A stretch of 64,000 nt of DNA from Candidatus Saccharimonadota bacterium (GTDB lineage Bacteria > Patescibacteriota > Saccharimonadia > Saccharimonadales > Saccharimonadaceae), in the NCBI GenBank assembly GCA_017437945.1, contig JAFRWP010000005.1, positions 124,001-188,000 of the forward strand. The letters run 5' to 3'. Position numbers and translations under genes: made by a program. Below are positions 1-64,000 of this stretch, piece after piece. The stretch's first letter is position 1, and every line of letters begins with the position of its first letter. Below the pieces are notes generated by a model. It was not told the origin of the DNA and ran no database searches. It was given only the letters and a program-made list of their open reading frames with translations.

Positions 1-1674
1 AAACGTTACAAAGAGACGGAATCGGATTTTGTACGCAAGGACATCGAGCGCTTCATGCGCGAGCGGGTGTGCCAAACTTGTCATGGCGCTCGTCTCAAAC
101 CGGTCGTTCTTGCTATTACGGTTCATGATCTAAACATCATGGATATGTGCGCAATGGATGTTGACCAGACGCTAGAAGTTTTGAATTCTGATCTTGGACT
201 GACCGAAAACGAGGAGTTGATTGCGGCGCCGATCATTAAAGAAATCAAGGCGCGTGTTGGCTTCATGAAAGATGTCGGCTTGAATTATCTTGAGCTTGGC
301 CGTTCGGCGGCAACACTGTCTGGCGGTGAGGCGCAGCGCATTCGTTTGGCGACCCAGATTGGCTCTGGTTTGCAGGGTGTGCTTTATGTCCTAGATGAGC
401 CATCAATTGGTCTGCATCAACGTGATAATGACCGCTTGATTTCGACTTTGAAGCATCTCCGCGATTTAAAGAATACTGTGATTGTGGTTGAGCACGATAC
501 AGATACGATTATGCAGGCGGATTACTTGGTAGATATCGGTCCAGGTGCGGGCGTAAACGGCGGTAAAGTAGTTTCGGCCGGTACGCCAGAAGAAGTTGCA
601 AATGATCCGGATTCAATTACGGGTAAATATATATGTGGCAAAGAAAAAATCGCTGTACCAAAGAAGCGCCGCAAAGTAACTGGCAAGTGGCTTGAAGTAA
701 TTGGCGCGCACGAGAACAATCTCAAGAATATTGATGTGCGATTCCCGTTAGGACTCTTTACGGTAGTGTCCGGTGTGTCCGGTTCCGGCAAGTCTACGCT
801 CGTAAATGAAATCTTGGCGAACGAGTTGTTGGCGCGCCTGAATCACGCCCAGACTGTGCCGGGTGCGCATGAGCGCATCGATGGTATCGAACATCTGAAT
901 AAAGTTATCGTAATTGATCAGTCGCCAATTGGCCGTACGCCACGTTCGAATGCGGCTACTTATACGGGCGTGTTTAATTATATTCGTGAATTATTTGCTA
1001 ACCAGCCAGAGGCGCAAGTACGTGGCTACAAAGCCGGTCGCTTCTCTTTCAATGTGAAGGGTGGTCGCTGCGAAAAGTGCCAGGGTGATGGCGTGCTGAA
1101 GATTGAGATGCACTTCCTGCCGGATGTGTTTGTAACCTGCGATGAGTGTCACGGTAAACGTTATAATCGTGAAGCGCTCGAAGTGAAGTATAAGAACAAA
1201 ACTATTTCCGATGTTCTAAATATGACCGTAGATGAGGCGGTGGAATTCTTTGAAAACATTCCGCTGATTTCGAATAAGCTCAAGACTTTGCAAGAAGTTG
1301 GTCTCGGCTATATTTGCCTTGGCCAATCGGCTACGACTTTCTCCGGTGGTGAGGCACAGCGTATTAAACTTGCGACCGAGCTTAGTCGTCGTTCGACTGG
1401 CAAGACTTTATATATTCTCGATGAGCCAACCACTGGCCTACATTCCGATGACGTTAAAAGACTGTTGTCGATTTTACAACGTTTGGTCCAGGGTGGCAAT
1501 TCGATGATTGTGATTGAACACAACTTGGACGTAATTAAGAGCGCGGACTGGATTATTGATATGGGTCCAGAGGGCGGCCAAGGTGGCGGTAGGGTTGTTG
1601 CAACTGGCACGCCAGAAGACGTGGCGCGTAATCCAAAGTCTGATACTGGTAAATATTTGCGCAAGATGCTCTAA
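1..1674 (+). CDS. uvrA: UvrABC excinuclease subunit A, 3' part
   Basis: The frame is open from base 1, so the N-terminal part lies off the window; about 557 residues are visible. UvrA is the DNA-damage sensor ATPase of nucleotide excision repair and works as a dimer with UvrB. Visible are the first ABC signature ([12 protein letters not shown]), a following Walker B (VLYVLDEP), a second Walker A ([10 protein letters not shown]), a zinc module with two CxxC pairs (CEKC and CDEC) around an insertion, and a second LSGGEAQR-like signature ([12 protein letters not shown]) with [10 protein letters not shown]. The stop codon overlaps that of the convergent gene at 1671. Identification is secure. Confidence 0.97.
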
Positions 1675-3263
1675 TTGTCGAGCAAATAATCTAAGCGCAT
1701 TTGTAGAATTTGAATTTGACTAAACCAGAGAGCGTTGCGGGTGGCGTACTCGCCTTCTGTCGCATAGGTGAGCTTATCACGGTCGGAAATAATGAAACTG
1801 ATTTGCTCGAGATATCCTTTGAGGATGGATTTGCGGTAGAAATCGGCGACATCGCTGTTTTCAAAGTCGTCATTCAGGCCGCGTACGATGTCGGCCGCCA
1901 AAATTAAGCTTTCGGTAAGCGAGAGGCTTTCCGGCTTTTCGCGTTTAAACTTGCGAATGGTTTTGACAAGGTCAGCCACTTCTTTGCCATAGACTTCCTC
2001 GATGTCGTTATATTTGTGCTGCGAAAGATGGCACAGGAAAGCGGCGGCCATAATAACATCATGGCGCGCATATGAACGGCTGCGATAAACTTCTTCCGGA
2101 ATATCATCAAGATAAGTATTTACGAGGTTGGCAAGATCGATAATCTTGTGTAGGTCGATCGATTTGTTGACGGTCGATTCGAGCTGGAGCGTATTATATG
2201 CGTGCTGAGTAAGCGGAAGTTGCTCAAGGTGCTCTTGGAAAGATTTCGTGAATGGTTTGCTGCCTGGCGCCAAGCGTAGAGCGCAGATGCGCCAATAGTA
2301 GTCAAACAGATAACGGAGGCTATTGTCGCGCATGCCCTGCCCGTCCGCGATAGCTTCATACAAATCTTGGCGGCGATAATAATTACAGAGGCGCATAGCT
2401 TGGTCGAAGTACTCGCGGCGGATGAGCATAAACTTGCCTTCGCCAAGAGAAATATGAATCCAATCTGGATTAATAAAATGGAAATACGGCGAGTGGAAGA
2501 AATAGTCGAGTTCAATGCCGGAGTCACCAATGAGTTGACTTTGATTTTCGGCGGCGGCGCTATTTAGAAGATCCTGTGCGTCTGGTCCAAGTTGGACGAC
2601 TTCGGTTTCGAAAGCGCGGAACTGCTTGTTTGACTCGTTAATAATATAGGTCGTGTTATTGTCGCAAAGCACAAACTGCATTTTACGCGGTAAAATATGG
2701 CGTTGTTCAACGTGATTCGGGTGGCTATACTTATCTTCTTCGTTTTCGAAAATGTCGGCGATGGCCTTCTTCCAATATTGATTAATGTAGCCAATTTGGG
2801 TTTCGATAGTTGGAACGACGTTAGTTTGCGCGATATTTTCGGAAACAGCAGCAGCCAATTCCTCGACATAGACGTCTTGTTTGCGATTAATGAATAAATG
2901 TCGGCAGTCGCCAATTGCGTAGTGCATCCAGGTGCGACTGAAAGTACCGAGGCTATAATTGACGCCATCGAACGACGTGTTGCGCTCCTTGGCATAATTC
3001 GGGATGGTCTTCTTGAAGTGAAGTTCTAGATGCATGGAGCGCATGAGCGGCAAGAAGACTTTGGCGTAATCTTTAATGGACAGTTCGCCGTCGAGATAAT
3101 TTCCGAAGTAAAAAGTAAAATTAGTGCCGTCATAAACAGCAATATCAATCATGCCGCTAAAACGGCGAGCGTCTTTTTCGGCATAGCTAAAAGCGATGAC
3201 ATGATCGAGGTCGAGATTTTCCAATATTTCGCGATTGATCGCCTTTACACTAAAATCGTTCAT
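1671..3263 (-). CDS. Unknown protein with a degenerate HD-like C-terminal region
   Basis: A 530-residue soluble protein without recognisable signal or membrane segments. I do not recognise the N-terminal 350 residues. The stretch around residues 395-465 ([14 protein letters not shown], then [19 protein letters not shown], then LILAADIV) resembles the helical HD region of RelA/SpoT-type proteins, but a full HD metal site is not visible, so nucleotide hydrolysis cannot be claimed. It has its own promoter at 3282-3310 (TTGTAT, 17 bp, TATAAT) and a CGGAGTG ribosome binding site. It converges on uvrA with a 3-bp overlap. Function is inferred weakly. Confidence 0.8.
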
Positions 3264-3281
3264 AACACTCCGTTTAGTCTC

Positions 3282-3310
3282 ATTATAACCTCGTAAAGTC
3301 GAAAATACAA
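3282..3310 (-). promoter_or_regulatory. Sigma70-type promoter for the 1671-3263 gene
   Basis: On the minus strand, TTGTAT (3305-3310), a 17-bp spacer and TATAAT (3282-3287). The gene starts about 18 nt downstream of the -10 box with a GGAG ribosome binding site, so this mRNA has a normal leader. Confidence 0.7.
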
Positions 3311-3337
3311 AAATTCCACCCCTGATGATGCTTATGC

Positions 3338-3366
3338 TTGATTTTACCTTGAGCTTATCTTAAAAT
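3338..3366 (+). promoter_or_regulatory. Sigma70-type promoter for the L25 gene
   Basis: TTGATT (3338-3343), 17-bp spacer, TAAAAT (3361-3366), 35 bp upstream of the ATG at 3402. A short AT-rich leader with a weak purine stretch follows. Confidence 0.7.
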
Positions 3367-3401
3367 ATAGAGGAAGTAAAAAATAGGAAAAACATAATAT
3401 T

Positions 3402-4082
3402 ATGAGCGAAGATAAATTGTCTCTCGCAAAGCGCGAGTTGACTGGTAAAAAAGTAAAGGCTTTGCGCGAGCAAGGTATCATTCCTTCTGTCGTTTTTGGC
3501 GGCAAGGGTGATCCAATCATGACGCAATCTGCCTATAATGAGACCGAAAAAGTTCTTTTGAGCGCTGGCTACCACTCCCCTGTTGATCTCGATATCGCAG
3601 GCAAGAAGCAGATGGCTCTCGTAAAGACCGTTCACCTCGATCCTGTTAAGCGCACGATTATGAACGTTGAGTTCCAGGCTATTTCTGCCGACGAAATCGT
3701 TGAAGCTACTACCCCAATTGAAATTATCAACTTTGAAACTTCTGATGCTAACAAAGCTCATCTCACGCTTCTCCAGGTTATGGAAGAGATTGAGGTTAAG
3801 GCTAAGCCAGCTGATCTTCCAGAGGCTATCATTGTCGATGCTTCCGCTTTGAAGACTGTTGAGGATAGCATTAAGATTGCCGATCTTAAGCTTCCAAAGG
3901 GCGTTGAGCTCGCTGATAAGGAGCTCGATCCAGAACTCGCAATCGCGAACGTCTATGATCCTGCTCAGGAAGCTGCCGAGCGTGAAGCTGAAGCCGAAGC
4001 TGATAAGGCTGCCGAGGAAGCTCGTGCCGCTGAAGCCGAAGCTGCTGCCGCTGCTCCAGCCACAGAAGAAAAAGCCGAATAA
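3402..4082 (+). CDS. rplY: 50S ribosomal protein L25/general stress protein Ctc
   Basis: A 226-residue protein of the long TL5/CTC form of L25, which binds 5S rRNA in the large subunit. The N-terminal L25 domain (residues 1-95, LAKRELTGKKVKALREQG and IPSVVFGG) is followed by the beta domain of the TL5 form (about 100-190) and an Ala/Glu-rich tail of about 40 residues. The tail is low-complexity and probably disordered. It is monocistronic, with its own promoter at 3338-3366. Identification is strong. Confidence 0.95.
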   Translation: MSEDKLSLAKRELTGKKVKALREQGIIPSVVFGGKGDPIMTQSAYNETEKVLLSAGYHSPVDLDIAGKKQMALVKTVHLDPVKRTIMNVEFQAISADEIVEATTPIEIINFETSDANKAHLTLLQVMEEIEVKAKPADLPEAIIVDASALKTVEDSIKIADLKLPKGVELADKELDPELAIANVYDPAQEAAEREAEAEADKAAEEARAAEAEAAAAAPATEEKAE

Positions 4083-4090
4083 TACTATTA

Positions 4091-4119
4091 TTGACTTTTT
4101 AGCAAATCCGTGCTATAAT
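4091..4119 (+). promoter_or_regulatory. Near-consensus promoter without a following gene
   Basis: TTGACT (4091-4096), 17-bp spacer, TATAAT (4114-4119), preceded by TGC. It lies just after the L25 stop codon and fires into a stretch with no start codon that ends at the hairpin at 4144-4173. Confidence 0.75.
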
Positions 4120-4125
4120 AAAAGT

Positions 4126-4173
4126 ATATACATTACTTCAAGAAGTGCTCCCGGTGGTTAGGGAGCGCTTTTT
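4126..4173 (+). ncRNA. Predicted very short transcript (about 45 nt)
   Basis: Bases between the predicted start (about 7 nt after the -10 box) and the oligo-T of the hairpin at 4144-4173. No ATG, GTG or TTG frame of useful size is present. The sequence contains two stems, ACTTC/GAAGT and AGTGCTCCC/GGGAGCGCT. It could be a small RNA, or simply a promoter with an attenuator for the 4241 micro-gene. Function unknown. Confidence 0.4.
4144..4173 (+). terminator. Intrinsic terminator
   Basis: Stem AGTGCTCCC (4144-4152) with GGGAGCGCT (4161-4169), one G:U pair, 8-nt loop, followed by a run of T. Confidence 0.8.
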
Positions 4174-4240
4174 GTTGGTTTCAAAAAATAGATAAGCGTA
4201 AGCGGTATACTATAATTAGTCCAAGAGATAAAGGACCGAT

Positions 4241-4309
4241 ATGGCATTAAGTAAAAAGACCAGAGAGTATATGCCGACTGATGATCTTGGAACGGAATTA
4301 ACCGTATAA
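4241..4309 (+). CDS. Small ORF, 22 residues
   Basis: ATG at 4241, stop TAA at 4307-4309. It has the marks of a gene: a TATAAT at 4211-4216, an AAAGGACC ribosome binding site at 4230-4237 with correct spacing, and a terminator directly after. The peptide begins MALSKKTREYMP and is polar, with no membrane segment. It could be a functional small protein, a leader peptide, or the stub of a lost gene; I do not recognise it. Confidence 0.45.
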   Translation: MALSKKTREYMPTDDLGTELTV

Positions 4310-4319
4310 AACAAAAAAA

Positions 4320-4344
4320 GACGCCATTAAGGCGTCTTTTTTTA
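4320..4344. terminator. Bidirectional terminator
   Basis: GACGCC (4320-4325), loop ATTAA, GGCGTC (4331-4336) with T runs on the plus side and A runs upstream, so it can serve both the 4241 ORF and the minus-strand gene ending at 4342. Confidence 0.75.
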
Positions 4345-5040
4345 GCGGACCTTTGCGCTAATGACTGCTAATATAACGGTGGCCAATACAGCTATAGTTG
4401 AAATAATATCAAAAATAGGATTAATCTTGCTTAAGCCTGAAGAGACCAAGATGAGCGAGATGGTACCTAGGATGATTGGCGCCCATTTGACAACCTTACG
4501 CGTCCACATTTCTTTATATGGTGGGTTAATTAAGCTATCTACGAATGTTTTCTCGCCCCATACATAAACCACAACTTTGATTGGCAAATCTTCCTTTTTT
4601 ACCATCATGTTATCTTCAATGATTGACGGTGTAGTAATCGTGAGAGGAGTACCATCGTCTGGATTAGCGTATTCGACATTATAGCTATAAGTAAAGCCTT
4701 TGTCGCCTTCTTTGAGCTGAGTTTTCTTTAAGCTGATGATCTCACCAATAATTACGGTGCCATTGGCTTTGATTTGCTCTGCTTCTTTTTTCTGCATGCG
4801 GCGTTCGCCGCTAATAGGAAGGTAGGCCATTAATGGAATGATTGTGAAGAATAGGCTTAACCCCACTGCGAACGGAATGCTTTCTGTGCGAACTTTGTTT
4901 GTGCAGATATATGTAATAATTAGGATTGCTATAAAGACGGCGAGAACTTCCATGTAGAGTAAAAATATTTCTATCCAGGAGATATGCAGATAGTTGTAGC
5001 GGATCTTTATTAGCTTTTTCATTTCTAGCTCGTCTTTCAC
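4342..5040 (-). CDS. Membrane protein, paralog 3 of 3
   Basis: About 232 residues: two N-terminal membrane segments, a soluble middle domain of about 90 residues (starts near KANGTVIIGEI, ends near FVDSLINPP), then two C-terminal membrane segments. It is the last of three tandem paralogs. The GTG at 5040 is preceded by AAGGAC at good spacing and is preferred over the ATG at 5022. The middle domain looks like DUF3592-type domains, an inference from layout only. It is cotranscribed downstream of the aldolase fusion gene. Confidence 0.85.
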   Translation of the reverse strand: MKDELEMKKLIKIRYNYLHISWIEIFLLYMEVLAVFIAILIITYICTNKVRTESIPFAVGLSLFFTIIPLMAYLPISGERRMQKKEAEQIKANGTVIIGEIISLKKTQLKEGDKGFTYSYNVEYANPDDGTPLTITTPSIIEDNMMVKKEDLPIKVVVYVWGEKTFVDSLINPPYKEMWTRKVVKWAPIILGTISLILVSSGLSKINPIFDIISTIAVLATVILAVISAKVR

Positions 5041-5060
5041 TGATGTCCTTATTTTTTTGT

Positions 5061-5777
5061 TCAGCGGCGTCCGCTAATGGCTGCAAGCATTAACATAGCA
5101 AATGAGAAAACTAGTGAGCCGAAAAATAGAGGAATATTATTGAGTGCTTCTGCGGCAAAGGCCATCACGAATAGAACCACAGTCATAATACCGCAAATAT
5201 ATGGTAAAAATTTACGAAATACCATCTTGGCAATTGGTGGATTAATGACTGCATCAACGTGCGTCATGCCGTTATAGCAATAGACGACCACTTTTAGTGG
5301 TAAATCTTTTTTGCGGATATACATTTTAGTAAAGAGTGCCGATGGCGTAATAATGGTTTTGGCTATATTGCCGTTGTTCGGATTTTCGTATTCGATGTTG
5401 TAGGTAAAATTTTCGCCGTGCTTATCTAGATTGGTTTTATTTACGCTGACGATTTCGCCGATGACTTTTTCGCCGTTAGCTTTTATTTTTTGAGGCAGTT
5501 CCCTCTCTCGTTTTCGCTTGAAGTATTGTACGAAAAAGAAAACTAGCACCCCAATAAAGATAATGAGGATTACTATAGTGTGTAGCAAAAATGCCATAGT
5601 CCAGGAGGGTTGTGGCGATTTAACTATCTCAATAATGGAAAGAATGAGGAAAACGCCAAAAATTACTGCACTAGTGAGACTGCTGCGCTCATTTTCCGAC
5701 ATGTAGTCATAATCATATTTGATTTTGACTACGCGGTCTTTTTGGCTAACCTCTTCTGCTATAGGATGCTTTTTCAT
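5061..5777 (-). CDS. Membrane protein, paralog 2 of 3
   Basis: 238 residues with the same plan as its neighbours: cytosolic N-terminus (DRVVKIKYDYDYMS), paired membrane helices, a soluble domain starting IKANGEKVIGEIVSV and containing LPLKVVVYC and HVDAVINPP, then two membrane helices. It is closest to the upstream paralog, sharing the DRVVKIKYDYDYMS motif exactly. Only 2 bases separate it from the upstream gene, so translation is probably coupled. Function unknown. Confidence 0.85.
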   Translation of the reverse strand: MKKHPIAEEVSQKDRVVKIKYDYDYMSENERSSLTSAVIFGVFLILSIIEIVKSPQPSWTMAFLLHTIVILIIFIGVLVFFFVQYFKRKRERELPQKIKANGEKVIGEIVSVNKTNLDKHGENFTYNIEYENPNNGNIAKTIITPSALFTKMYIRKKDLPLKVVVYCYNGMTHVDAVINPPIAKMVFRKFLPYICGIMTVVLFVMAFAAEALNNIPLFFGSLVFSFAMLMLAAISGRR

Positions 5778-5779
5778 TT

Positions 5780-6484
5780 CTAAAATGCCCTCTTAATACA
5801 TGCGAAGACTAATGTGATGATGGCAAGAATTAGCGAGGTAACAAATAAAATATTATTATTGGCTGCGCCAGCAACGAGGGCGATCATGAAAAGAACCATA
5901 GATATAAAACCGCTAATAAATGGTATTATTTTGCGATACGTCATTTTAGTTATCGGCGGATTAATGACTGCATCAACGTGCGTTTTACCATCGTAACAAT
6001 AAACAATTACTTTCAGCGGCAAATCTTTTTCGCGTATATACATCTCGTTGTAGAGAGCTGATGGCGAAATAACGATTGAGGCATTTTGGCCATCGATTGG
6101 ATTTTCGTATTCAATATCGTAGGAAAAAGTTTGGCCAGTATCGGCTAGCTCATCTTCTTGCATGCTTAATATTTTGCCTATGACCATTTCGCCCTTTGTC
6201 TTGATTGCTCTAAATTCTACCGCCTCTCGTTTGCGCTTATTGTGTTGCGTAAAATAGATTATTAAAGTAGCGGTAAAAACTATGAATACAACAATGGTCA
6301 GAACTATAAGCTCGGGGGCCATAGCGGGTGATTTTGATAGCGAAGTCCCTAATAGCACGGCAAAAAGAATAAAGAAGGCGCCGATGAAAACGGTAGTAGC
6401 GAGAGCCGTGCGCTCGCCAACAGACATGTAGTCATAATCATATTTGATTTTGACTACACGGTCTCCTGGTTTAATTCCTTCCAT
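5780..6484 (-). CDS. Membrane protein, paralog 1 of 3
   Basis: 234 residues, first of the three tandem paralogs. It has four predicted membrane helices in two pairs around a soluble domain (GEMVIGKILSM to THVDAVINPPITKM). It begins 5 bases after the stop codon of the aldolase fusion gene, so the four genes form one operon. The middle domain may face the outside or a partner protein. No enzyme motif is visible. Confidence 0.85.
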   Translation of the reverse strand: MEGIKPGDRVVKIKYDYDYMSVGERTALATTVFIGAFFILFAVLLGTSLSKSPAMAPELIVLTIVVFIVFTATLIIYFTQHNKRKREAVEFRAIKTKGEMVIGKILSMQEDELADTGQTFSYDIEYENPIDGQNASIVISPSALYNEMYIREKDLPLKVIVYCYDGKTHVDAVINPPITKMTYRKIIPFISGFISMVLFMIALVAGAANNNILFVTSLILAIITLVFACIKRAF

Positions 6485-6489
6485 ATGAA

Positions 6490-8331
6490 CTATTTCTTAA
6501 TTAAGGCACCGGCGTTGGCGACTAGGCGAAGACGGAAGGCCTCACGGGCGGCGTCGGCGTTATCGTTATTGCCCTGCCAGGCTTTGAGGGCTGGATCTTG
6601 TAGTGCGCGGGCATAAGAGAAAGTGACTGGCCATGGGAATGGACCTTCATTGGTGACGGCCTGGAGATTCTCGGTGGCCTGCTCGACGCTTTGACCACCG
6701 GAGAGGAAGACGACGCCGGCGAGTTCACTCGGAACATGCTCGCGGAGAACCTGCGCGGTGGCGCGGCCGACTTCTTCTGGAGTTGATTGCTTTTCCTGCT
6801 TTTTGCCAGCGAGCACCATGTTTACCTTAAGGATACAGCCTGGAAGGCTGACGGTTTTCTTTTTGAGTTCCTCAAAGAGTTTATCAAGAATGCGGCCAGT
6901 ATATTCGATGTTCTGCTCAATGGTGTAGTCGCCGTCATAGACGAGTTCTGGCTCAACAATTGGTACGATGCCGGCTTGCTGACAATCATAGGCGTACTGA
7001 GCGAGGATTTCAGCATTCTTTTGCATGGCCATTTCGGATGGGCTGTGATCGGTTACTTCGAAAGCGGCACGCCACTTCGCGAAGCGGGCGCCCATGTGAT
7101 AGTATTCAGCGAGGCGACCAGGTAGACCTTCGAGGCCTTGGGTGTATTTTTCGTCGGAATTTTCGAAATTAACGAGGCCTTGGTCGACCTTGATGCCAGA
7201 CATGACGCCACGGCTAGCAAGGAAGCTGATGAAATCTTGGCCATTATCGGCGAATTGACGAGCGGTTTCGTCAAAGAGGATTACGCCATTAACGTATTTT
7301 TCGAGATCCGGCGTGGTGAAGAAAATATTGCGGTAATCGCGACGATGTTCTTCGTCGTCCGGAATGTTCATGGATTCAAATTTTTTGTGGATAGAACCAC
7401 CGGATTCGTCTGCGGCGAGGATGCCTTTGCCGGCGGTCATTAATAGTTTGGCGTTGTTTTCTACTTCGAGCATTTTTGGTCCTTGATCCTTAATTTTTTG
7501 TACGAGATAATATTCGTCTGCGATTTCGCGTTCGAGACGTTCGAGGCTATTAGTAGCGCCGAGATTACTGGTCTGAACGTTGGCGCGTGCGAGCAATAAA
7601 GCTTCTGAGGAAGGCTTACCAAGGGCGCGGGCAGCTAAGACCGTAGCGGCAATAGTGAGATGGGAGCTGAGGCGCGTGACGATATCTTGGCGATTATCGA
7701 GCGTCCAAGGCACGCGTTTGTTATGAAATTCAATGTAATCTTCACCGATACGGATAATGTCGCGCGCTTTTTGATCGAACGGAATGTCGGTGATAATAAT
7801 ATCGGCGCGTTCAATAAGGGCGCGCATGTGATTGGCGTATTGATTGCTATGCTCGCCGATAAATAGTGCCAGGCGAGTGTTTTGGCTAAGGTTGACGAAG
7901 CCTAAGATTTCCTCGGCAACTTGTGAGCTAAGGATGGCAGAACGATCGACGTAAATCCAATCTGGATTGTAGTCTGGGATTTTCCAAGTAGTGCGGGCTT
8001 TATCACTTGGAGTTAAATAGGCGACATTGTCGTCCTGGCAGAGAATGTAGCGATAGGTGATATCAATTTCCTTGGCGATAAACTGACCATCAAGGAAAGT
8101 GGCCGGTGTATTAGAGATAGTGGCATTGAAGCCAAAGCGCGAAAAGATTTCAAGCGAAATACTGGCGCCGCCAAAAATTGAGGCACGGGAATAATATTTA
8201 TATGCGGAACCGTTAAAAGCCAAATCGAGCCACTGAGTGCCGTTTTGGTCGGTTTCAAAATTATTTTTACGGTTGTCATACCGCAAGTACACGTCTTTGG
8301 TGACGTTGCCTACAATCAATACATTCTGCAT
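6490..8331 (-). CDS. Fusion of a degenerate PfkB-family kinase domain with class I fructose-bisphosphate aldolase
   Basis: 613 residues. The C-terminal half (from about residue 285) is a class I aldolase, which cleaves fructose-1,6-bisphosphate through a Schiff base; GKGILAADESGGS and the lysine motif CILKVNMV are intact. The N-terminal part starts MQNVLIVGNVTKDVYL and contains FGGASISLEIFSRFG, as in PfkB/ribokinase-family sugar kinases. At the place of the GAGD catalytic motif the sequence reads RLSSHLTIAA, so the general base and anion hole are missing. The kinase half is therefore probably a pseudoenzyme or sugar-sensing domain. Its -10 box (8338-8343) is 6 nt from the ATG, so the mRNA is probably leaderless. 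Confidence 0.9.
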   Translation of the reverse strand: MQNVLIVGNVTKDVYLRYDNRKNNFETDQNGTQWLDLAFNGSAYKYYSRASIFGGASISLEIFSRFGFNATISNTPATFLDGQFIAKEIDITYRYILCQDDNVAYLTPSDKARTTWKIPDYNPDWIYVDRSAILSSQVAEEILGFVNLSQNTRLALFIGEHSNQYANHMRALIERADIIITDIPFDQKARDIIRIGEDYIEFHNKRVPWTLDNRQDIVTRLSSHLTIAATVLAARALGKPSSEALLLARANVQTSNLGATNSLERLEREIADEYYLVQKIKDQGPKMLEVENNAKLLMTAGKGILAADESGGSIHKKFESMNIPDDEEHRRDYRNIFFTTPDLEKYVNGVILFDETARQFADNGQDFISFLASRGVMSGIKVDQGLVNFENSDEKYTQGLEGLPGRLAEYYHMGARFAKWRAAFEVTDHSPSEMAMQKNAEILAQYAYDCQQAGIVPIVEPELVYDGDYTIEQNIEYTGRILDKLFEELKKKTVSLPGCILKVNMVLAGKKQEKQSTPEEVGRATAQVLREHVPSELAGVVFLSGGQSVEQATENLQAVTNEGPFPWPVTFSYARALQDPALKAWQGNNDNADAAREAFRLRLVANAGALIKK

Positions 8332-8362
8332 AAGCTTATTATATCACTTATGCTATTTCTAT

Positions 8363-9103
8363 CTAATCGTTAGAAAAAAAGATGTGGAGCATTTCGGCAG
8401 CGGCAGGATATTCTGGGATGAGCTGCTTGGTTTCGTCAATGACTTTTTGAATATCATAATACGCATCAATGCGCTGATAGGTGATTTTGCCATTGTCGAT
8501 ATCGAGAATGCCAGCGGAGGCGGAATTGGTTTCAATTGGACAACCAACACTACCAGGGTTGATGAAATACTGATGATCGTTGCGCTGCTCGAGCAGGAAA
8601 TGCGTGTGGCCGAATAGGTAAACGTCGGCGTTGTAATCTTTGAATAATTCTTCACATTCGGCAAGAGTTGGTTTTGGGATAAAAGGATCGTAAACGCCCG
8701 CTTTGCCAGTTGGGTAATGGGTGACAAAAATCTTGGCTCCGTCGGTTTCGATGGTCTGCTCTTTTGGTAACTTTCTTAAGAATTCGATTGAATCTTGCGA
8801 GAGCTGGCTGTGATTCCAGGCAAAATAGCGAACAATTTCGGGGTCAATTGGTCGCTTGGGGTCGCCATGGAAATATTTTGGCATCGCCACAAAGAAATAA
8901 CCTTCGTGGTTGCCGGAGACGGCGCCGATGAGCTGCTTCGAACGAGACATTAATAGTTTGACGCACTCTTCGGAGCGGTGACCGATACCGAGAATGTCGC
9001 CTATGAAAATCATTTTTTCGACTTTTTGGCGATCAAACTCGTCGAAAACTGCCTGGAGGGCATCCGGATTGCTATGTAAGTCCGAAATGATACCGATGCG
9101 CAT
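8363..9103 (-). CDS. Metallophosphoesterase of the YfcE/MJ0936-like group
   Basis: 246 residues of a calcineurin-like phosphoesterase fold. The metal-binding motifs are in order: SDLHSN, GDILG, GNHE, THYP and GHTH. Family members hydrolyse phosphodiester or phosphomonoester bonds using two metal ions; the substrate is unknown. The chosen start MRIGIISDLH at 9103 overlaps the polA stop codon (TAATG), which signals translational coupling; an ATG five codons upstream lies inside polA and lacks support. Confidence 0.9.
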   Translation of the reverse strand: MRIGIISDLHSNPDALQAVFDEFDRQKVEKMIFIGDILGIGHRSEECVKLLMSRSKQLIGAVSGNHEGYFFVAMPKYFHGDPKRPIDPEIVRYFAWNHSQLSQDSIEFLRKLPKEQTIETDGAKIFVTHYPTGKAGVYDPFIPKPTLAECEELFKDYNADVYLFGHTHFLLEQRNDHQYFINPGSVGCPIETNSASAGILDIDNGKITYQRIDAYYDIQKVIDETKQLIPEYPAAAEMLHIFFSND

Positions 9104-11532
9104 TAGAGTTCTCCCCAATCTTTACCGGTGGTGGCGTCGACAGCGAGCTTGACTGGTAGTTCTGGCGCGACGCTTTCCATTTTTTCGATTAATAATTGTT
9201 TGACTTCTTCGACTTGCTGGTCAAAACATTCAATAATGAGCGAATCGTGAATCTGCAAGATAATTTGCGCGCCTTTTGGCAACGCTTGGCTGACGGCGAG
9301 CATGGCTTTCTTCATCAGGTCGGCTTCAGTGCCCTGAATCGGCATGTTGGCAGCGGCGCGTTCGGCGGCAGCGCGGACGAGATAGTTTGGTGCGGACAAA
9401 TCTGGGCACGGGCGGCGGCGGCCAAACATCGTTTCGACGTAGCCATTCTTGCGGCCGCTCGCGAGAGTGTCGTCGAGGTATTTGCGGATTGGCGCACGTA
9501 GTTTGAAGTAATCTTCGATGAACTGTTTAGCCTCGTAAAAACTCATGTCGGCGGCGTCGGCGAGCCCTTTTGGACTCATGCCATAGAGTACGCCGAAGTT
9601 GATAACTTTGGCGGCGCGGCGCTGAGCTTTGGTGACTTCTTCCATGGGAACATGGAAGGCGTCCGCGGCGGTCTTGGTGTGAATATCCAGACCAGCATTG
9701 AAATCATCAATGAGTTTTTGGTCGCCAGCGAGGGCGGCAGCGAGACGTAGCTCGAACTGGGCATAATCGGCGGAGACGAATGTCTTCCCTTTTTCGGCGA
9801 CAAAACAATTGCGAATGCGTTTGCCGTCTTCGCTTCTGACTGGGATATTTTGGAGATTCGGGTTAATGCTAGAGAGGCGGCCAGTGGCGGTCACGTCCTG
9901 GGTATAAGTGGTGTGGATGCGGTCGTATTTATCTGCGAGGCCTGGGAGTGGCGTAACGTAAGTAGTAAGAAGTTTATTAACCTCGCGGTAGCGTTCAATC
10001 TTCTCGATAATCGGGTGGAATTCGCGGAGCTTGTCGAGCTCTTTAGCGCCAGTTGAATAGGCACGCTGGGTTTTCTTGATGCCTTTAGTTGGCAGCTGGA
10101 GAGTGTCGAAAAGAATTTCGGAAAGCTGGATTGGCGAGTTAACGTTAAAGCTTTTGCCGGCGAGTTGGTAGATTTGCGCTTCGAGTTCTTTGGTTTCGGC
10201 AGAAAACTCGCGTTCGAGAGCTTTGAAGCGATTATGGTCGATTTTGACGCCAGCCTCCTCCATGCCGTAAAGCACTGGAATAAGCGGCAGGTCGAGCTCG
10301 GTAGCGACTTTTTCAAGCTGGGGCAAAATGGATAGACGTTGTTTCTGATAAACGTAGTCACCTTTTGGATCACTCAGGTCGACGAGGCTAAGTTGAGTGC
10401 TTTTGCGGGCAAGTGGATCCAACAAAAATTCGACTTGGCCAAGATCCCAATATGGACGACCGGCAAGAATTTCCTTCGCGAGCTTTGGATGCTCGTGCAT
10501 GTCTTGTTTAACGTTATAAGATAAGTACAAGTTTTCGGGAATTTCGACTTTTATATCTGGAATCGTTGTATTTTCTACAACGTTTTTGGCGGGCTCATCG
10601 GCGGGTTTTTCAGGTATTGTTGTAGTTTTTACAACAGGTTTAAGGCTGGTTCCGGGAAATAATTTGACGAATTTGCGTAGCAAAGAATTAAATTGGAGCT
10701 TTTTCAGTGCTTCGACGACTTTGTCTTTATTAAAATCGGCTAGCTTGGTGGCTTGCGGGTCGAATTCGAGCGGTGCATCGAACTGAATTTGAGCGAGTTG
10801 CTTGGAGATGAACGCGAGCTCACGGCCGGCAATGAGTTTTTGACCGGTGGAGCCGCCGACTTCTTCGACGTGATCGTAGAGATTTTCGAGCGTGCCGTAT
10901 TCTTGAAGAAGTTTGACGGCTCCTTTTTCGCCGATGCCAGGTACGCCCGGAATGTTGTCCGAGGAATCGCCCTTTAGTGACTTGAGATCGAGAAACTGGT
11001 CTTTTTTAAGGCCGTACTTCTCTTCTACGGCGGCGATATCAAAAGCGGAAACGTCGGAAAAACCACGTTTGAGCTGATACATTTTGATGTGTTCGTCGAC
11101 AATCTGGAGCATATCGAGGTCGCCGGAAATAATCTCGGCGCGGACGCCGGCGGCTTGGGCTTTGCGCGCGAGGGTACCGATAATATCATCAGCCTCATAA
11201 TCATCAAATTCATAGAGCGGGATATGAAATGCTTCGAGTAGCTCCATGAGATATGGAATTTGAGCGTAAAAATCTGGCGGAGCTGGTTTGCGGTTGGCTT
11301 TATAGTCGGCGTAAATTGCGCGACGGCGACGGATGTTGGTTTTGGATTTATCCCAAGCTACGGCGATATATTCTGGTTGCAGTTTCTCGATAATTTCGAT
11401 GAGCATACTGGCAAAGCCGTATACGCCACCAGTTGGTGTGCCGTCGGGGAGCGAAAGATGCCCCATGGCATAATAACCGCGATAAAAGACGCTTTTGCCG
11501 TCAATAATAGTAAGATTTTCCCGTTCGTCCAT
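9103..11532 (-). CDS. polA: DNA polymerase I without a functional proofreading domain
   Basis: 809 residues. An N-terminal 5'-3' flap exonuclease domain (1-290; DDYEADDIIGTLA, SGDLDMLQ, GDSSDNIPGVPGIG) precedes a short, linker-rich middle (300-420) in which no DxE proofreading motif is found, then an A-family polymerase domain (from about 420). Motif A reads DYAQFELR (usual DYSQIELR), motif B RRAAKVINFGVLYG is canonical, and motif C reads QIHDSLIIE, with Ser after the catalytic Asp instead of Glu. It fills gaps and processes Okazaki fragments. The -10 box TATACT (11539-11544) sits 6 nt before the ATG: leaderless. Confidence 0.97.
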   Translation of the reverse strand: MDERENLTIIDGKSVFYRGYYAMGHLSLPDGTPTGGVYGFASMLIEIIEKLQPEYIAVAWDKSKTNIRRRRAIYADYKANRKPAPPDFYAQIPYLMELLEAFHIPLYEFDDYEADDIIGTLARKAQAAGVRAEIISGDLDMLQIVDEHIKMYQLKRGFSDVSAFDIAAVEEKYGLKKDQFLDLKSLKGDSSDNIPGVPGIGEKGAVKLLQEYGTLENLYDHVEEVGGSTGQKLIAGRELAFISKQLAQIQFDAPLEFDPQATKLADFNKDKVVEALKKLQFNSLLRKFVKLFPGTSLKPVVKTTTIPEKPADEPAKNVVENTTIPDIKVEIPENLYLSYNVKQDMHEHPKLAKEILAGRPYWDLGQVEFLLDPLARKSTQLSLVDLSDPKGDYVYQKQRLSILPQLEKVATELDLPLIPVLYGMEEAGVKIDHNRFKALEREFSAETKELEAQIYQLAGKSFNVNSPIQLSEILFDTLQLPTKGIKKTQRAYSTGAKELDKLREFHPIIEKIERYREVNKLLTTYVTPLPGLADKYDRIHTTYTQDVTATGRLSSINPNLQNIPVRSEDGKRIRNCFVAEKGKTFVSADYAQFELRLAAALAGDQKLIDDFNAGLDIHTKTAADAFHVPMEEVTKAQRRAAKVINFGVLYGMSPKGLADAADMSFYEAKQFIEDYFKLRAPIRKYLDDTLASGRKNGYVETMFGRRRPCPDLSAPNYLVRAAAERAAANMPIQGTEADLMKKAMLAVSQALPKGAQIILQIHDSLIIECFDQQVEEVKQLLIEKMESVAPELPVKLAVDATTGKDWGEL

Positions 11533-11548
11533 AGTATTAGTATATCAG

Positions 11549-12769
11549 TTAGGACAGAGAGTGGTCGAGATAACGGACGGAGCCAAATGGGATTTTAGTC
11601 TTAACATGATCGGTGCCGCAAGAATCGGCGGCATGAATGGTGCGAGCACCAAAACGGAGATTGATGTGGTCGCTGGCGAGGCAAAGACTTTCGCGGCGGT
11701 CGTCGGCGGTATGCCAAAAACTTGGCTGCGGGTCAGGTGAATCTTGTAGTTTATAGAGAGTAACGCCAATAATGCGGGCGGGTGATGGTAGCTCGGCGAA
11801 TAGCTTCATGGCGATGCGGCAAATATCGGCATCGGTATTAAAAGCGGACTTTTCAATAAGGCTTTTATGATAGTAGACATCGTCATAACCGTAAACCCAG
11901 ACAAAGGCACCACGAGCGTAGAGGCTTTTGCTGCGGAGACGGTAGCCAACATCTTCGGCGAGATGAAAAATACGTGCGGCGGTTTCTTGACGAGTGAGAT
12001 TGCGGCTCTCCATGACATATTGGCGGCCGACTGATTTGATGCCGTAATCGACATCATCGACTTCGATGCCGCGAAGACGTTGATACCATTTGTGGCCATC
12101 GATGCTTTTGCAGACGAGCTTAACGAGGGTTTCTTCATCGGCGTCTAAGAATTGGAGTGGCGTAAAAATACTGACGGCGTTGAGGCGTTTCTCCATGCGG
12201 ACATTAATGCCGGGCAGGTCGGTGAGCTTGAGTGTGGCGAAGATGGCGCGCTGGTTTTCGGGCGTGATTTCATCCAGACCGTCTGGCTTGTGTAGTTCCC
12301 CGGCGAGTTTTGCGAGGAAGCGATTGCTGGCAATGCCAACATTGCAGCGCATCCAGTCGCCGACTTCATTGAGGAGGCGGTCTTTGATTTCACGGCCAAT
12401 TTCGTAGCGGTCACGGGTGCGCAAATGCTCGGGCGCCTGTTTGAGATCAATGATGCCTTCATCGATGGACTTCATGACGACGCGGGCGGAATAATCCTGC
12501 ATAATGCTGCGGAGTTTTTCGTGCACAAAGATATATTTGCTGGGCTCAGTCTCGGCGAAAATAATATCTGGACAGATAGCCTCAGCCTCACGGCGGCGCA
12601 TGCCAACTTTGACGCCGCGCCATTTGGCCTCGTAGCTGGCAGCAATAATGCAAGCGTTGGGCGTGATGCGGTTGGTAATAGCGACGGGGCGGCCACGAAG
12701 CATGGGGCGAGCTTGTTGCTCGATGGTGGCGAAACAGGAATTGAGATCGATAAATAGCGTGTCATTCAT
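11549..12769 (-). CDS. Y-family DNA polymerase (DinB/UmuC superfamily)
   Basis: 406 residues. Translesion polymerases insert nucleotides opposite damaged bases. The palm motifs are visible: LFIDLNSCFATIE near the start, SYEAKWRGVKVGM, and SIDEGIIDL (usual SIDEAFLD) with the catalytic Asp-Glu pair. A helix-hairpin-helix follows (LPGINVRMEKRL), then a little-finger domain. I see no clear clamp-binding motif at the C-terminus. It overlaps the preceding small gene by 8 bases, so the two are translationally coupled. DinB, UvrX and UmuC subgroups cannot be separated by eye. Confidence 0.93.
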   Translation of the reverse strand: MNDTLFIDLNSCFATIEQQARPMLRGRPVAITNRITPNACIIAASYEAKWRGVKVGMRRREAEAICPDIIFAETEPSKYIFVHEKLRSIMQDYSARVVMKSIDEGIIDLKQAPEHLRTRDRYEIGREIKDRLLNEVGDWMRCNVGIASNRFLAKLAGELHKPDGLDEITPENQRAIFATLKLTDLPGINVRMEKRLNAVSIFTPLQFLDADEETLVKLVCKSIDGHKWYQRLRGIEVDDVDYGIKSVGRQYVMESRNLTRQETAARIFHLAEDVGYRLRSKSLYARGAFVWVYGYDDVYYHKSLIEKSAFNTDADICRIAMKLFAELPSPARIIGVTLYKLQDSPDPQPSFWHTADDRRESLCLASDHINLRFGARTIHAADSCGTDHVKTKIPFGSVRYLDHSLS

Positions 12770-13046
12770 AGTGGTCGCCCTCGAATTCTAGATACCAGTT
12801 AAGCGAGTCGGCGTCGAGCGTGATGCGATAATCGGTTGCGCCGTCAGTGACGTCGAAAGCATAAACCGTGCGCAGGCCGTCGTATTTGGGGTGCACGAGG
12901 CCGACTTTTTCGATAGTCACTTCCCTGCCTGTATCGGTGCGAAAAGCGATAGGGCGACAATGACCAAGAATGGAGCGCGCAAAAGTGGCATCGACCTCGA
13001 TGGGTTCATGTAGACTGGTTTGTTCGGAAGAAGAAGTTTGATTCAT
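12762..13046 (-). CDS. Small partner of the Y-family polymerase (YolD-like position)
   Basis: 94 residues, acidic, no membrane segment. It precedes and overlaps the polymerase gene in the way that YolD-type proteins accompany UvrX-like polymerases in Firmicutes. The sequence (SILGHCRPIAF, then YDGLRTVYAFDV, then DYRITLDADSLNWY) is consistent with a small beta-rich fold, but I cannot assign it to the YolD family from sequence alone. The ribosome binding site is AAAGGAT. A structured leader of about 105 nt precedes it. Confidence 0.8.
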   Translation of the reverse strand: MNQTSSSEQTSLHEPIEVDATFARSILGHCRPIAFRTDTGREVTIEKVGLVHPKYDGLRTVYAFDVTDGATDYRITLDADSLNWYLEFEGDHYE

Positions 13047-13152
13047 AAAAATCCTTTACTGATTGCGGTTGATAGATTGTGGGTGACGCAATATTGGCGT
13101 CGGATAATTATGAATCAGAGTCAGGGGCCGAAGCATGACTCGATTAATTAAA
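13047..13152 (-). promoter_or_regulatory. Structured leader of the polymerase operon
   Basis: The untranslated leader between the extended -10 (TGCTATAAT, around 13154-13162) and the 94-residue gene contains two potential hairpins: GAGTCA/TGACTC with a 12-nt loop and GACGC/GCGTC with a 7-nt loop. No oligo-T follows, so these are not plain terminators. Confidence 0.4.
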
Positions 13153-13162
13153 TTATAGCATG

Positions 13163-13203
13163 AAAAATGCTCGTCCGTATGCACGATGAGTGCGGGGCGA
13201 GCA
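13163..13203 (-). terminator. Terminator of the zinc-ribbon gene
   Basis: On the minus strand GCTCG pairs with CGAGC (13169-13173 with 13198-13202), with an inner GCAC/GTGC stem, followed by ATTTTT. The polymerase-operon promoter begins right behind it. Confidence 0.7.
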
Positions 13204-13219
13204 AATATGGAATGATGTC

Positions 13220-13432
13220 TTAGCCGGGCTTAATTCTGCCGGAAGCCTGAAGATAGGCTTTACAACTGGGGCAGTAGGTTTCCCAAACTGGGATACTTCT
13301 GCCACAACCATTGGCACATTGTCTATAAGTCCGGTTTGCGGTGAAATAGCTTCTGCAATTATCACAGTAACCACCTGTGAGCATCTTCAGCTCGCCGCAG
13401 TGCTGACATCTTCCAAAGCCGTTGTCCGCCAT
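13220..13432 (-). CDS. Small double zinc-ribbon protein
   Basis: 70 residues with two metal-binding modules: CQHC...CDNC and CANGC...CPSC. Short zinc ribbons of this type mediate protein or nucleic-acid contacts; no specific role can be read. The ATG is preceded by GGGAGGTGAC, an excellent ribosome binding site. Its promoter TTGCAG-17-TATAAT (13477-13505) is back to back with that of the plus-strand SH3 gene at 13614. Confidence 0.85.
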   Translation of the reverse strand: MADNGFGRCQHCGELKMLTGGYCDNCRSYFTANRTYRQCANGCGRSIPVWETYCPSCKAYLQASGRIKPG

Positions 13433-13476
13433 TCATGTCACCTCCCTCCCGGTAATTTTGAATGCGGAACAGATGG

Positions 13477-13545
13477 ATTATACCACTTGACAATATCGCC
13501 TGCAAGCGTGAGCGAGTTGACTAATTTGGTTTGATATTGTATAAT
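13477..13545. promoter_or_regulatory. Divergent promoter pair
   Basis: Minus strand: TTGCAG (13500-13505), 17 bp, TATAAT (13477-13482), for the zinc-ribbon gene. Plus strand: TTGACT (13517-13522), 17 bp, TATAAT (13540-13545), for the gene at 13614. The -35 boxes lie 11 bp apart. Confidence 0.8.
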
Positions 13546-13613
13546 AGTACTGCTTCGTAATAAGGCGAGGTGTATTTTTTACAGTCAGATGAATGATAGG
13601 GGGTTAAGAACCA

Positions 13614-14309
13614 ATGAAAAAGGCACTGGCTTTCGCTCTGGCGATAATGACTCTGTTCTGTTTCTCTGTTACCTACGGCGAGGGGGCCGAGGCGAGGGAG
13701 GTTGGCGATACGGCCACTCCCTGCATGGTGAATGCTAACCGCGTCAATGAACGCGTTGGTCCCGGCAAAAGATTCAAGTCTGTCGGCCAACACGACAAAG
13801 GCGAGGTCCTGGACGTAATCGATATGTCTGGTACCTGGTGGCAACTGGCGAACGGCAATTACATGCACTCGAAGTATTTGACGAAGATGTGCGAAAATGA
13901 TGGCGATCCGGATGTGGAGTTTATCGTCGAAGAAGATGGTACCGATGCGGATATCCAGGATATCGAAGTGCCGGTAGCGCCAATCCAGACCGAAAAGGAC
14001 CCTGAACAGGAAGAAGCCGGTTTGGCGCGCAGAATGAATTTCGCATGTGCGCTTTCTGGCACAGACAAGGAAGAGGTTGTCTCCAAGACTCATAACTGTG
14101 TTCTCTTGATTACGCGCGAACAATGTATCGAGTGCTACCAGAATGATCAGCTGGTGCTGAAAATTCAGCTGGTGCTCTCGGTGCCCTACGCGAAGTTCGC
14201 GGTTACGGAACAGAAAGGCGCAATGTATGAGGTGCGTTACATCCGTGATGTCATGAATCTGGTTCTGAGTCATTCGACCGACGACAGCTATTTCGTCGTA
14301 ATTGACTAA
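13614..14309 (+). CDS. Exported SH3-like protein with a YkuD-like tail (trio member A)
   Basis: 231 residues. A signal peptide (MKKALAFALAIMTLFCFSVTYG) is followed by a bacterial SH3-like domain at about 35-95 (VNANRVNERVGPG, WWQLANGNYM), an acidic linker, and a C-terminal part (NCVLLITREQCIECYQND to SYFVVID). The start and end of this tail resemble an L,D-transpeptidase (YkuD) domain, but the HGxx...SHGCxR catalytic core is absent. It is probably a wall- or surface-associated binding protein. GGGGG lies 10 nt before the ATG, and the promoter is TTGACT-17-TATAAT. Codon use is visibly richer in G/C-ending codons than in neighbours such as polA. Confidence 0.85.
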   Translation: MKKALAFALAIMTLFCFSVTYGEGAEAREVGDTATPCMVNANRVNERVGPGKRFKSVGQHDKGEVLDVIDMSGTWWQLANGNYMHSKYLTKMCENDGDPDVEFIVEEDGTDADIQDIEVPVAPIQTEKDPEQEEAGLARRMNFACALSGTDKEEVVSKTHNCVLLITREQCIECYQNDQLVLKIQLVLSVPYAKFAVTEQKGAMYEVRYIRDVMNLVLSHSTDDSYFVVID

Positions 14310-14310
14310 C

Positions 14311-14337
14311 GTGCGCCCCCTGCGTGGGGCCGTTTTT
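14311..14337 (+). terminator. Terminator of SH3 gene A
   Basis: GCCCC (14315-14319), loop, GGGGC (14326-14330), then a T run. Confidence 0.75.
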
Positions 14338-14352
14338 AATGCTTGTGTTTTC

Positions 14353-14409
14353 TTGACTTTCTTTGTGTTTTGTGCTATAATGATAGACACTTCACAAAGG
14401 GGTGGAGTG
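14353..14409 (+). promoter_or_regulatory. Promoter and 5' hairpin of SH3 gene B
   Basis: TTGACT (14353-14358), 17 bp, TATAAT (14376-14381). The predicted mRNA start coincides with an 8-bp stem: CACTTCAC (14388-14395) with GTGGAGTG (14402-14409), one G:U pair. Confidence 0.75.
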
Positions 14410-14443
14410 CACTTTCAAGAATATGGGATAAGGGGGATGTTCT

Positions 14444-14746
14444 ATGAAGCTGTTTATCACGGTGGCAATTGGCCTGGTGATGCTGGGGACGATCGCGATG
14501 GTGGTTGCGGTGCTCTGGCATGATAAGCGGAGCCCGATTGTAACCTGTTTCGTGATTGCGGATAATGCCCCGGTCTACAACAATCCTGGCCGAGAATTCA
14601 AGGCAGTGCGCGAAGATGTGCACGGCATGGTCAATGTGGTTGGTCGCGTGGGCGACTGGTATAAGCTGGTAGACGGCACTTACATGCCGGCCTATTGCTT
14701 AACTCCGGCACGCGCTGGCGAATACCCAAAAGAACTGAAGGAATGA
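14444..14746 (+). CDS. Membrane-anchored SH3-like protein (trio member B)
   Basis: 100 residues: one N-terminal membrane helix (LFITVAIGLVMLGTIAMVVAVLW) followed by an SH3-like domain (FVIADNAPVYNNPG, then VGDWYKLVDGTYMPAYCL). The motif WxxLxxGxYM matches members A and C. It lacks the C-terminal tail of the other two. The ribosome binding site is AGGGGG. It would present a single SH3 fold outside the membrane; ligands are unknown, peptidoglycan peptides being the usual guess for SH3b domains. Confidence 0.85.
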   Translation: MKLFITVAIGLVMLGTIAMVVAVLWHDKRSPIVTCFVIADNAPVYNNPGREFKAVREDVHGMVNVVGRVGDWYKLVDGTYMPAYCLTPARAGEYPKELKE

Positions 14747-14763
14747 TCCCATTTTACAAAAAA

Positions 14764-14815
14764 GCGGTCCTCGCAAGGGGCCGCTATTGACTTTTTAAAG
14801 AGATTATGCTATAAT
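14764..14815 (+). promoter_or_regulatory. Overlapping terminator and promoter between SH3 genes B and C
   Basis: The terminator stem GCGGTCC/GGGCCGC (14764-14784) is followed within 3 nt by TTGACT (14787-14792) of the next promoter, whose spacer T run doubles as the terminator tail. TATAAT is at 14810-14815 after 17 bp. A hairpin TCTCAC/GTGAGA (14826-14843) begins near the predicted mRNA start. Confidence 0.7.
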
Positions 14816-14879
14816 GGTGTTATGGTCTCACAATCAGGTGAGATGTGTGTTAAAAACGATAAAATTGGGGGGAATTTTG

Positions 14880-15668
14880 ATGAAAAAGTGGTTCCTGATA
14901 CTGATGGCTCTGGCCGTGCTGATGGCCGGCCTGATGACGACTGCGGCCGCGGAAGGCGTTTCGACCGAAGAAGACGATGAGATCGTCGAATGGGTTGACC
15001 TGGACGAAGAAGATGAAGAGCTCCTCGAGTGGGTTGATTTGGACCTGGACGAGGATGTGGACTTCGACCAGAATGACCTGGACGATGAAGAGATTATCGA
15101 ATGGGTTGACCTGGATGCGGACCAGCTGGTTTTTTCGGAAGTTTGCTGCGAAGTGCTCGAGGATACTTTCGAGCTGAGTAAGCCCGAAGAAGGTGCGCCA
15201 ATCTCTGGCGGTTACTACAAGGGTGATCTTATCTCGGCCGTGGATATCTCCGGAGACTTCTGGCTGCTCGCAAACGGCAACTATGTGTCGGCCGATGTGG
15301 TGAAAATCTACAATGAGGACGACATTCCGGGTGAAACGGAAGCAAGAACGGTTATCAATCCGCGGAATCCGCGGGATGTAAAACTGGTGCTGGCGCCGAT
15401 TGCGACCGACGTCGAAGGTATCGCCGAGGAATATCATTCTGTAATCGTCTACTGTTGGTCTGATCGGCGGATTCGTGTGTTCAAGTATGGCATCGAGACG
15501 CTCGAGGTCAACCTGGAGGATGCGACCTGGATTTCTCCGGTCTTCCCCGCCTGGACGATTACTGAAAACTTCACGGAAGAAGGCACTGGCGCCGTTGGCG
15601 TCGATGGCCTGATGGAAACCATTTTTCAGTATTCGTTGCCGGGAAGTTATTTGGTGATCTTCCCGTAA
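14880..15668 (+). CDS. Exported SH3-like protein with acidic EWVDLD repeats (trio member C)
   Basis: 262 residues. A signal peptide (KKWFLILMALAVLMAGLMTTAAA) precedes a very acidic region with three copies of an EWVDLD motif (about residues 33-80), then an SH3-like domain (GDFWLLANGNYVSADVV) and a tail (YHSVIVYCWSDRRIRVF to GSYLVIFP) that parallels member A. The tail lacks the catalytic Cys of L,D-transpeptidases. GGGGGG precedes the ATG by 7 nt; this ATG is preferred over the upstream ATG at 14821, which would fall before the hairpin. Surface role inferred. Confidence 0.85.
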   Translation: MKKWFLILMALAVLMAGLMTTAAAEGVSTEEDDEIVEWVDLDEEDEELLEWVDLDLDEDVDFDQNDLDDEEIIEWVDLDADQLVFSEVCCEVLEDTFELSKPEEGAPISGGYYKGDLISAVDISGDFWLLANGNYVSADVVKIYNEDDIPGETEARTVINPRNPRDVKLVLAPIATDVEGIAEEYHSVIVYCWSDRRIRVFKYGIETLEVNLEDATWISPVFPAWTITENFTEEGTGAVGVDGLMETIFQYSLPGSYLVIFP

Positions 15669-15687
15669 ATAAAAAATACCGATCGAT

Positions 15688-15714
15688 GCGCCCGGGCTGC
15701 CTGGGCGCTTTTTT
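15688..15714 (+). terminator. Terminator of SH3 gene C
   Basis: GCGCCCGGG with CCTGGGCGC (one G:U pair, loop CTG), then TTTTTT. Confidence 0.85.
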
Positions 15715-15719
15715 ATTGC

Positions 15720-15725
15720 TATAAT
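15720..15725 (+). promoter_or_regulatory. -10 box that decides a start
   Basis: TATAAT lies directly against the first ATG (15726) and exactly 6 nt before the second ATG (15732). Transcription should begin at the second ATG, which makes it the real, leaderless start. Confidence 0.6.
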
Positions 15726-15731
15726 ATGGTT

Positions 15732-16184
15732 ATGACAAAATCCTATCAGGAGTTAGTTGAGGAGGGGCACAAAAAGAAGCATGCGCCGGCGCCAAAGAAA
15801 CAGCCGGAAAAGATTTGGGGCTTTACGTTCGCTAGCTTTTTGGGGGTGCTAGCGGTCTTTGTAGTGAAGTTTTTGGTGGATTTCTTGTTGATTCCGAAGC
15901 TTTTTCCAGATTTCTTCCCGATTAGCTGGCCGGCGGTAGGTATTTGGCTGGCCTCGACGGCGCTGTTTGTCGTGATAGGTATGCAGTTTATTTCTCGATT
16001 AAGTTATTTTTATATGGCGGCGGCAATTCTTTATGGCATACTGGTGCTGATCTGGCCAATGGGGGTTTACGGTACTACCGAAACCGCGCCGATTGTGATA
16101 GCGGTGCTTTCGGGGGTGCTAATTGATTTGATTTCGCAGGCAATATTATGGATTTATATCGGTATAGGTTTTATAACGATGTAA
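15732..16184 (+). CDS. Small membrane protein, four or five helices
   Basis: 150 residues. A charged cytosolic N-terminus (KKKHAPAPKKQPEK) is followed by hydrophobic helices at about 30-50, 60-85, 90-110 and 125-150. No motif is recognised. The start follows from the -10 box at 15720-15725. It converges on the helicase gene with 1 base between the stops. Confidence 0.75.
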   Translation: MTKSYQELVEEGHKKKHAPAPKKQPEKIWGFTFASFLGVLAVFVVKFLVDFLLIPKLFPDFFPISWPAVGIWLASTALFVVIGMQFISRLSYFYMAAAILYGILVLIWPMGVYGTTETAPIVIAVLSGVLIDLISQAILWIYIGIGFITM

Positions 16185-16185
16185 T

Positions 16186-19100
16186 TTAATCTTCGGCGAT
16201 CAATTGATCATAGAAGGCTTTAGTTGGGTTGCTGCTAGCTTTGGCGGCTTCGGTGTCTGGTAGGTCGAGCGCCTTGATGTGGCGGAAGACGACTTGGATG
16301 AGATGCTTAATTTCGGCGGCCTCAGCGTCTTTGAAATCTAATTTGAGCGAGACGATTTCGTCGTCTTCGTCTGGCGAAATGTAGTCAATACGTCCACTCG
16401 TGACGCGATAGTTTTGATACTCTTTGGAGTTTTCGAGCAAGAATTTATAGAAATAAAGCTGGAGTTTGTAGCCAAAGGTGCCGTCGTTGTTGCCCCATTT
16501 ACGCTTCGGGCGGCTAGTTTTAAAGTCGGAGACGGTGATGGTCTTGTGTTCTTCGTCGATTTCGACGCGATCAATTTTGCCGGTCAGGACAGCGTCGCCA
16601 AGCGTGATAGTTTCGGTGAAGAAGCCGCGTTCGGATTCGGCGTTGACGCTGCGGATAAGGTCGCCGCGCTCGGCGAGGAATTTGCCGAGTTCTTTTTCGG
16701 CGCGTTTTTTGAGGTCGCTCTTCTCTTTTTCGTCGGCGTCGGCGGTATCGATTTTGGACATAAAGCGAGTGAGCGCTTCTTCGTTGGTAATATTCTCTTT
16801 ATTAATTTCGTCCATGATTTCGTGGACATAGCGGCCGTAATTCATGGCAAAGTTGGTCTCAGTCGGCACGCCGATAATGTAATACTTGAGGAAATCAAGT
16901 GGGCCTTCGCCGTATTGCAAATCAAGGAAAGTGTTAAGGTGTGTTGGTGAGAGACGATAATGCTCAACGTATGGTTTGAGCTGGTTTTTGCGCGTTTCAT
17001 CGTCTGGCACGAAGGCGTCGAACCATTTATCTGGCGCGATTTCGGACGGCTCAATTTCGGTGGCGCGACTGACGATGACTTTGGCGTATTTTTCCGGTAG
17101 GACTTTACTAATGACCGAGCCATCATCTTCTTCGTGCTCGTCGAGAAATTTGAGACGATCGGCGGTGTGACCGGCGAAATCGGAAAGACTATAAGTAAGA
17201 TAAAGTTTGGCACGAGCGCGCGTGATGGCGACAAAGAAGACACGGATTTTTTCGTCGGCCGAGTCGCCGGTATGGCGGACGTGTTCGAGGTTGCGCGGGA
17301 GAGTGATTTTGTCGGTATTGCCTTTGGCGTCGCTCCAGTTTTTGTTGTCGCAGGCAATTAAGAAGACGTGGTCGTATTCGAGGCCTTTAGCGGAGTGGAC
17401 GGTTTCAAGTTGGATGGCGGCATCGGATTCGTGGTATGGCGATTTGTTTAGAATGGTCATCTCGGCGGCATTGTAGGCATTAACCATGTTGCAGAAATCG
17501 GCAAGGTAGAGCTTTTTGCCGGCATGGCCGGATTTGGCGGATAACATATCGCGCAGCGTGTTGAGGTTACTGAACAGGTCGTAATTATCGGAATCGCCAA
17601 AGAGTTTGGCGGTGAGATTATTGATGATATACTCGGCGGAATATGATTGCGTTTTAACGGCGAGATCGGCGTAGAATTCGGCGACGACTTTACATTTCTC
17701 TTCTTCACTATCGAGCAGTTCTTTGAAGATGCTATGGTGCGCCGTGCGGGCCTGTTGAATTAGCGTGATGATTTCGGCGGCGGAAATATTCCAGCAAGGC
17801 GTCGTAAGCGCTTCGAGCCAATATGGATCGGCGGCTTTGTCGTTTTCGGCGAGCGCCAAAATGAGGTCGCAGGCATTAAAGAGATGAATGATTTCGGGTG
17901 TCTCGAGGATGTTTTCGCGACGGGTGTAGGAAATCGGGACGTCGAGGCTGTGTAGATACGGCAAAATTGAGACTAGGTATTTGTGTTTTGGTGCAATAAC
18001 GGCAATTTTGTTGCCCGGTACGCCATCGTCGAGGAGCTGGCGGATTTTTTGCGCGACGTACGAATATTCTTCTTGATAGGCTGGGAATTCGCGTAGTTCA
18101 ATGGCAGTATCGTCGGGCGGGTTTTCGGCGGTGATAGTCTTGTCGATGTTGACGTTCGGGGCTTTACAGAAGCGATCGAGTGCTTGCTCGATGACGCTGT
18201 GCGAAAAGTCCAAAATTGGCGCACTGGAGCGATAGTTTTTGGTGAGGAAAATATGCGTCGGGTGATATTTATTATCGAAGTCGAAGAAGTTCGAAGTATT
18301 GGCACCTTGGAAGCCGTAGATGGCCTGGTCGTCATCGCCGACGGCCATGATATTCGGCTTGCCCTCGTTACTCGGATTATCAGTCAGGAGGCTAACGAGT
18401 TGAGCCTGAGCGTCGTTAGTGTCCTGGAACTCGTCGAGCAGAATATACTGGAAGCGCTCTTGTGCATTAAAGCGCTTTTCGTCGTCATTCTTTAGTAGGT
18501 CGATGGCGTTTAGGATCATATCATCGTAATCGAAGAGGCCGGCGAGTTTGAGGCGGGCGGCGTAGATTTCCATGATGTTAGCGAGGCTGAGTAGCTTCTT
18601 GTTGGCGATATTATCGCCCAAAACATATCTGTTAGCGGTGTCTTTCTTGAAATATTTGTCGCGCCATTTGCCCGGTAGTTTGGCGGATGGCTTTTCGGAG
18701 TTTTCTTCGGCGAGTAATGCTTCGGCTAGCGCGCGGTAATAAATTTTGGCGATTGGTTCAACTTTGCCGACGATGTAATCTTTGGCGCTTGGCGCAGTAA
18801 CAAAGGTTTCGAGTGATTTAAGAATGCGGCCGTAGACTTCGGCGGATTTTGGATAACGCAAACCTTTGGTGGCTTGAATGTCGGACTCGATGGCGGTGTA
18901 AATTTTTGCGTTGTCAATTTGGTTGCGCTCGACAATTTTGCGAATATCTTCTGGGCTGAGCGCGGCGGCTTTCAGGTCGGAAATCGCGGATATTATATCA
19001 CCAGCGTAATATTCTGGACGTAAAATATCAGTCGGATCGAGAGTTTCTTGAATCTCGCGAATCATCGTAAAACGATCGAGTTCGTCGATAGCGGCGGTCA

Positions 19101-19413
19101 AATCTGGGCGATGTTCCTGCAAAATATACGAACCGAAGGCGTGATAGGTCTGAATTTGAACTTTGTAGGCTTCAGGGCCAATGAAATCGGCCAAGCGATG
19201 GCGCATATTGCTGGCGCCGGTTTCGGTGAAAGTTAGACAAAGGATATTCTCTGGGCTAGCATCAGTTTGCTTGAGGATATTGGCGACGCGGACGGACAGA
19301 AGCTGAGTTTTGCCCGTGCCGGGGCCGGCGATGACGAGTAGTGGGCCGTCAATATGATCAACCGCCGCTCTCTGCTGTTCGTTGAGATGCTGATAGGCTT
19401 GTTCAAATTCCAT
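16186..19413 (-). CDS. UvrD/RecB-type helicase-nuclease (AddA/AdnB-like)
   Basis: 1075 residues. An SF1A helicase occupies about 1-800: Walker A AGPGTGKTQLL, LLDEFQDTNDAQ, GDDDQAIYGFQGA, TVHSAKGLEYDHVFL and FFVAITRARAKLYL. A C-terminal PD-(D/E)xK nuclease of the RecB family follows (from about 880: YGRYVHEIMDE, LTGKIDRVEI, VSDFKT). Such proteins unwind and trim double-strand ends for recombination. No separate AddB gene is nearby, so it may act alone. It begins 3 bases after the gpsA stop codon and shares its mRNA. Confidence 0.93.
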   Translation of the reverse strand: MEFEQAYQHLNEQQRAAVDHIDGPLLVIAGPGTGKTQLLSVRVANILKQTDASPENILCLTFTETGASNMRHRLADFIGPEAYKVQIQTYHAFGSYILQEHRPDLTAAIDELDRFTMIREIQETLDPTDILRPEYYAGDIISAISDLKAAALSPEDIRKIVERNQIDNAKIYTAIESDIQATKGLRYPKSAEVYGRILKSLETFVTAPSAKDYIVGKVEPIAKIYYRALAEALLAEENSEKPSAKLPGKWRDKYFKKDTANRYVLGDNIANKKLLSLANIMEIYAARLKLAGLFDYDDMILNAIDLLKNDDEKRFNAQERFQYILLDEFQDTNDAQAQLVSLLTDNPSNEGKPNIMAVGDDDQAIYGFQGANTSNFFDFDNKYHPTHIFLTKNYRSSAPILDFSHSVIEQALDRFCKAPNVNIDKTITAENPPDDTAIELREFPAYQEEYSYVAQKIRQLLDDGVPGNKIAVIAPKHKYLVSILPYLHSLDVPISYTRRENILETPEIIHLFNACDLILALAENDKAADPYWLEALTTPCWNISAAEIITLIQQARTAHHSIFKELLDSEEEKCKVVAEFYADLAVKTQSYSAEYIINNLTAKLFGDSDNYDLFSNLNTLRDMLSAKSGHAGKKLYLADFCNMVNAYNAAEMTILNKSPYHESDAAIQLETVHSAKGLEYDHVFLIACDNKNWSDAKGNTDKITLPRNLEHVRHTGDSADEKIRVFFVAITRARAKLYLTYSLSDFAGHTADRLKFLDEHEEDDGSVISKVLPEKYAKVIVSRATEIEPSEIAPDKWFDAFVPDDETRKNQLKPYVEHYRLSPTHLNTFLDLQYGEGPLDFLKYYIIGVPTETNFAMNYGRYVHEIMDEINKENITNEEALTRFMSKIDTADADEKEKSDLKKRAEKELGKFLAERGDLIRSVNAESERGFFTETITLGDAVLTGKIDRVEIDEEHKTITVSDFKTSRPKRKWGNNDGTFGYKLQLYFYKFLLENSKEYQNYRVTSGRIDYISPDEDDEIVSLKLDFKDAEAAEIKHLIQVVFRHIKALDLPDTEAAKASSNPTKAFYDQLIAED

Positions 19414-19416
19414 AAG

Positions 19417-20199
19417 TTAGTTCTGGTAGCCTGCGAGCTGTTTGATTTGACGAAGCAGCTGGTATTTTTCGGTTTTAACACTGAGTAAGGTGGAGAGGCC
19501 TTCGATGGTGCGAAGTTTGTCTTGGATTTCGTCAATGGAACGACCTTCGGCGAGCATCTTGCCGCAGCGATAGTTGCGGGAGGTTTCGTTGGTGCAGGTG
19601 AGAATTAGGTCGCCGAGACCACAAGATAATTCAGCAGTAGCTGGGTCGCAGTCGTGGTCGGAGAGATAATTTTTCATCTCGGCGTGAGCGTGCTGAATGA
19701 AGGCGGCAGTCATGTTTTCGGAATTGCTGTAGTAGCCTGCACCGATAGCGTAGATGTTTTTCAGAGCGCCACACAAAAGGATGCCGTTGGTATCTTCACA
19801 GAGTTCGATAGTAATTTGATCGTTATGGAAGATGCCCATCGCGACCGGGCTGGATGAAGTGAGAGTGGCAGGCTTGCCTTCGGCAATTTCTGAGGCAAAG
19901 GCTGGGCCGGACAAGACAGAAAACTGCGCGAAATCAGCGAAAGGCTCGGCACTGAGGAGGCCTTTGGTGGCTAAAATAGTCGGGACTTTTTTGAGGCGTT
20001 CCGGATAATCTTGGAGTAATTTTTCGATTGCCAAGGATGGAACGGCAATGACAATAGTGTCAGCCTCAAAAGTGGCGGCATCGAGATTGACGTCTGGATA
20101 TACGTAGGGGTCGTAATATTTAACAGTATGTTGATTATCGGTCAGAATTTTGCCGAGTGCTTGGCCAAAAGCGCCGGCGCCTAAAATCGCAATATTCAT
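19417..20199 (-). CDS. gpsA: Glycerol-3-phosphate dehydrogenase, short form
   Basis: 260 residues, against about 330 usual. It reduces dihydroxyacetone phosphate to sn-glycerol 3-phosphate, the lipid backbone precursor. The Rossmann motif GAGAFGQALG, ATKGL, LSGPAFASEIAEGKPA and the catalytic-lysine region GALKNIYAIGAG are present, followed by GLGDLILTCTNETSRNYRCG. The shortening comes from a trimmed N-terminal domain and a shorter C-terminus. An extended -10 (TGC TAAACT, 20206-20214) stands 6 nt from the ATG, so it is probably leaderless. First gene of the operon with the helicase. Confidence 0.93.
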   Translation of the reverse strand: MNIAILGAGAFGQALGKILTDNQHTVKYYDPYVYPDVNLDAATFEADTIVIAVPSLAIEKLLQDYPERLKKVPTILATKGLLSAEPFADFAQFSVLSGPAFASEIAEGKPATLTSSSPVAMGIFHNDQITIELCEDTNGILLCGALKNIYAIGAGYYSNSENMTAAFIQHAHAEMKNYLSDHDCDPATAELSCGLGDLILTCTNETSRNYRCGKMLAEGRSIDEIQDKLRTIEGLSTLLSVKTEKYQLLRQIKQLAGYQN

Positions 20200-20216
20200 G
20201 TTTTTAGTTTAGCATG

Positions 20217-20245
20217 AAAAACCGCCCATTGGGGAAATGGGCGGT
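20217..20245 (-). terminator. Terminator of the degV gene
   Basis: On the minus strand ACCGCCCATT pairs with AATGGGCGGT around a CCCC-containing loop, followed by a T run; it ends just before the gpsA -10 box. Confidence 0.85.
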
Positions 20246-20256
20246 GGTGACGGAGG

Positions 20257-21147
20257 TTAAGTGCGATCGTTTTCCTGCTTGAAGAAAACGGCCAAGACTG
20301 TGCTACCGGTATGAGAAGCAATAATCGGTCCAATGTGGACGAGATAGATGTTTTCCTCCGGGATATCGGCGTATTTCATGATGAGTCTGATGAGTTTTTC
20401 AGCGCGACTTTTCTCGGCGGCGCCGCCGTAGCAAACACGGATATAGTTGGCGTCGTCGGCACGGTTATTGGCAATGTATTTTGCCCACTCGTGCAGAAGC
20501 TTGTCGCCTTTGAAGACCTGGCCGTTCATACTAAGCTGCCCCTCCAGTGGAAAATACATCCACGGAGAGATTTTTAATTGTGTCATAGCCATCATGGCGA
20601 TGCGCTCCGCGATATTAAAGCGGCCGCTCTTGCGGGCGTAGCGGAAATCGCGCAGCGTGAACAAATGCACGCAGTGCTTACTCAGCTCTTCGGCGTAGCT
20701 TTCGATATCATCGCCGCCGTATTTGGCGAGATAATACATGAAAACGGCCTGGCCGCCGCTGACGCAGTGACTGTCGATGTGGATGAATTTGCGATTGGGG
20801 TACTTCTCCTGGTACTCTTTCAGCGCATTTTCGCCAACCGTAACGGTGCTGGACGAAATATATGGCGACGTTGAAGCATAGACGATAGTAGTATCTTCTT
20901 CGGTCTGGGCGATGATATCGTCCAAGATTTTGGTGATGGCTTCGTAATTGCCGGACGCGGTTTTAAGCTCACCAGCTGGATATTCGCCGCGATCCATGGC
21001 GGCATAAAATCCATCAGCATCCGAGAAATCGACTTGGTTTCCGTAGCAGGTTACTTCCTGTGTGAATAATTCCGGCCAGATGCCAAATTGTTCACACTCT
21101 TCGCGAGTAAGATCGCTGGTTGAATCGGTAAAGATTGCGTATTTCAT
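20257..21147 (-). CDS. DegV family fatty-acid-binding protein
   Basis: 296 residues. DegV/FakB-type proteins hold a fatty acid, in some species for phosphorylation by FakA. Family marks are the N-terminal IFTDSTSDL, TASGNYEAI, ASTSPYISSSTVT, HIDSHCVSGGQA, the FRYARKSGRFN region, and HIGPIIASHTGSTVLAVFF near the end. Uptake of host lipids would suit an episymbiont, but this is inference. GGGAGGG precedes the ATG; the promoter is TTGCAA-17-CATAAT (21204-21232). Confidence 0.92.
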   Translation of the reverse strand: MKYAIFTDSTSDLTREECEQFGIWPELFTQEVTCYGNQVDFSDADGFYAAMDRGEYPAGELKTASGNYEAITKILDDIIAQTEEDTTIVYASTSPYISSSTVTVGENALKEYQEKYPNRKFIHIDSHCVSGGQAVFMYYLAKYGGDDIESYAEELSKHCVHLFTLRDFRYARKSGRFNIAERIAMMAMTQLKISPWMYFPLEGQLSMNGQVFKGDKLLHEWAKYIANNRADDANYIRVCYGGAAEKSRAEKLIRLIMKYADIPEENIYLVHIGPIIASHTGSTVLAVFFKQENDRT

Positions 21148-21203
21148 CTCTTTCCCTCCCTTTCAAAGAACTAGCGCGCCTGAAAGCCGGCGCGACTTCA
21201 GCT

Positions 21204-21232
21204 ATTATGCTATATTTGAGATAAAATTGCAA
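21204..21232 (-). promoter_or_regulatory. Promoter of degV
   Basis: TTGCAA (21227-21232), 17 bp, CATAAT (21204-21209) on the minus strand. The -35 box lies inside the 3' end of the upstream methyltransferase gene. Confidence 0.65.
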
Positions 21233-22364
21233 GGTTCTCCACGTGCGGTGTACGTGGGAAGAAGTTGTATGGCTGAAGCTTGTCGACGTGATAATTGTCG
21301 GTAAGTAGCGCGATGTCGCGTGCTTGTGTGATAGGATTGCAACTCAGATAGATGATTTTTGCTGGTTTAACTTCGTTTAGTTTATCGATGAGTTTTTGGT
21401 CGCAGCCGGCGCGTGGCGGATCGAGGATGACGATACAGTCCGGAGTGATATATTCCGTGACGTCTTCGGATTTAGCGAGGACGCACTTGGCATGTGGGGC
21501 TTGCTTGGCGTTTTCTTCCATCTCAGCAAAAGCGGCGCCGTTAACTTCGACAAGAGTAAGTTCTTTGTCGCGAGCAACCGAGAGACCAATGCTGCCGACG
21601 CCGGCGTAGAGGTCCAGTACTTGGTTGGTTGTGATATGCTGAGCGATTTCTTTGAGTGCGAGTTCGTAGACTGGCAAGTTGATTTGGAAGAACCCATTTG
21701 GTGAATAAGAGTATTCGTAGCCGTTCAGTGTGTCTTTGAGTGTATCCATCTGCGGATGCGATTTGCCGTTTTCGAAAAGTGCAGCAGAAGTCTTCCCTGT
21801 TTGGTCGCAGCGGATGAGCAGTGACTGATAAGTGCGCGCTTCGGCGTGCTGAGCGTTTAGGTCGTCGACGATTGCTTGGGCTTTGGCGAAAATTTCTGGG
21901 CGCTCGATGGAGCTGCGCTCGATCGGAGTTTTGCGATGAGTCCCGCGGGAGTGGAATGCGAGATGAATCTTATTATCGTCGTGACTCCAGTAAAGCGAAT
22001 ATTCCATCTTGTTGCGATAGCCAAAATCTTTGCCGTCCGTAATGGTTGGCTGAACCTCAAGATTCAGATGCTGCTGTAGGAAGCATTCTTTTGTAATTAT
22101 GCTTTTTTGTTTTAATTCTTCAGTGTAATCTAAGATTTGCCACGGGCTGGTTGCTAAATAGCAATCATCTTGTGGCGCAATACGTTCAGGTGCGGCTTGG
22201 AGTACCTTCGTGGCGATACCTTCGCAATACGAGCGTTTGTCTTTAGTAGTTTCAAACTCAACTATTTCGCCCGGTAAGGCGCCCCAAATAAAGGCCTTTT
22301 TGCCGTTTTCGAGTGTGGCGATGCTTTGACCGCCAGGAACTAGTTTGTCGATTTTTGCCTGCAT
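21210..22364 (-). CDS. 23S rRNA (uracil-C5)-methyltransferase, TrmA/RlmD family, without Fe-S cysteines
   Basis: 384 residues. A TRAM-like N-terminal domain precedes the SAM-dependent methyltransferase fold: VLDLYAGVGSIGLSVA (motif I), VILDPPRAGCD and YLSCNPITQARD carrying the catalytic Cys. RlmD enzymes usually have a [4Fe-4S] site in a CPHFGxCGGC-like segment; here the region reads DDCYLATSPWQ, so the cluster is lost. The target (U54 of tRNA or a 23S uridine) cannot be told. The start is shared with a divergent promoter and appears leaderless. Confidence 0.92.
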   Translation of the reverse strand: MQAKIDKLVPGGQSIATLENGKKAFIWGALPGEIVEFETTKDKRSYCEGIATKVLQAAPERIAPQDDCYLATSPWQILDYTEELKQKSIITKECFLQQHLNLEVQPTITDGKDFGYRNKMEYSLYWSHDDNKIHLAFHSRGTHRKTPIERSSIERPEIFAKAQAIVDDLNAQHAEARTYQSLLIRCDQTGKTSAALFENGKSHPQMDTLKDTLNGYEYSYSPNGFFQINLPVYELALKEIAQHITTNQVLDLYAGVGSIGLSVARDKELTLVEVNGAAFAEMEENAKQAPHAKCVLAKSEDVTEYITPDCIVILDPPRAGCDQKLIDKLNEVKPAKIIYLSCNPITQARDIALLTDNYHVDKLQPYNFFPRTPHVENLAILSQI

Positions 22365-22381
22365 ATCTTATAATTATATCA
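22365..22381. promoter_or_regulatory. Bidirectional leaderless promoter in a 17-bp gap
   Basis: The whole gap between two divergent start codons holds two overlapping -10 boxes: TATAAT on plus (22369-22374, 7 nt from ATG 22382) and TATAAT on minus (22373-22378, 8 nt from ATG 22364). The -35 regions must lie inside the opposing coding sequences. Confidence 0.65.
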
Positions 22382-23320
22382 ATGAAAAATGTTATTGAAG
22401 TAAAACATCTTACGAAAAGCTACAAGGCGCATAAAGCAGTGGATGATTTGAGCCTTGAAGTGCATGAAGGTGAAATCTTGGGCCTGCTTGGTCCAAATGG
22501 TTCTGGCAAAACTACGACAATGAATTGTATTTTATCGCTGTTAAAGTTTGATAACGGTAAAATTACGGTCTTTGGCAAAGAAATGACGCCAAGTTCTTAT
22601 GATGCGAAAGCTAAGATTGGTGTGGTTTTTCAGGAGGTGGCCGTATTTGACGAGCTGACGGTTTACGGGAATATTGATTATTTCTGCGGTCTATATATTG
22701 AGGATAAAGAAACGCGTGCGCAATATGTGGCAGATGCAATTAAGTTGGTTGGCCTAGAAGATTGCACGAAACAGTATCCTAAGCAACTTTCGGGCGGTTT
22801 ATTGCGTCGTTTAAATATTGCTTGCGGTATTGCACACAAGCCGAAATTAATCTTCTTGGATGAGCCGACCGTGGCCGTTGATCCTCAGAGTCGCAATAAT
22901 ATTCTGGATGGTATTAAGAAATTGCGTGATGATGGCGCAACGATTGTCTACACAACGCACTACATGGAAGAAGTCGAGATTTTGTGTGACCGCGTAATTA
23001 TTCTGGATCGTGGCAAAATCATTGCGAGTGGCACGAATGATGAGCTCAAAGCATTGGCGAAAATTGAAGAAAAAGTGACAGTAGAAATACCAGAATTGAG
23101 CCCGAAGCAGCTTTCGGGATTCGAGAAAATTAAGAACGTTAGCGAAGTCGAGTATGATAATGGGGTGTTGAAGGTCGTTTATCGTCGTGGTAAGAATAAT
23201 TTAGGCGATATGATTGAATATTTGAAAGAAAATCGTATCAACTACGACAAGATTTTTGCTGAGCGTCCGACCTTGAATGACGTATTCCTAGAACTTACCG
23301 GCAAGGAGTTGCGCGACTAA
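22382..23320 (+). CDS. ABC transporter ATP-binding protein (DrrA-like)
   Basis: 312 residues. It powers the two ABC-2 membrane proteins that follow. Visible are Walker A GPNGSGKTT, the Q-loop region VVFQEVAVFDELT, the signature QLSGGLLRRLNIA (a slightly atypical LSGGLLRR), Walker B LIFLDEPTVAVDP and the H-loop TTHYMEE. A C-terminal domain of about 90 residues follows, as in drug-exporter ATPases. The ATG at 22382 is chosen from the -10 spacing; a more upstream start would run through the neighbouring gene. It overlaps the next gene by 1 base (TAATG). Confidence 0.93.
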   Translation: MKNVIEVKHLTKSYKAHKAVDDLSLEVHEGEILGLLGPNGSGKTTTMNCILSLLKFDNGKITVFGKEMTPSSYDAKAKIGVVFQEVAVFDELTVYGNIDYFCGLYIEDKETRAQYVADAIKLVGLEDCTKQYPKQLSGGLLRRLNIACGIAHKPKLIFLDEPTVAVDPQSRNNILDGIKKLRDDGATIVYTTHYMEEVEILCDRVIILDRGKIIASGTNDELKALAKIEEKVTVEIPELSPKQLSGFEKIKNVSEVEYDNGVLKVVYRRGKNNLGDMIEYLKENRINYDKIFAERPTLNDVFLELTGKELRD

Positions 23321-24477
23321 TGTTTTGGCATAATTACAAGTATGCGTTCAGAACATTAATTAAAAGTAAGGAGATGGTTTTTTGGACCTTAGCCTTCCCT
23401 TTTATTTTGGCGCTACTTTTTTATATGGCGTTCGCAAGACTTCATGATTATGACACTTTCGAGCCGCTAAATGTGGCGGTCGTAAATGATGAATCGTATC
23501 GAAAAGATGTCGCATTTAGCGAAGCATTTAAGAGCTTAAGTGAAGGCGATGAGCGTGTTTTTAATACGCAATACGTTGAGAAAGAAAAAGCCGAAGAATT
23601 GCTCGAGAGTGGCAACATTGAAGGCTATGTTTTTGTCGAAGAGAACGAGGCGAAAGTAAAGATTAAAGAAAATGGTACGATGACAACCGTGCTGGTGTTG
23701 GCGGTTGAGCAGATCTCACAGAGTGTTGATGCTGTGAATGATATAGCAATGGACGAAATTCAACGAGCTAACGGAGCGGTTGATATTCCGGCGATATATG
23801 CGCGAGTTGCGGCAAAAATATCTGAGGCGCAGCCGAATATTAAAGACGATTCGCGCGTGATGAATATTGTAGCAGTTGAATTTTATACGTTAATTGCGAT
23901 GGCGATTATGCAGGGCGCAATGGTGAGTTCGGAAATGATGAATCGTTGTTTGCCGAATATCTCTAATCGCGGTAAGCGCGTGGCAATTGCGCCGACGCGT
24001 AAAAGTATCGTCGTGCTAAGTAGTCTTCTTGCCGGTTATACGATGCTGTTTGCGGCCGTTATTTTACTGATTCTTTTTATACGTTTCGTGCTCGGTATCG
24101 AACTGGGTGATAACCTGGGATTAATTATGCTGCATTCGGCAATTGGTAGCCTAGCCGCAACGGCTATGGGTATGTGGCTGTCGGTCATATTAAAAACGAA
24201 TGATGCGGCGAAAAATGTAATCATCTTAACGATTACAATGGTCGGTTGCATGTTTGCGGGTATGTTTGGCGGCCAGAAAGTGTTTTTCGATGAGATGCTG
24301 CCGATTGTAAATAAGATTAGTCCGGTCGGTATGATTACGGATGGTTTTTATTCGCTGTATTATTACGACGATTTGAGTCGGTTTACTGTAAATATCGTGA
24401 GCTTACTTGTGGTTGCGGGCATATTCTTTGCGCTTTCGATTCGTGGATTAAGGAGGCAGCGTTATGACAGTATCTAA
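23320..24477 (+). CDS. ABC-2 type permease, first subunit
   Basis: 385 residues of the NatB/YhgE-like ABC-2 layout. An N-terminal membrane helix is followed by a long extracytoplasmic domain (about 45-185, rich in Glu/Lys) and five or six membrane helices (about 190-385). It forms an exporter with the ATPase upstream and the second permease downstream. The substrate is unknown. It overlaps its downstream neighbour by 14 bases. Confidence 0.9.
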   Translation: MFWHNYKYAFRTLIKSKEMVFWTLAFPFILALLFYMAFARLHDYDTFEPLNVAVVNDESYRKDVAFSEAFKSLSEGDERVFNTQYVEKEKAEELLESGNIEGYVFVEENEAKVKIKENGTMTTVLVLAVEQISQSVDAVNDIAMDEIQRANGAVDIPAIYARVAAKISEAQPNIKDDSRVMNIVAVEFYTLIAMAIMQGAMVSSEMMNRCLPNISNRGKRVAIAPTRKSIVVLSSLLAGYTMLFAAVILLILFIRFVLGIELGDNLGLIMLHSAIGSLAATAMGMWLSVILKTNDAAKNVIILTITMVGCMFAGMFGGQKVFFDEMLPIVNKISPVGMITDGFYSLYYYDDLSRFTVNIVSLLVVAGIFFALSIRGLRRQRYDSI

Positions 24478-25615
24478 AGCTTTCTGGCGAATTGTACTGA
24501 AAAATATTGGTACCATAGTAACGTATACGGTGATTCTGGTAGTATTTGGCTCAATAAATATGAATAGTAATTCGACTACGACGCAGTTCGAGGCGAAGAA
24601 GCCGACGGTGGTGATTTTTAACCATGATGCGGATGGTGCGCTTGCGAAAAGCTTCGTAGATTATATGGAAAAACATACTGAGATTTCGGACGAATATGAG
24701 AATGACGATAAGCTTAAAGATGCGTTGTTTTATGAAACTGTTGCGGTCGCAGTGGATATTCCAGAAAACTTCTCTACTGATCTTGCGGCCGGCAATAACC
24801 CAGAAATACATATGCAATCATCGGCTGGTTATGTGGGCGAGCTGGCGAAAGTTTCCGTGCGCCGTTATTTAATGATGGCGCAAAGCTACGCGTCGCTAGA
24901 TTTGAATGAAAGCGAGCTAGTGGCAAAAGTCGAAAAGGCGCTCAGTAAAGATACTATCGTAGAGGTAAAATCAAAAGTTGATTCTTCAAAGTTTTTACGC
25001 GCGGCGACCTACTTTAATTTTGCTAACTATAGCATTCTGGCCTGCGTGATTACGATTATTTGTCTTATTATGGCATCGTTTAATCGCTTGCCGGTGCGCA
25101 AACGTAATTTGGTCAGTGCCGTTAATATTAAGCGCATGAACGCCGTATTGCTGCGCAATAGCTGCATTTATTCGGGATTGATGTGGCTGTTCTATTTAGT
25201 AGTTGGTTTTGTAGTCGTGGGATTTGATAATCTTTGGAATACATATGGACTATTGTTCGCGATCAACTCGTTTGTCTTCTGCGTGTGCGCAACCTGCATT
25301 GCGTATTTGATTAGTAAGTTCGTACAAAAATCCGGTGCAATTAATGGCATTATGAACGTGGTGGCGCTCGGCTCGAGCTTCTTGTGTGGCGCCTTCGTGC
25401 CGGCGGAATACTTGCCTGCGGGCGTGCTGACTTTCGCGCATGTTTTGCCGAGCTATTACTTTATTGATGCGAATAATAAGATTATTTATTTGGAAAACTT
25501 TGATTTAGCTTCGCTTTGGCCGGTGATTCTGAATATGTTGATTATGGCTGCATTTTGTGTGGGCTTTGTAATAATCGCGAATATTGTCTCGAAGAAGAAG
25601 CAAAAGATAGCTTAA
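24464..25615 (+). CDS. ABC-2 type permease, second subunit
   Basis: 383 residues with the same layout as the first permease: one N-terminal helix, an external domain (about 40-180), then six helices. AAGGAGG stands about 8 nt before the ATG, inside the preceding gene. The two permeases probably form a heterodimer. No terminator follows; the next promoter begins within 20 bases. Confidence 0.9.
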   Translation: MTVSKAFWRIVLKNIGTIVTYTVILVVFGSINMNSNSTTTQFEAKKPTVVIFNHDADGALAKSFVDYMEKHTEISDEYENDDKLKDALFYETVAVAVDIPENFSTDLAAGNNPEIHMQSSAGYVGELAKVSVRRYLMMAQSYASLDLNESELVAKVEKALSKDTIVEVKSKVDSSKFLRAATYFNFANYSILACVITIICLIMASFNRLPVRKRNLVSAVNIKRMNAVLLRNSCIYSGLMWLFYLVVGFVVVGFDNLWNTYGLLFAINSFVFCVCATCIAYLISKFVQKSGAINGIMNVVALGSSFLCGAFVPAEYLPAGVLTFAHVLPSYYFIDANNKIIYLENFDLASLWPVILNMLIMAAFCVGFVIIANIVSKKKQKIA

Positions 25616-25632
25616 GTGTTTATGCAGAAATA

Positions 25633-25690
25633 TTGACTTTCTCGCTGTTTTGTGCTGTAATTTAGAAGTGCCTTTAGGCATGCACTTAAA
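25633..25690 (+). promoter_or_regulatory. Promoter and 5' hairpin for the paralog pair
   Basis: TTGACT (25633-25638), 17 bp, TGTAAT (25656-25661) preceded by GTGC. The predicted leader begins with a TGCCT/AGGCA stem (25669-25680) inside a larger GTGC/GCAC pairing. Confidence 0.7.
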
Positions 25691-25707
25691 CAGAAGGGGT
25701 GTGTCGT

Positions 25708-26268
25708 ATGAATGTCAAAGAGTATTACCAGTCGTACTCGAAGTACAAGATCATCTATTCGGAGGGGATGACGTTCTCTGTTTCCAATCTGCAGCCTTTA
25801 CGCAGCGCATTTAGCGCGACCATGCAGGACGAGGAAAAGTTGGCAGCTATGTCTTGCACTAAGGGTATTGACAGAGAGGATGTGGCGGCCGCACTGCGCG
25901 CTTTCAGGCAGGGGCACTCGTATAATGGTCTGAAACTACATCGGATTGAGTTGTCTGCAAATAATCTTGGTCTTTATTTGCGTGGAGAGGATGAAGATGT
26001 TGACAATGTCGACGATGAGCGATTCGTGATTTGGGTTTTCTTCCGTGATTCCAGCGGTTATATGACGTTTCGAAATGAATCCGAAGGCGAAGCCTACGCT
26101 ATTTCGTGGCGTGACGGGAAACTCATGTCTGTGACGGAGACTCTTAACTCGTTGGAGCGTTATATTCGTCTGACTTATATACAAGACGCTTTCGGCGGAA
26201 GATCTCTGGGCAACTGCAAGGTTACGGAAAAATATCCGATTCATAAAACTGACGGTAAAGAGGGGTGA
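25708..26268 (+). CDS. Unknown protein, first of a paralog pair
   Basis: 186 residues, soluble, no signal peptide. The N-terminus MNVKEYYQSYSKYKI is followed by a mixed region and a beta-rich second half (FVIWVFFRDSSGYMTF, AYAISWRDGKL) ending in SLGNCKVTEKYPI. The next gene ends in the same pattern (SLGxCxxxExYPI), so the two are diverged duplicates. The start at 25708 lies 8 nt after a GGGG ribosome binding site. Function unknown. Confidence 0.8.
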   Translation: MNVKEYYQSYSKYKIIYSEGMTFSVSNLQPLRSAFSATMQDEEKLAAMSCTKGIDREDVAAALRAFRQGHSYNGLKLHRIELSANNLGLYLRGEDEDVDNVDDERFVIWVFFRDSSGYMTFRNESEGEAYAISWRDGKLMSVTETLNSLERYIRLTYIQDAFGGRSLGNCKVTEKYPIHKTDGKEG

Positions 26269-26273
26269 TATGC

Positions 26274-26852
26274 GTGGGTGTCATGAAATATCGGATGAAT
26301 ATCGAGGAATACAAAATCCCGATATCCAGAACCATGAAAATTTCGTTTCTGGACGGTAAAACTCGTGCAAAAGGCGGAAGAAACAATATTAAATTAATCT
26401 GCCGTTTGGCGAAGACGGCCGGCGTGCGGGGGGTTGCGCGCGCAAAGTTGACCGATGCAATTATGGCTATTTGCAATAATGATACGCTTATTGACGGAAT
26501 GATTCCGAAATACCTGGAAGTATACCGTGACCGTTTGATTATTCGTTTGGAAAAATATGATCCGGATAGGTTAGGCTATGGAAATGATAATATGTATGAC
26601 CTGGCCAATAACTGGATTTGTATCCCGTTTGAGGATACTGAGGGCGCGGTTGAAGTTTTTGACGATGAAGGCGAGTGGTATGGTGTTGCCTGGATTGGTA
26701 ATTTGACAAAGATTCGCGAGTTGCGGCGACTCCAGTCGATTGGGAGGACCATTGTGCCGGATTACAACTGCTCAAAGTTCTCCCAGAAGAGCCTCGGTAT
26801 GTGCACGATACGTGAAGAATATCCGATTTGCTCGGAGTTCGAACGGATTTAA
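26274..26852 (+). CDS. Unknown protein, second of a paralog pair
   Basis: 192 residues if started at the GTG at 26274, which sits 8 nt after a GGGG motif, exactly as in the preceding gene; ATGs at 26283 and 26295 are alternatives. The architecture follows the first paralog: MNIEEYKIPISRTMKISF, a helical part, WICIPFEDTEGAVEVF, YGVAWIGNLTKI, then SLGMCTIREEYPI. The gap to the first gene is 5 bases, so they share one mRNA. No domain recognised. Confidence 0.75.
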   Translation: MGVMKYRMNIEEYKIPISRTMKISFLDGKTRAKGGRNNIKLICRLAKTAGVRGVARAKLTDAIMAICNNDTLIDGMIPKYLEVYRDRLIIRLEKYDPDRLGYGNDNMYDLANNWICIPFEDTEGAVEVFDDEGEWYGVAWIGNLTKIRELRRLQSIGRTIVPDYNCSKFSQKSLGMCTIREEYPICSEFERI

Positions 26853-26871
26853 CCTTTTTCACCTCTTCTAC

Positions 26872-26896
26872 CCCCGCACTTCGGTGCGGGGTTTTT
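26872..26896 (+). terminator. Terminator of the paralog-pair operon
   Basis: CCCCGCAC, TTCG tetraloop, GTGCGGGG, then TTTTT. Confidence 0.9.
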
Positions 26897-26918
26897 CTTG
26901 CTTTAAGCGTGAGCAGTA

Positions 26919-26970
26919 TTGACTTTTTTCGTATTTTGTGATATAATGAGAGTATATGTGTCGTCTGACG
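26919..26970 (+). promoter_or_regulatory. Promoter and 5' hairpin of the 27005 gene
   Basis: TTGACT (26919-26924), 17 bp, TATAAT (26942-26947). Just after the predicted start a GTCGT/ACGAC stem with a 3-nt loop occurs. Confidence 0.75.
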
Positions 26971-27004
26971 ACAAGAACGTGAATAGATGAGGGGGGATTT
27001 AAAG

Positions 27005-27256
27005 ATGGAAGAATTGACCTATGCCATCAGAGAAACGTTTTGCATGGCCGGCTATTGGTTCATAAACCTGCTGATTTATATCGGTATCGCAACCTTACTG
27101 TGGGCTCCATTCGTATCATTCCTGCTGCGGAAGAAAAAACCGAGCGACAAGTTTACGACGTTCCTGTTCGGTTCATTGGCAGTGCTGCTGATTATTGCCG
27201 CAGCAGTGTCGCTGCTTTCCTTCGGGAAAATCGGGTTAATTCCCTATCCGTTCTGA
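27005..27256 (+). CDS. Small two-helix membrane protein
   Basis: 83 residues with membrane helices at about 15-40 and 52-75, separated by a basic loop (RKKKPSDK). The start at 27005 follows GGGGGGA by 8 nt. An in-frame ATG at 26987 would contain that ribosome binding site and is rejected. Function unknown; the strong promoter suggests an abundant product. Confidence 0.7.
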   Translation: MEELTYAIRETFCMAGYWFINLLIYIGIATLLWAPFVSFLLRKKKPSDKFTTFLFGSLAVLLIIAAAVSLLSFGKIGLIPYPF

Positions 27257-27276
27257 TCTGATGCATGCACGCAAAA

Positions 27277-27307
27277 GCCTCGTCCCGAAAGGGGCGAGGC
27301 CATTTTT
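27277..27307 (+). terminator. Terminator of the 27005 gene
   Basis: GCCTCG-CCC, GAAA tetraloop, GGG-CGAGGC, followed by CATTTTT. Confidence 0.85.
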
Positions 27308-27317
27308 ATGCTCGTAA

Positions 27318-28628
27318 TTATTCGTAGCGCAAGGAATCGATTGGGTTCTTGTGCGCAGCGCGACGGGCTGGCAAGGTACCAGCGAGGAACGCGATAAACA
27401 TAATAAGCAAAGTTACGGTGATGACGTCTTGAATCGTATAGATGACCAAGTTGAAGGTTGGGAATGATTCAAGGAAGGCGCCTTCGGCATGAAAAGCCAC
27501 GTTGACGATGTTGCCAATAATAATGGAGACGACTATGCCAAATACGGAGCCCCAGAAGCCAAGGGAGATAGCTTCAATGGTGAAGCTAGCGAAGACTTTG
27601 CCGGATGACATGCCAAGGGCTTTATCGAGACCGATTTCGCGGGTGCGTTCTTGGACGGCCATAAAGAGCGTATTGATGATGCCGATAGCGGCAGCAATTA
27701 AGGCGATGAAGCCGAAGATCTTAAATACAGTAAGGATGACATCGAAGAATGATTTGATACTACCGACGATATCGTCAATTGTCATGGCCGATAGGCCAAT
27801 GTCTTCGAGTTTATCCTTGATTTCCTCTGCGCTGTATTTGTTATAGTCGTAATTGGCGGCTACGGCAGCGGTCATGTCCTTGTATTCTGGTGGGTAATAC
27901 TTGGTATTTTCTTCGTAGATGTCATCGGCGAGCTTGTTATTAAAGTAGGACATGCTCATCGAGACAACGCCTGGCGCGATTACGTCAACAACGCGGGCTT
28001 CAAAAGTTTTTTCTTCGTTCGTGAATTGATCCTTGACGACGATTTTGATTTTCTTGTCGACAATATTTTGATCGTCATAGCCAAGTGCTTTAACGTAGGT
28101 GTGTTCAAGGAGAAGTTGATATTCGTCGGCCTTGAGGTCGAGGCTGTGGCCGTTAATAGTTGCAACCTTGATGTTTCCAGGAGGCAAAGCTTCGGCGCCC
28201 ATGAGATACTTTTTGTCGGTCTCTTTGCTGGTGACATAAGTGATGTCGAGCGATTTCTGCTTAACTATACTGTCGCCGTCAATGCCGTCAATCTTCTTGA
28301 GCTTTTCGATTTGCTCTTCATTGATTGGCGTCATGCCGTCTTGCTTTTTGTCTGGGTCATATTCGATTGGGCCAGAATTTCCGCCACCCATGGCGTTAGT
28401 GAGGCCTTCGAGGGCATCCATTGAATCTTTGTTGACGATAGCGAGATAACCTTCGCCGCCATAGCTGTTAACCTGATCGTCAATAAAGCTGTTAACGCCG
28501 GCCTGAATAGCCGAAGTTGAAACGATAGCAAATGAACCAATAAAGATGGCAAGGATGGTAAGGAAAGTACGGAGCTTATTGCGGAGCAAATTGGCGTTGG
28601 CGTCTTTGATAATATCAATAACTTTCAT
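27318..28628 (-). CDS. MacB/FtsX-type ABC transporter permease
   Basis: 436 residues. One N-terminal helix (LRTFLTILAIFIGSFAIVSTSAIQAG) precedes an external domain (about 45-285) and three C-terminal helices (about 290-425), with ALGMSSGKVFASFTIEA typical of the FtsX domain. It works with the ATPase encoded just upstream, as in MacB-like exporters of peptides or lipoproteins. The start is the ATG at 28626-28628 behind GGAGGAGG, which overlaps the end of the ATPase gene; upstream codons in the frame lie inside that gene. Confidence 0.92.
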   Translation of the reverse strand: MKVIDIIKDANANLLRNKLRTFLTILAIFIGSFAIVSTSAIQAGVNSFIDDQVNSYGGEGYLAIVNKDSMDALEGLTNAMGGGNSGPIEYDPDKKQDGMTPINEEQIEKLKKIDGIDGDSIVKQKSLDITYVTSKETDKKYLMGAEALPPGNIKVATINGHSLDLKADEYQLLLEHTYVKALGYDDQNIVDKKIKIVVKDQFTNEEKTFEARVVDVIAPGVVSMSMSYFNNKLADDIYEENTKYYPPEYKDMTAAVAANYDYNKYSAEEIKDKLEDIGLSAMTIDDIVGSIKSFFDVILTVFKIFGFIALIAAAIGIINTLFMAVQERTREIGLDKALGMSSGKVFASFTIEAISLGFWGSVFGIVVSIIIGNIVNVAFHAEGAFLESFPTFNLVIYTIQDVITVTLLIMFIAFLAGTLPARRAAHKNPIDSLRYE

Positions 28629-28629
28629 G

Positions 28630-29415
28630 TTAGTCCTCCTCCACATCGATGCGTTTGATGGTGTTTTTTTCGCGCATACCATCATTGTCATTGTCGCCGT
28701 CGAAATTTTCGTCGTAGAGTTCTTGTTTAATACCCTCTTCTACTACTTCGCCATCGGCGATATGGATCTGACGATCGCACATATTGGCAAGGTCTTGGTC
28801 GTGAGTAACGATGATTAGGGTGATGCCTTTGCGTTCATTGAGGCCAAAGAGTAGCTTAATGATACGTTCGCCGGTTCCGGAGTCGAGGTTGCCAGTAGGT
28901 TCGTCGGCAAAGATGACCTTTGGATCGTTTACGATGGCGCGAGCAATACAGACGCGCTGTTTTTGACCGCCAGACAAATCGTTGGCTTTGTTCTTGGCTT
29001 TGTCAGCTAAGTCAACGACGCGAAGCGCTTCAAGCGCGCGACGACGGCGTTCACGGAAGCCAACGCCAGCGATTTTGAGTGGAAGAATGACGTTATTAAG
29101 CACGGTATCGTTCGAGTTCATGAAGAAACTCTGAAATACGAAGCCGAACTTTTTGTTGCGGATATCGTTTAGCTTATGCTGGCGGAATTGACTAGTGTTC
29201 TTCCCTTCAAGTTTAATGGTGCCTTCGGTTGGTTTATCTAGAAGCGCAAGAAGGTGCATCAAGGTGGATTTGCCGGAACCGGACTTACCGATAATGGCCA
29301 CTGATTCGCCCTCATAGATATCGAGATTGATACCTTTGAGCGCTTCAAAAGCAGCGCTGCGTCGGCCGTAAGACTTACGCAAATTACGCGTGCTAATAAG
29401 TGGTTTTTTGCTCAT
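28630..29415 (-). CDS. ABC transporter ATP-binding protein (MacB/LolD-like)
   Basis: 261 residues. Walker [12 protein letters not shown]-loop FVFQSFFMN, signature LSGGQKQRV, Walker B VIFADEPTGNLD and H-loop VTHDQDLA are all present. The C-terminal tail of about 35 residues is acidic. The start MSKKPLIS at 29415 is chosen because TATAAT (29422-29427) stands 6 nt before it; an upstream in-frame ATG would fall before the promoter. One base separates it from the permease gene. Confidence 0.93.
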   Translation of the reverse strand: MSKKPLISTRNLRKSYGRRSAAFEALKGINLDIYEGESVAIIGKSGSGKSTLMHLLALLDKPTEGTIKLEGKNTSQFRQHKLNDIRNKKFGFVFQSFFMNSNDTVLNNVILPLKIAGVGFRERRRRALEALRVVDLADKAKNKANDLSGGQKQRVCIARAIVNDPKVIFADEPTGNLDSGTGERIIKLLFGLNERKGITLIIVTHDQDLANMCDRQIHIADGEVVEEGIKQELYDENFDGDNDNDGMREKNTIKRIDVEED

Positions 29416-29421
29416 GTTTTT

Positions 29422-29446
29422 ATTATACCCTAAATTCATCTATAAT
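29422..29446. promoter_or_regulatory. Divergent -10 boxes
   Basis: TATAAT on minus (29422-29427), serving the leaderless ATPase mRNA, and TATAAT on plus (29441-29446), serving the gene at 29479. No good -35 box is visible for the plus promoter. Confidence 0.55.
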
Positions 29447-29478
29447 TTATCTAGATTCATTGAAAGGGGGTGGCAACA

Positions 29479-30090
29479 TTGGATACCAATAAGGTGAACG
29501 CACATTCTGAGAAAGTGGAAGAGCCCAAGAAGATTACCGCGAGAGCGCCAAACGTTAAAGTGTATCCGAATGGTTTTATGGCGTTTCCGATTGCTGAGCT
29601 GCGAAGGTTCGGCAAAGAGCAAGGAATTCCCGATACGGACGGCATGGGTTATACGGTTTATTTTGAATTTGCGAAGGCAGACACCTTCAACTATTGCCTA
29701 GGTGAATTTGACCGAAAGATGGATATACTGATCTTTCAAGTCTTTTACGTTGATGTGGGCGGTGGACCAGACCAGAGTAACCTGATGGAAGAAATAATGC
29801 CGACGAAATTGATGAAACAATCAATCATGAGACGCTTTTTGCTTGGTGAGGCTGGTATCAGTGGCACGGTAATAGTTGATAGAGACGGAAAGATGTGGAT
29901 TAGGATTCTGCCGGAGGATAACATTGAGGCCGTGCTTGTTCTGAGTCTCGATCCGAAAGGTATCGGCTGCGAATTTAACGCCTTGGGCGAAGACGGAATG
30001 ACGCTATTGGGCAGTTGTCGCATGACGTTCGATGGAGCCACTTTCTACTATGATCCCGTGGGTTGGTCTAGTACCACTCCACCGGCTTAA
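29479..30090 (+). CDS. Unknown soluble protein
   Basis: 203 residues if translation begins at the TTG at 29479, which lies 8 nt after GGGGG as in other genes of this style; a GTG at 29470 is too close to the purine run. No signal or membrane segment. The protein is beta-rich (VTIVDRDG-like and AVLVLSLDPKG segments). A C-terminal LLGSCRMTF recalls, only faintly, the SLGxC motif of the 25708/26274 pair. Function unknown. Confidence 0.7.
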   Translation: MDTNKVNAHSEKVEEPKKITARAPNVKVYPNGFMAFPIAELRRFGKEQGIPDTDGMGYTVYFEFAKADTFNYCLGEFDRKMDILIFQVFYVDVGGGPDQSNLMEEIMPTKLMKQSIMRRFLLGEAGISGTVIVDRDGKMWIRILPEDNIEAVLVLSLDPKGIGCEFNALGEDGMTLLGSCRMTFDGATFYYDPVGWSSTTPPA

Positions 30091-30095
30091 AAAAC

Positions 30096-30122
30096 GCCGT
30101 GGCTTCGTTGCCACGGCTTCTT
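30096..30122 (+). terminator. Terminator of the 29479 gene
   Basis: GCCGTGGC (30096-30103), loop TTCGTT, GCCACGGC (30110-30117), short T-rich tail. Confidence 0.7.
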
Positions 30123-30147
30123 AAATGTGGTAAAATATCTTGCAGAT

Positions 30148-30222
30148 TGGGCCGTCGCCAAGTGGTAAGGCAACGGGTTTTGGTCCCGTCATTCGTAGGT
30201 TCGAGTCCTACCGGCCCAGCCA
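30148..30222 (+). tRNA. tRNA-Gln (anticodon UUG)
   Basis: 75 nt including an encoded CCA. The acceptor TGGGCCG pairs with CGGCCCA, the anticodon loop TTTTGGT sits on an ACGGG/CCCGT stem, and the T-arm carries GGTTCGAGTCC. A weak -10 (TAAAAT) lies about 17 nt upstream and the hairpin at 30241-30260 ends the transcript. Confidence 0.95.
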
Positions 30223-30430
30223 AACCAGACATGCTAGAATTGCCCATTGGGGCATTTTTTCTTGCTCGCTCACCCAGTAGGTGCGCTTCGCTCGAATAAA
30301 ATACCCCTCTGGGCAATTCTAGCTATGTCTGGACTGCGAATGGTGGGCCGGTTAGATTCGAGCCCAGGTTCGCCCAATGCCCGGTCGCTTGCGACGACGG
30401 CGCATTGTTTATGTCCTACCGGCCCAGCCA
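30205..30430 (+). repeat. Duplicated 3' end of tRNA-Gln flanking an inverted-repeat element
   Basis: The last 18 nt of the tRNA (30205-30222) recur exactly at 30413-30430, including CCA. Between them lies an imperfect inverted repeat (30225-30246 against 30310-30332, one extra base on the right). The right copy also has an upstream TGGGCCGG (30344-30351) that pairs with CCGGCCCA (30419-30426), so 30344-30430 could fold into an acceptor-like stem ending in CCA around an inner hairpin. No ORF lies inside. It may be an integration scar or a tRNA-targeting miniature element. Confidence 0.7.
30241..30260 (+). terminator. Terminator of tRNA-Gln
   Basis: TGCCC, loop ATTG, GGGCA, then six T. The stem uses bases of the left inverted-repeat arm. 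Confidence 0.75.
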
Positions 30431-30445
30431 TGAAGAAAGAAAAAA

Positions 30446-30467
30446 CGAGAGCTTGCTCTCGGTTTTT
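30446..30467 (+). terminator. Terminator behind the tRNA-like copy
   Basis: CGAGAGC, loop TT, GCTCTCG, then GTTTTT. A second terminator downstream suggests the tRNA-like copy was once the transcript end. Confidence 0.75.
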
Positions 30468-30520
30468 ATTTCTTGCAACTGGTTTTAATTGAATAATCAT
30501 CATCTTCAGTTCTTTATTTT

Positions 30521-30555
30521 TTAAAAAACCGCAGAACATTCTTGCTCTGCGGTTT
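30521..30555 (-). terminator. Terminator of the 30590 gene
   Basis: AAACCGCAGA pairs with TCTGCGGTTT around a 10-nt loop, with a T run on the minus strand. Confidence 0.85.
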
Positions 30556-30589
30556 AAACGACTCAGCTTTTCGCCGTTTCTGGAGTGTG

Positions 30590-31018
30590 TTAGATGATAG
30601 TGCAATCCTTGTCAGCGGTAGCCACGAAGGCAAGATCATCTCTTCTGCTGGCGTCTACGCGGACGGTCAGTGAGAGACCATCGAAGATCACATTGGGGAT
30701 GTCGATGTATTCTTCTCCTTCTGTAGCTTTGCGCAGGTGCTCTGCAGCAATAATGCCTTCCAGGAAAAGTACAACAGCGGCGCGTACGCCGACGATTACG
30801 TAGGCGATCTTGTCACGTTTGCCGGCGTCGGTATCATTCTTAATACACCGCATGATAGTCTGAAGAATATCATGGGTTTTTACGACTACAACCATCGGGT
30901 CGCCTCCAAAGAAATTGATAGCCCATCTGTCGCCGAAACGTGTGCCCTTAGCACCGAAGAAGTTTACAGTGTTGCCTTCCAGAGAATAGTTATTGCCAGA
31001 AATAACGCCGTTTGCCAT
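30590..31018 (-). CDS. Unknown small protein
   Basis: 142 residues, no signal peptide. It starts MANGVISGNNYSLEGNTV and has a hydrophobic middle (IAYVIVGVRAAVVLFLEG) that may be a buried strand-helix rather than a membrane span. The ribosome binding site is AGGAGG and the promoter TTGACA-17-CATAAT (31094-31122). Monocistronic with its own terminator. No family recognised; the signals make it a real gene. Confidence 0.8.
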   Translation of the reverse strand: MANGVISGNNYSLEGNTVNFFGAKGTRFGDRWAINFFGGDPMVVVVKTHDILQTIMRCIKNDTDAGKRDKIAYVIVGVRAAVVLFLEGIIAAEHLRKATEGEEYIDIPNVIFDGLSLTVRVDASRRDDLAFVATADKDCTII

Positions 31019-31093
31019 TGTAATTACCTCCTAAATAAAGTCGTGTACAGGTACATAAGTGATAGCCGTGAATTGACTATAACCTCGTATTTG

Positions 31094-31122
31094 ATTATGG
31101 CATATATGTGCGTATTTGTCAA
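31094..31122 (-). promoter_or_regulatory. Consensus promoter of the 30590 gene
   Basis: TTGACA (31117-31122), 17 bp, CATAAT (31094-31099) on the minus strand. The leader contains a 7-bp stem with one mismatch (GTTATAG with CTATCAC). Confidence 0.75.
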
Positions 31123-31161
31123 GGATTTATTGTCTATTGGCCTATTTTTTATCGCCTCAGC

Positions 31162-32103
31162 TTATTCTTTGCGCTCGACGATCACGGTGTTTTGTTCTTT
31201 GTCGAAATAATACTTGAAATCATATTCTTGCTCGGTCGCGTCGTCGGTAATTGAGAAGTAGGATTCTTTTCCCTTGCAGCCGACGAGTTTAAAGCTATAA
31301 CCGTCTTCTTCGTAACGTATTAGTTCAACTTTGCCGTTACAGCTACCAGACCAAGTTGAAACGTATGGTTTGCCCGTGAATTCGATGTCGTTTAGGAATG
31401 AAGTATTGTATGCTTCGAAAGCTTCCGTTGTTGCGAGCAGTATACAAATTAGCGTGGCTACGATAGTAATTCCAGCGCAGACTAGGCGTGGTTCTATATT
31501 TCTGAAAATTACAATAATGAGTAGTACGATGGAGGCGAGGCAATAAAGTACAGAAATGAGGTGGTTTGGGAATGATTCCTCAAAAGTCTTGATATAACCA
31601 AATGCTGTGAAGGCTAGCAAAAAAGTCATTACGGAAAGGATGACGCCGGAATACCATTTGTCGTGTTTGATGTACCAGCCAATAAATGCGCCAGGAAATG
31701 TAAGTAGCGTAACCATGAACCAATAACGGTAGTATCCAAATAATCCCCAGCCCATAGAATTGAATGGTACTTGAATCAGATAGACTAATGGTTGAGAGAC
31801 GAGAAAGAATACGAAGGTTTTTAGAGCTGCCTCGAGAGGCTTTTTGCAGTTAACGATAATGAAGATAGCTGGGACAACCCACCATTCTGCGGTGACGGCG
31901 ATATCGTGAAAAGAATTGCCGTCCGGTACGAACATGGCCATTAGTGCCGTCCAAATACCCATAATGATGGCGAAGACGATTGTGTTGCGCCATGACATAT
32001 CAAGTCCGCCAAAGATTCTATGGCAGATTTGCATAAATTTGCTTTCAGTTTTTTTAGTTTCTGTTTCTGGTTTTTTCTCAATTTTCTTCTTAGCTGTAGC
32101 CAT
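31162..32103 (-). CDS. Polytopic membrane protein with a soluble C-terminus
   Basis: 313 residues. A Lys/Glu-rich cytosolic start is followed by about seven helices (45-235), then a beta-rich domain of about 75 residues (GKPYVSTWSGSCNGKVELIRYEEDG) probably outside. No family assigned. TATAAT (32110-32115) stands 6 nt before its ATG, so it is leaderless; it is divergent from the MMPL gene. Confidence 0.8.
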   Translation of the reverse strand: MATAKKKIEKKPETETKKTESKFMQICHRIFGGLDMSWRNTIVFAIIMGIWTALMAMFVPDGNSFHDIAVTAEWWVVPAIFIIVNCKKPLEAALKTFVFFLVSQPLVYLIQVPFNSMGWGLFGYYRYWFMVTLLTFPGAFIGWYIKHDKWYSGVILSVMTFLLAFTAFGYIKTFEESFPNHLISVLYCLASIVLLIIVIFRNIEPRLVCAGITIVATLICILLATTEAFEAYNTSFLNDIEFTGKPYVSTWSGSCNGKVELIRYEEDGYSFKLVGCKGKESYFSITDDATEQEYDFKYYFDKEQNTVIVERKE

Positions 32104-32130
32104 AAGTCAATTATATCACTGTTATCTTTC

Positions 32131-32159
32131 TTGAAAAAAATACATAACAGTGGTAGAAT
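32131..32159 (+). promoter_or_regulatory. Promoter of the MMPL gene
   Basis: TTGAAA (32131-32136), 17 bp, TAGAAT (32154-32159). The ATG follows after 11 nt, leaving an untranslated leader of only about 4 nt. Confidence 0.65.
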
Positions 32160-32170
32160 ATTTTGCACTT

Positions 32171-35100
32171 ATGATCAAGAGGTTAGCTGGTTTTATTACA
32201 CGTTATTGTTTTGTTGTCTTCTGGATATTTATAGTACTCGCGGCCATTTGCGGTTTATTATCGACAAAAGTAAAAATTAATCACGATATCTATTCTTATA
32301 TGCCGGCAGATTCCGAGACGACTCTGGGTCTTGCCATAATGGATGATGAGTTTGACTATAGCTCGACAAGTAGCTGGCAGATTATGTTTAAAGACCTGAA
32401 AGAGGGGCAAGTTGATGAAATCAAGACTCATATTGAGAATACGGCGCACGTAAAAAAAGTATCCTACGATAACTCGGAGGACCATGTGCGCGAGCAGGAT
32501 GGGCATAGATATGATTTATTCCAAATAACTGTGAATGCGCCGTCGGATTCGCCAGAAGCTTATGCAGCATATAATGAAGTCTATAATTTCATCCATAATA
32601 AGTATGATTTTTCGCAAAATGGCGATGTGTATTTGAACAATGGTGCAGCTATTGATCCAGTAATAATTTTTACGGCAATTGCTAGTGCGATGGTGATTCT
32701 GATTTTGATGAGTGAATCATTCGTAGAGCCATGGCTGTACTTATTCGCGATAATGATTGCGGTGCTTTTTAATAAAGGCACGAATATATTTTTACCAAGC
32801 GTATCGCACGTGACGGACGGAATATCGATGATTTTACAGATGGCATTGTCGATGGATTATGCGATTATGTTGTCTTCGCGCTATCGCCAGGAAAAAGATA
32901 AAATTAATGCCGATAAAAACAAAAGTACGGACCGCAAGGCCAATAATCGTTTGGCGATGCAGCGCGCGTTACGCTATTCGTTTAGCGCAATTTCGTCGAG
33001 TTCGATTACGACCGTTGTTGGTTTAATCGTGCTTGTATTTATGAGCTTCACAATTGGTCGAGATATGGGTATCGTGCTCAGTAAAGGCGTAATATTGAGT
33101 TTACTTTCCATCTTTACAATTTTGCCAGCTCTTCTGCTCTTCTGCGATAAAGCTATCGAAAAGTCGAGGAAGAAAATTTTGCCGATTCGAGTCGAGTTTT
33201 TGAGTAGGTTCACGCAGCTTATTCATCGTTTCGCGTTGCCGCTATTTATAGGCCTATTCGTGGCGGCATTTTTGCTAAAAGGTAATACTAGTATTCTCTT
33301 TACTTCCACGCAGAATAATAAGATCAAGGATGTATTTCCGGTTAACAATCAGACGGCGTTGGTCTACGCAAACTCTGAAGAAGATAAAGTAAAGGAGCTG
33401 TGTGAAAAGTTCGACAAGCGTGAAGATGTGGCGCAAATTCTTTGTTATAGCAACACGCTTAATGAAGCGAAAAAATACGATGAAATAGTTGATAAGGCCA
33501 ATTCGCTGAAAGAAACAAAAGTCTCTGGCGAAACGATGGGCGATGGCGAAAAAGTTACGACTGAAGACTATATAGTGAAGGCTTTATATTACTACTATTT
33601 CCGTGGCGATGGCGCTACGATGTCTTTACCGGAAGTTGTTAGTTTTGTGCAAAATGAGATTATCCCGGACGAAAGATTTGCAGATGAGGTCTCGGCTGGC
33701 ACTAAACAAGATATTGATCGTTTTTCGAACTTTGTCATTCGCGAAAAGATGAATCGTCCGCGTTCGAAATCTGAAATGGCGGCACTTCTCGACATCGATC
33801 CGGCGAGTTTGGATGAGTTATATACGCTATATTTGGCGGAACATCCTTCCGGTATTAAATTGACTTTGTATCAGTTTGCAACTTTCGTAAATAATGAAGT
33901 GTTAACTAACCCAAATTACGCCAAAATGATTACGCGCGAGCAACGTGAGCAATTGGCAAAGCTATTGATTTTTAGTAACCCTAATATCACTAATACTAAG
34001 AAGAATGCCACAGAACTGGCGCAGATGTTCGAACTGAACGTTGCTGATGTTGAGCGACTTTTAACATATCAATACTATACGGCGATTGATGTTCCTACGC
34101 CGAGACTAAAACCGGAAGAACTGATTGATTTTACTTTGGATAATCCAGCCGCGCTTGGGCAGTTGGGCGTTGATTTATCCGACGAACAAATTGAGGATAT
34201 AAAACAAACTGTATCCGAAATTAGCTCCGAACTACGCCAACACGAAGATGATTTTGCGAACGCCATAAAGCAGACCATTAACGAATCGGATGTTTTATCG
34301 GATGAAGAAAAAACAGAGTTGATGGCAAAAATTGAGCCAGTTTTGGAGCGTGCCAAGAATGGCTATACCTATTCGGATTTTGAAAACTTAGCGAATCACT
34401 TAAAAGGTTTATCGGCTGAGATTGCGGAAAAGATTGATGAGTTTAATGAGGGCCGCGAAACGACAATTGAAATAGATTTTGATGCGATTACGCCAAAAGT
34501 TGACGAATTTGTTCAGGATACTCTCGCGAAACTTAAAGAGTTATATAAGCTTTATCAGGCTGAGCATGCCGTCAAGCAATTAACGCCTGCCGAGTTTATT
34601 GATTTCTTACTAGCGCACAGTGACGATGAAATATTAAAGGATGCGATGACGTCGGAGCGCCTTAATCTATTGCGTTTAGCCCAATATGTAGTTCGCCATC
34701 AGACTACTCAATATGGATATGCCGAGCTTGCTAATACTTTTAATCTGGATGCAGAGAAAGTTAAATTAGTTTACGCACTTTATGATGTGCGCCACGTTCA
34801 TGTCGAACTGGCATTGTCGCCGAAAACGGTTGTTGAGTTTTTGGTTAATTCCGTACTGCCAAATCCAGAATATGCAACGCGTTTTAATTCAAGTCAAAGC
34901 GCAAGAATATATGCCGTCGCAGACTTAATGCATGCCGCAATTGCGGGTACGCAATATAACTACGATGCGCTTTATCGGGCACTTTTGCCACTATCAAATA
35001 AAATCGATCGTAATCAAATATTTTTAGCATATCTTTATCACGGGTCTCTATATGATTATGATGAGAATTGGCAACTGACGCTCGAACAACTCGTACACTT

Positions 35101-35890
35101 CTTGTATAAGAATATTTTGAATGATGGTCGTTTTGCTTCGCGAATCGATGACAAAATGCATGATACGATCATTGACTCTTGGGATATGTTGAAAGATGCA
35201 AAAGAAATGTTGGTTGGAGATAAGCATTCGCGAGCGTTAATTGAGACGCACTTGCCGGAAGAAAGCGCGGAGACTTTTGCATTCTTGCAGGACATTAAGG
35301 ATGAAATGGGTGATGGTGTGAAGACTAAATATTTTGTAATCGGCGATTCGGCGATGGCCTATGAAATATCGCAGACATTTAGCAGCGAGCTAGATTTTAT
35401 TACAGTTTTAACGATGCTAGCAATATTTGTCGTAGTGGCGATTACGTTTAAGTCGATTTTGATTCCGTTTATTCTCGTCATGACGATCCAGAGCGCGGTT
35501 TACATTAACATGGCCTATTTGTCGTTAACAAATCAGAGTATTTACTTTATTGCCTTGATTATCGTGCAATCGATTTTGATGGGTGCGACGATTGATTATG
35601 CGATTCTCTATACTTCGTACTACCTTGAGCAACGTCGATATTTTAAACTCGATATTAAAGACGCGGTGTTAACTTCTTATAAGAAATCGATTCATTCGAT
35701 TTTGACTTCGGCTAGTATTTTAATCTTAGTTACGGCGATTGTGGGTAATTTCGCAACGGCAATCGCAGCTAAGATATGTCAATCGATTTCGGGCGGAACT
35801 TTGGTGTCATGCCTAATTATTCTGTTGTTGTTGCCAGCACTACTCGCTACATTAGATAGATTCATTATTCGGCAGCCAAAAAAGAAGTAG
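32171..35890 (+). CDS. Giant MMPL/RND-family transporter with a repeat-rich insertion
   Basis: 1239 residues, longer than the roughly 700-1000 usual. N-terminal helix, external domain (about 35-160), five helices with the proton-relay motif MALSMDYAIMLSSRYRQE, then a soluble region of about 700 residues (400-1060), then the second bundle with GATIDYAILYTSYYLEQRR. The inserted region is built of repeats carrying LYxLYxAEH, LTxxxFxxFxxNEVLxNPxYA and AExLxLD-like helices. Such proteins export lipids or handle envelope stress, driven by proton motive force; the substrate is unknown. The insertion may bind the wall or a host surface (inference). Confidence 0.92.
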   Translation: MIKRLAGFITRYCFVVFWIFIVLAAICGLLSTKVKINHDIYSYMPADSETTLGLAIMDDEFDYSSTSSWQIMFKDLKEGQVDEIKTHIENTAHVKKVSYDNSEDHVREQDGHRYDLFQITVNAPSDSPEAYAAYNEVYNFIHNKYDFSQNGDVYLNNGAAIDPVIIFTAIASAMVILILMSESFVEPWLYLFAIMIAVLFNKGTNIFLPSVSHVTDGISMILQMALSMDYAIMLSSRYRQEKDKINADKNKSTDRKANNRLAMQRALRYSFSAISSSSITTVVGLIVLVFMSFTIGRDMGIVLSKGVILSLLSIFTILPALLLFCDKAIEKSRKKILPIRVEFLSRFTQLIHRFALPLFIGLFVAAFLLKGNTSILFTSTQNNKIKDVFPVNNQTALVYANSEEDKVKELCEKFDKREDVAQILCYSNTLNEAKKYDEIVDKANSLKETKVSGETMGDGEKVTTEDYIVKALYYYYFRGDGATMSLPEVVSFVQNEIIPDERFADEVSAGTKQDIDRFSNFVIREKMNRPRSKSEMAALLDIDPASLDELYTLYLAEHPSGIKLTLYQFATFVNNEVLTNPNYAKMITREQREQLAKLLIFSNPNITNTKKNATELAQMFELNVADVERLLTYQYYTAIDVPTPRLKPEELIDFTLDNPAALGQLGVDLSDEQIEDIKQTVSEISSELRQHEDDFANAIKQTINESDVLSDEEKTELMAKIEPVLERAKNGYTYSDFENLANHLKGLSAEIAEKIDEFNEGRETTIEIDFDAITPKVDEFVQDTLAKLKELYKLYQAEHAVKQLTPAEFIDFLLAHSDDEILKDAMTSERLNLLRLAQYVVRHQTTQYGYAELANTFNLDAEKVKLVYALYDVRHVHVELALSPKTVVEFLVNSVLPNPEYATRFNSSQSARIYAVADLMHAAIAGTQYNYDALYRALLPLSNKIDRNQIFLAYLYHGSLYDYDENWQLTLEQLVHFLYKNILNDGRFASRIDDKMHDTIIDSWDMLKDAKEMLVGDKHSRALIETHLPEESAETFAFLQDIKDEMGDGVKTKYFVIGDSAMAYEISQTFSSELDFITVLTMLAIFVVVAITFKSILIPFILVMTIQSAVYINMAYLSLTNQSIYFIALIIVQSILMGATIDYAILYTSYYLEQRRYFKLDIKDAVLTSYKKSIHSILTSASILILVTAIVGNFATAIAAKICQSISGGTLVSCLIILLLLPALLATLDRFIIRQPKKK

Positions 35891-35896
35891 CTCTGC

Positions 35897-35902
35897 TATA
35901 CT
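35897..35902 (+). promoter_or_regulatory. -10 box of a leaderless micro-gene
   Basis: TGC-TATACT extended -10 with 6 nt to the ATG at 35909. Confidence 0.45.
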
Positions 35903-35908
35903 ATAGTT

Positions 35909-35998
35909 ATGGATGAAGACGAAAAAGAAGCGTTAGAGACTTTAGAATCTAGCAAAGATGAGTCGGATTCTGAAGAATTGCTGGCCTGTGGTGAGTAA
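35909..35998 (+). CDS. Small acidic ORF, 29 residues
   Basis: ATG at 35909, TAA at 35996-35998, placed exactly in the gap between the MMPL gene and the stop codon of the next, convergent gene. More than 40 percent of residues are Asp or Glu. Support comes only from the -10 spacing and the fit into the gap. It may be a small protein of unknown role or chance. Confidence 0.4.
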   Translation: MDEDEKEALETLESSKDESDSEELLACGE

Positions 35999-38137
35999 TT
36001 ATTCGCTTTTGTAAACAATCATATTTTCTGGCTGAATGGCGCCATAGAAGTGCATGCATTCGTGGTCGGGCTTTTTGGCATTGTCGACGTATTCTGTTTG
36101 ACGGTCGAGGATACGCTCCTGGATTTGTTCGTTGGTATACTTCCCTTTTTCGATAATGTCGGAGATTTCGTCCTGTTTCAAAAAGAAGATATCGCGCGGA
36201 TTATGGATAATACCCGCAGTCGTGAAGTTGTTGCCGATACGGAGATAAATTGAACGCAAAATTGAGCAAAGGCGGACTTGTTTATAATATAAAGCGCGAC
36301 GATTATCGATGAGATATCTAGTGGTTTCGAGCAGGTTTTTGATTTCTGTTCTTTGAATGTTGCGGAATTTATTAACAAACGACTCAAAGCTACTTGCTAC
36401 CGGTTCATGCACGGCTGGTTTTTGAAGTGAGATGAGCTGGTTTTTGATTTCTAGAATCAGCGGGGCAGGATCTTCTTTGGCGGTGATAGCTTCAAGTTTT
36501 AATTCGTTTTTACCGAATGCGCCAAACTCATTTATGTAGCTGTTAATCTTCGAGAAGATTAGTAATGAATTGGTGTGTAATTTTTCGACGAGTGTAGAAA
36601 CGGTTGAGTTTGTGAAGAGATTTACGAGGCGATCATCACGTTTGATTTCTTTAATGATTTCGTGAAAAGCGTGGTCTTTGGTGGATTCGACAACTGAATT
36701 TGGCGAATACAAAATGGTATCGAGTTTTTTCTTTGGCTCAAATATTTTGGCATTCTCGGATAAGTTCAGGAGGCGTTCATAATTGCGGTCGATTGTGCGA
36801 TTGTCGGCGATTTGAGTGATAAAATCATTGAGCAGTTCGGCTTCTAGGTCGTGGCCGGTTTCTAGCAGCTGTATATTAGTATAACCCTTGAAGGTGGTGT
36901 TGATATATGGCCGCGTTAATTGCTCAAAATTTTCGTTCTCGATTTCTCTTTCAATCTTCAGGCGAGCTAGGGTTAATTGTTTCTTTTCGCGCATTATCTT
37001 GAGTTTTTTGATGATTTTTCTGGTCTCTCGCTGCTCATAAAGTGCGGTGACTTTATTCAAATCGAGTGGACGCATGTAGATGCGATTTTCGTAGAAGCAA
37101 ATTGAATGACTAATATTGTCGACGGCTTTTCGAACCGTGTCGGCAGGTAGATTTTGCTTTTGCAGTACGGCGGTTTGCATATTCATGAAGGCGCTACGCG
37201 CAAGCGTGTAAGTTAGTGGCGTAGTAATACCTTTTATTCCGTCGCTTAGCATGGAGCTGTCTAGAATAGTGTGAGTTTTGTTTTTGTCGATATGTAGATA
37301 ATCTGCCATCGGCCGAGTCTGCATAATGTAGATTTTGTCGTCTTTAACGATGAATTCAATGTCGTGTGCAACGCGCTGGTCGAAACTATTTTCGATGGTT
37401 TGGCCCATACGATAAAGTTTTGCGACTAAGTCTTTGCTGAGTACGATTTTTTCGCGGATTAAATCAGTCTTAATATCGCCATTTTTGTCGATAATGACAT
37501 CTATGCTATTATCCTCAGTGAAAGAATCGCGGTGGCTAATGCCAAGAGTGATGGTGATAAGCGTCTCATTGGCGTTATTGGTCTGAGGGTTAGTGGTAAA
37601 AATGATGCCAGAATAATCCGGATCGATCATTTTTTGAATAATGATGGCGGTGCCAAAATAACGACTGAGTAATTGCTTTTTGTGGCGGTAAGACATAGCC
37701 TTTTCGGTAAAACATGACAGAATGCACTTCTTGAGATAAGTGAATAGTTTATCGTTTTGTTTTACGAATAAATAAGTCTGATACATGCCGATGTATGGTT
37801 CGTTCAATTCGGCGTCAGTAATGCTAGTGCGAATGGCAAGTTTGTCCTCTGGCGAGAAATGTTTGTGGATAGCTGCAATGATTTTTCGTTTGGTGCTATC
37901 GGTAAAGTCGGTGCGTTCCAATATTTTGACGAAGCGCTGACGTTTGTCTTCGGAATAATCATTAATTAAATCGAAATATTCTTCGCGATGATCATAGATA
38001 AAATCATGGAAGCAGTCGGAACTGAGCGCAAACCATTCTGGGGTTTCGATGCCGATTTTCTGCAGATGGATTAGACTACAGGCTTTAATGCCTATTTGCT
38101 CTGACGCGGCTGGCTTATTGTTCTCATAGATGATCAT
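35999..38137 (-). CDS. PEP synthase/rifampin phosphotransferase-like protein lacking the phosphohistidine domain
   Basis: 712 residues. The N-terminal ATP-grasp domain of the PPDK family is recognisable (KACSLIHLQKIGIETPEWFAL, KLAIRTSITDAEL, DPDYSGIIFTTNPQ, HDIEFIVKDDKIYIMQTRP), followed by a helical part beginning SDGIKGITTPLTYTLARSAF, as in the second domain of rifampin phosphotransferase. These enzymes normally end in a swivelling domain with a catalytic His (GGxxSH). Here the protein stops before that domain, so phosphate transfer by the usual mechanism is not possible. The start at 38137 follows from the -10 box at 38148-38153. Confidence 0.85.
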   Translation of the reverse strand: MIIYENNKPAASEQIGIKACSLIHLQKIGIETPEWFALSSDCFHDFIYDHREEYFDLINDYSEDKRQRFVKILERTDFTDSTKRKIIAAIHKHFSPEDKLAIRTSITDAELNEPYIGMYQTYLFVKQNDKLFTYLKKCILSCFTEKAMSYRHKKQLLSRYFGTAIIIQKMIDPDYSGIIFTTNPQTNNANETLITITLGISHRDSFTEDNSIDVIIDKNGDIKTDLIREKIVLSKDLVAKLYRMGQTIENSFDQRVAHDIEFIVKDDKIYIMQTRPMADYLHIDKNKTHTILDSSMLSDGIKGITTPLTYTLARSAFMNMQTAVLQKQNLPADTVRKAVDNISHSICFYENRIYMRPLDLNKVTALYEQRETRKIIKKLKIMREKKQLTLARLKIEREIENENFEQLTRPYINTTFKGYTNIQLLETGHDLEAELLNDFITQIADNRTIDRNYERLLNLSENAKIFEPKKKLDTILYSPNSVVESTKDHAFHEIIKEIKRDDRLVNLFTNSTVSTLVEKLHTNSLLIFSKINSYINEFGAFGKNELKLEAITAKEDPAPLILEIKNQLISLQKPAVHEPVASSFESFVNKFRNIQRTEIKNLLETTRYLIDNRRALYYKQVRLCSILRSIYLRIGNNFTTAGIIHNPRDIFFLKQDEISDIIEKGKYTNEQIQERILDRQTEYVDNAKKPDHECMHFYGAIQPENMIVYKSE

Positions 38138-38147
38138 GCTTATGTTT

Positions 38148-38164
38148 ATTATATACCGTATAAT
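38148..38164. promoter_or_regulatory. Divergent -10 pair
   Basis: TATAAT on minus (38148-38153, 10 nt from ATG 38137) and TATAAT on plus (38159-38164, 6 nt from ATG 38171). Both transcripts have almost no leader. Confidence 0.6.
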
Positions 38165-38170
38165 ATAGAT

Positions 38171-38938
38171 ATGGAATTGTCGAACAACGAAGTGCGCCAT
38201 AAAAAGAATCTGGGCGTTGAGTATTTAGAGTTCACGGCTTTTGACGCTTATCCGAATATTTTGGCAGATTTTGCGATTCGCGGACAAGCAAATTTGGATT
38301 ATAACTGGTCGGAAAATAACGGAAATTATATTAAACTCGCGATGGCGCTCGGAATCGATTATGACGGAATAGTAAAAGCGCCTGAACAAGTTCATGGTGA
38401 CGAAGCGGCGCGCGTGAATAGTATTATGGATACGCCGAATCGAGTTGATGCCTTGATGACGAATGTGTCAGGTATTAGTTTGGTGATGCGGGTGGCGGAC
38501 TGTATTGCAGTGTTGGTTTATGACCCCGTTAATAATGCGGTTGCCAATATCCATTCCGGATGGCGCGGGACGCTACTGAGGATTGCGCCAAAGACGATTC
38601 GTCGAATGGCTGACGAATATGGCACGAAGTCAGAAGATGTTGTAGTTGCGCTCTGCCCTAGTATTGGTCCGGATCATTTTGAGGTGACGGAAGATGTGCG
38701 AGCTCAATTTGAGGCGGAATTTGGCTTGAGTCACATCACACAAAGTGATGAAATGCATTATTTGATCGATGCGCCAGCTTGTCTAACGGATTCTCTGATA
38801 GAAATCGGCGTACAGCCACAAAATATTCATTCTTCTGGCCTATGTACGGTTTGCCACAATAATCTAATTCACTCTTATCGGGCAAATACTGACGACGAAA
38901 AGACGTGCCGCAACGCTTCAATTATTTGTATAATGTAA
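38171..38938 (+). CDS. pgeF: YfiH/PgeF (laccase-domain) protein
   Basis: 255 residues of the Cu-oxidase_4/LACC1 family, whose members act on purine nucleosides or, in the wall context, correct peptidoglycan editing errors. Metal-ligand and active-site motifs are present: QVHGDEA, VADCIAVLVYD, HSGWRGTLLRIA, CPSIGPDHFEV and SGLCTVCHNN. Leaderless start. The stop codon overlaps the -10 box of the next gene, so the following gene has its own promoter. Confidence 0.92.
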   Translation: MELSNNEVRHKKNLGVEYLEFTAFDAYPNILADFAIRGQANLDYNWSENNGNYIKLAMALGIDYDGIVKAPEQVHGDEAARVNSIMDTPNRVDALMTNVSGISLVMRVADCIAVLVYDPVNNAVANIHSGWRGTLLRIAPKTIRRMADEYGTKSEDVVVALCPSIGPDHFEVTEDVRAQFEAEFGLSHITQSDEMHYLIDAPACLTDSLIEIGVQPQNIHSSGLCTVCHNNLIHSYRANTDDEKTCRNASIICIM

Positions 38939-38942
38939 ATAT

Positions 38943-39476
38943 ATGGCGAAGCCCTCAAAGTTAAGTGTTAGTTTGATTGGCGTGGTACTCGCCGGTCTCG
39001 TAATGATTATTTTTAGTCACGTATTAATAGGAAACGTAGATAATATGACGAAAAAGGATACAAATAATAAAACTAAAAAAGAAGAGTCGTCAGGACAGGT
39101 CGTGACGCCGGCCCATGAAGCAATCAGTATGATTATGATGCGGGTGGGTGATAAAGAGTTTCCGATTATTCTGGCGCGCAATGATGCGTCGCAGGAGTTT
39201 GCGGAGGCATTGCCTTTTGAGCTCGAGATGAATGAGTTAAATGGTAATGAAAAATATTATACTGGTCGCGATAAATTCCAGGCTATCGAAGAATATCAGC
39301 CTGGCCAGATAAAGGCTGGTGATTTAATGCTCTACGGTGACGATACGGTAGTGTTGTTCTACAAGACTTTTAATTCAGAATATAGCTATACGCGTCTTGG
39401 ATGGGTTCAGAATGCATACGAACTCGCCGAAGTGCTCGGCGATGGCGACGTGACAATAGATTTTACAAAACAATAA
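38943..39476 (+). CDS. Membrane-anchored cyclophilin-like-fold protein
   Basis: 177 residues. One N-terminal helix (SVSLIGVVLAGLVMIIFSHVLIG) and a charged linker precede a domain of about 115 residues matching the cyclophilin-like family: MRVGDKEFPIILARNDASQEF, LPFELEMNELNGNEKYY, AGDLMLYGDDTVVLFY, YTRLGWV. Such domains are frequently encoded beside flavodoxins, as here. TATAAT (38929-38934) stands 8 nt before the ATG. Confidence 0.82.
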   Translation: MAKPSKLSVSLIGVVLAGLVMIIFSHVLIGNVDNMTKKDTNNKTKKEESSGQVVTPAHEAISMIMMRVGDKEFPIILARNDASQEFAEALPFELEMNELNGNEKYYTGRDKFQAIEEYQPGQIKAGDLMLYGDDTVVLFYKTFNSEYSYTRLGWVQNAYELAEVLGDGDVTIDFTKQ

Positions 39477-39486
39477 GGAGGTAAAA

Positions 39487-39981
39487 ATGGGAAAAGTATT
39501 AGTTTGCTACTTTTCACAATCTGGTAATACGGAGGCGTTCGCCAAGAATATTGCCGCAAAGCTACAAGAGGATGGGCGCGAGTTCGATATGTTTAAGATT
39601 GAGCCGACTATACCATATCCGGATGATTATGATATGTGCTTAGCTAAGGCAATGGAAGATCGCGCGATGCAGGAGCGCCCAGAATATAATGGCGACGTTG
39701 ATGTTTCGCAGTACGAAACAATTTTCTTTGGTTATCCGATTTGGTGTAGCGACTTCCCGATGATTGTCTACAACTTCCTTGAAAAACACAGCTTCACGGG
39801 CATTAAGTTTTATCCTTTCTGCACGCATGGTGGTTCTGGCGAGGCCGGTACATTTACGGCCATCGGCAACCTAGCGGTTGGCGCATTGCGTAAAGAAGGT
39901 CTGGCGATCGAAGGCAAACTTGCTACGCAAGACGGTGGCAAGAAGCAAGCCGATTACTGGGTCGGACAAGCGGAAATCTAA
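39487..39981 (+). CDS. Flavodoxin family protein
   Basis: 164 residues. FMN-binding motifs: SQSGNTEAFAK at the N-terminus (phosphate loop), FFGYPIWCSDFPMIVYNFLE, and THGGSGEAG. It carries electrons or reduces quinones, probably in the cytosol. AAGGAGG stands 6 nt upstream of the ATG. It pairs with the cyclophilin-like gene; a strong terminator closes the unit. Confidence 0.92.
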   Translation: MGKVLVCYFSQSGNTEAFAKNIAAKLQEDGREFDMFKIEPTIPYPDDYDMCLAKAMEDRAMQERPEYNGDVDVSQYETIFFGYPIWCSDFPMIVYNFLEKHSFTGIKFYPFCTHGGSGEAGTFTAIGNLAVGALRKEGLAIEGKLATQDGGKKQADYWVGQAEI

Positions 39982-39983
39982 TT

Positions 39984-40015
39984 AAAAAAGCCTCGGCGAT
40001 AAACCGAGGCTTTTT
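39984..40015. terminator. Bidirectional terminator
   Basis: AAAAAGCCTCGG pairs with CCGAGGCTTTTT, 7-nt loop, serving the flavodoxin gene and the convergent gene at 40027. Confidence 0.9.
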
Positions 40016-40026
40016 GATGCGATTAA

Positions 40027-40647
40027 TTATTTCTTCGCGCGGGCGAATGAAATATGCCCGGTCATGTTCGAAATGGCGAAGATGACGATAAATACGCCGA
40101 TGACTTGCATGAAAATATCTGTGATGAAAATCTTACCAATAATCATGAGAGTGCCAGCGAGGATGCCAATGATTGCCATATAGAGCGGTAGTTGGTATTT
40201 GCTACTGGATTTTTTCAGTTTTAGTGAGTCCTGAAGACGCATGAGGCTGATAATGATAATGAATGTACCCACAATGAAAGACAACGCTTCTTTAATGAAA
40301 CCAGTATTAACGCAAAGAAAGACGCCAGCAATAATCATTGCAATGCCGGTAACGAGGTTCATAATGTGTTTTTCGCCAGCCTTGGCGCGATAGTAGTCAA
40401 TAAAGTTATAGAGAGCGTAAAGGATGAATAATGAGCCAATAGCAATGGAAATCGCGTTGGTGACTTTATCGGCCCAAACAATCAAGCAGACGCCCAATGC
40501 GAATAAAATAAAATCAACAATAATCGGTGCAAAGAAATCATTGAAATGACGTTTGTCGGCAGCCTTTTTGCGGGCCTGTTCGCCATCATTATCTTTGACA
40601 ATTTCGGCCTCAATTAGGCCCTTCTCCTCATTTTCACTCTCACTCAT
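40027..40647 (-). CDS. HdeD-like (DUF308) membrane protein
   Basis: 206 residues: a charged cytosolic start followed by six short helices in three pairs, the pattern of DUF308/HdeD proteins, which in enterics are linked to acid resistance. Role here unknown. It lies 22 bases downstream of corA, likely in the same operon (DUF362, CorA, HdeD-like). Confidence 0.8.
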   Translation of the reverse strand: MSESENEEKGLIEAEIVKDNDGEQARKKAADKRHFNDFFAPIIVDFILFALGVCLIVWADKVTNAISIAIGSLFILYALYNFIDYYRAKAGEKHIMNLVTGIAMIIAGVFLCVNTGFIKEALSFIVGTFIIIISLMRLQDSLKLKKSSSKYQLPLYMAIIGILAGTLMIIGKIFITDIFMQVIGVFIVIFAISNMTGHISFARAKK

Positions 40648-40669
40648 ATTTCTATTCTACCCTATTTTA

Positions 40670-41608
40670 TTAAAGCATTCCTTTTTTCTTTAACAATGCG
40701 GCAACTGCAATTGTTAGCAAAACCGAAACCAGGCCAATTATCCACCAGGCGGCGTGATTGGTGCCAACTTCGCCAAACCAGACGTTCATGCCCAGGAAGG
40801 AAGAAATTATGGTCGGAATTGATAGCGCAATAGTTACGCCGGCCAAGAAGCGCATGGTGTAGTCGAGATTATTAGAAATAACGTTAGCGTAAGTATCAGT
40901 AATGCTTGAGAGAATTTTGCGATAGAGTGTAGCCATATCAATAGCCTGGCTATATTCAATGATGGCGTCTTTGATGAGTCTATCGTCGCCTTCGTAGAGC
41001 TGAACGGTACTGCCGTTATTGAGGCGTTCGAGTACTTTGCTGTTTTCGGTTAGAGAGGCGATAAAATAAACGAGGGTTTTTTCGGTGCCAAGCAAATCAA
41101 TTAGATCTTCGTTTTTGGTGGACTTTTTAAGCACCTCTTCTTTGTGGTCGATATCGCGATAAATTTCGTTTAGTGCTTTGAGGTAGGCGGCGGCGGTAGC
41201 GTTAAGAACCTGAATTAGGAAACGGCTCTTTTTGGATGTGCGGAAATCTTTAGCTTCGCCTTGGCGGAATTGGTTTAGTAGGGGGATGCTTTTTGGAGCA
41301 ACCGTGATAACGTAGTTATTCTCCATGATAATAATACCAAGCGGATAGGTGATGTATTCCCTTTCCTGGTTATCAAAAACTGGAGCGTCAATAACGACAA
41401 GGTTGGCGCCTTTTTCGGACTCAATGCGTGGAAGCTCGTCGCTATCGAGCATCTTACGAATGAGACCAGGTTCAACGTGTGTCGTATCTACGACGTGTTG
41501 AATTTCCGCTTCGGATGGTTCCGATAAGTCAATCCAGCAGTCCGGCACGATCTCGGATATTTCTTCGAGCCGCTGCTCTTTCGTGTTAGTCTTAAAACAT
41601 TTTAACAT
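40670..41608 (-). CDS. corA: CorA-type divalent cation transporter
   Basis: 312 residues. A large cytosolic funnel domain precedes two C-terminal helices carrying the GMN signature (FLGMNVWFG), which forms the selectivity entrance for Mg2+, Co2+ or Ni2+. The tail is basic (KKKG). It starts 17 bases inside the end of the DUF362 gene, indicating coupled translation. Confidence 0.93.
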   Translation of the reverse strand: MLKCFKTNTKEQRLEEISEIVPDCWIDLSEPSEAEIQHVVDTTHVEPGLIRKMLDSDELPRIESEKGANLVVIDAPVFDNQEREYITYPLGIIIMENNYVITVAPKSIPLLNQFRQGEAKDFRTSKKSRFLIQVLNATAAAYLKALNEIYRDIDHKEEVLKKSTKNEDLIDLLGTEKTLVYFIASLTENSKVLERLNNGSTVQLYEGDDRLIKDAIIEYSQAIDMATLYRKILSSITDTYANVISNNLDYTMRFLAGVTIALSIPTIISSFLGMNVWFGEVGTNHAAWWIIGLVSVLLTIAVAALLKKKGML

Positions 41609-42596
41609 CGTCAGCCTTTTGGATTAGCCCTTCACCAAACTGCTCGTGGTCATCTAGTTCTTTAACTTCTTGTTGTTCTGCGTCGCCTTTATGGATGGTT
41701 TTGTTGTTGTCGATGTCGACTAATTCGTAATCACGGGAGCCAAGGCCAATTTCTTCGGCGTATTCGGTAATATGGCGGCCTAATTGGGCATCAATGCGCT
41801 CTTTGAGATGCTGAGCGCCTGGATCCTGAGAGCACCAGATGAGATCGAGGATGGCTTGATCGAGAGCAACCGGGTCGGATGAACCTAGGATGCCAATATC
41901 ACGCATGACTGGTGCGCCTTGGTTTTTATCGCAGTCACAGTCGAGCGAAATGGCGTTCATGACGGAAATATAGAGAATATCTTTTTCGCGTTCGCGGATG
42001 TGGTCCGATACAGCCTTAGCGGCTTCGGCCATACATTCGATAAAATCGCGCTGGTCGTATTTCTTCAGCCAGAGGAAAGTTGGGCTGGTGGTTTGGCCGC
42101 AGGAATGAATATAAGCTTTACCGTTACGGCTAGCAAAACCGATGGCTTGGTTTTTGAGTGCTGCCCCGAAACCGGCCAAAATGTGGCCTTTAGCGTGCGA
42201 TAAGTTTAGATAGGAAGAATAATTGTCGAAATGTGAACCGATTATATCGAATTTGAGATGTTTACCAACATTAATTGGAATCTTTACTTCACCTTCAGAA
42301 TCGAGAATATCGACTTTGGCATATTTAGTGAAACCGTGCTCTTCTGCCACTTTGAGATGTTCTGATGTCTTTGTGCGGGCGCCGCGGTAAGCGGTGTTAC
42401 ATTCAACGATTGTACCATTGAGGGACTTTACGAGTGGACCAATTAGGTCGGCCTTGAGATAGCCTTTTGAACCGCGTTCGCCGGTAGAAACTTTGACAGC
42501 AACTTTGCCATCTAGCTCGATGCCGAGATTCTTATAGACGGTAATTAAACCATCTGGGGTAATTTTCCTAGTGAAGTAAACTTTAGCACGTTCCAT
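41592..42596 (-). CDS. DUF362 domain protein
   Basis: 334 residues. DUF362 proteins bind Fe-S clusters in some lineages and remain poorly characterised. Seen here are YRGARTKTSEHLKVAEEHGF, HAKGHILAGFGAALKNQAIGF, and DIGILGSSDPVALDQA. One CDCDKN motif and scattered Cys occur, but a full ferredoxin-type cluster site is missing. The start at 42596 follows a TATTAT box (42603-42608) by 6 nt; upstream in-frame codons precede the promoter. Confidence 0.88.
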   Translation of the reverse strand: MERAKVYFTRKITPDGLITVYKNLGIELDGKVAVKVSTGERGSKGYLKADLIGPLVKSLNGTIVECNTAYRGARTKTSEHLKVAEEHGFTKYAKVDILDSEGEVKIPINVGKHLKFDIIGSHFDNYSSYLNLSHAKGHILAGFGAALKNQAIGFASRNGKAYIHSCGQTTSPTFLWLKKYDQRDFIECMAEAAKAVSDHIREREKDILYISVMNAISLDCDCDKNQGAPVMRDIGILGSSDPVALDQAILDLIWCSQDPGAQHLKERIDAQLGRHITEYAEEIGLGSRDYELVDIDNNKTIHKGDAEQQEVKELDDHEQFGEGLIQKADDVKMF

Positions 42597-42615
42597 AGTA
42601 CCATAATACAATATT

Positions 42616-42673
42616 TTGCTTTCTAGGGGAATAAGAGATAAAATGGATTTATCCCCCAAATCTTTTCTGGGGG
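42616..42673 (+). promoter_or_regulatory. Promoter and 5' hairpin of the 42725 gene
   Basis: TTGCTT (42616-42621), 17 bp, TAAAAT (42639-42644). The predicted transcript begins with a CCCCCA/TGGGGG stem (42653-42658 with 42668-42673). Confidence 0.7.
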
Positions 42674-42724
42674 TAGTTCATTCACAGTTTTGGAACTCGA
42701 AAAAATATGAAAGGGGTACTAATC

Positions 42725-43642
42725 ATGACATGTGATGAAGAATCCAAGATCATTAGCACCATTGACAAGGTATTCGAGGATTACAGCGGCGCGCCTTTCG
42801 TGATTGAATCCGATGAGATGATTGTCTCTTGGGAACTGGCCGTGGTTGGCGATACAATGTATGCCAGGCGCTATTTTGTCTGCCGCGACGGTGATGACGA
42901 AGACGGCTATGGCGGTAATGGCGACGACGGCTTTGAGTACTACGAGCTGCCCTACCGGTCTGAGAACAGCGGCTACGAAGCCAGAATGGCTCGTCGGTGG
43001 CTGTATGAGCTGATTCTGGATGATTGCATGCTGTGTTATGCGGACGATCTTTACTGCGGCTCTGCCTGCAAGCTTCTTGCCATTTTGACTGGCGAGAGTG
43101 ATGGTGATGACAACGGCCTATCCTGGCTGCTGAACCTTTTTGTGAAGCAGCGGGTTGAGTTTCTTCAGGATCTGTTTTTCCAGTTTGGCACATGGGTGGA
43201 GTCCGGTTTTATCGTGATTGATTCCCAGGAATACAATGACGACTGGCGTGATCAGGATGATGAAGAAGTCGCAGCAAACCGGAAGGCGCATTTAGTTCGG
43301 AGGGTGATCAAGCGTTGCAAGAATGACATCCTGGAAGTCAAGTACGAAGACGATTCAATCAAAAGATGGACGCTTGTTGATGCTGGTGGCAAAATTTGGT
43401 ATCGGTATGACGGTTTCGTCTATGATGACGACGATGAGCCGTTCTATACGGACGAATATGGCTGCGTCGACAAAGAAAATCCCGATGAAATGATGGCTCT
43501 GCGTGATATGATTTTCATTGCTTATAATTCTGGGACGATTGCCGACGAATACATGGATGGAGATCCGTTGGGAATAGTCGGAATCGATCCGGAAGAGTTG
43601 AGTGATGATTGGGACGATGTTGATCTGGACGGCGGCAATTAA
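42725..43642 (+). CDS. Unknown highly acidic protein
   Basis: 305 residues with many Asp/Glu clusters (DGDDEDGYGGNGDDG, YDDDDEP) and no signal or membrane segment. The central part (LLNLFVKQRVEFLQDLFFQFG) is helical and hydrophobic. The start at 42725 lies 8 nt after GGGG, the same geometry as several unknown genes of this window; an ATG at 42707 would place that ribosome binding site inside the gene. No family recognised. Confidence 0.75.
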   Translation: MTCDEESKIISTIDKVFEDYSGAPFVIESDEMIVSWELAVVGDTMYARRYFVCRDGDDEDGYGGNGDDGFEYYELPYRSENSGYEARMARRWLYELILDDCMLCYADDLYCGSACKLLAILTGESDGDDNGLSWLLNLFVKQRVEFLQDLFFQFGTWVESGFIVIDSQEYNDDWRDQDDEEVAANRKAHLVRRVIKRCKNDILEVKYEDDSIKRWTLVDAGGKIWYRYDGFVYDDDDEPFYTDEYGCVDKENPDEMMALRDMIFIAYNSGTIADEYMDGDPLGIVGIDPEELSDDWDDVDLDGGN

Positions 43643-43678
43643 TCGGAATTTCGAGTGGTAAAAACTGTATTATAATGG

Positions 43679-43703
43679 CCCGGCTTCCCCAAGCCGGGTT
43701 TTT
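43679..43703 (+). terminator. Terminator of the 42725 gene
   Basis: CCCGGCTT, loop CCCC, AAGCCGGG, TTTTT. Confidence 0.9.
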
Positions 43704-43717
43704 CTTATGTTTAAAAC

Positions 43718-43779
43718 TTGCATTTTTTCGCGAGCTGTGATATTATAGTGTTCGGGTAAACCGCCCCCCCGGTTTACCC
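43718..43779 (+). promoter_or_regulatory. Promoter and leader hairpin of tRNA-Ala
   Basis: TTGCAT (43718-43723), 17 bp, TATTAT (43741-43746). The predicted transcript starts with a 9-bp stem GGGTAAACC/GGTTTACCC (43754-43762 with 43771-43779) around a C-only loop, followed by TTTATT. Confidence 0.7.
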
Positions 43780-43791
43780 TTTATTGATGAT

Positions 43792-43868
43792 GGGGCATTA
43801 GCTCAGTTGGCTAGAGCGCCTGCTTTGCAAGCAGGAGGTCAAGAGTTCGAGTCTCTTATGCTCCACCA
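43792..43868 (+). tRNA. tRNA-Ala (anticodon UGC)
   Basis: 77 nt with encoded CCA. The acceptor GGGGCAT pairs with ATGCTCC (one G:U), the D-arm carries AGCTCAGTTGG, the anticodon stem-loop is CCTGC TTTGCAA GCAGG, and the T-arm carries GAGTTCGAGTCTC. Its 3' portion is overlapped antisense by the recombinase reading frame. Confidence 0.96.
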
Positions 43869-45612
43869 AAAGTTTGTTACTCGAAATTTTATCCTTAAAA
43901 AAATTTGAGTAACTTGGAATAGAATTGGATTTATCCGCAAAAACGCCGCATCCGGGCTCAAGAAGGATGCGGCTTTTTGCTACATTGAGATCTTCAGTTG
44001 TCTCGATAGTGTTATTCTGCGATTGCTCCTGTTTTGCCGGGGCAAGGATGGAATCGAACGGCGGACGGCATTCCGCCTCAATCCCGAGTGGTACCTCGTC
44101 GTTAAATATGACGTAAATTTTGTTGAAAATTGCCTGATTCATTAAGCGTTTGATTTTGTCACTGGCGGAGCGGTATGCCCTACCGCAGTCATTAAGCATT
44201 TCTAGCGCGTAGGAAAGATTCTCGGATATTTGGTCGAAGGTCAGACTATGCTGTTTGATCTCGTGTTCGACTGCCGTCAATTCTTTTGTGATTTTTTGTT
44301 GTTCGGATTTCATGAAGTCTACCGGGATGGCATCCAAGTAATGTGCTTCCATCAGTTTGGAACGTTTGTGCTCCAGTTCATGTTTCCGACCCAGCAAGCC
44401 TTCGATTTCTGTGTCATATTTCTGTTTTTCTTTGGCGACGACGCTCTGTAGACATTTTTCAATAGCAACTTTTTCCTCGTCGGAGAATTTGATGTTATCA
44501 TAAAGTTTTTCAATTTCGCGTTCTACTGATGGGATGAGGATATACTTTGTCTTGCAATCGCGACGACGTTTGCTGTGTCGACCGGCGCAGACAAAGTATG
44601 GATAGACTGTGCCGTCTTTCTTTTTCTCGTTGCTGATCATGAGCCGTTCGCCGCAGTATGCACAGTAGACAGTGCTTTTGAGATAGTGTGGATGTTTATT
44701 GGTGCGCTCGCCATTAACGCGAGAGCTGAGTATGAGCTGAACCTTATCCCATGTTTCTACATCTATGATTGGTTCATGTGTGCCGGGATACTCAACGCCC
44801 TTGTACCTTACTATGCCCTTATAGTAGGGGTTGGTCAGGATTTTCTGAAGGGATTGAAATGGGATAGGCTTCGAGGTCATCTTCGGCGTAGAACGCGTTG
44901 TAAGGCCACACGCGGCCAGATAATCCGCCAGGCTATTAACTGTCCACTGCTCCGAAGCATAGGCCTCAAACGCCATTTTTATTAGCGGAGCGCGCTCTGG
45001 ATCGAGGATAACCGTACGTTCCTCACGACCTTTTTCGTCAATGTATCGAACGTTCTGATAACCAAGCGGTGCGCGGTTAACGGTGCCGCCGCCTCTGATT
45101 TTTTCGCCCATGCCCTTCTTTACTTCCGTGGCAAGGTTTTGTGAGTAGAATTCTGCAATAGAACTCATAATGCCGTGGAGTAACATACCGGCTGGTGTTT
45201 CATCGATACTTTCTGATGCCGATACGAGCTGAACGCCGCAATCGCGCAGTACTCGCATAATGTCGCTGTCATCATCGCGGTTGCGAGCGAGACGATCAAC
45301 TTTGTGGACGATTACATAGTCCACACGGTTGGCATTTTCTTTGACATATTCCAGCATCGCCTTGAGTTGTGGACGGTCGGCGGATTTTGCCGATGCGCCA
45401 CGGTCAACAAATTCCTTACCAATGATTGCGCCGAGGGATGCTGCTTTTTTCTTGTTGGCTTCACGCTGAGCAGGAATCGAGAAACCCTCATCATGCCCAC
45501 CACCACGTTCGGCCTGTCCGCGTGTTGATACGCGAAGATACGATACGGCAAATTTTGGCGTCATGGACTCCATCAGAGCCTGCGCCGTATTCGCCATAGT
45601 TGTGGTACTCAT
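43798..45612 (-). CDS. Large serine recombinase
   Basis: 604 residues. The N-terminal resolvase domain carries the catalytic serine in YLRVSTRGQ, with EFVDRGASAKSADRPQL and HKVDRLARNRDD. A recombinase domain, a zinc ribbon (CAYCGERL...CAGRHSKRRRDC) and a coiled-coil (about 420-500) follow. Such enzymes integrate and excise phages and mobile islands. The frame runs through the 3' side of tRNA-Ala antisense and uses a stop codon inside it, so the last 23 residues are encoded by the tRNA complement. The start MSTTT at 45612 lies behind AGGAGG; an upstream ATG lacks a ribosome binding site. Confidence 0.93.
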   Translation of the reverse strand: MSTTTMANTAQALMESMTPKFAVSYLRVSTRGQAERGGGHDEGFSIPAQREANKKKAASLGAIIGKEFVDRGASAKSADRPQLKAMLEYVKENANRVDYVIVHKVDRLARNRDDDSDIMRVLRDCGVQLVSASESIDETPAGMLLHGIMSSIAEFYSQNLATEVKKGMGEKIRGGGTVNRAPLGYQNVRYIDEKGREERTVILDPERAPLIKMAFEAYASEQWTVNSLADYLAACGLTTRSTPKMTSKPIPFQSLQKILTNPYYKGIVRYKGVEYPGTHEPIIDVETWDKVQLILSSRVNGERTNKHPHYLKSTVYCAYCGERLMISNEKKKDGTVYPYFVCAGRHSKRRRDCKTKYILIPSVEREIEKLYDNIKFSDEEKVAIEKCLQSVVAKEKQKYDTEIEGLLGRKHELEHKRSKLMEAHYLDAIPVDFMKSEQQKITKELTAVEHEIKQHSLTFDQISENLSYALEMLNDCGRAYRSASDKIKRLMNQAIFNKIYVIFNDEVPLGIEAECRPPFDSILAPAKQEQSQNNTIETTEDLNVAKSRILLEPGCGVFADKSNSIPSYSNFFKDKISSNKLLVEHKRLELLTSCLQSRRSSQLS

Positions 45613-45956
45613 ATAGAGCGACCTCCTTTCTCTATTAGTCATCGCATGATAGCTCTCTTTCGAGGAGAAAGCCAGTCATTCTGCGAAGAATTTACAATTT
45701 ATTATCTTATTCGTTTTTCCACCTAAAACTGTAGGACAACTATCGGCCACTTGCTCTTGACAGACATAAGGATTTGTTGTCCTATTCGCACCATAACACA
45801 GGTTTTGATAAGAAAAAATGCCCCTAAAAGCGACTTCTGGGAGCGATAAGACATCCGATAAGGCGGGATCACCCCTGTAAAAATAAGCGTTTTTGGAATT
45901 CTTGGCACCGATAACTTGGTGTTGTAATATTTACAATAATGGTCGAATTTTTTGTA
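45613..45956. other. Intergenic gap upstream of the recombinase
   Basis: 344 bases with no convincing gene. It contains a 9-bp inverted repeat, TAGGACAAC (45732-45740) and GTTGTCCTA (45776-45784), 35 bp apart. This could be a recombinase crossover-flanking site or a repressor operator. A short minus-strand frame at 45723-45908 shows no start signals and is not called. Confidence 0.5.
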
Positions 45957-46649
45957 TTATCTATTTTTGATTTGATCGATATGTTCTTTCCTGATGGATT
46001 CATCCGGGCGTGAGAGCGGCTGTAATTTTGCAAGAATTGCTTTGAAATGTTGAGCCATTAACTCAGAGTCTGGGGTCTTTGTAAGGATGTCTTTTAGGTG
46101 GCAATTATAGCCGAGGAGATAATCTTCCGGGCCGTAATTTTTAACCTTCCATGTGCCGCGAGTGATTGTTGTAACCATTGGAATCGCAGGAATATCTCCA
46201 AATTGTTCAAGATATTTTTTGAGATGTTTTACATGTGTGCGGTTTTGCATGAAGGGGTTATAAAAGAAGCTCTTCTTTTTTCCGAGGTACTGAATCCATT
46301 TTTTACGGCTGGCGTCACCATAGATATTCCCAGCATAGTTCTTACATTCAAAAACCAGCAGACCTTTCTTTGATACGACCAAAAGATCGATCTCAGATGT
46401 CTTGCCATCAGCGGTTGGGACATACACGTTGCGCAGGATTTGGTTCTCTGGCACATGGATTTGATCGACCAAGGTTCGATATATGATGCGTTCCCCGGAG
46501 CTGCCTTGGTCCTTCCATTCTTCGGGATGTCGGATCTTATCTATCCCATGATTAAAGAACAACCAGATGAGTCCAGCCAACACAAACAGACCAATGGCCA
46601 CCAAAAGAAACGGTAAGCATAACTGAAGAATTGCTTGGTTCATATCCAT
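45957..46649 (-). CDS. NERD-domain (nuclease-related) membrane-anchored protein
   Basis: 230 residues. One N-terminal membrane helix is followed by a NERD domain (about 50-165): GERIIYRTLVDQI, LRNVYVPTADGKTSEIDLLVVSKKGLLVFECKNYAGNIYG. The D...ExK core of the PD-(D/E)xK fold is visible (EIDLLVV and FECKNY), so nuclease activity is possible. It lies in the recombinase/restriction island, where NERD proteins are common cargo. Confidence 0.88.
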   Translation of the reverse strand: MDMNQAILQLCLPFLLVAIGLFVLAGLIWLFFNHGIDKIRHPEEWKDQGSSGERIIYRTLVDQIHVPENQILRNVYVPTADGKTSEIDLLVVSKKGLLVFECKNYAGNIYGDASRKKWIQYLGKKKSFFYNPFMQNRTHVKHLKKYLEQFGDIPAIPMVTTITRGTWKVKNYGPEDYLLGYNCHLKDILTKTPDSELMAQHFKAILAKLQPLSRPDESIRKEHIDQIKNR

Positions 46650-46955
46650 ATTTTAGGTTCTTATTGCTTTTTCAGCAATAATCTTGCCTATAAACCGATG
46701 TCCGGTCGATGGGGTGTTCGCGTCGATCAATATAAGCGCTTTTGCCGCATGGTTCCGGGGTTCTTTTCTTTTTTGGGAAACGAGGATTACTGCTTTTCGC
46801 GTAATCTTTCCCCTGTTGCGGGCGGCGGCTTCGAACGTGCGATGAGACATTCTTTGACCGATGTGCAAAATGTAAATTTTTTTCTACACCGTTGTTATAA
46901 GGGGTAGATTGCAGTATAATATTAAGTTGAAGTAGTAGCGAAAGAAGTGAGGCCA
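46650..46955. other. Intergenic gap upstream of the methyltransferase
   Basis: 306 bases. The right end holds the methyltransferase promoter TTGTTA (46888-46893), 17 bp, TATAAT. The rest has short frames on both strands, one on minus at 46653-46868 (71 codons, Lys/Arg-rich, ending in ALILIDANTP and GKIIAEK). It lacks a clear ribosome binding site or promoter and is left uncalled. Confidence 0.5.
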
Positions 46956-47903
46956 ATGAATAGTATAGAGATCTGTGCTGGTGCTGGTGGTCAAGCATTG
47001 GGGCTCGCTATGGCGGGTTTTAACCACGTCGCGCTAGTTGAATATGAGCAAGATTACTGCAATGTTCTAAAAGCCAACAGGCCTGAATGGAATGTCATTT
47101 GCGCCGATGTGCATGATTTTAGTGGAAAAGAATTTAGGGGGCAAATTGACTTATTGGCGGGAGGTGTTCCTTGTCCGCCCTTCTCAGTTGCCGGAAAACA
47201 GTTAGGAAGTTCGGACGAGCGCGATTTGTTTCCAGAGGCTATTCGATTGGTCGCTGAGATAAGGCCGCGTGCTGTAATGCTCGAGAATGTGCGCGGCTTT
47301 CTTGATCCAAAATTTGATGAATACAGAGAGAACATTATGTCTCAGATCGAAAAGTTGGGATATAACGTAAAGATTAAACTGTTGAATGCATCGGATTATG
47401 GTGTCCCACAGCTCAGGCCTCGAATAGTAATAGTTGGAATCGATAAGAATATCAAAACGGAGTTCTTGTACCCCGAAGAACATCCAGATGAAACGAAAAG
47501 CGTCGGTGAGACTTTGTATGATTTAATGCGCGAAAATGGCTGGCAAGGTGCAAAAGCGTGGGCGAAAAAGGCCGATCGAATTGCGCCAACGATTGTCGGA
47601 GGTTCGAAAAAGCATGGCGGACCAGATCTCGGTCCAGTTAGAGCTCGAAGGGCTTGGGCTGAGTTGGGCATTGATGGTGCTGGTGTAGCAAATGAGGCCC
47701 CGGCGGAAGATTTTGAAGGCATGCCGCGCCTGACGCCTAGAATGATTGCTAGAATTCAGGGTTTCCCGGACAACTGGGATTTTGGAAAGAAAAAAACGGC
47801 AGCATGCAGGATGATAGGAAATGCATTTCCCCCACCTGTTGCAAAGGCCGTAGGCGAACAAATTAAAGGAGTATTAGAAAATGCAATCGTTAATAGCAAA
47901 TGA
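46956..47903 (+). CDS. C5-cytosine DNA methyltransferase (NgoMIV/NaeI-like)
   Basis: 315 residues. Motif I SIEICAGAGGQALGLAMAGF, motif IV GGVPCPPFSVAG with the catalytic Cys (PCP rather than PCQ), motif VI ENVRGF, motif VIII QLRPRIVIVG and motif X GNAFPPPVAKAVGEQ are present. The target-recognition region (APTIVGGSKKHGGPDLGP, RARRAW) resembles enzymes that modify GCCGGC, recalled from the NgoMIV and NaeI methyltransferases. It protects host DNA from the restriction enzyme encoded next. The start at 46956 is preceded by a GAAGTGAGG purine run. Confidence 0.92.
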   Translation: MNSIEICAGAGGQALGLAMAGFNHVALVEYEQDYCNVLKANRPEWNVICADVHDFSGKEFRGQIDLLAGGVPCPPFSVAGKQLGSSDERDLFPEAIRLVAEIRPRAVMLENVRGFLDPKFDEYRENIMSQIEKLGYNVKIKLLNASDYGVPQLRPRIVIVGIDKNIKTEFLYPEEHPDETKSVGETLYDLMRENGWQGAKAWAKKADRIAPTIVGGSKKHGGPDLGPVRARRAWAELGIDGAGVANEAPAEDFEGMPRLTPRMIARIQGFPDNWDFGKKKTAACRMIGNAFPPPVAKAVGEQIKGVLENAIVNSK

Positions 47904-48738
47904 AAGATTAAAATATCATAAAGCCCTTCTGGAAAGCGGAGTGCTCACTATTGATGACAAAGGCGTAGCAAGCAATGCTGATAAGTCGTCAAAGCTATCT
48001 ATTGCGATTGCAAAAAATATTGCAGAGACTCTTATGGCTGATACGGGAGAGAAAATTGTCGGGCAGACTTCTGGGGCAAAGTTCGAATTGCTTAACATGG
48101 AGTTCTTACTAAACACTTTTCCGAAGCTGCAGAACATTCGTCCGGGGAAATGGCATATCATCAAACTTGGCAATAGAAACTCTATCAAGACGAGCAGTTT
48201 TGCTCAGTATGAGCATCTAGAATATCTTAATAAACTGACGGAGGGTGATTCTCGGCTTGCGGCGGCGATGGGTAATGATTATATGGTAGCTCCCGACGTT
48301 GTGGTATATAGAGAACCCGTCGATGATGAGACTATTAATGAAGCGGAATTTATAGTCGATGATGATATTTCTACGTTTACCGACCTCCGCTCAAAAAACG
48401 GCGGGTTGCCGATTTTGCACGCGTCTATATCCGCAAAGTGGACAATGCGTAGCGATCGGGCACAAAATTCAAGAACAGAGGCGTTAGGTCTAATCCGCAA
48501 TCGAAAAGGTCATCTTCCGCATATAGTTGTTGTTACCGGCGAACCGCTTCCGTCTAGACTCGCTTCCCTTGCTCTTGGTACCGGGGATATTGATTGCATG
48601 TATCATTTTGCGCTGTATGAATTAGTCGAGGCAGTAAAAGCGACTGGCGCTGAGGATTCCATTGAGTTGCTAAATGTGTTAATAGGCGGCAGGCGTCTAA
48701 AAGATATCAGTGATCTTCCTTTGGACTTAGCCGTGTAA
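47881..48738 (+). CDS. Type II restriction endonuclease, NgoMIV family
   Basis: 285 residues. Recognised from VAPDVVVYR and the active-site stretch SISAKWTMRSDRAQNSRTEA, followed by RNRKGHLPHIVVVTGEPLPSRLAS and GTGDIDCMYHFAL, the pattern of NgoMIV-type tetrameric enzymes cutting G^CCGGC. Catalytic Asp and Lys are intact. It overlaps the methyltransferase gene by 23 bases, with AAAGGAG as ribosome binding site, so methylase is made first. GCCGGC sites occur in the window (for example near 14924, 26420 and 27049). Confidence 0.9.
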   Translation: MQSLIANERLKYHKALLESGVLTIDDKGVASNADKSSKLSIAIAKNIAETLMADTGEKIVGQTSGAKFELLNMEFLLNTFPKLQNIRPGKWHIIKLGNRNSIKTSSFAQYEHLEYLNKLTEGDSRLAAAMGNDYMVAPDVVVYREPVDDETINEAEFIVDDDISTFTDLRSKNGGLPILHASISAKWTMRSDRAQNSRTEALGLIRNRKGHLPHIVVVTGEPLPSRLASLALGTGDIDCMYHFALYELVEAVKATGAEDSIELLNVLIGGRRLKDISDLPLDLAV

Positions 48739-48752
48739 AATGAATATGTTAT

Positions 48753-49214
48753 TTATTTACGCGAATAATCCCAGCTTTTACGCATTTTAACGCCATTCTG
48801 GCGCAATGTCCTGCTGATCGCAGATCCGTCCGTATCGAAGAGTTTTGCAATTTCTGTCGTTGTCTTTCCTGATTCATACATCTTGATAGCGACAGGAATA
48901 TCCACTTTACGGCACGTCACATGTACGCCATTCCGTTTCAGCGTGGCACTGATAGTGGCACGGTGGCAACCGAATTCTTCGGCGAGGTCGTAGGTTGAGG
49001 CTCCGGCTTTGTATTTCTTGATAACTTCAAGGATTTCGGCCTCGGACAAAGATTTTTGTTGTTGTTTAAGTGCTTTTACGGTAGAATCGGGGTCGTAGGA
49101 AGTATCCGTGATAGTTGGATCTATTGGTTCTTCGACATGAGTGTTATGACATTTTCTGCGATATTTCACAACTGCTATATAATTTTTCGAGTTGTCGTCC
49201 AATAGTCCCACCAT
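48753..49214 (-). CDS. Protein with two helix-turn-helix motifs
   Basis: 153 residues from the ATG at 49214. A variable N-terminal part is followed by two consecutive Hin/resolvase-type helix-turn-helix units: ILEVIKKYKAGASTYDLAEEFGCHRATISATLKRNGV and a second beginning IKMYESGKTTTEIAKLF. It has no recombinase catalytic domain, so it is a DNA-binding regulator, perhaps of the neighbouring restriction system. An ATG at 49277 lies inside the upstream gene and is less likely. Confidence 0.75.
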   Translation of the reverse strand: MVGLLDDNSKNYIAVVKYRRKCHNTHVEEPIDPTITDTSYDPDSTVKALKQQQKSLSEAEILEVIKKYKAGASTYDLAEEFGCHRATISATLKRNGVHVTCRKVDIPVAIKMYESGKTTTEIAKLFDTDGSAISRTLRQNGVKMRKSWDYSRK

Positions 49215-49230
49215 TTTTTGTTGTCTCAAA

Positions 49231-49455
49231 CTATTTTTTATTTTTCTTCTTTTTGGATTGTGTTTTGTGGGTATCATCGGCGAGGATGTAGCCTATCATG
49301 GTCCCTACTAGTAATCCCCCAACAGCGCCAAATCCTATATTAAAAGAAAAAACCATTGCGGCTACGATTCCGAACATTACTCCGATAGGCATCCAGATAT
49401 TTAGCAGTCTTTCTTCTTTTTCTTCTTGCTTCTTGTTTGCTTGTTTCTTCGCCAT
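49231..49455 (-). CDS. Small two-helix membrane protein
   Basis: 74 residues: a Lys/Glu-rich N-terminus, two Gly-rich helices (MPIGVMFGIVAAMVFSF and GAVGGLLVGTMIGYILA) and a basic tail. This resembles AtpI/AtpZ-type small membrane proteins only in layout. The ribosome binding site is TAGGAGAAA, with TATAAT about 17 nt upstream. The helix-turn-helix gene follows 16 bases later. Confidence 0.75.
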   Translation of the reverse strand: MAKKQANKKQEEKEERLLNIWMPIGVMFGIVAAMVFSFNIGFGAVGGLLVGTMIGYILADDTHKTQSKKKKNKK

Positions 49456-49496
49456 AAGTTTCTCCTATTTTTATTATAAGCATAAACAGTACGTAT

Positions 49497-49524
49497 AAAA
49501 AGGCCCCGGTTAACGGGGCGTTTT
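49497..49524 (-). terminator. Terminator containing the VanZ stop codon
   Basis: GCCCCG/CGGGGC stem (49503-49508 with 49514-49519) with a T run on minus. The loop includes the stop codon (49510-49512) of the VanZ gene, so the last codons form one arm of the stem. Confidence 0.85.
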
Positions 49525-49956
49525 TGGTATGAGGGGTTTACTGATGAGATAGCTGAGATTCGTGCCGAGACTTACTCCAAAGAGATTAAGGAGTAGATCG
49601 AACGATTCGCGGGCGCGGCCAATAATTCTGATCTGTAACAGCTCGTCAACAATAGCAACAATGCCGCAGAATAATAACCCAATCACGATACTGGTTCTTT
49701 CGTGGAATATCGTAATAAGGGCCCGATATGCTAGGATTGCGAGTATAAAATGAATACCGAAGTGCGCCAGTTCGCGCAAGATGCCATGGAGGCGGGTGTA
49801 TTCGATTTTTGACGGAAATACTCGAACAATCCAATTAGTGATACGCACGGACAATCGCGCACTTTCTACTCCGGTTTGCTCGGAGAGGAAAATGGTGAGC
49901 CCCAGCCAAGCTATCAGTAAACCGAAGCGAATAATACGCGTGGTGGTAATCTTCAT
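49510..49956 (-). CDS. VanZ-like membrane protein
   Basis: 148 residues with four helices: FGLLIAWLGLTIFLSEQ, then HFGIHFILAILAYRAL, IVIGLLFCGIVAIVDELLQ (the conserved DExxQ of VanZ proteins) and a last segment. VanZ homologs confer low-level glycopeptide resistance in some species or have unknown envelope roles. The start at 49956 is 8 nt after GGGG, the same geometry as in the unknown genes described elsewhere in this window. Confidence 0.85.
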   Translation of the reverse strand: MKITTTRIIRFGLLIAWLGLTIFLSEQTGVESARLSVRITNWIVRVFPSKIEYTRLHGILRELAHFGIHFILAILAYRALITIFHERTSIVIGLLFCGIVAIVDELLQIRIIGRARESFDLLLNLFGVSLGTNLSYLISKPLIPKTPR

Positions 49957-50073
49957 ACAGATCACCCCTTTCAAGGAAACTAGACGTTGAGTCTCGTGAA
50001 TAATATACCATATTTTTCGAAAAAATCAAAAGTAAAAGTCGTAGTACAATAGACGCATATAGAGGACAATTAT

Positions 50074-50982
50074 ATGCAAAAAGTTACTTTAGTAATTATG
50101 GCGGCGGGGATTGGTTCGCGATTTGGCGAAGGCATTAAACAATTAACGTCGGTGGGTCCGAGTGGCGAAATTATCGTCGATTATTCTATTCATGATGCAA
50201 TTGAGGCAGGTTTTAACAAGATTATTTTCGTGATTCGCAAGGATATTCATAAAACCTTTGAAGAAATAATTGGTCATCGTATTTCGAAAAAGTGTCAGGT
50301 CGAATACGCCTTTCAAGAGCTGGAAGATTTGCCAAGAGGCTTCTCGGTGCCGTCAGATCGGATTAAGCCTTGGGGCACCGGTCAAGCGGTACTGGCCTGT
50401 AAAGACTTAATTCACGAGCCGTTCGCCGTGATTAACGCGGATGATTATTATGGCAAGGAAGCGTTTGTGCGCGTGCATGATTTTCTAGTTGAGCATGCTA
50501 ATGATAAATTTCATTATTGTATGCCGGGCTTTATTTTGAAAAATACTCTGAGCGAGCAAGGCGGAGTATCGCGCGGGATTTGCCAAGTAGATAAAAATGG
50601 TAATCTGACGGAGATCATTGAGACGCATAATATTGTCAAAAAAGATAAAGATATCGCAGTTTCGGAAGATGATGGCCACGAGATATCGATGAAGGCTCTG
50701 TCATCGATGAATATGTGGGGTGTGACGCCGGATTACTTAGGCATCCTTGAAAAAGGTTTTACGAAATTCTTAAAGAATATTCCAGATGGCGATATAAAAG
50801 CCGAGTATTTGCTGCCAGTAATTATGGGCGAATTAATTGCCAAAAAGAAAGCTACAATTTCGGTTTTAAAGACACACGATAAATGGTTTGGCATTACCTA
50901 TGCTGCCGATAAAGAAAAAGTTATTTCTGAGTTTGCAAAATTAGTGAAAAAAGGCGTATACGAAACGCCGCTCAATGCTTAG
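50074..50982 (+). CDS. Sugar-phosphate nucleotidyltransferase
   Basis: 302 residues of the NTP_transferase fold. The N-terminal signature VIMAAGIGSRFG binds the nucleotide; VINADDYYGKEAF is the metal-binding segment. It is of the glucose-1-phosphate uridylyl-/thymidylyl-transferase type and would activate sugars for envelope polymers. The exact substrate is not visible. The ribosome binding site is GAGGA, and TACAAT is at the -10 position. Confidence 0.85.
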   Translation: MQKVTLVIMAAGIGSRFGEGIKQLTSVGPSGEIIVDYSIHDAIEAGFNKIIFVIRKDIHKTFEEIIGHRISKKCQVEYAFQELEDLPRGFSVPSDRIKPWGTGQAVLACKDLIHEPFAVINADDYYGKEAFVRVHDFLVEHANDKFHYCMPGFILKNTLSEQGGVSRGICQVDKNGNLTEIIETHNIVKKDKDIAVSEDDGHEISMKALSSMNMWGVTPDYLGILEKGFTKFLKNIPDGDIKAEYLLPVIMGELIAKKKATISVLKTHDKWFGITYAADKEKVISEFAKLVKKGVYETPLNA

Positions 50983-51317
50983 CGAATAATGATGTGATGG
51001 AAGAAGCGCTCCTGGAATTCGGTGAGCGCGTCGATGGCCTCGTCGGTGTACTTTTTGTTTGGCGGCACGATGATTAATTTATCGTCATCATCGTCGGTGC
51101 GATGGAGCACAGCAATACACTCACCGGTAAATTCTTCGACCGGTTCAAAGACGCCAAGAACGTAGCAATCGAGCTCTTCCCCATCGGCGCTTTTGGTGTC
51201 TGGCAGGAAGCCGTAGTTTACGGGATAAATAAAATCGTAGCCCGGATGTTTGCTGCCGAACGGGCGGTCGATTTTGACATGAAGGATTTTGCCGATGTAT
51301 TTAATGTTCTTTTCCAT
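50979..51317 (-). CDS. Short inorganic-pyrophosphatase-like protein
   Basis: 112 residues against about 170 in class I soluble pyrophosphatases. The family core is readable: YPVNYGFLPDT, DGEELDCYVLG, and DDDDDKLIIVPP, which hold several of the metal-binding acids, while the N-terminal EIPxGS segment is trimmed. It may still hydrolyse pyrophosphate or a related compound. It overlaps the convergent nucleotidyltransferase stop codon by 4 bases. Confidence 0.78.
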   Translation of the reverse strand: MEKNIKYIGKILHVKIDRPFGSKHPGYDFIYPVNYGFLPDTKSADGEELDCYVLGVFEPVEEFTGECIAVLHRTDDDDDKLIIVPPNKKYTDEAIDALTEFQERFFHHIIIR

Positions 51318-51324
51318 GCTGGTC

Positions 51325-52086
51325 CTAGATGCAGGTATAACCGCCGTCGATTGGCAAAATTACACCTGTGACGTAGCTTGCCTCTTTGGATGCGAGGAAG
51401 ATTGCGCCAGCGTTAAGCTCGCCTTCCTGGCCGTAGCGCTGCATTGGGACGTGTTCGCGGGCGAATTCCTGAAAGCGATCAGTGTTCAATACGTCTGTGG
51501 TGAGCTCGGTGTAGAAGTAGCCTGGGCAAATTGCGTTACAGGTAATACCTTCGGTGGCAAGTTCAGCAGCAACGGCGCGCGTAAAGTTGACGACGCCACC
51601 CTTGCTGGCATGATAAGCGACGGTATGAATTTCGGTGTTGCCAACGAGGCCATACATAGAGGCAATATTAATAATGCGGCCGTAATGATTTTTCTTCATG
51701 ATGTTGGCGAAGGCGCGCGTCATCTTGAAGACGGAAGTTAAATCGGTAGAAATAGTGAAGTCCCATTCATTATCGGTCATTTCGAGGACGCCAGCGTCTT
51801 TGGATGAGCCGGCGCAGTTTAGAAGGATATCGACGCGGCCAAATTCCATTTCGACTTGATTGGCAGCATTGGAAATATTGCTTGAATCGGTAACGTCACA
51901 CTGAATCGTGGTGACTTTGGTGCCATATTCCATTTCGAGTTCGCTAGCAAGATCCTTGAGGCGCTCGATACGGCGAGCAAGTACAACTAGGGTTGCGCCT
52001 TGGGCGGCAAAAGCATGCGCCATCTGGCGGCCGAGACCTGATGATGCTCCAGTGATGACGGCGATTTGCCCTTCTAAATTAAACAT
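51325..52086 (-). CDS. Short-chain dehydrogenase/reductase
   Basis: 253 residues. The NAD(P) motif TGASSGLGRQ, NCAG, the catalytic Ser in INIASMYG, and YHASK (Tyr and Lys) are all present, as is the PGYF segment. The closest look-alikes are FabG or gluconate dehydrogenases; substrate not determinable. AAAAAAGGAG precedes the ATG, and the gene reads out from a promoter region shared with CapA. Confidence 0.9.
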   Translation of the reverse strand: MFNLEGQIAVITGASSGLGRQMAHAFAAQGATLVVLARRIERLKDLASELEMEYGTKVTTIQCDVTDSSNISNAANQVEMEFGRVDILLNCAGSSKDAGVLEMTDNEWDFTISTDLTSVFKMTRAFANIMKKNHYGRIINIASMYGLVGNTEIHTVAYHASKGGVVNFTRAVAAELATEGITCNAICPGYFYTELTTDVLNTDRFQEFAREHVPMQRYGQEGELNAGAIFLASKEASYVTGVILPIDGGYTCI

Positions 52087-52140
52087 GATTACTCCTTTTT
52101 TCTAATCTCTTATTCTTATTATAGTATAATAAAACTAAGT

Positions 52141-53400
52141 ATGAAGAAGGTGTTTAAAATACTGAAGTGGGGTTTTTGGATAATCATCTGCATTGCCGCG
52201 GTTGCGATGATTACCTGCGTAATTCTTGTAAGCGTATACGGAGTTAACAGACAAGAAAAAACCGGCGAAGAAACAATTAATCAGGCTCCACCGGAGCCTG
52301 AAGTTGTTTCTGCGGAGACGCGCCTTCTGTTTGCGGGAACAACATTTTGGGGGCGTCGCACGAATACGGACGCACGCAATTCTGAACTCGGTATCAAATA
52401 TCCTTTTTCGCAGCTAGACACGCTCGATCGTAAATCCTATGATGCTTGGATTGGCGGCCTAGAGTGCCCGGTTACGCAGAAAGAAAATAACTATCATAAT
52501 AAGTACGAAGAAGAAACGATTTTTAAGTTTAACTGTGACCCGGATTATCTTCCGGAAGCGGCAAAGTATTTTGATGTGTTTGGTCTAGGCAATAACCATT
52601 CTGGCAATCAAGGTGCTGCAGGTTTGGCGGAAACGCGAAAACGCTTAGCTGAAAACGGAATTCAATATTACGGTACGCCGAAACGTTCTGGCACGGGTGA
52701 AAGCGATCCGGATTTCAAGAACGATGATCCGAACGTGACGAACTGTGATATTGTGGTTTTACCGGTACGCGTGAAGCTCGATAATGACGCGGAAGATAAA
52801 TATCAGATTCCATTTGGCATGTGCAGCGCGCACGGCGTCTATGGTGTGCCGGGTGATGATTATATTGAAAATATGAAGACGATGGCGCAGTATGTGCCAA
52901 CAATTGCGACGCCACATATGGGCGCTGAATACAAAACGAGTTCGGATACATTACGTCAGAATATTTATCGACGCATGATTGATTATGCTGGCGTAGAGGC
53001 AGTAATTGCAGACCACACGCATTGGGTACAGAATGCTGAGGCATACAACGGCAAGTTGATTACGTATTCGATGGGCAACTTTATGTTTGACCAAACTTTC
53101 AACGCCGAGGTTGTGCGCTCGGCGGCGATTGAGGCAATTGTAAAGATTGATATTAAGGATGCGAAACTCGACGATTGGAACGCAATCGGTGAAGAATGTT
53201 TGGCGGATAAAGCGACTTGCTACGAAAAAGTGAAGAAGGCGGAGCTTCCGAAATTGAAACTAACTTGGGCCTATGATTACCATGCAACTACATCGGCCGG
53301 TAATCGTATTACGCGTTTAGGCGACGCAGCATTGCAGGCCGCGGTCGGTCAGCGCTTGAATTGGGGCGCTATTCCGGCCGAAATGAAAATTCAGAAATAA
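52141..53400 (+). CDS. CapA family protein (membrane-anchored)
   Basis: 419 residues. One N-terminal membrane helix precedes a calcineurin-like CapA domain: GGLECPV, FGLGNNHSGNQGAAGL, TPHMGAEYK, ADHTHWVQNAE, and YSMGNFMFDQ. CapA/PgsA-type proteins take part in poly-gamma-glutamate or capsule export; here the external domain may hydrolyse phosphate esters. TATAAT (52125-52130) is 10 nt from the ATG. A near-palindrome around 52117-52133 holds the -10 boxes for both directions. Confidence 0.9.
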   Translation: MKKVFKILKWGFWIIICIAAVAMITCVILVSVYGVNRQEKTGEETINQAPPEPEVVSAETRLLFAGTTFWGRRTNTDARNSELGIKYPFSQLDTLDRKSYDAWIGGLECPVTQKENNYHNKYEEETIFKFNCDPDYLPEAAKYFDVFGLGNNHSGNQGAAGLAETRKRLAENGIQYYGTPKRSGTGESDPDFKNDDPNVTNCDIVVLPVRVKLDNDAEDKYQIPFGMCSAHGVYGVPGDDYIENMKTMAQYVPTIATPHMGAEYKTSSDTLRQNIYRRMIDYAGVEAVIADHTHWVQNAEAYNGKLITYSMGNFMFDQTFNAEVVRSAAIEAIVKIDIKDAKLDDWNAIGEECLADKATCYEKVKKAELPKLKLTWAYDYHATTSAGNRITRLGDAALQAAVGQRLNWGAIPAEMKIQK

Positions 53401-53401
53401 A

Positions 53402-54118
53402 TTAACGTGGGCGTTTAGCGGCGACTTTGTGTGCGCGTAGCTCGATTTGATCGTTGAGTGGCTTAAGACTTTGGATTTTGCCGGTCTGGTTTTCGAGGGC
53501 TTTTTTGATTAGGAAATCAGTAATACGTGGATTCTTTGGTAGTAACGGACCATGCAAATATGTGCCGATACAATTATGATAGCGAACGCCCTCAGTAAAA
53601 TCCTGACCGTTATTGCCTGCGCCACTAGTAACCGTGCCAAATGGTAAGGCATCCTCGCCGAGTTTGGTGAGGCCGGAATGATTTTCGTAGCCTACCACTT
53701 CGCCGAATTCTGGTGTATTAATAGTGATATTGCCAATAAGGCGAGTTGGGCCGCCAATGGTAGTAATGTCGATAATATTGCAGCCTTCAATCTTTTGGCC
53801 TTCGGACGTTTCGAAATAATGACCAGCCAGCTGGTAGAGACCACAAATTAGTAATGCTGGCGTGTCGTGTTCGATTTTGTCTTTGAGCCATGGGCCGATT
53901 TTGGCAAGGTCTTTTTCGATTTTGCCCTGCCCCGAATCTTGGCCACCACCGCCGAAGATAATATCGACCTTTTCTGGCAGCTTGTCGCCCGGTTCGTAAT
54001 GGATGACGTTGGTTTTAATACCCCGCCATTCGCAGCGGCGTATGATGGAAAGAATGTTGCCGTGATCGCCGTAGAGGTTCATTTCTTTTGGATATAAATG
54101 TAGGATATTGATGGTCAT
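53402..54118 (-). CDS. gatD: Lipid II isoglutaminyl synthase, glutaminase subunit GatD
   Basis: 238 residues of the CobB/CobQ-type glutamine amidotransferase fold. The nucleophile LLICGLYQLAG and the His motif GTYLHGPLLPKNP are intact. GatD supplies ammonia to MurT to amidate D-glutamate of peptidoglycan stem peptides. It overlaps murT by 4 bases (ATGA). The pair is typical of Gram-positive-like walls, including Actinobacteria and Patescibacteria. Confidence 0.95.
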   Translation of the reverse strand: MTINILHLYPKEMNLYGDHGNILSIIRRCEWRGIKTNVIHYEPGDKLPEKVDIIFGGGGQDSGQGKIEKDLAKIGPWLKDKIEHDTPALLICGLYQLAGHYFETSEGQKIEGCNIIDITTIGGPTRLIGNITINTPEFGEVVGYENHSGLTKLGEDALPFGTVTSGAGNNGQDFTEGVRYHNCIGTYLHGPLLPKNPRITDFLIKKALENQTGKIQSLKPLNDQIELRAHKVAAKRPR

Positions 54119-55350
54119 AGAATGCTCTTTCCTGAAATGATTTTACGTATTTCTAGCATGGCCGTATAAGTGGCAAAGATACGTTTTGGGCGCTTGCTGG
54201 CGTGCGTAAATTTCTTTACGGCGTCTGGTAGATTTTCTTCGATTTTTTCGAATTCGAGGTTGTCATATTTGAGACGGAGCGCCATGTCGGTGGCGCGGAT
54301 GCCGGAAACCATTTTGATGTTTTTGAGCTTACTAAAATCGACATTCCAAAGCCAAGAAACATCGTGGCCGTCGGCGACATTATCGTTAATCGCAATCATA
54401 TAATCGTGATCGTCGTCGGCGAATGATGTGATGCTGAGTTGGAAAGCGGATGGATTTTTAACGAGTAGAATTTCAACTTCGACATCGTTGATCGTGAAGA
54501 CTTCCCCGCGGCCAAAAGCGGATTCGATATCGGCGACATTGGTGACCAATTCGGAAGGCTTGGCTTTGTCGAGAATGGTGGCGCATAGTGCAAGTGCGCC
54601 AGCGACGTTATAGGCGTTATAAATACCTTTGAGCTTTAAGTCGACGTCGTAAATATCTTTGCCGAATTTATAGCTGGCGTGGTTGCCTTTGAGCTTTTCG
54701 AGGATAACTTTGGCAGGTTTATTTGATACTGTGACGGCGGATTTTTCGATTAAATTATCGTCCGACGGGAAGATTTTGAGCATCGGTTCGGAAAGGCCAA
54801 AATATGCCACTTTTTCGGCAGTGATTTTGCTAATACGTGGATCTTCGCGGTTGAGAATGACGCACTTTTTGGTTGTACTGGCGACTTTTTGAAGCAATTC
54901 GGCTGTGTGGTCGATTTCGCCGAAACGATCAAGCTGATCACGTTGGACGTTTAGTAATAATGCGTAATCGATTGGTACCACTTCGCTGAATTTGACCGCG
55001 TGAGCCTCGTCGAGTTCTAGCACGGCGATGTCGTAGTCAAACTTGCCGGAGACCTTGATGTTTTTAATGATGGCGGAAATAACGCCGCGGACAAAGTTGC
55101 TGCCAGTGTCGTTAGTAAAAACTTTGAGGCCCTGTTTGCGTAATGATTCAGCCACGACTTTAGTGGTAGTAGTCTTACCGTTGGTACCAGAGATAACTAC
55201 GACACCATGAGGCAATTTAGATAGAACTTTTTTGACAAATTTAGGATTAGTTTTCTCAATCACGAGACCAGGCAAAGCTGACCCGCTATTTCCGCGCAGG
55301 TGACTGAGTTTTGCGACGGTCTTACCGAGAATGATACTTACTTGTTCCAT
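54115..55350 (-). CDS. murT: Lipid II isoglutaminyl synthase subunit MurT, without zinc ribbon
   Basis: 411 residues. Mur ligase ATP-binding motif SGTNGKTTTT, an ELDEAHAVKF segment, NVQRDQLDRFGE, and the C-terminal DUF1727 region with INDNVADGHDVSWLWNVDF. MurT proteins usually carry a four-Cys zinc ribbon in the middle domain; here the region (PAKVILEKLKGNHASYKFG) has no CxxC pairs, so the zinc site is lost. It overlaps the natB-like gene by 13 bases and gatD by 4. Confidence 0.94.
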   Translation of the reverse strand: MEQVSIILGKTVAKLSHLRGNSGSALPGLVIEKTNPKFVKKVLSKLPHGVVVISGTNGKTTTTKVVAESLRKQGLKVFTNDTGSNFVRGVISAIIKNIKVSGKFDYDIAVLELDEAHAVKFSEVVPIDYALLLNVQRDQLDRFGEIDHTAELLQKVASTTKKCVILNREDPRISKITAEKVAYFGLSEPMLKIFPSDDNLIEKSAVTVSNKPAKVILEKLKGNHASYKFGKDIYDVDLKLKGIYNAYNVAGALALCATILDKAKPSELVTNVADIESAFGRGEVFTINDVEVEILLVKNPSAFQLSITSFADDDHDYMIAINDNVADGHDVSWLWNVDFSKLKNIKMVSGIRATDMALRLKYDNLEFEKIEENLPDAVKKFTHASKRPKRIFATYTAMLEIRKIISGKSIL

Positions 55351-56603
55351 GATTTGCGTGGGTTTCCTAGAAGCTTCTTAAAGTTGATTTTGGATGTAAA
55401 GCTAATGGCGTTGCGCTTGAAGAAATAGGTGCCAAGGTATGAACATAAAATGCCAAAGGCTATTAGGTCGGCGACGCTGAGCCAGAGTTCCCAAGTTGGG
55501 AGGCTGCCGAATATGCCGCGGAGTAGGATGGAAAGCGGCGCACTTGCTGGGAAGTAAGTGAGGAAGTAAGTCATGAAGGTTGGTTCACCGTTGAAAACGC
55601 TCATAAAAACGATTGGAAGTACAATCATAAAGACCATGATGACGCCGGAGTAGTTATTTGCATCTTTGGCGGTTGGCGTGATGGAGCCGATGGCAACACA
55701 TGCTGACGTGAAGAAGAAGTAGGAAGCTAGGAGTGCGGCGAAGTACTTGATTAACTCTACTGCGTTAACGGAAATTTCAAGATCGGCCGGCAGTACGACA
55801 CTAATCGCATCGGTGTTGATCATGATTAAGACTGGTACGACTAATACGAGTAGCTGAACGATGCCGAGGATCATTAAGGAAATGATTTTGCCAATGACGA
55901 GATCGTTCGGCTTGATGCTAGTGAGGAGAAGCTCGCTAATGCGGTTCTCTTTTTCTTCGGTCATCGCAACGATAATGCGGTTGCCGAGTACGACAATAAG
56001 GAAGTAGAACAATGCGACGCAGATAATCGGCGCAATGATTTTGTTGATATTTTCAGACATGTCGACTTCGTGATCATCCGTGGCGTCGTAAGTCGTGGTG
56101 GCGACTTCGATGGCGCCGGTGATAATTTTGAGGTCGATGGCTGGAATTTGCGACGAAGCTTGCAGATTGAGTGCGGTTCTAATCGGGATGGAATAATCGT
56201 CGAGAATATTTGATTTATCTGGTTTGACGTAGATTTCGATCTTAGCACTTTCGGCAAAATCGGCTGGGATGTAATAAAGGACGTCGATTTTCTTGTCTTT
56301 TACATCTTGAATGGCTTGCTCTTTATCTTCAAGCTTGGCAATGGTTTTAGTTTTTTGTTCTTCTGGGTCGCCTTGTGGAATTTCGAAAACTTGCAAATAA
56401 TTCGCATCATCGACGACGGCAACTTCCAAATCGGTCATATCGACGCCGCCGGATAGACTATCGCCCATGTTGTAGCCGGCCATGCCGCAGATGGCGACGT
56501 AGGCGGCGAGTGCGATTGGTACCATGACGGCGGCAATCCAGAAGCTTGGCTTCTTGAGGTTGCGCATTACTTCGAAGCGAACAACGTTAAAAATGCCACT
56601 CAT
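55338..56603 (-). CDS. ABC-2 permease (NatB-like)
   Basis: 421 residues. An N-terminal helix is followed by an external domain (about 45-170) and six helices in the C-terminal half (TEEKENRISELLLTSIKPNDLVIGKI is the family motif between helices). It exports sodium, lipids or peptides in relatives. It overlaps both neighbours (natA-like by 1 base, murT by 13). Confidence 0.9.
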   Translation of the reverse strand: MSGIFNVVRFEVMRNLKKPSFWIAAVMVPIALAAYVAICGMAGYNMGDSLSGGVDMTDLEVAVVDDANYLQVFEIPQGDPEEQKTKTIAKLEDKEQAIQDVKDKKIDVLYYIPADFAESAKIEIYVKPDKSNILDDYSIPIRTALNLQASSQIPAIDLKIITGAIEVATTTYDATDDHEVDMSENINKIIAPIICVALFYFLIVVLGNRIIVAMTEEKENRISELLLTSIKPNDLVIGKIISLMILGIVQLLVLVVPVLIMINTDAISVVLPADLEISVNAVELIKYFAALLASYFFFTSACVAIGSITPTAKDANNYSGVIMVFMIVLPIVFMSVFNGEPTFMTYFLTYFPASAPLSILLRGIFGSLPTWELWLSVADLIAFGILCSYLGTYFFKRNAISFTSKINFKKLLGNPRKSWNK

Positions 56604-57337
56604 TAGTCAACCTCCTTTGCGCCATATATTTCAACGAAGATATCGTCGAGCGATTTGCCGCCGAATTCTTTGCGGACATCTTTGACGGTGCCGTAAGCTT
56701 TGGCTTTGCCGTCGCGGAGGAGCAAGATGCGGTCACAGAGGCGCTCAACTTCTTCCATGTAATGGGTGATTAAAATCATAGTCGAACCTTTTTTATGGAG
56801 CTCTTCAATGATAGTCATGAGGAGCTTACGGTTCATTGGATCGAAGCCTTTAGTTGGTTCATCAAGAATCAGGAGTTCTGGGTCATTCATGACAGCGATG
56901 CCGACCTGAACCTTTTGCTGCATACCCTGAGAAAGCTTATCGACACGAGTTTTGGCAAAATCCTGCATTTCGACACGTTCGAGATAGTTCATACTCCATT
57001 CTTTTGGATTTTCGAGACCACGTAGGCGTCCGAAATAGATCATAGTGTCGATGACGGATTCCTTTTTATAGAGGCCGCGTTCTTCTGGTAGATAGCCAAT
57101 GCGGATTTTGTCTTGTGGGGCAAATTTCTTACCGTTTACAAGTAGCTCGCCGCCAGTAGGCTCATAGAGACCAAGTAGTGCGCGAATCGTAGTAGTTTTG
57201 CCGGAGCCGTTGCTGCCAAGAAGGCCAAAAATTTCACCTTTCTTTACATCAAAGGAAAGATCCTTGATTACGGTCTTGTCGGCGAAAACCATCTTGAAGT
57301 GTTTAACTTCAACTATGTTCTTTGTCGTACTTTCCAT
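56603..57337 (-). CDS. ABC transporter ATP-binding protein (NatA-like)
   Basis: 244 residues. Walker A GSNGSGKTTTI, signature LSQGMQQKV, Walker B LLILDEPTKGFDP and H-loop THYMEEV. It is the first gene of the operon natA-natB-murT-gatD. The start MESTTKN at 57337 is chosen from the TAAAAT box (57345-57350) 7 nt upstream, so it is leaderless; further in-frame codons upstream have no promoter. Confidence 0.93.
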   Translation of the reverse strand: MESTTKNIVEVKHFKMVFADKTVIKDLSFDVKKGEIFGLLGSNGSGKTTTIRALLGLYEPTGGELLVNGKKFAPQDKIRIGYLPEERGLYKKESVIDTMIYFGRLRGLENPKEWSMNYLERVEMQDFAKTRVDKLSQGMQQKVQVGIAVMNDPELLILDEPTKGFDPMNRKLLMTIIEELHKKGSTMILITHYMEEVERLCDRILLLRDGKAKAYGTVKDVRKEFGGKSLDDIFVEIYGAKEVD

Positions 57338-57437
57338 ACTGATTATTTTACCATTTTTAAAGATAGAGTACGATGTTTTTAGTAAAAATATTGAACTCGT
57401 GCTTTTTTGTTTTGGGATTATTCGTAAAATTGGTGGA

Positions 57438-58940
57438 ATGAAACAATTATTTAGCATGATTTTAGGTTCGATTCTGCTTGCGACTTTGCACCCGGTGGAA
57501 GGTAGCGATAATTTTCTGGAGACCGATGATCCATCAGGTGGGGCGTGTGCGGAGGTACAATTTGTGTTTGCGCGTGGGTCGGGTGCAATGCGAAACGAGA
57601 GCGGCGAATGGCAGGCGTTTCGTGATGCAATGAGCGCACTTGCGGCGCGGCGTCGGTATAGTTTTGCGGTGACGGATTTGGACTATCCGGCCGTGTCGGT
57701 GACAAATCCCATCACGAATGCGCTGGGCGCGTACGTTTCGGCTGGTCAGTATTATAAATTTGGTCAGAGCGTCTGAAGTGGCGTGTCGGCTCTGCGGGAT
57801 TATTACGACGAGGTAGTTTCTAGTTGTCCGGACAGCCTGTGGGTGCTGGCGGGCTACTCGCAGGGGGCGATGGTGGTGGCGGAGGCAGTAAAAAGTTTTT
57901 GGCACGAGCAAGTGGTATATGTGGCGCTGTTTGGCGATCCAAAATTATATCTGCCGGAGGGTTCCGGTTTGCTTCCGGATGCCTGTCTAGGGCGAAATTA
58001 TTCAACATATCGCGTGTATGTGCCGTCCTGTCGGACGCACGAAGGCAGCTTGAAGGCGCGTAGCCCGTACGTTTATGGAGAACTGGTTGGCAAATATGGT
58101 TTGTGGTGTAATGCTGAGGATTATATTTGCGGGAGTGCCCTGCTGCCCTGGAAAAATGGCGGACACATGAAGTATTCCGAGCGGATGGCGCAGCTGGTTG
58201 GGATTTTGCGCGGGAAATTATTGGGCGGTTCGGGGGCGAGCGTAGTGCGCACGCGGAGCACATATTCCGGAGTTTATGCTTTGCTCACGCAGGATACATA
58301 CTATGCGCGACCGGATGAGGAGGTAGTGATTGATGCTTCGGCGAGCTTTGGGCTTGATGTTGATATAGCTAGCTATGAGTGGAGCGTGGATGGCGGTGAG
58401 TATATGGCGGGTGCGGCAACGCTGATGCGAGGTTTTGATGCTGGCGAGCACAGCGTAACGGTAAAAGTGACGGATATGCTGGATAGCAGCTCGGAATATA
58501 CAAGTAAGGTTATTGTCGCTAATGAGGAGGATGCTTTGGTTTTACCGGCGCCGACGGATGTAGTAGCGCGAAAAGTCGACGACGGCGTGGTGTTGGATTG
58601 GAGTGAGGCTGAGCCGGCGGCGCCGTACCTGTGGGTGCGATTGAATGGTTTTGATTTAGACTATGCGCCAGCCGATCAAAAATTACTCACGATCACGGAT
58701 GTAGATTTTGATGAGGATGTTGTTATTGAAGTGGCATGGCTATCCGAAGAGGCGGCGAGCGAGTGGCGCGAAGTGGGTTGGGCGGAGGAAGATGAAATAT
58801 CGGAGCTGGTTAGCGAGCCGGTTGAAGCTGCCGAGGCGTCACTGGCGCCAAATACGGAAGTGACCGTCATGGACGGTGTGCTTCCCTGTCTGATTCTATT
58901 GATGTGCCTCGTGGTGATTCGGTGGATTTGCTGGAAATAA
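57438..58940 (+). pseudogene. Cutinase-like exported hydrolase interrupted by an in-frame TGA
   Basis: A single reading frame of 501 codons with one TGA at codon 113 (57774-57776). The first part has a signal peptide (MKQLFSMILGSILLATL) and the oxyanion motif ARGSGA. After the TGA the same frame continues with the cutinase nucleophile GYSQGA, an Asp segment (NAEDYICGS) and a His segment (GGHMKYSER), then a PKD-like domain (about 290-360) and a C-terminal membrane helix. Relatives (cutinase/Culp) are typical of Actinobacteria, the usual hosts of Saccharibacteria. It may be a pseudogene, a sequencing error or stop readthrough; a restart at GTG 57783 lacks a ribosome binding site and would have no signal peptide. 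Confidence 0.7.
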
Positions 58941-58975
58941 AAAAATATCTGCCACTTGCGAATCGTGGCAGATAT
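58939..58975 (-). terminator. Terminator of the 58991 gene
   Basis: ATCTGCCAC/GTGGCAGAT stem (58947-58955 with 58965-58973), T run on minus. Confidence 0.8.
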
Positions 58976-58990
58976 CCAGTGAGGTTCCTT

Positions 58991-59254
58991 TCAGGCCTCG
59001 AACAAAGTCCAGGCCAAGGATTTAGCATCGAACTCGAGTGTGCACTCAGTCTTGCCGATTACGCATTGGAAAATGTGCTTGGCGGTGTCGCCAACGAACT
59101 TAATGCGCTCGGACAAGGTTTCGGTTATTTCGACCTCTTCCTCTCCTCGTTTGCGGAAGAATAACGGTTGGCATGGGATGCGGCTGTAATTGAACAGCGC
59201 CATGACCTCGACTCTTTCGCCTTTTTGAGCTGGATTGTTAATAATATTTTTCAT
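58991..59254 (-). CDS. Small unknown protein with a long leader
   Basis: 87 residues, soluble, Glu- and Lys-rich (RKRGEEEVEITETLSERIKFVG). The ribosome binding site is AAGGAG, 7 nt before the ATG. Its promoter lies about 370 bases upstream (59635-59663), an unusually long untranslated leader for this compact genome. No family recognised. Confidence 0.7.
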   Translation of the reverse strand: MKNIINNPAQKGERVEVMALFNYSRIPCQPLFFRKRGEEEVEITETLSERIKFVGDTAKHIFQCVIGKTECTLEFDAKSLAWTLFEA

Positions 59255-59634
59255 AAATTACTCCTTAATTGATTAAATTTTTGGAGTCATTTATGTGAGC
59301 CATGGTTTTCGGCTCGGTGCCACCCGTACAATGACAAATACGGATGACGGCGTATACTCCGACAATCAGTGACCGAAGTGTGATGTCGTACTTTCATTAT
59401 ATGTGGCTGATTTGGCTTATGGTAGTCTTGAAATGTAATGATTTTTTCAGCGAAATAGTGTGGAATACCCCTGTTAAAGCTGTGGAAAAACCCTGTGGAA
59501 AACTACTGTGTATGAAATCCCCCAGAAACGGAAATGCATCGCTTGGTAGCGATGCACTTGCGTATCGATTGTAGTTTACGGAGGCGGCTGGCTTGTTAGC
59601 TATACGTCTGCGCTCTATCAACCTTAATGATTAC
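59255..59634 (-). other. Long leader/intergenic region with DnaA-box-like repeats
   Basis: No gene is seen. The region carries TGTGGAATA (59459-59467), TGTGGAAAA (59481-59489), TGTGGAAAA (59494-59502) and TGTGTATGA (59507-59515), all in one orientation and close to the DnaA box TTATNCACA when read on the other strand. A 9-bp inverted repeat TGCATCGCT/AGCGATGCA (59535-59556) follows. It may be a regulatory RNA leader, a DnaA-binding region, or both. Confidence 0.45.
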
Positions 59635-59663
59635 AGTATAGCACACTTTTGCAAAAAAGTCAA
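59635..59663 (-). promoter_or_regulatory. Consensus promoter reading into the long leader
   Basis: TTGACT (59658-59663), 17 bp, TATACT preceded by TGC (59635-59640), minus strand. Confidence 0.75.
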
Positions 59664-59700
59664 TACTATTTTATGATTTTCTTGTAAAAATGGGTATTTT

Positions 59701-60348
59701 TTACCATTTTATAGGGGTAAAACCCCATTTTTCGAGCTGATTATTACATTTACTGAAGGGCTTGGAGCCAAAAAAGCCATTATAAGCCGAGAGTGGCGAA
59801 GGATGGGCGGATTCAATAATATAGTGCTTCGATTGGTCGATCATGGCTTTTTTGCTGCGCGCATCCCTGCCCCAGAGGATAAATACCAGATGTGGACGGT
59901 TCTCGTTAAGGTATTTGATGATATGTTCGGTGAAAATTTCCCAGCCCTTACCGCGATGGCTACCGGCCAGGTGCGCTTCGACGGTTAATGTATTATTGAG
60001 TAGCATTACGCCCTGCTTGGCCCAACGCGTGAGGTCGCCGTTATTCGGAATAGGCGCGCCAACGTCGTCATGGATTTCCTTAAAGATATTTACGAGTGAT
60101 GGTGGAATTTGGACGCCAGTGTGAACCGAAAAAGCCAAACCATTGGCCTGGCGTGGCCCATGATAAGGATCCTGACCAATAATTACAACCTTGATGTCAT
60201 TCAAATCAGTGGTGAAAGCCGAAAATACCTGCTGTTTAGGCGGATATATAGTTTTGTGCGCATAAGCATCAGTTAAAAACTTGGAGAGCTCCTGGAAATA
60301 TGGTTGGGCAAACTCGGACTGAAGAATGGGCTTCCAGGATTCGTGCAT
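59701..60348 (-). CDS. ung: Uracil-DNA glycosylase, family 1
   Basis: 215 residues. Removes uracil from DNA by flipping it out. The water-activating loop GQDPYHGPRQANGLAFSV and the minor-groove loop HPSPLSAYNGFFGSKPFSK are complete. It overlaps the tdk stop codon by 1 base (TAATG), so uracil repair is co-expressed with thymidine salvage, a sensible pairing to control dUTP/dTTP effects. Confidence 0.96.
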   Translation of the reverse strand: MHESWKPILQSEFAQPYFQELSKFLTDAYAHKTIYPPKQQVFSAFTTDLNDIKVVIIGQDPYHGPRQANGLAFSVHTGVQIPPSLVNIFKEIHDDVGAPIPNNGDLTRWAKQGVMLLNNTLTVEAHLAGSHRGKGWEIFTEHIIKYLNENRPHLVFILWGRDARSKKAMIDQSKHYIIESAHPSPLSAYNGFFGSKPFSKCNNQLEKWGFTPIKW

Positions 60349-60932
60349 TATTTACCTTCTTTGTATTTACTGTAGCAATGCTCGCAGAGTGCTTTGTATT
60401 CAATTTCGCTAGTGCCGTCGATGAGGATGGCTGGGCCGGAGGTGACAAGCTTGCCGTCGAGCCAGCGTGTATTCAGCGTAGCTTTGCGGCCGCAATCGCA
60501 GATGGTTTTAATTTCTTCGACTTTGTGCGCTATTTGTAATAGTCGTGTGGCACCCTCGAAGCCTTTGTCTGTTTTGAATGCGTTCAAGCGCAGACCGTAG
60601 CAAATTACAGGGATATTTAATTTAACTACAACTTCCATAAGTTGGTCGGCTTGCTTTGGGGTCAAAAATTGAGCTTCGTCCACGAGGACGCAGTCAACGT
60701 CGGAATAATCCTTTTTGATACGGCTAAAAACATTCGTGCGACGGTCAAATGTGAAATTCGTGTCGCGCTCAGGCCCGATACGGGTTAGCAATTTGGTATT
60801 GTTTTTAGTATCCGTTGCGGGCTTTATGACGCAAACTTTCTGTCCGCGTTCTTCGTAATTAAATGCCACTTGGAGTAGCTGCATTGTTTTGCCGCAACCC
60901 ATGGCGCCGTAGCGAAAATATAATTGTGCCAC
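60348..60932 (-). CDS. tdk: Thymidine kinase, type II
   Basis: 194 residues. Phosphorylates thymidine. The P-loop GAMGCGKT, VLVDEAQFL, and zinc-binding cysteines CDCG...CEHC are present, with LIDGTSEIEYKALC at the end of the lasso. Dependence on salvaged thymidine fits a host-dependent cell. The start is GTG with AGGAGG 7 nt upstream; this ribosome binding site forms one arm of the hairpin described at 60938-60976. Confidence 0.95.
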   Translation of the reverse strand: MAQLYFRYGAMGCGKTMQLLQVAFNYEERGQKVCVIKPATDTKNNTKLLTRIGPERDTNFTFDRRTNVFSRIKKDYSDVDCVLVDEAQFLTPKQADQLMEVVVKLNIPVICYGLRLNAFKTDKGFEGATRLLQIAHKVEEIKTICDCGRKATLNTRWLDGKLVTSGPAILIDGTSEIEYKALCEHCYSKYKEGK

Positions 60933-60937
60933 GAAAA

Positions 60938-60976
60938 ACCTCCTCTTGAATATCAGTTTAGCATCTAAGAGGAGGT
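60938..60976 (-). promoter_or_regulatory. Terminator hairpin with the tdk promoter in its loop
   Basis: A 10-bp perfect stem, ACCTCCTCTT (60967-60976 read on minus) with AAGAGGAGGT (60938-60947), followed by TTTT: a terminator for the upstream surface-protein gene. Its 19-nt loop contains the extended -10 TGC-TAAACT (60955-60963). Transcripts from that promoter start near 60948, lack the left arm and leave AGGAGG free. Confidence 0.6.
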
Positions 60977-60992
60977 AATGGTGTTGTATTTT

Positions 60993-61895
60993 TTATAAAA
61001 CTTCGGAGTATTCGAACATGATTTCTTCTAGTGCACCGCCGTCTTCTTCTGAGGAGAACATGAAATCTACGCGGTAGTTACCGATTTGTACCCAGTAGTT
61101 ACCATGGCTTTCCTTAGCCGTTTTCCAGGCTTTCTTGACGTCTTCGCCTTTAGATTTGCCGCAGGTGAACTCATGGCCGTTGACGGATATTTTTTCGTTA
61201 TGCTCGCCGCACCAGAAGGCTGCATAAGAAGAAAGATCATCATATTTTTTGACATTATCGTCATCGCCGCTGCCAACGTATACACCATAAACCACGGTAT
61301 AGCTAGCGTCGTAATCGTCTAGATCCTTGATGATGTAGGCTGAAGGAAGCGTATCGCCTTTATCGGAATCCATGTCAAATGTGTAGGTCTTTGCAAGGTG
61401 CGCATTAATATCGGTAAGTTTTTTATAATTGAAGCTGCTGTCGCGCTCATAAAGATCGGTGATCTTGGAGAGGCTACGGATATAATCGCCATACTTCTCT
61501 TTTGGTTCAATAGTGAGTCCATCGAGTGTGAGGGATAGTTTTTCGCTTGGATCACGAACCGGATCAGTCTCGTCGCCATCGTCTCCGTCATCCGAAGTCT
61601 TCTTCGTTTCTTTGCTGGTGTCGGCGGTTTTGTCTTTAGAATCGTCAGCCTTGCCGGAATTGTTCATTAAAATGATTGCGGCAACGATGCCACCGATAAT
61701 GAGAATAGCCGCAACGATGAGAATAATGATGAGTGGGGCTTTAGATTTTTTCTGCGGTGCGGTACCCGTTGGGTTTATTGGCATGCCGGCTGGATTTGGT
61801 TGATATGGGTTTGGCGCTGGCGCAGGATTCGGCATTGGAGTCTGACCTGGCATCGGCGTCGGGGTTTGAGTTGGTTCAAAAGAATTATTATACAT
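60993..61895 (-). CDS. Proline-rich single-span surface protein, paralog 3
   Basis: 300 residues. A Pro/Asn/Gln/Thr-rich cytosolic N-terminus (1-50), one membrane helix (APLIIILIVAAILIIGGIVAAII, about 53-76), an acidic linker, then an external domain from about 120 with YGDYIRSLSKITDLYER and LTDINAHLAKT, matching segments in the two preceding genes. Its function is unknown; the layout suits a membrane-anchored surface protein. TATACT (61902-61907) is 6 nt before the ATG: leaderless. Confidence 0.82.
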   Translation of the reverse strand: MYNNSFEPTQTPTPMPGQTPMPNPAPAPNPYQPNPAGMPINPTGTAPQKKSKAPLIIILIVAAILIIGGIVAAIILMNNSGKADDSKDKTADTSKETKKTSDDGDDGDETDPVRDPSEKLSLTLDGLTIEPKEKYGDYIRSLSKITDLYERDSSFNYKKLTDINAHLAKTYTFDMDSDKGDTLPSAYIIKDLDDYDASYTVVYGVYVGSGDDDNVKKYDDLSSYAAFWCGEHNEKISVNGHEFTCGKSKGEDVKKAWKTAKESHGNYWVQIGNYRVDFMFSSEEDGGALEEIMFEYSEVL

Positions 61896-61922
61896 AATTC
61901 TAGTATAACATAAGCGGAGTAG

Positions 61923-63296
61923 CTAATTGGTCGGTAGATCGCCACCGTAGATGGTCAATTGGGACAAGATTTGATCACTGTTCTTATTATTGTTGGCGAA
62001 GATGGCTTTAATGAAAAAGCCTTTGTATTTGACGACGTAAATGTTGGTGGTATTTTGTATGACTTGATAGTCCACAAACATATCTTCGAATTCTTTGCGA
62101 GTAGTTTTGGTTTGCTCGATTCGGAATTTATTATCGAGGTCAAAGAAGCCCGAGCCTAATCCAAAGACAGTTTGCGTATAGGCATTTAAATCTTTAATTT
62201 TAAGATTGCTAGCATTTGAGTTCGCATAGCCAAATACATAAAGATATCGCGACTCGTTGCATTTGACGCCGATATTTGCTTTGTTGTCTTTGGCTGGCTG
62301 TTCGATGAATTCGAAAATGTTTGTGATGGTCTCTTTTTTGGAATTGGATAGGTCGGAGATTTCGCAGCCTTCTTTGTTGATATTGTAGAGATAATTGCCA
62401 AGATTCTTGGTCATGACAATAGTATTTGCATACAGGCTGATTTCAATAGATTCCGATGGGGACGGCTTCTTTTTATCGTACTCAAGATAATACTTTGCTT
62501 CTTTTCGCTCCTGATCTTTAAGAGGAGTAATAGTGATGTGATTGATAACGTCGCCGACGAAATAGAACTCGATCCAGTGATTTTTGTAAAGGATGGAGGC
62601 TTTTGGCATTCCGTAAGCCTGTTCTTTGATCTCTATCTCCCCGAAAAACTTTTCGATTTCAGGTTCCGTAGTTTGGAGGCAGGTATAAGTCTGTCCTTCT
62701 AAAACGAAGTCGAATTTATCAACCATGCAAGTTATAGTGACGACCGATAGGAGTTCACCGCGTTTAGTAGCAGAACTGTATTCGATGGTATCATCCCTGA
62801 GCTGATAAATCATGTAAATAAAGTTTTTGGTTTCAACTGGCGGTTTACTATAGGCTACGCCGTCTTCGTATGAGAATGACGCTAGTTCGTCCAAGTATGC
62901 GTCAATATCTGTCAGTTCTTCGTAGTCATCATATCTATTGCTGGAATTAAGTTGAAAATTTTTCGCGGCGTTTCTGACGGTATCGTTCATCGTGTCGGCG
63001 ACAAAGAAATATTTATTGTCGTAGCCAACAAGGATTTGATCGTCGACAAGCCCTGGCATTCCGGCAGTTGGTTGATTTTCGCCGGAGCCAGATTGAGAGC
63101 CACCATTCTTTTGCATGGCGAAGAAGATGACGGCGATGGCTGCCAACGCTACGACGATTATTAATATTATTGGAATAATGATGCGTTTCTTGTTCGACCC
63201 GGAAGGATTTGGCGAGTTTGGCGAAACTGGTTGCATCGGCTGCATCGGCTGTGGTTGTGGTAGCGGCTGTGGCTGCGGACAATAACCTGGTTGCAT
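61923..63296 (-). CDS. Proline-rich single-span surface protein, paralog 2
   Basis: 457 residues. Repeated PQPQP and MQPMQP stretches at the N-terminus, one membrane helix (IIIPIILIIVVALAAIAVIFF), a Gly/Ser linker and an external region with two possible halves (about 85-270 and 280-450). MNDTVRNAAKNF and YEELTDIDAYLDEL match the motifs of its neighbours. It begins 2 bases after the stop of the upstream paralog, and its TAGGAGTG ribosome binding site lies in that gene's last codons. Confidence 0.82.
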   Translation of the reverse strand: MQPGYCPQPQPLPQPQPMQPMQPVSPNSPNPSGSNKKRIIIPIILIIVVALAAIAVIFFAMQKNGGSQSGSGENQPTAGMPGLVDDQILVGYDNKYFFVADTMNDTVRNAAKNFQLNSSNRYDDYEELTDIDAYLDELASFSYEDGVAYSKPPVETKNFIYMIYQLRDDTIEYSSATKRGELLSVVTITCMVDKFDFVLEGQTYTCLQTTEPEIEKFFGEIEIKEQAYGMPKASILYKNHWIEFYFVGDVINHITITPLKDQERKEAKYYLEYDKKKPSPSESIEISLYANTIVMTKNLGNYLYNINKEGCEISDLSNSKKETITNIFEFIEQPAKDNKANIGVKCNESRYLYVFGYANSNASNLKIKDLNAYTQTVFGLGSGFFDLDNKFRIEQTKTTRKEFEDMFVDYQVIQNTTNIYVVKYKGFFIKAIFANNNKNSDQILSQLTIYGGDLPTN

Positions 63297-63298
63297 AA

Positions 63299-64000
63299 TT
63301 ACACTCCTATATGCGTTTTAATACTTAGAGTTTCCAGAGTACCGTCTGTTGCATTAAATGCGGCTTGGAAGTTGCGTTTCTTGTAAGTGAAACTATAACC
63401 TTTATACCCATCGGATCCGGTTGCATCGGAAACGTATTCCTTGGCTTCTTTAAACATTTCTTCGAATTCGGCGCTGGTGGTCTTTTTGGTAGTAAGGTCG
63501 TGTCCGTCAATTTTTAGTTCGACTGAGTTTCCCTGAAATGGATATATCATTATCGAAAAATCGGCGTCGTCAATTTTGGTAGCCATTTCGTCAAGACCAT
63601 AAATGGTGCGGTCTACGCTAATGAATAAGTCGGGCAAATCCGAATCGCTCTTTTTGAGAATGGTGTTTTTGATATTTCCTTCGTAATCTTCTGGGTCACT
63701 TTTAATGTATTGGCTGAGATAGCTTTCGATATCGGTTACTTCAGTATAAGTGTGGTCCATGAGACCACCCCAGTCGTAAATTTTATGCTGTTTGGCGATT
63801 TGACGAATGACGTCGCCGTACGTGTCGGTCACTTTAAACTTGGCGCCATCGAATTCGATAGTGATGTAGTCCGGATCGACTTCACCAGTAGCATCACCGC
63901 TGCCGCCATTGATGTTTTTGATTATTAAAAATGTGCCAAGGATAATTAATGCAATAATGGCGAGCGTGGCAAGGCCGATTAATAGCATGATTAATTTTTT
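63299..64000 (-). CDS. Single-span surface protein, paralog 1 (5' end off the window)
   Basis: The frame is still open at base 64000 (codons KKLI precede the first visible Met), so the N-terminal, probably proline-rich, part is missing. Visible: the membrane helix (MLLIGLATLAIIALIILGTFLII), an acidic Gly linker and an external domain with YGDVIRQIAKQHKIYDW and YTEVTDIESYLSQYI, again matching its two downstream paralogs. First visible gene of this tandem set. Confidence 0.8.
   Translation of the reverse strand, partial: KKLIMLLIGLATLAIIALIILGTFLIIKNINGGSGDATGEVDPDYITIEFDGAKFKVTDTYGDVIRQIAKQHKIYDWGGLMDHTYTEVTDIESYLSQYIKSDPEDYEGNIKNTILKKSDSDLPDLFISVDRTIYGLDEMATKIDDADFSIMIYPFQGNSVELKIDGHDLTTKKTTSAEFEEMFKEAKEYVSDATGSDGYKGYSFTYKKRNFQAAFNATDGTLETLSIKTHIGV

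Follow-up and report, generated by a model that had tools for sequence, protein, structure and literature searches.

The in-frame TGA of a cutinase-like gene in the window (the whole analysed stretch of 64,000 nucleotides) probably belongs to a genus-specific competence regulon, in which UGA would be decoded as tryptophan by readthrough, gating DNA uptake as well as a cutinase-like esterase anchored in the membrane. The window TGA exemplifies a pattern that extends over the regulon and is invisible from a single locus.

Translation of positions 57438-58940 (plus strand) gave 112 aa, a single TGA at codon 113 (57774-57776), a further 387 aa, and a TAA (500 aa when read through the TGA), and the frame was otherwise undamaged, as described in the first-pass annotation. 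The peptide across the codon 113 junction of the read-through protein would be FGQSVWSGVSALR. An N-terminal hydrophobic segment resembling a signal peptide (57438-57506, end approximate) is followed by a cutinase domain (PF01083, residues 36-250, 57543-58187), which was identified by profile and by fold match to solved cutinases. The read-through protein scored 64.4 bits against this profile (cut-off 25.9), and the match runs across the stop, with E-values of 1.6e-17 for the read-through protein and 3.7e-13 when only the portion downstream of the TGA is taken. The structure model was of moderate confidence (mean pLDDT 69); cutinases were its best matches in Foldseek (TMt about 0.7), and codon 113 was modelled in the middle of the helix preceding the nucleophile strand. 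The RGSG motif of the oxyanion-loop region (R46-G49, 57573-57584) lies upstream of the TGA and is conserved in 14 relatives, and Ser141, the nucleophile in GYSQG (57858-57860), as well as the catalytic candidates Asp228 (58119-58121) and His243 (58164-58166) lie downstream and are invariant across 14 sequences, so that the arrangement of motifs around the stop noted in the first pass was borne out. A stub terminating at the TGA would be without any catalytic residue. By profile, fold, and the GYSQG, Asp, and His motifs, the protein is of the cutinase type (CE5), and esterase activity is predicted. Downstream of the catalytic domain, a PKD-like domain was matched under the cut-off (residues 291-353, 58308-58496; above the cut-off in the relatives L232 and L238), and a C-terminal transmembrane helix was indicated by structure model and sequence (residues 478-499, 58869-58934). 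Because of the PKD-like domains and this helix, the protein is probably surface-anchored and not released, which amends the earlier description as an exported cutinase-like hydrolase, of which the cutinase domain and the signal-peptide-like N-terminus stand.

Cutinase orthologs from many species of the genus also carried TGA, mostly elsewhere in the gene, i.e., in the signal-peptide-like segment at Trp-like positions, in E-W-[KRQ]-x-F, in GDP-W-TNLPEG, and in EYQ-W-SVNGG; the TGA of the window gene is therefore more than a chance event. At the column of the window TGA itself, orthologs had T/S/N/R/K/A, with W in 2 of 28, and tryptophan at this particular codon is weakly supported. In the comparison with sister genomes suggested in the first pass, TGA recurred in orthologs; the two nearest orthologs of full length, L232 and L233, were stop-free with K/R at the codon 113 column, and the cutinase of genome G027 (L002/L231) had one in-frame TAG (AGR-TAG-YEFG) where the near-identical L232 has Tyr. 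This TAG was the sole stop other than TGA within the bodies of the studied genes. The cutinase matches were Saccharibacteria genomes, many of ruminant or horse gut, and the genus comprises herbivore-gut bacteria, probably living attached to others. The presumed actinobacterial epibiont of the first-pass annotation accordingly holds for a lineage of the Saccharibacteria epibiont type, while Actinobacteria are likely hosts by analogy with the system described in excerpts of PMC10633639. Actinobacterial relatives of the cutinase, L277 (Microbacterium) and L278 (Rothia aeria), shared about 32% identity with it, and exchange of the gene with host Actinobacteria is possible.

Surveying the window genome along with two relatives singled out competence genes; the surveys of TGA-containing genes rest on frame-restricted and profile searches (six-frame homology searches were too noisy). 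The genomes are metagenome-assembled, and those used for comparison were read in part. Across the genus, 93 in-frame TGA codons were counted in profile-aligned regions (ComM 15, ComEC 14, DprA 20, ComFC 44), and neither TAA nor TAG occurred inside the profile-aligned regions of these four genes. In-frame TGA was present in comFC of 34 of the 38 genomes of the genus, and a single comEC contained up to 5. Profile searches in 24 other genera found comM, comEC, and dprA free of in-frame TGA, and a comFC search covering 295 genomes of the order placed every TGA among the matches listed in this genus. Within the genus, internal TGA was found neither in RF2/RF1 nor in the PilB/PilT ATPases or the Val/Ile/Leu-tRNA synthetases, and almost none was detected in non-family genes. 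The window genome carried in-frame TGA also in a secreted lamin-tail (LTD) protein. A CdiA_C-type nuclease-like protein of the window genome (contig C5, minus strand, about 17650-18097) may carry one as well, and a sortase of G019 has one. A locus with a SpaA-like surface protein and a sortase was seen in G019 (C1, minus strand, about 424335-426517) and in the window genome (C8, minus strand, 134407); the SpaA-like gene has the regulon box described below upstream in both genomes and in-frame TGA in G019. The comM gene of the window genome contains a TGA plus a small frameshift (about C8 12,160-12,240, near 12,220), which may reflect assembly error, decay, or frameshifting, and the species might be losing the competence pathway, since this frameshift is present besides the TGA.

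The evidence says that UGA in the regulon genes is read as tryptophan, as judged from alignments of five families. Trp occurred in another sequence at 27 of 51 TGA columns compared to 5.3% of other columns (P 2.7e-21, only approximate due to shared ancestry of the sequences), and the mean Trp frequency was 13% at TGA columns vs 0.64% elsewhere; an example is VDDV-TGA-TTGSS, with W in other sequences. The five families combined contained 139 TGA, a few of which may sit just ahead of the true start, and 419 TGG. TGA positions differed from species to species, and some were common to diverged species. Past the first TGA, dN/dS was 0.04-0.28 in close pairs, which points to strong purifying selection on the downstream frames, and close pairs had 22 TGA in common with 1 TGA/TGG difference. 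Conserved in-frame stops followed by a frame under selection, the pattern by which programmed readthrough is recognised, were thus found at the sequence level. TGA columns lay towards the start of the gene, 24/53 of them in its first fifth vs 24/107 TGG columns (P 0.006). A skew to A/C at position +4 was strong when counted per sequence but not significant per column (75% vs 64%, P 0.2), and RNA structure downstream of TGA did not differ from that at TGG sites. As a side observation, T directly before TGA was scarce (9/53 columns vs 48/107 for TGG, P 0.0005). Among the readings offered in the first-pass annotation, readthrough is supported by the occurrence of TGA without TAA or TAG in four competence genes, by the Trp columns, and by the purifying selection downstream. 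A recent knockout does not fit TGA recurring at Trp columns across species under such selection, and a base-call error is at odds with TGA recurring in the cutinase orthologs and four competence genes of many species. None of the findings points to phase variation, the remaining reading.

The TGA-containing genes share a putative promoter element. Upstream of the window gene, the box CTCGTGCTT (57396-57404, plus strand; consensus CTYRHGCTT) is located 42 nt and a -10-like TAAAAT (57425-57430, plus strand) 7 nt ahead of the ATG. The box was present upstream of all six TGA genes, at 41-44 nt for cutinase, LTD, comM, comEC, and dprA and at 58 nt for comFC, and the -10-like element usually lies 6-7 nt ahead of the ATG, which suggests leaderless or near-leaderless transcripts. 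At a distance of 41-44 nt, the box occurred in 5/6 TGA genes vs 3/792 other called genes of the window genome (topA, radA, and one more; Fisher 1.3e-10). As the box was derived from the TGA genes, its presence there is not independent evidence, and the unsupervised genome scan is the fairer test: using box and spacing alone, the scan returned, as genes common to at least two genomes, only cutinase, LTD, comM, comEC, dprA, and topA. Of 52 com loci outside the genus, 3 had the box. By this shared element the TGA genes are assigned to a competence regulon, and their co-expression is predicted. Box and leaderless spacing without TGA were seen for topA (window genome C11, minus strand, 119056), radA (C13, plus strand, 12271), and an exonuclease-like gene (G021 C7, plus strand, 206072).

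RF2 was intact in nearly all members of the genus, and neither an RF2 paralog nor a prfB frameshift was seen. TGA terminated 89 of 789 genes. In the genomes checked, tRNA-Trp had the CCA anticodon only, its D-arm and its anticodon stem of 5 bp were unremarkable, and no tRNA-Trp with a UCA anticodon or other alteration was detected. Because RF2 is intact, UGA ends ordinary genes, and only tRNA-Trp(CCA) was found, the reading of UGA as tryptophan is not a genome-wide code change; and since no other tRNA-Trp was found, competition of tRNA-Trp(CCA) with RF2 is the likeliest decoder. Two further candidates were discarded: a TTCA pattern match in G033, considered as a special tRNA, was not a tRNA, and a selenoprotein was rejected on the grounds that the TGA columns are of Trp type and ARAGORN finds no UCA tRNA.

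Under the proposed readthrough, transcripts of the regulon would start from the shared box, mostly at the start codon itself, and UGA in these messages would be read as Trp by the near-cognate tRNA-Trp(CCA) competing with RF2. Full-length ComEC, ComFC, DprA, ComM, lamin-tail surface protein, and cutinase-like esterase would then be made only when UGA termination is weak, e.g., in stressed or growth-arrested cells. The window gene would yield a 112-residue stub without catalytic residues in the OFF state and, in the ON state, a membrane-anchored esterase beside the DNA-uptake machine, whose substrates may include lipid- or ester-bearing material in the walls of hosts or prey. Lytic enzymes occur in other competence regulons; by analogy, neighbouring cells whose envelopes bear lipids or esters may be opened by the esterase, and a cutinase-like enzyme tied to competence perhaps frees DNA or breaches neighbouring walls. 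Counted against readthrough are the window TGA column with little Trp, the stop-free closest orthologs L232/L233, the +4 skew that is not significant per column, and the comM frameshift of the window genome; searches for a special tRNA, a release-factor paralog, or downstream RNA structure found none, a weak point of the model where several UGAs per message must be read efficiently. More tentatively, the genetic code might be conditional, with UGA meaning Trp in competence and stop in growth and UGA placement serving as a regulon-wide translational lock, a possibility to which we lean less than to readthrough as such. If the proposed readthrough is right, a regulon would be governed by stop-codon reading in place of or atop transcription, providing a testable logic for the timing of DNA uptake by ultrasmall epibionts. 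On this reading, gene callers split or discard the competence genes of this genus, and its species may hence be mis-scored as non-competent.

Readthrough was weighed against several other explanations. Nearly neutral tolerance, in which UGA is constantly leaky and rarely or sparsely needed genes gather TGG-to-TGA changes by drift, without any regulation, would account for the confinement of TGA to genes that growth probably does not require (Tn-seq of S. epibionticum found comEC, comF, and dprA dispensable according to excerpts of PMC10633639) and for 139 TGA vs 419 TGG at positions that vary among species; we consider it rather unlikely, given the common promoter box, up to 5 TGA in one comEC, the concentration of TGA in the first fifth of genes (P 0.006), and the near absence of TGA found outside these genes. 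Several UGAs per message and the leaderless layout common to most TGA genes would be expected from a dedicated condition-specific recoding factor (an RF2 inhibitor, a tRNA modification, or ribosomes specialised for leaderless messages) that renders UGA fully sense during competence, but no candidate was found, topA and radA have the box and no TGA, and such a factor is doubtful.

The remaining explanations fared worse. A-to-I editing of the mRNA from UGA to UGI, read as UGG, would likewise give Trp and would turn the lone TAG of G027 into UGG too; however, TAG is otherwise missing though equally convertible to UGG, and L232 has Tyr at the G027 site, and editing is considered improbable. Loss of competence and cutinase as pseudogenes would be in line with the comM frameshift in the window genome, the TAG in the G027 cutinase, and the absence of a stop in L232/L233, yet it is very hard to reconcile with stops that are TGA only, at Trp columns, with a dN/dS of 0.04-0.28, and with TGA common to diverged species. 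Genetic code 4, with UGA as Trp throughout the genome, would explain the Trp reading in regulon genes but was rejected and is given almost no credence, as RF2 is kept intact, tRNA-Trp(UCA) was not found, UGA ends ordinary genes, and the aminoacyl-tRNA synthetases and PilB/PilT are without TGA.

No precedent for UGA read as Trp within a single regulon was found in the open-access literature, and the readthrough proposed here is compared to its nearest counterparts below. E. coli and B. subtilis both leak UGA as Trp, with about 6% readthrough in B. subtilis and 19-54% in prfB mutants (excerpts of PMC7918605); there as here, RF2 is present and tRNA-Trp(CCA) presumably does the reading of UGA as Trp, but the leak there is general and low-level, whereas the conserved UGAs here are limited to one regulon. 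Many prokaryotic genes have conserved in-frame stops under selection, with dN/dS 0.66-0.82 (PMC7918605). Interrupted genes are under purifying selection in both cases; all stops in scattered genes are involved there, and TGA only, in one pathway of one genus with a common promoter, here. Genome-wide UGA = Trp (code 4) includes a tRNA-Trp with a 4-bp anticodon stem (PMC13092985); UGA is Trp in both, whereas UGA termination persists here alongside RF2, and the stem has 5 bp. Natural transformation is known from Saccharibacteria, with comEC required for it in S. epibionticum (excerpts of PMC10633639); ComEC, ComF, and DprA are present there and here, and in-frame stops, present here, are not mentioned in those excerpts and were absent from these genes in the other Saccharibacteria genera searched. 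With CE5 cutinases (PF01083; Fusarium solani cutinase 1cus), the window protein shares the fold and the Ser-Asp-His motifs, to which it adds PKD-like domains, a membrane anchor, and a UGA interrupting its frame.
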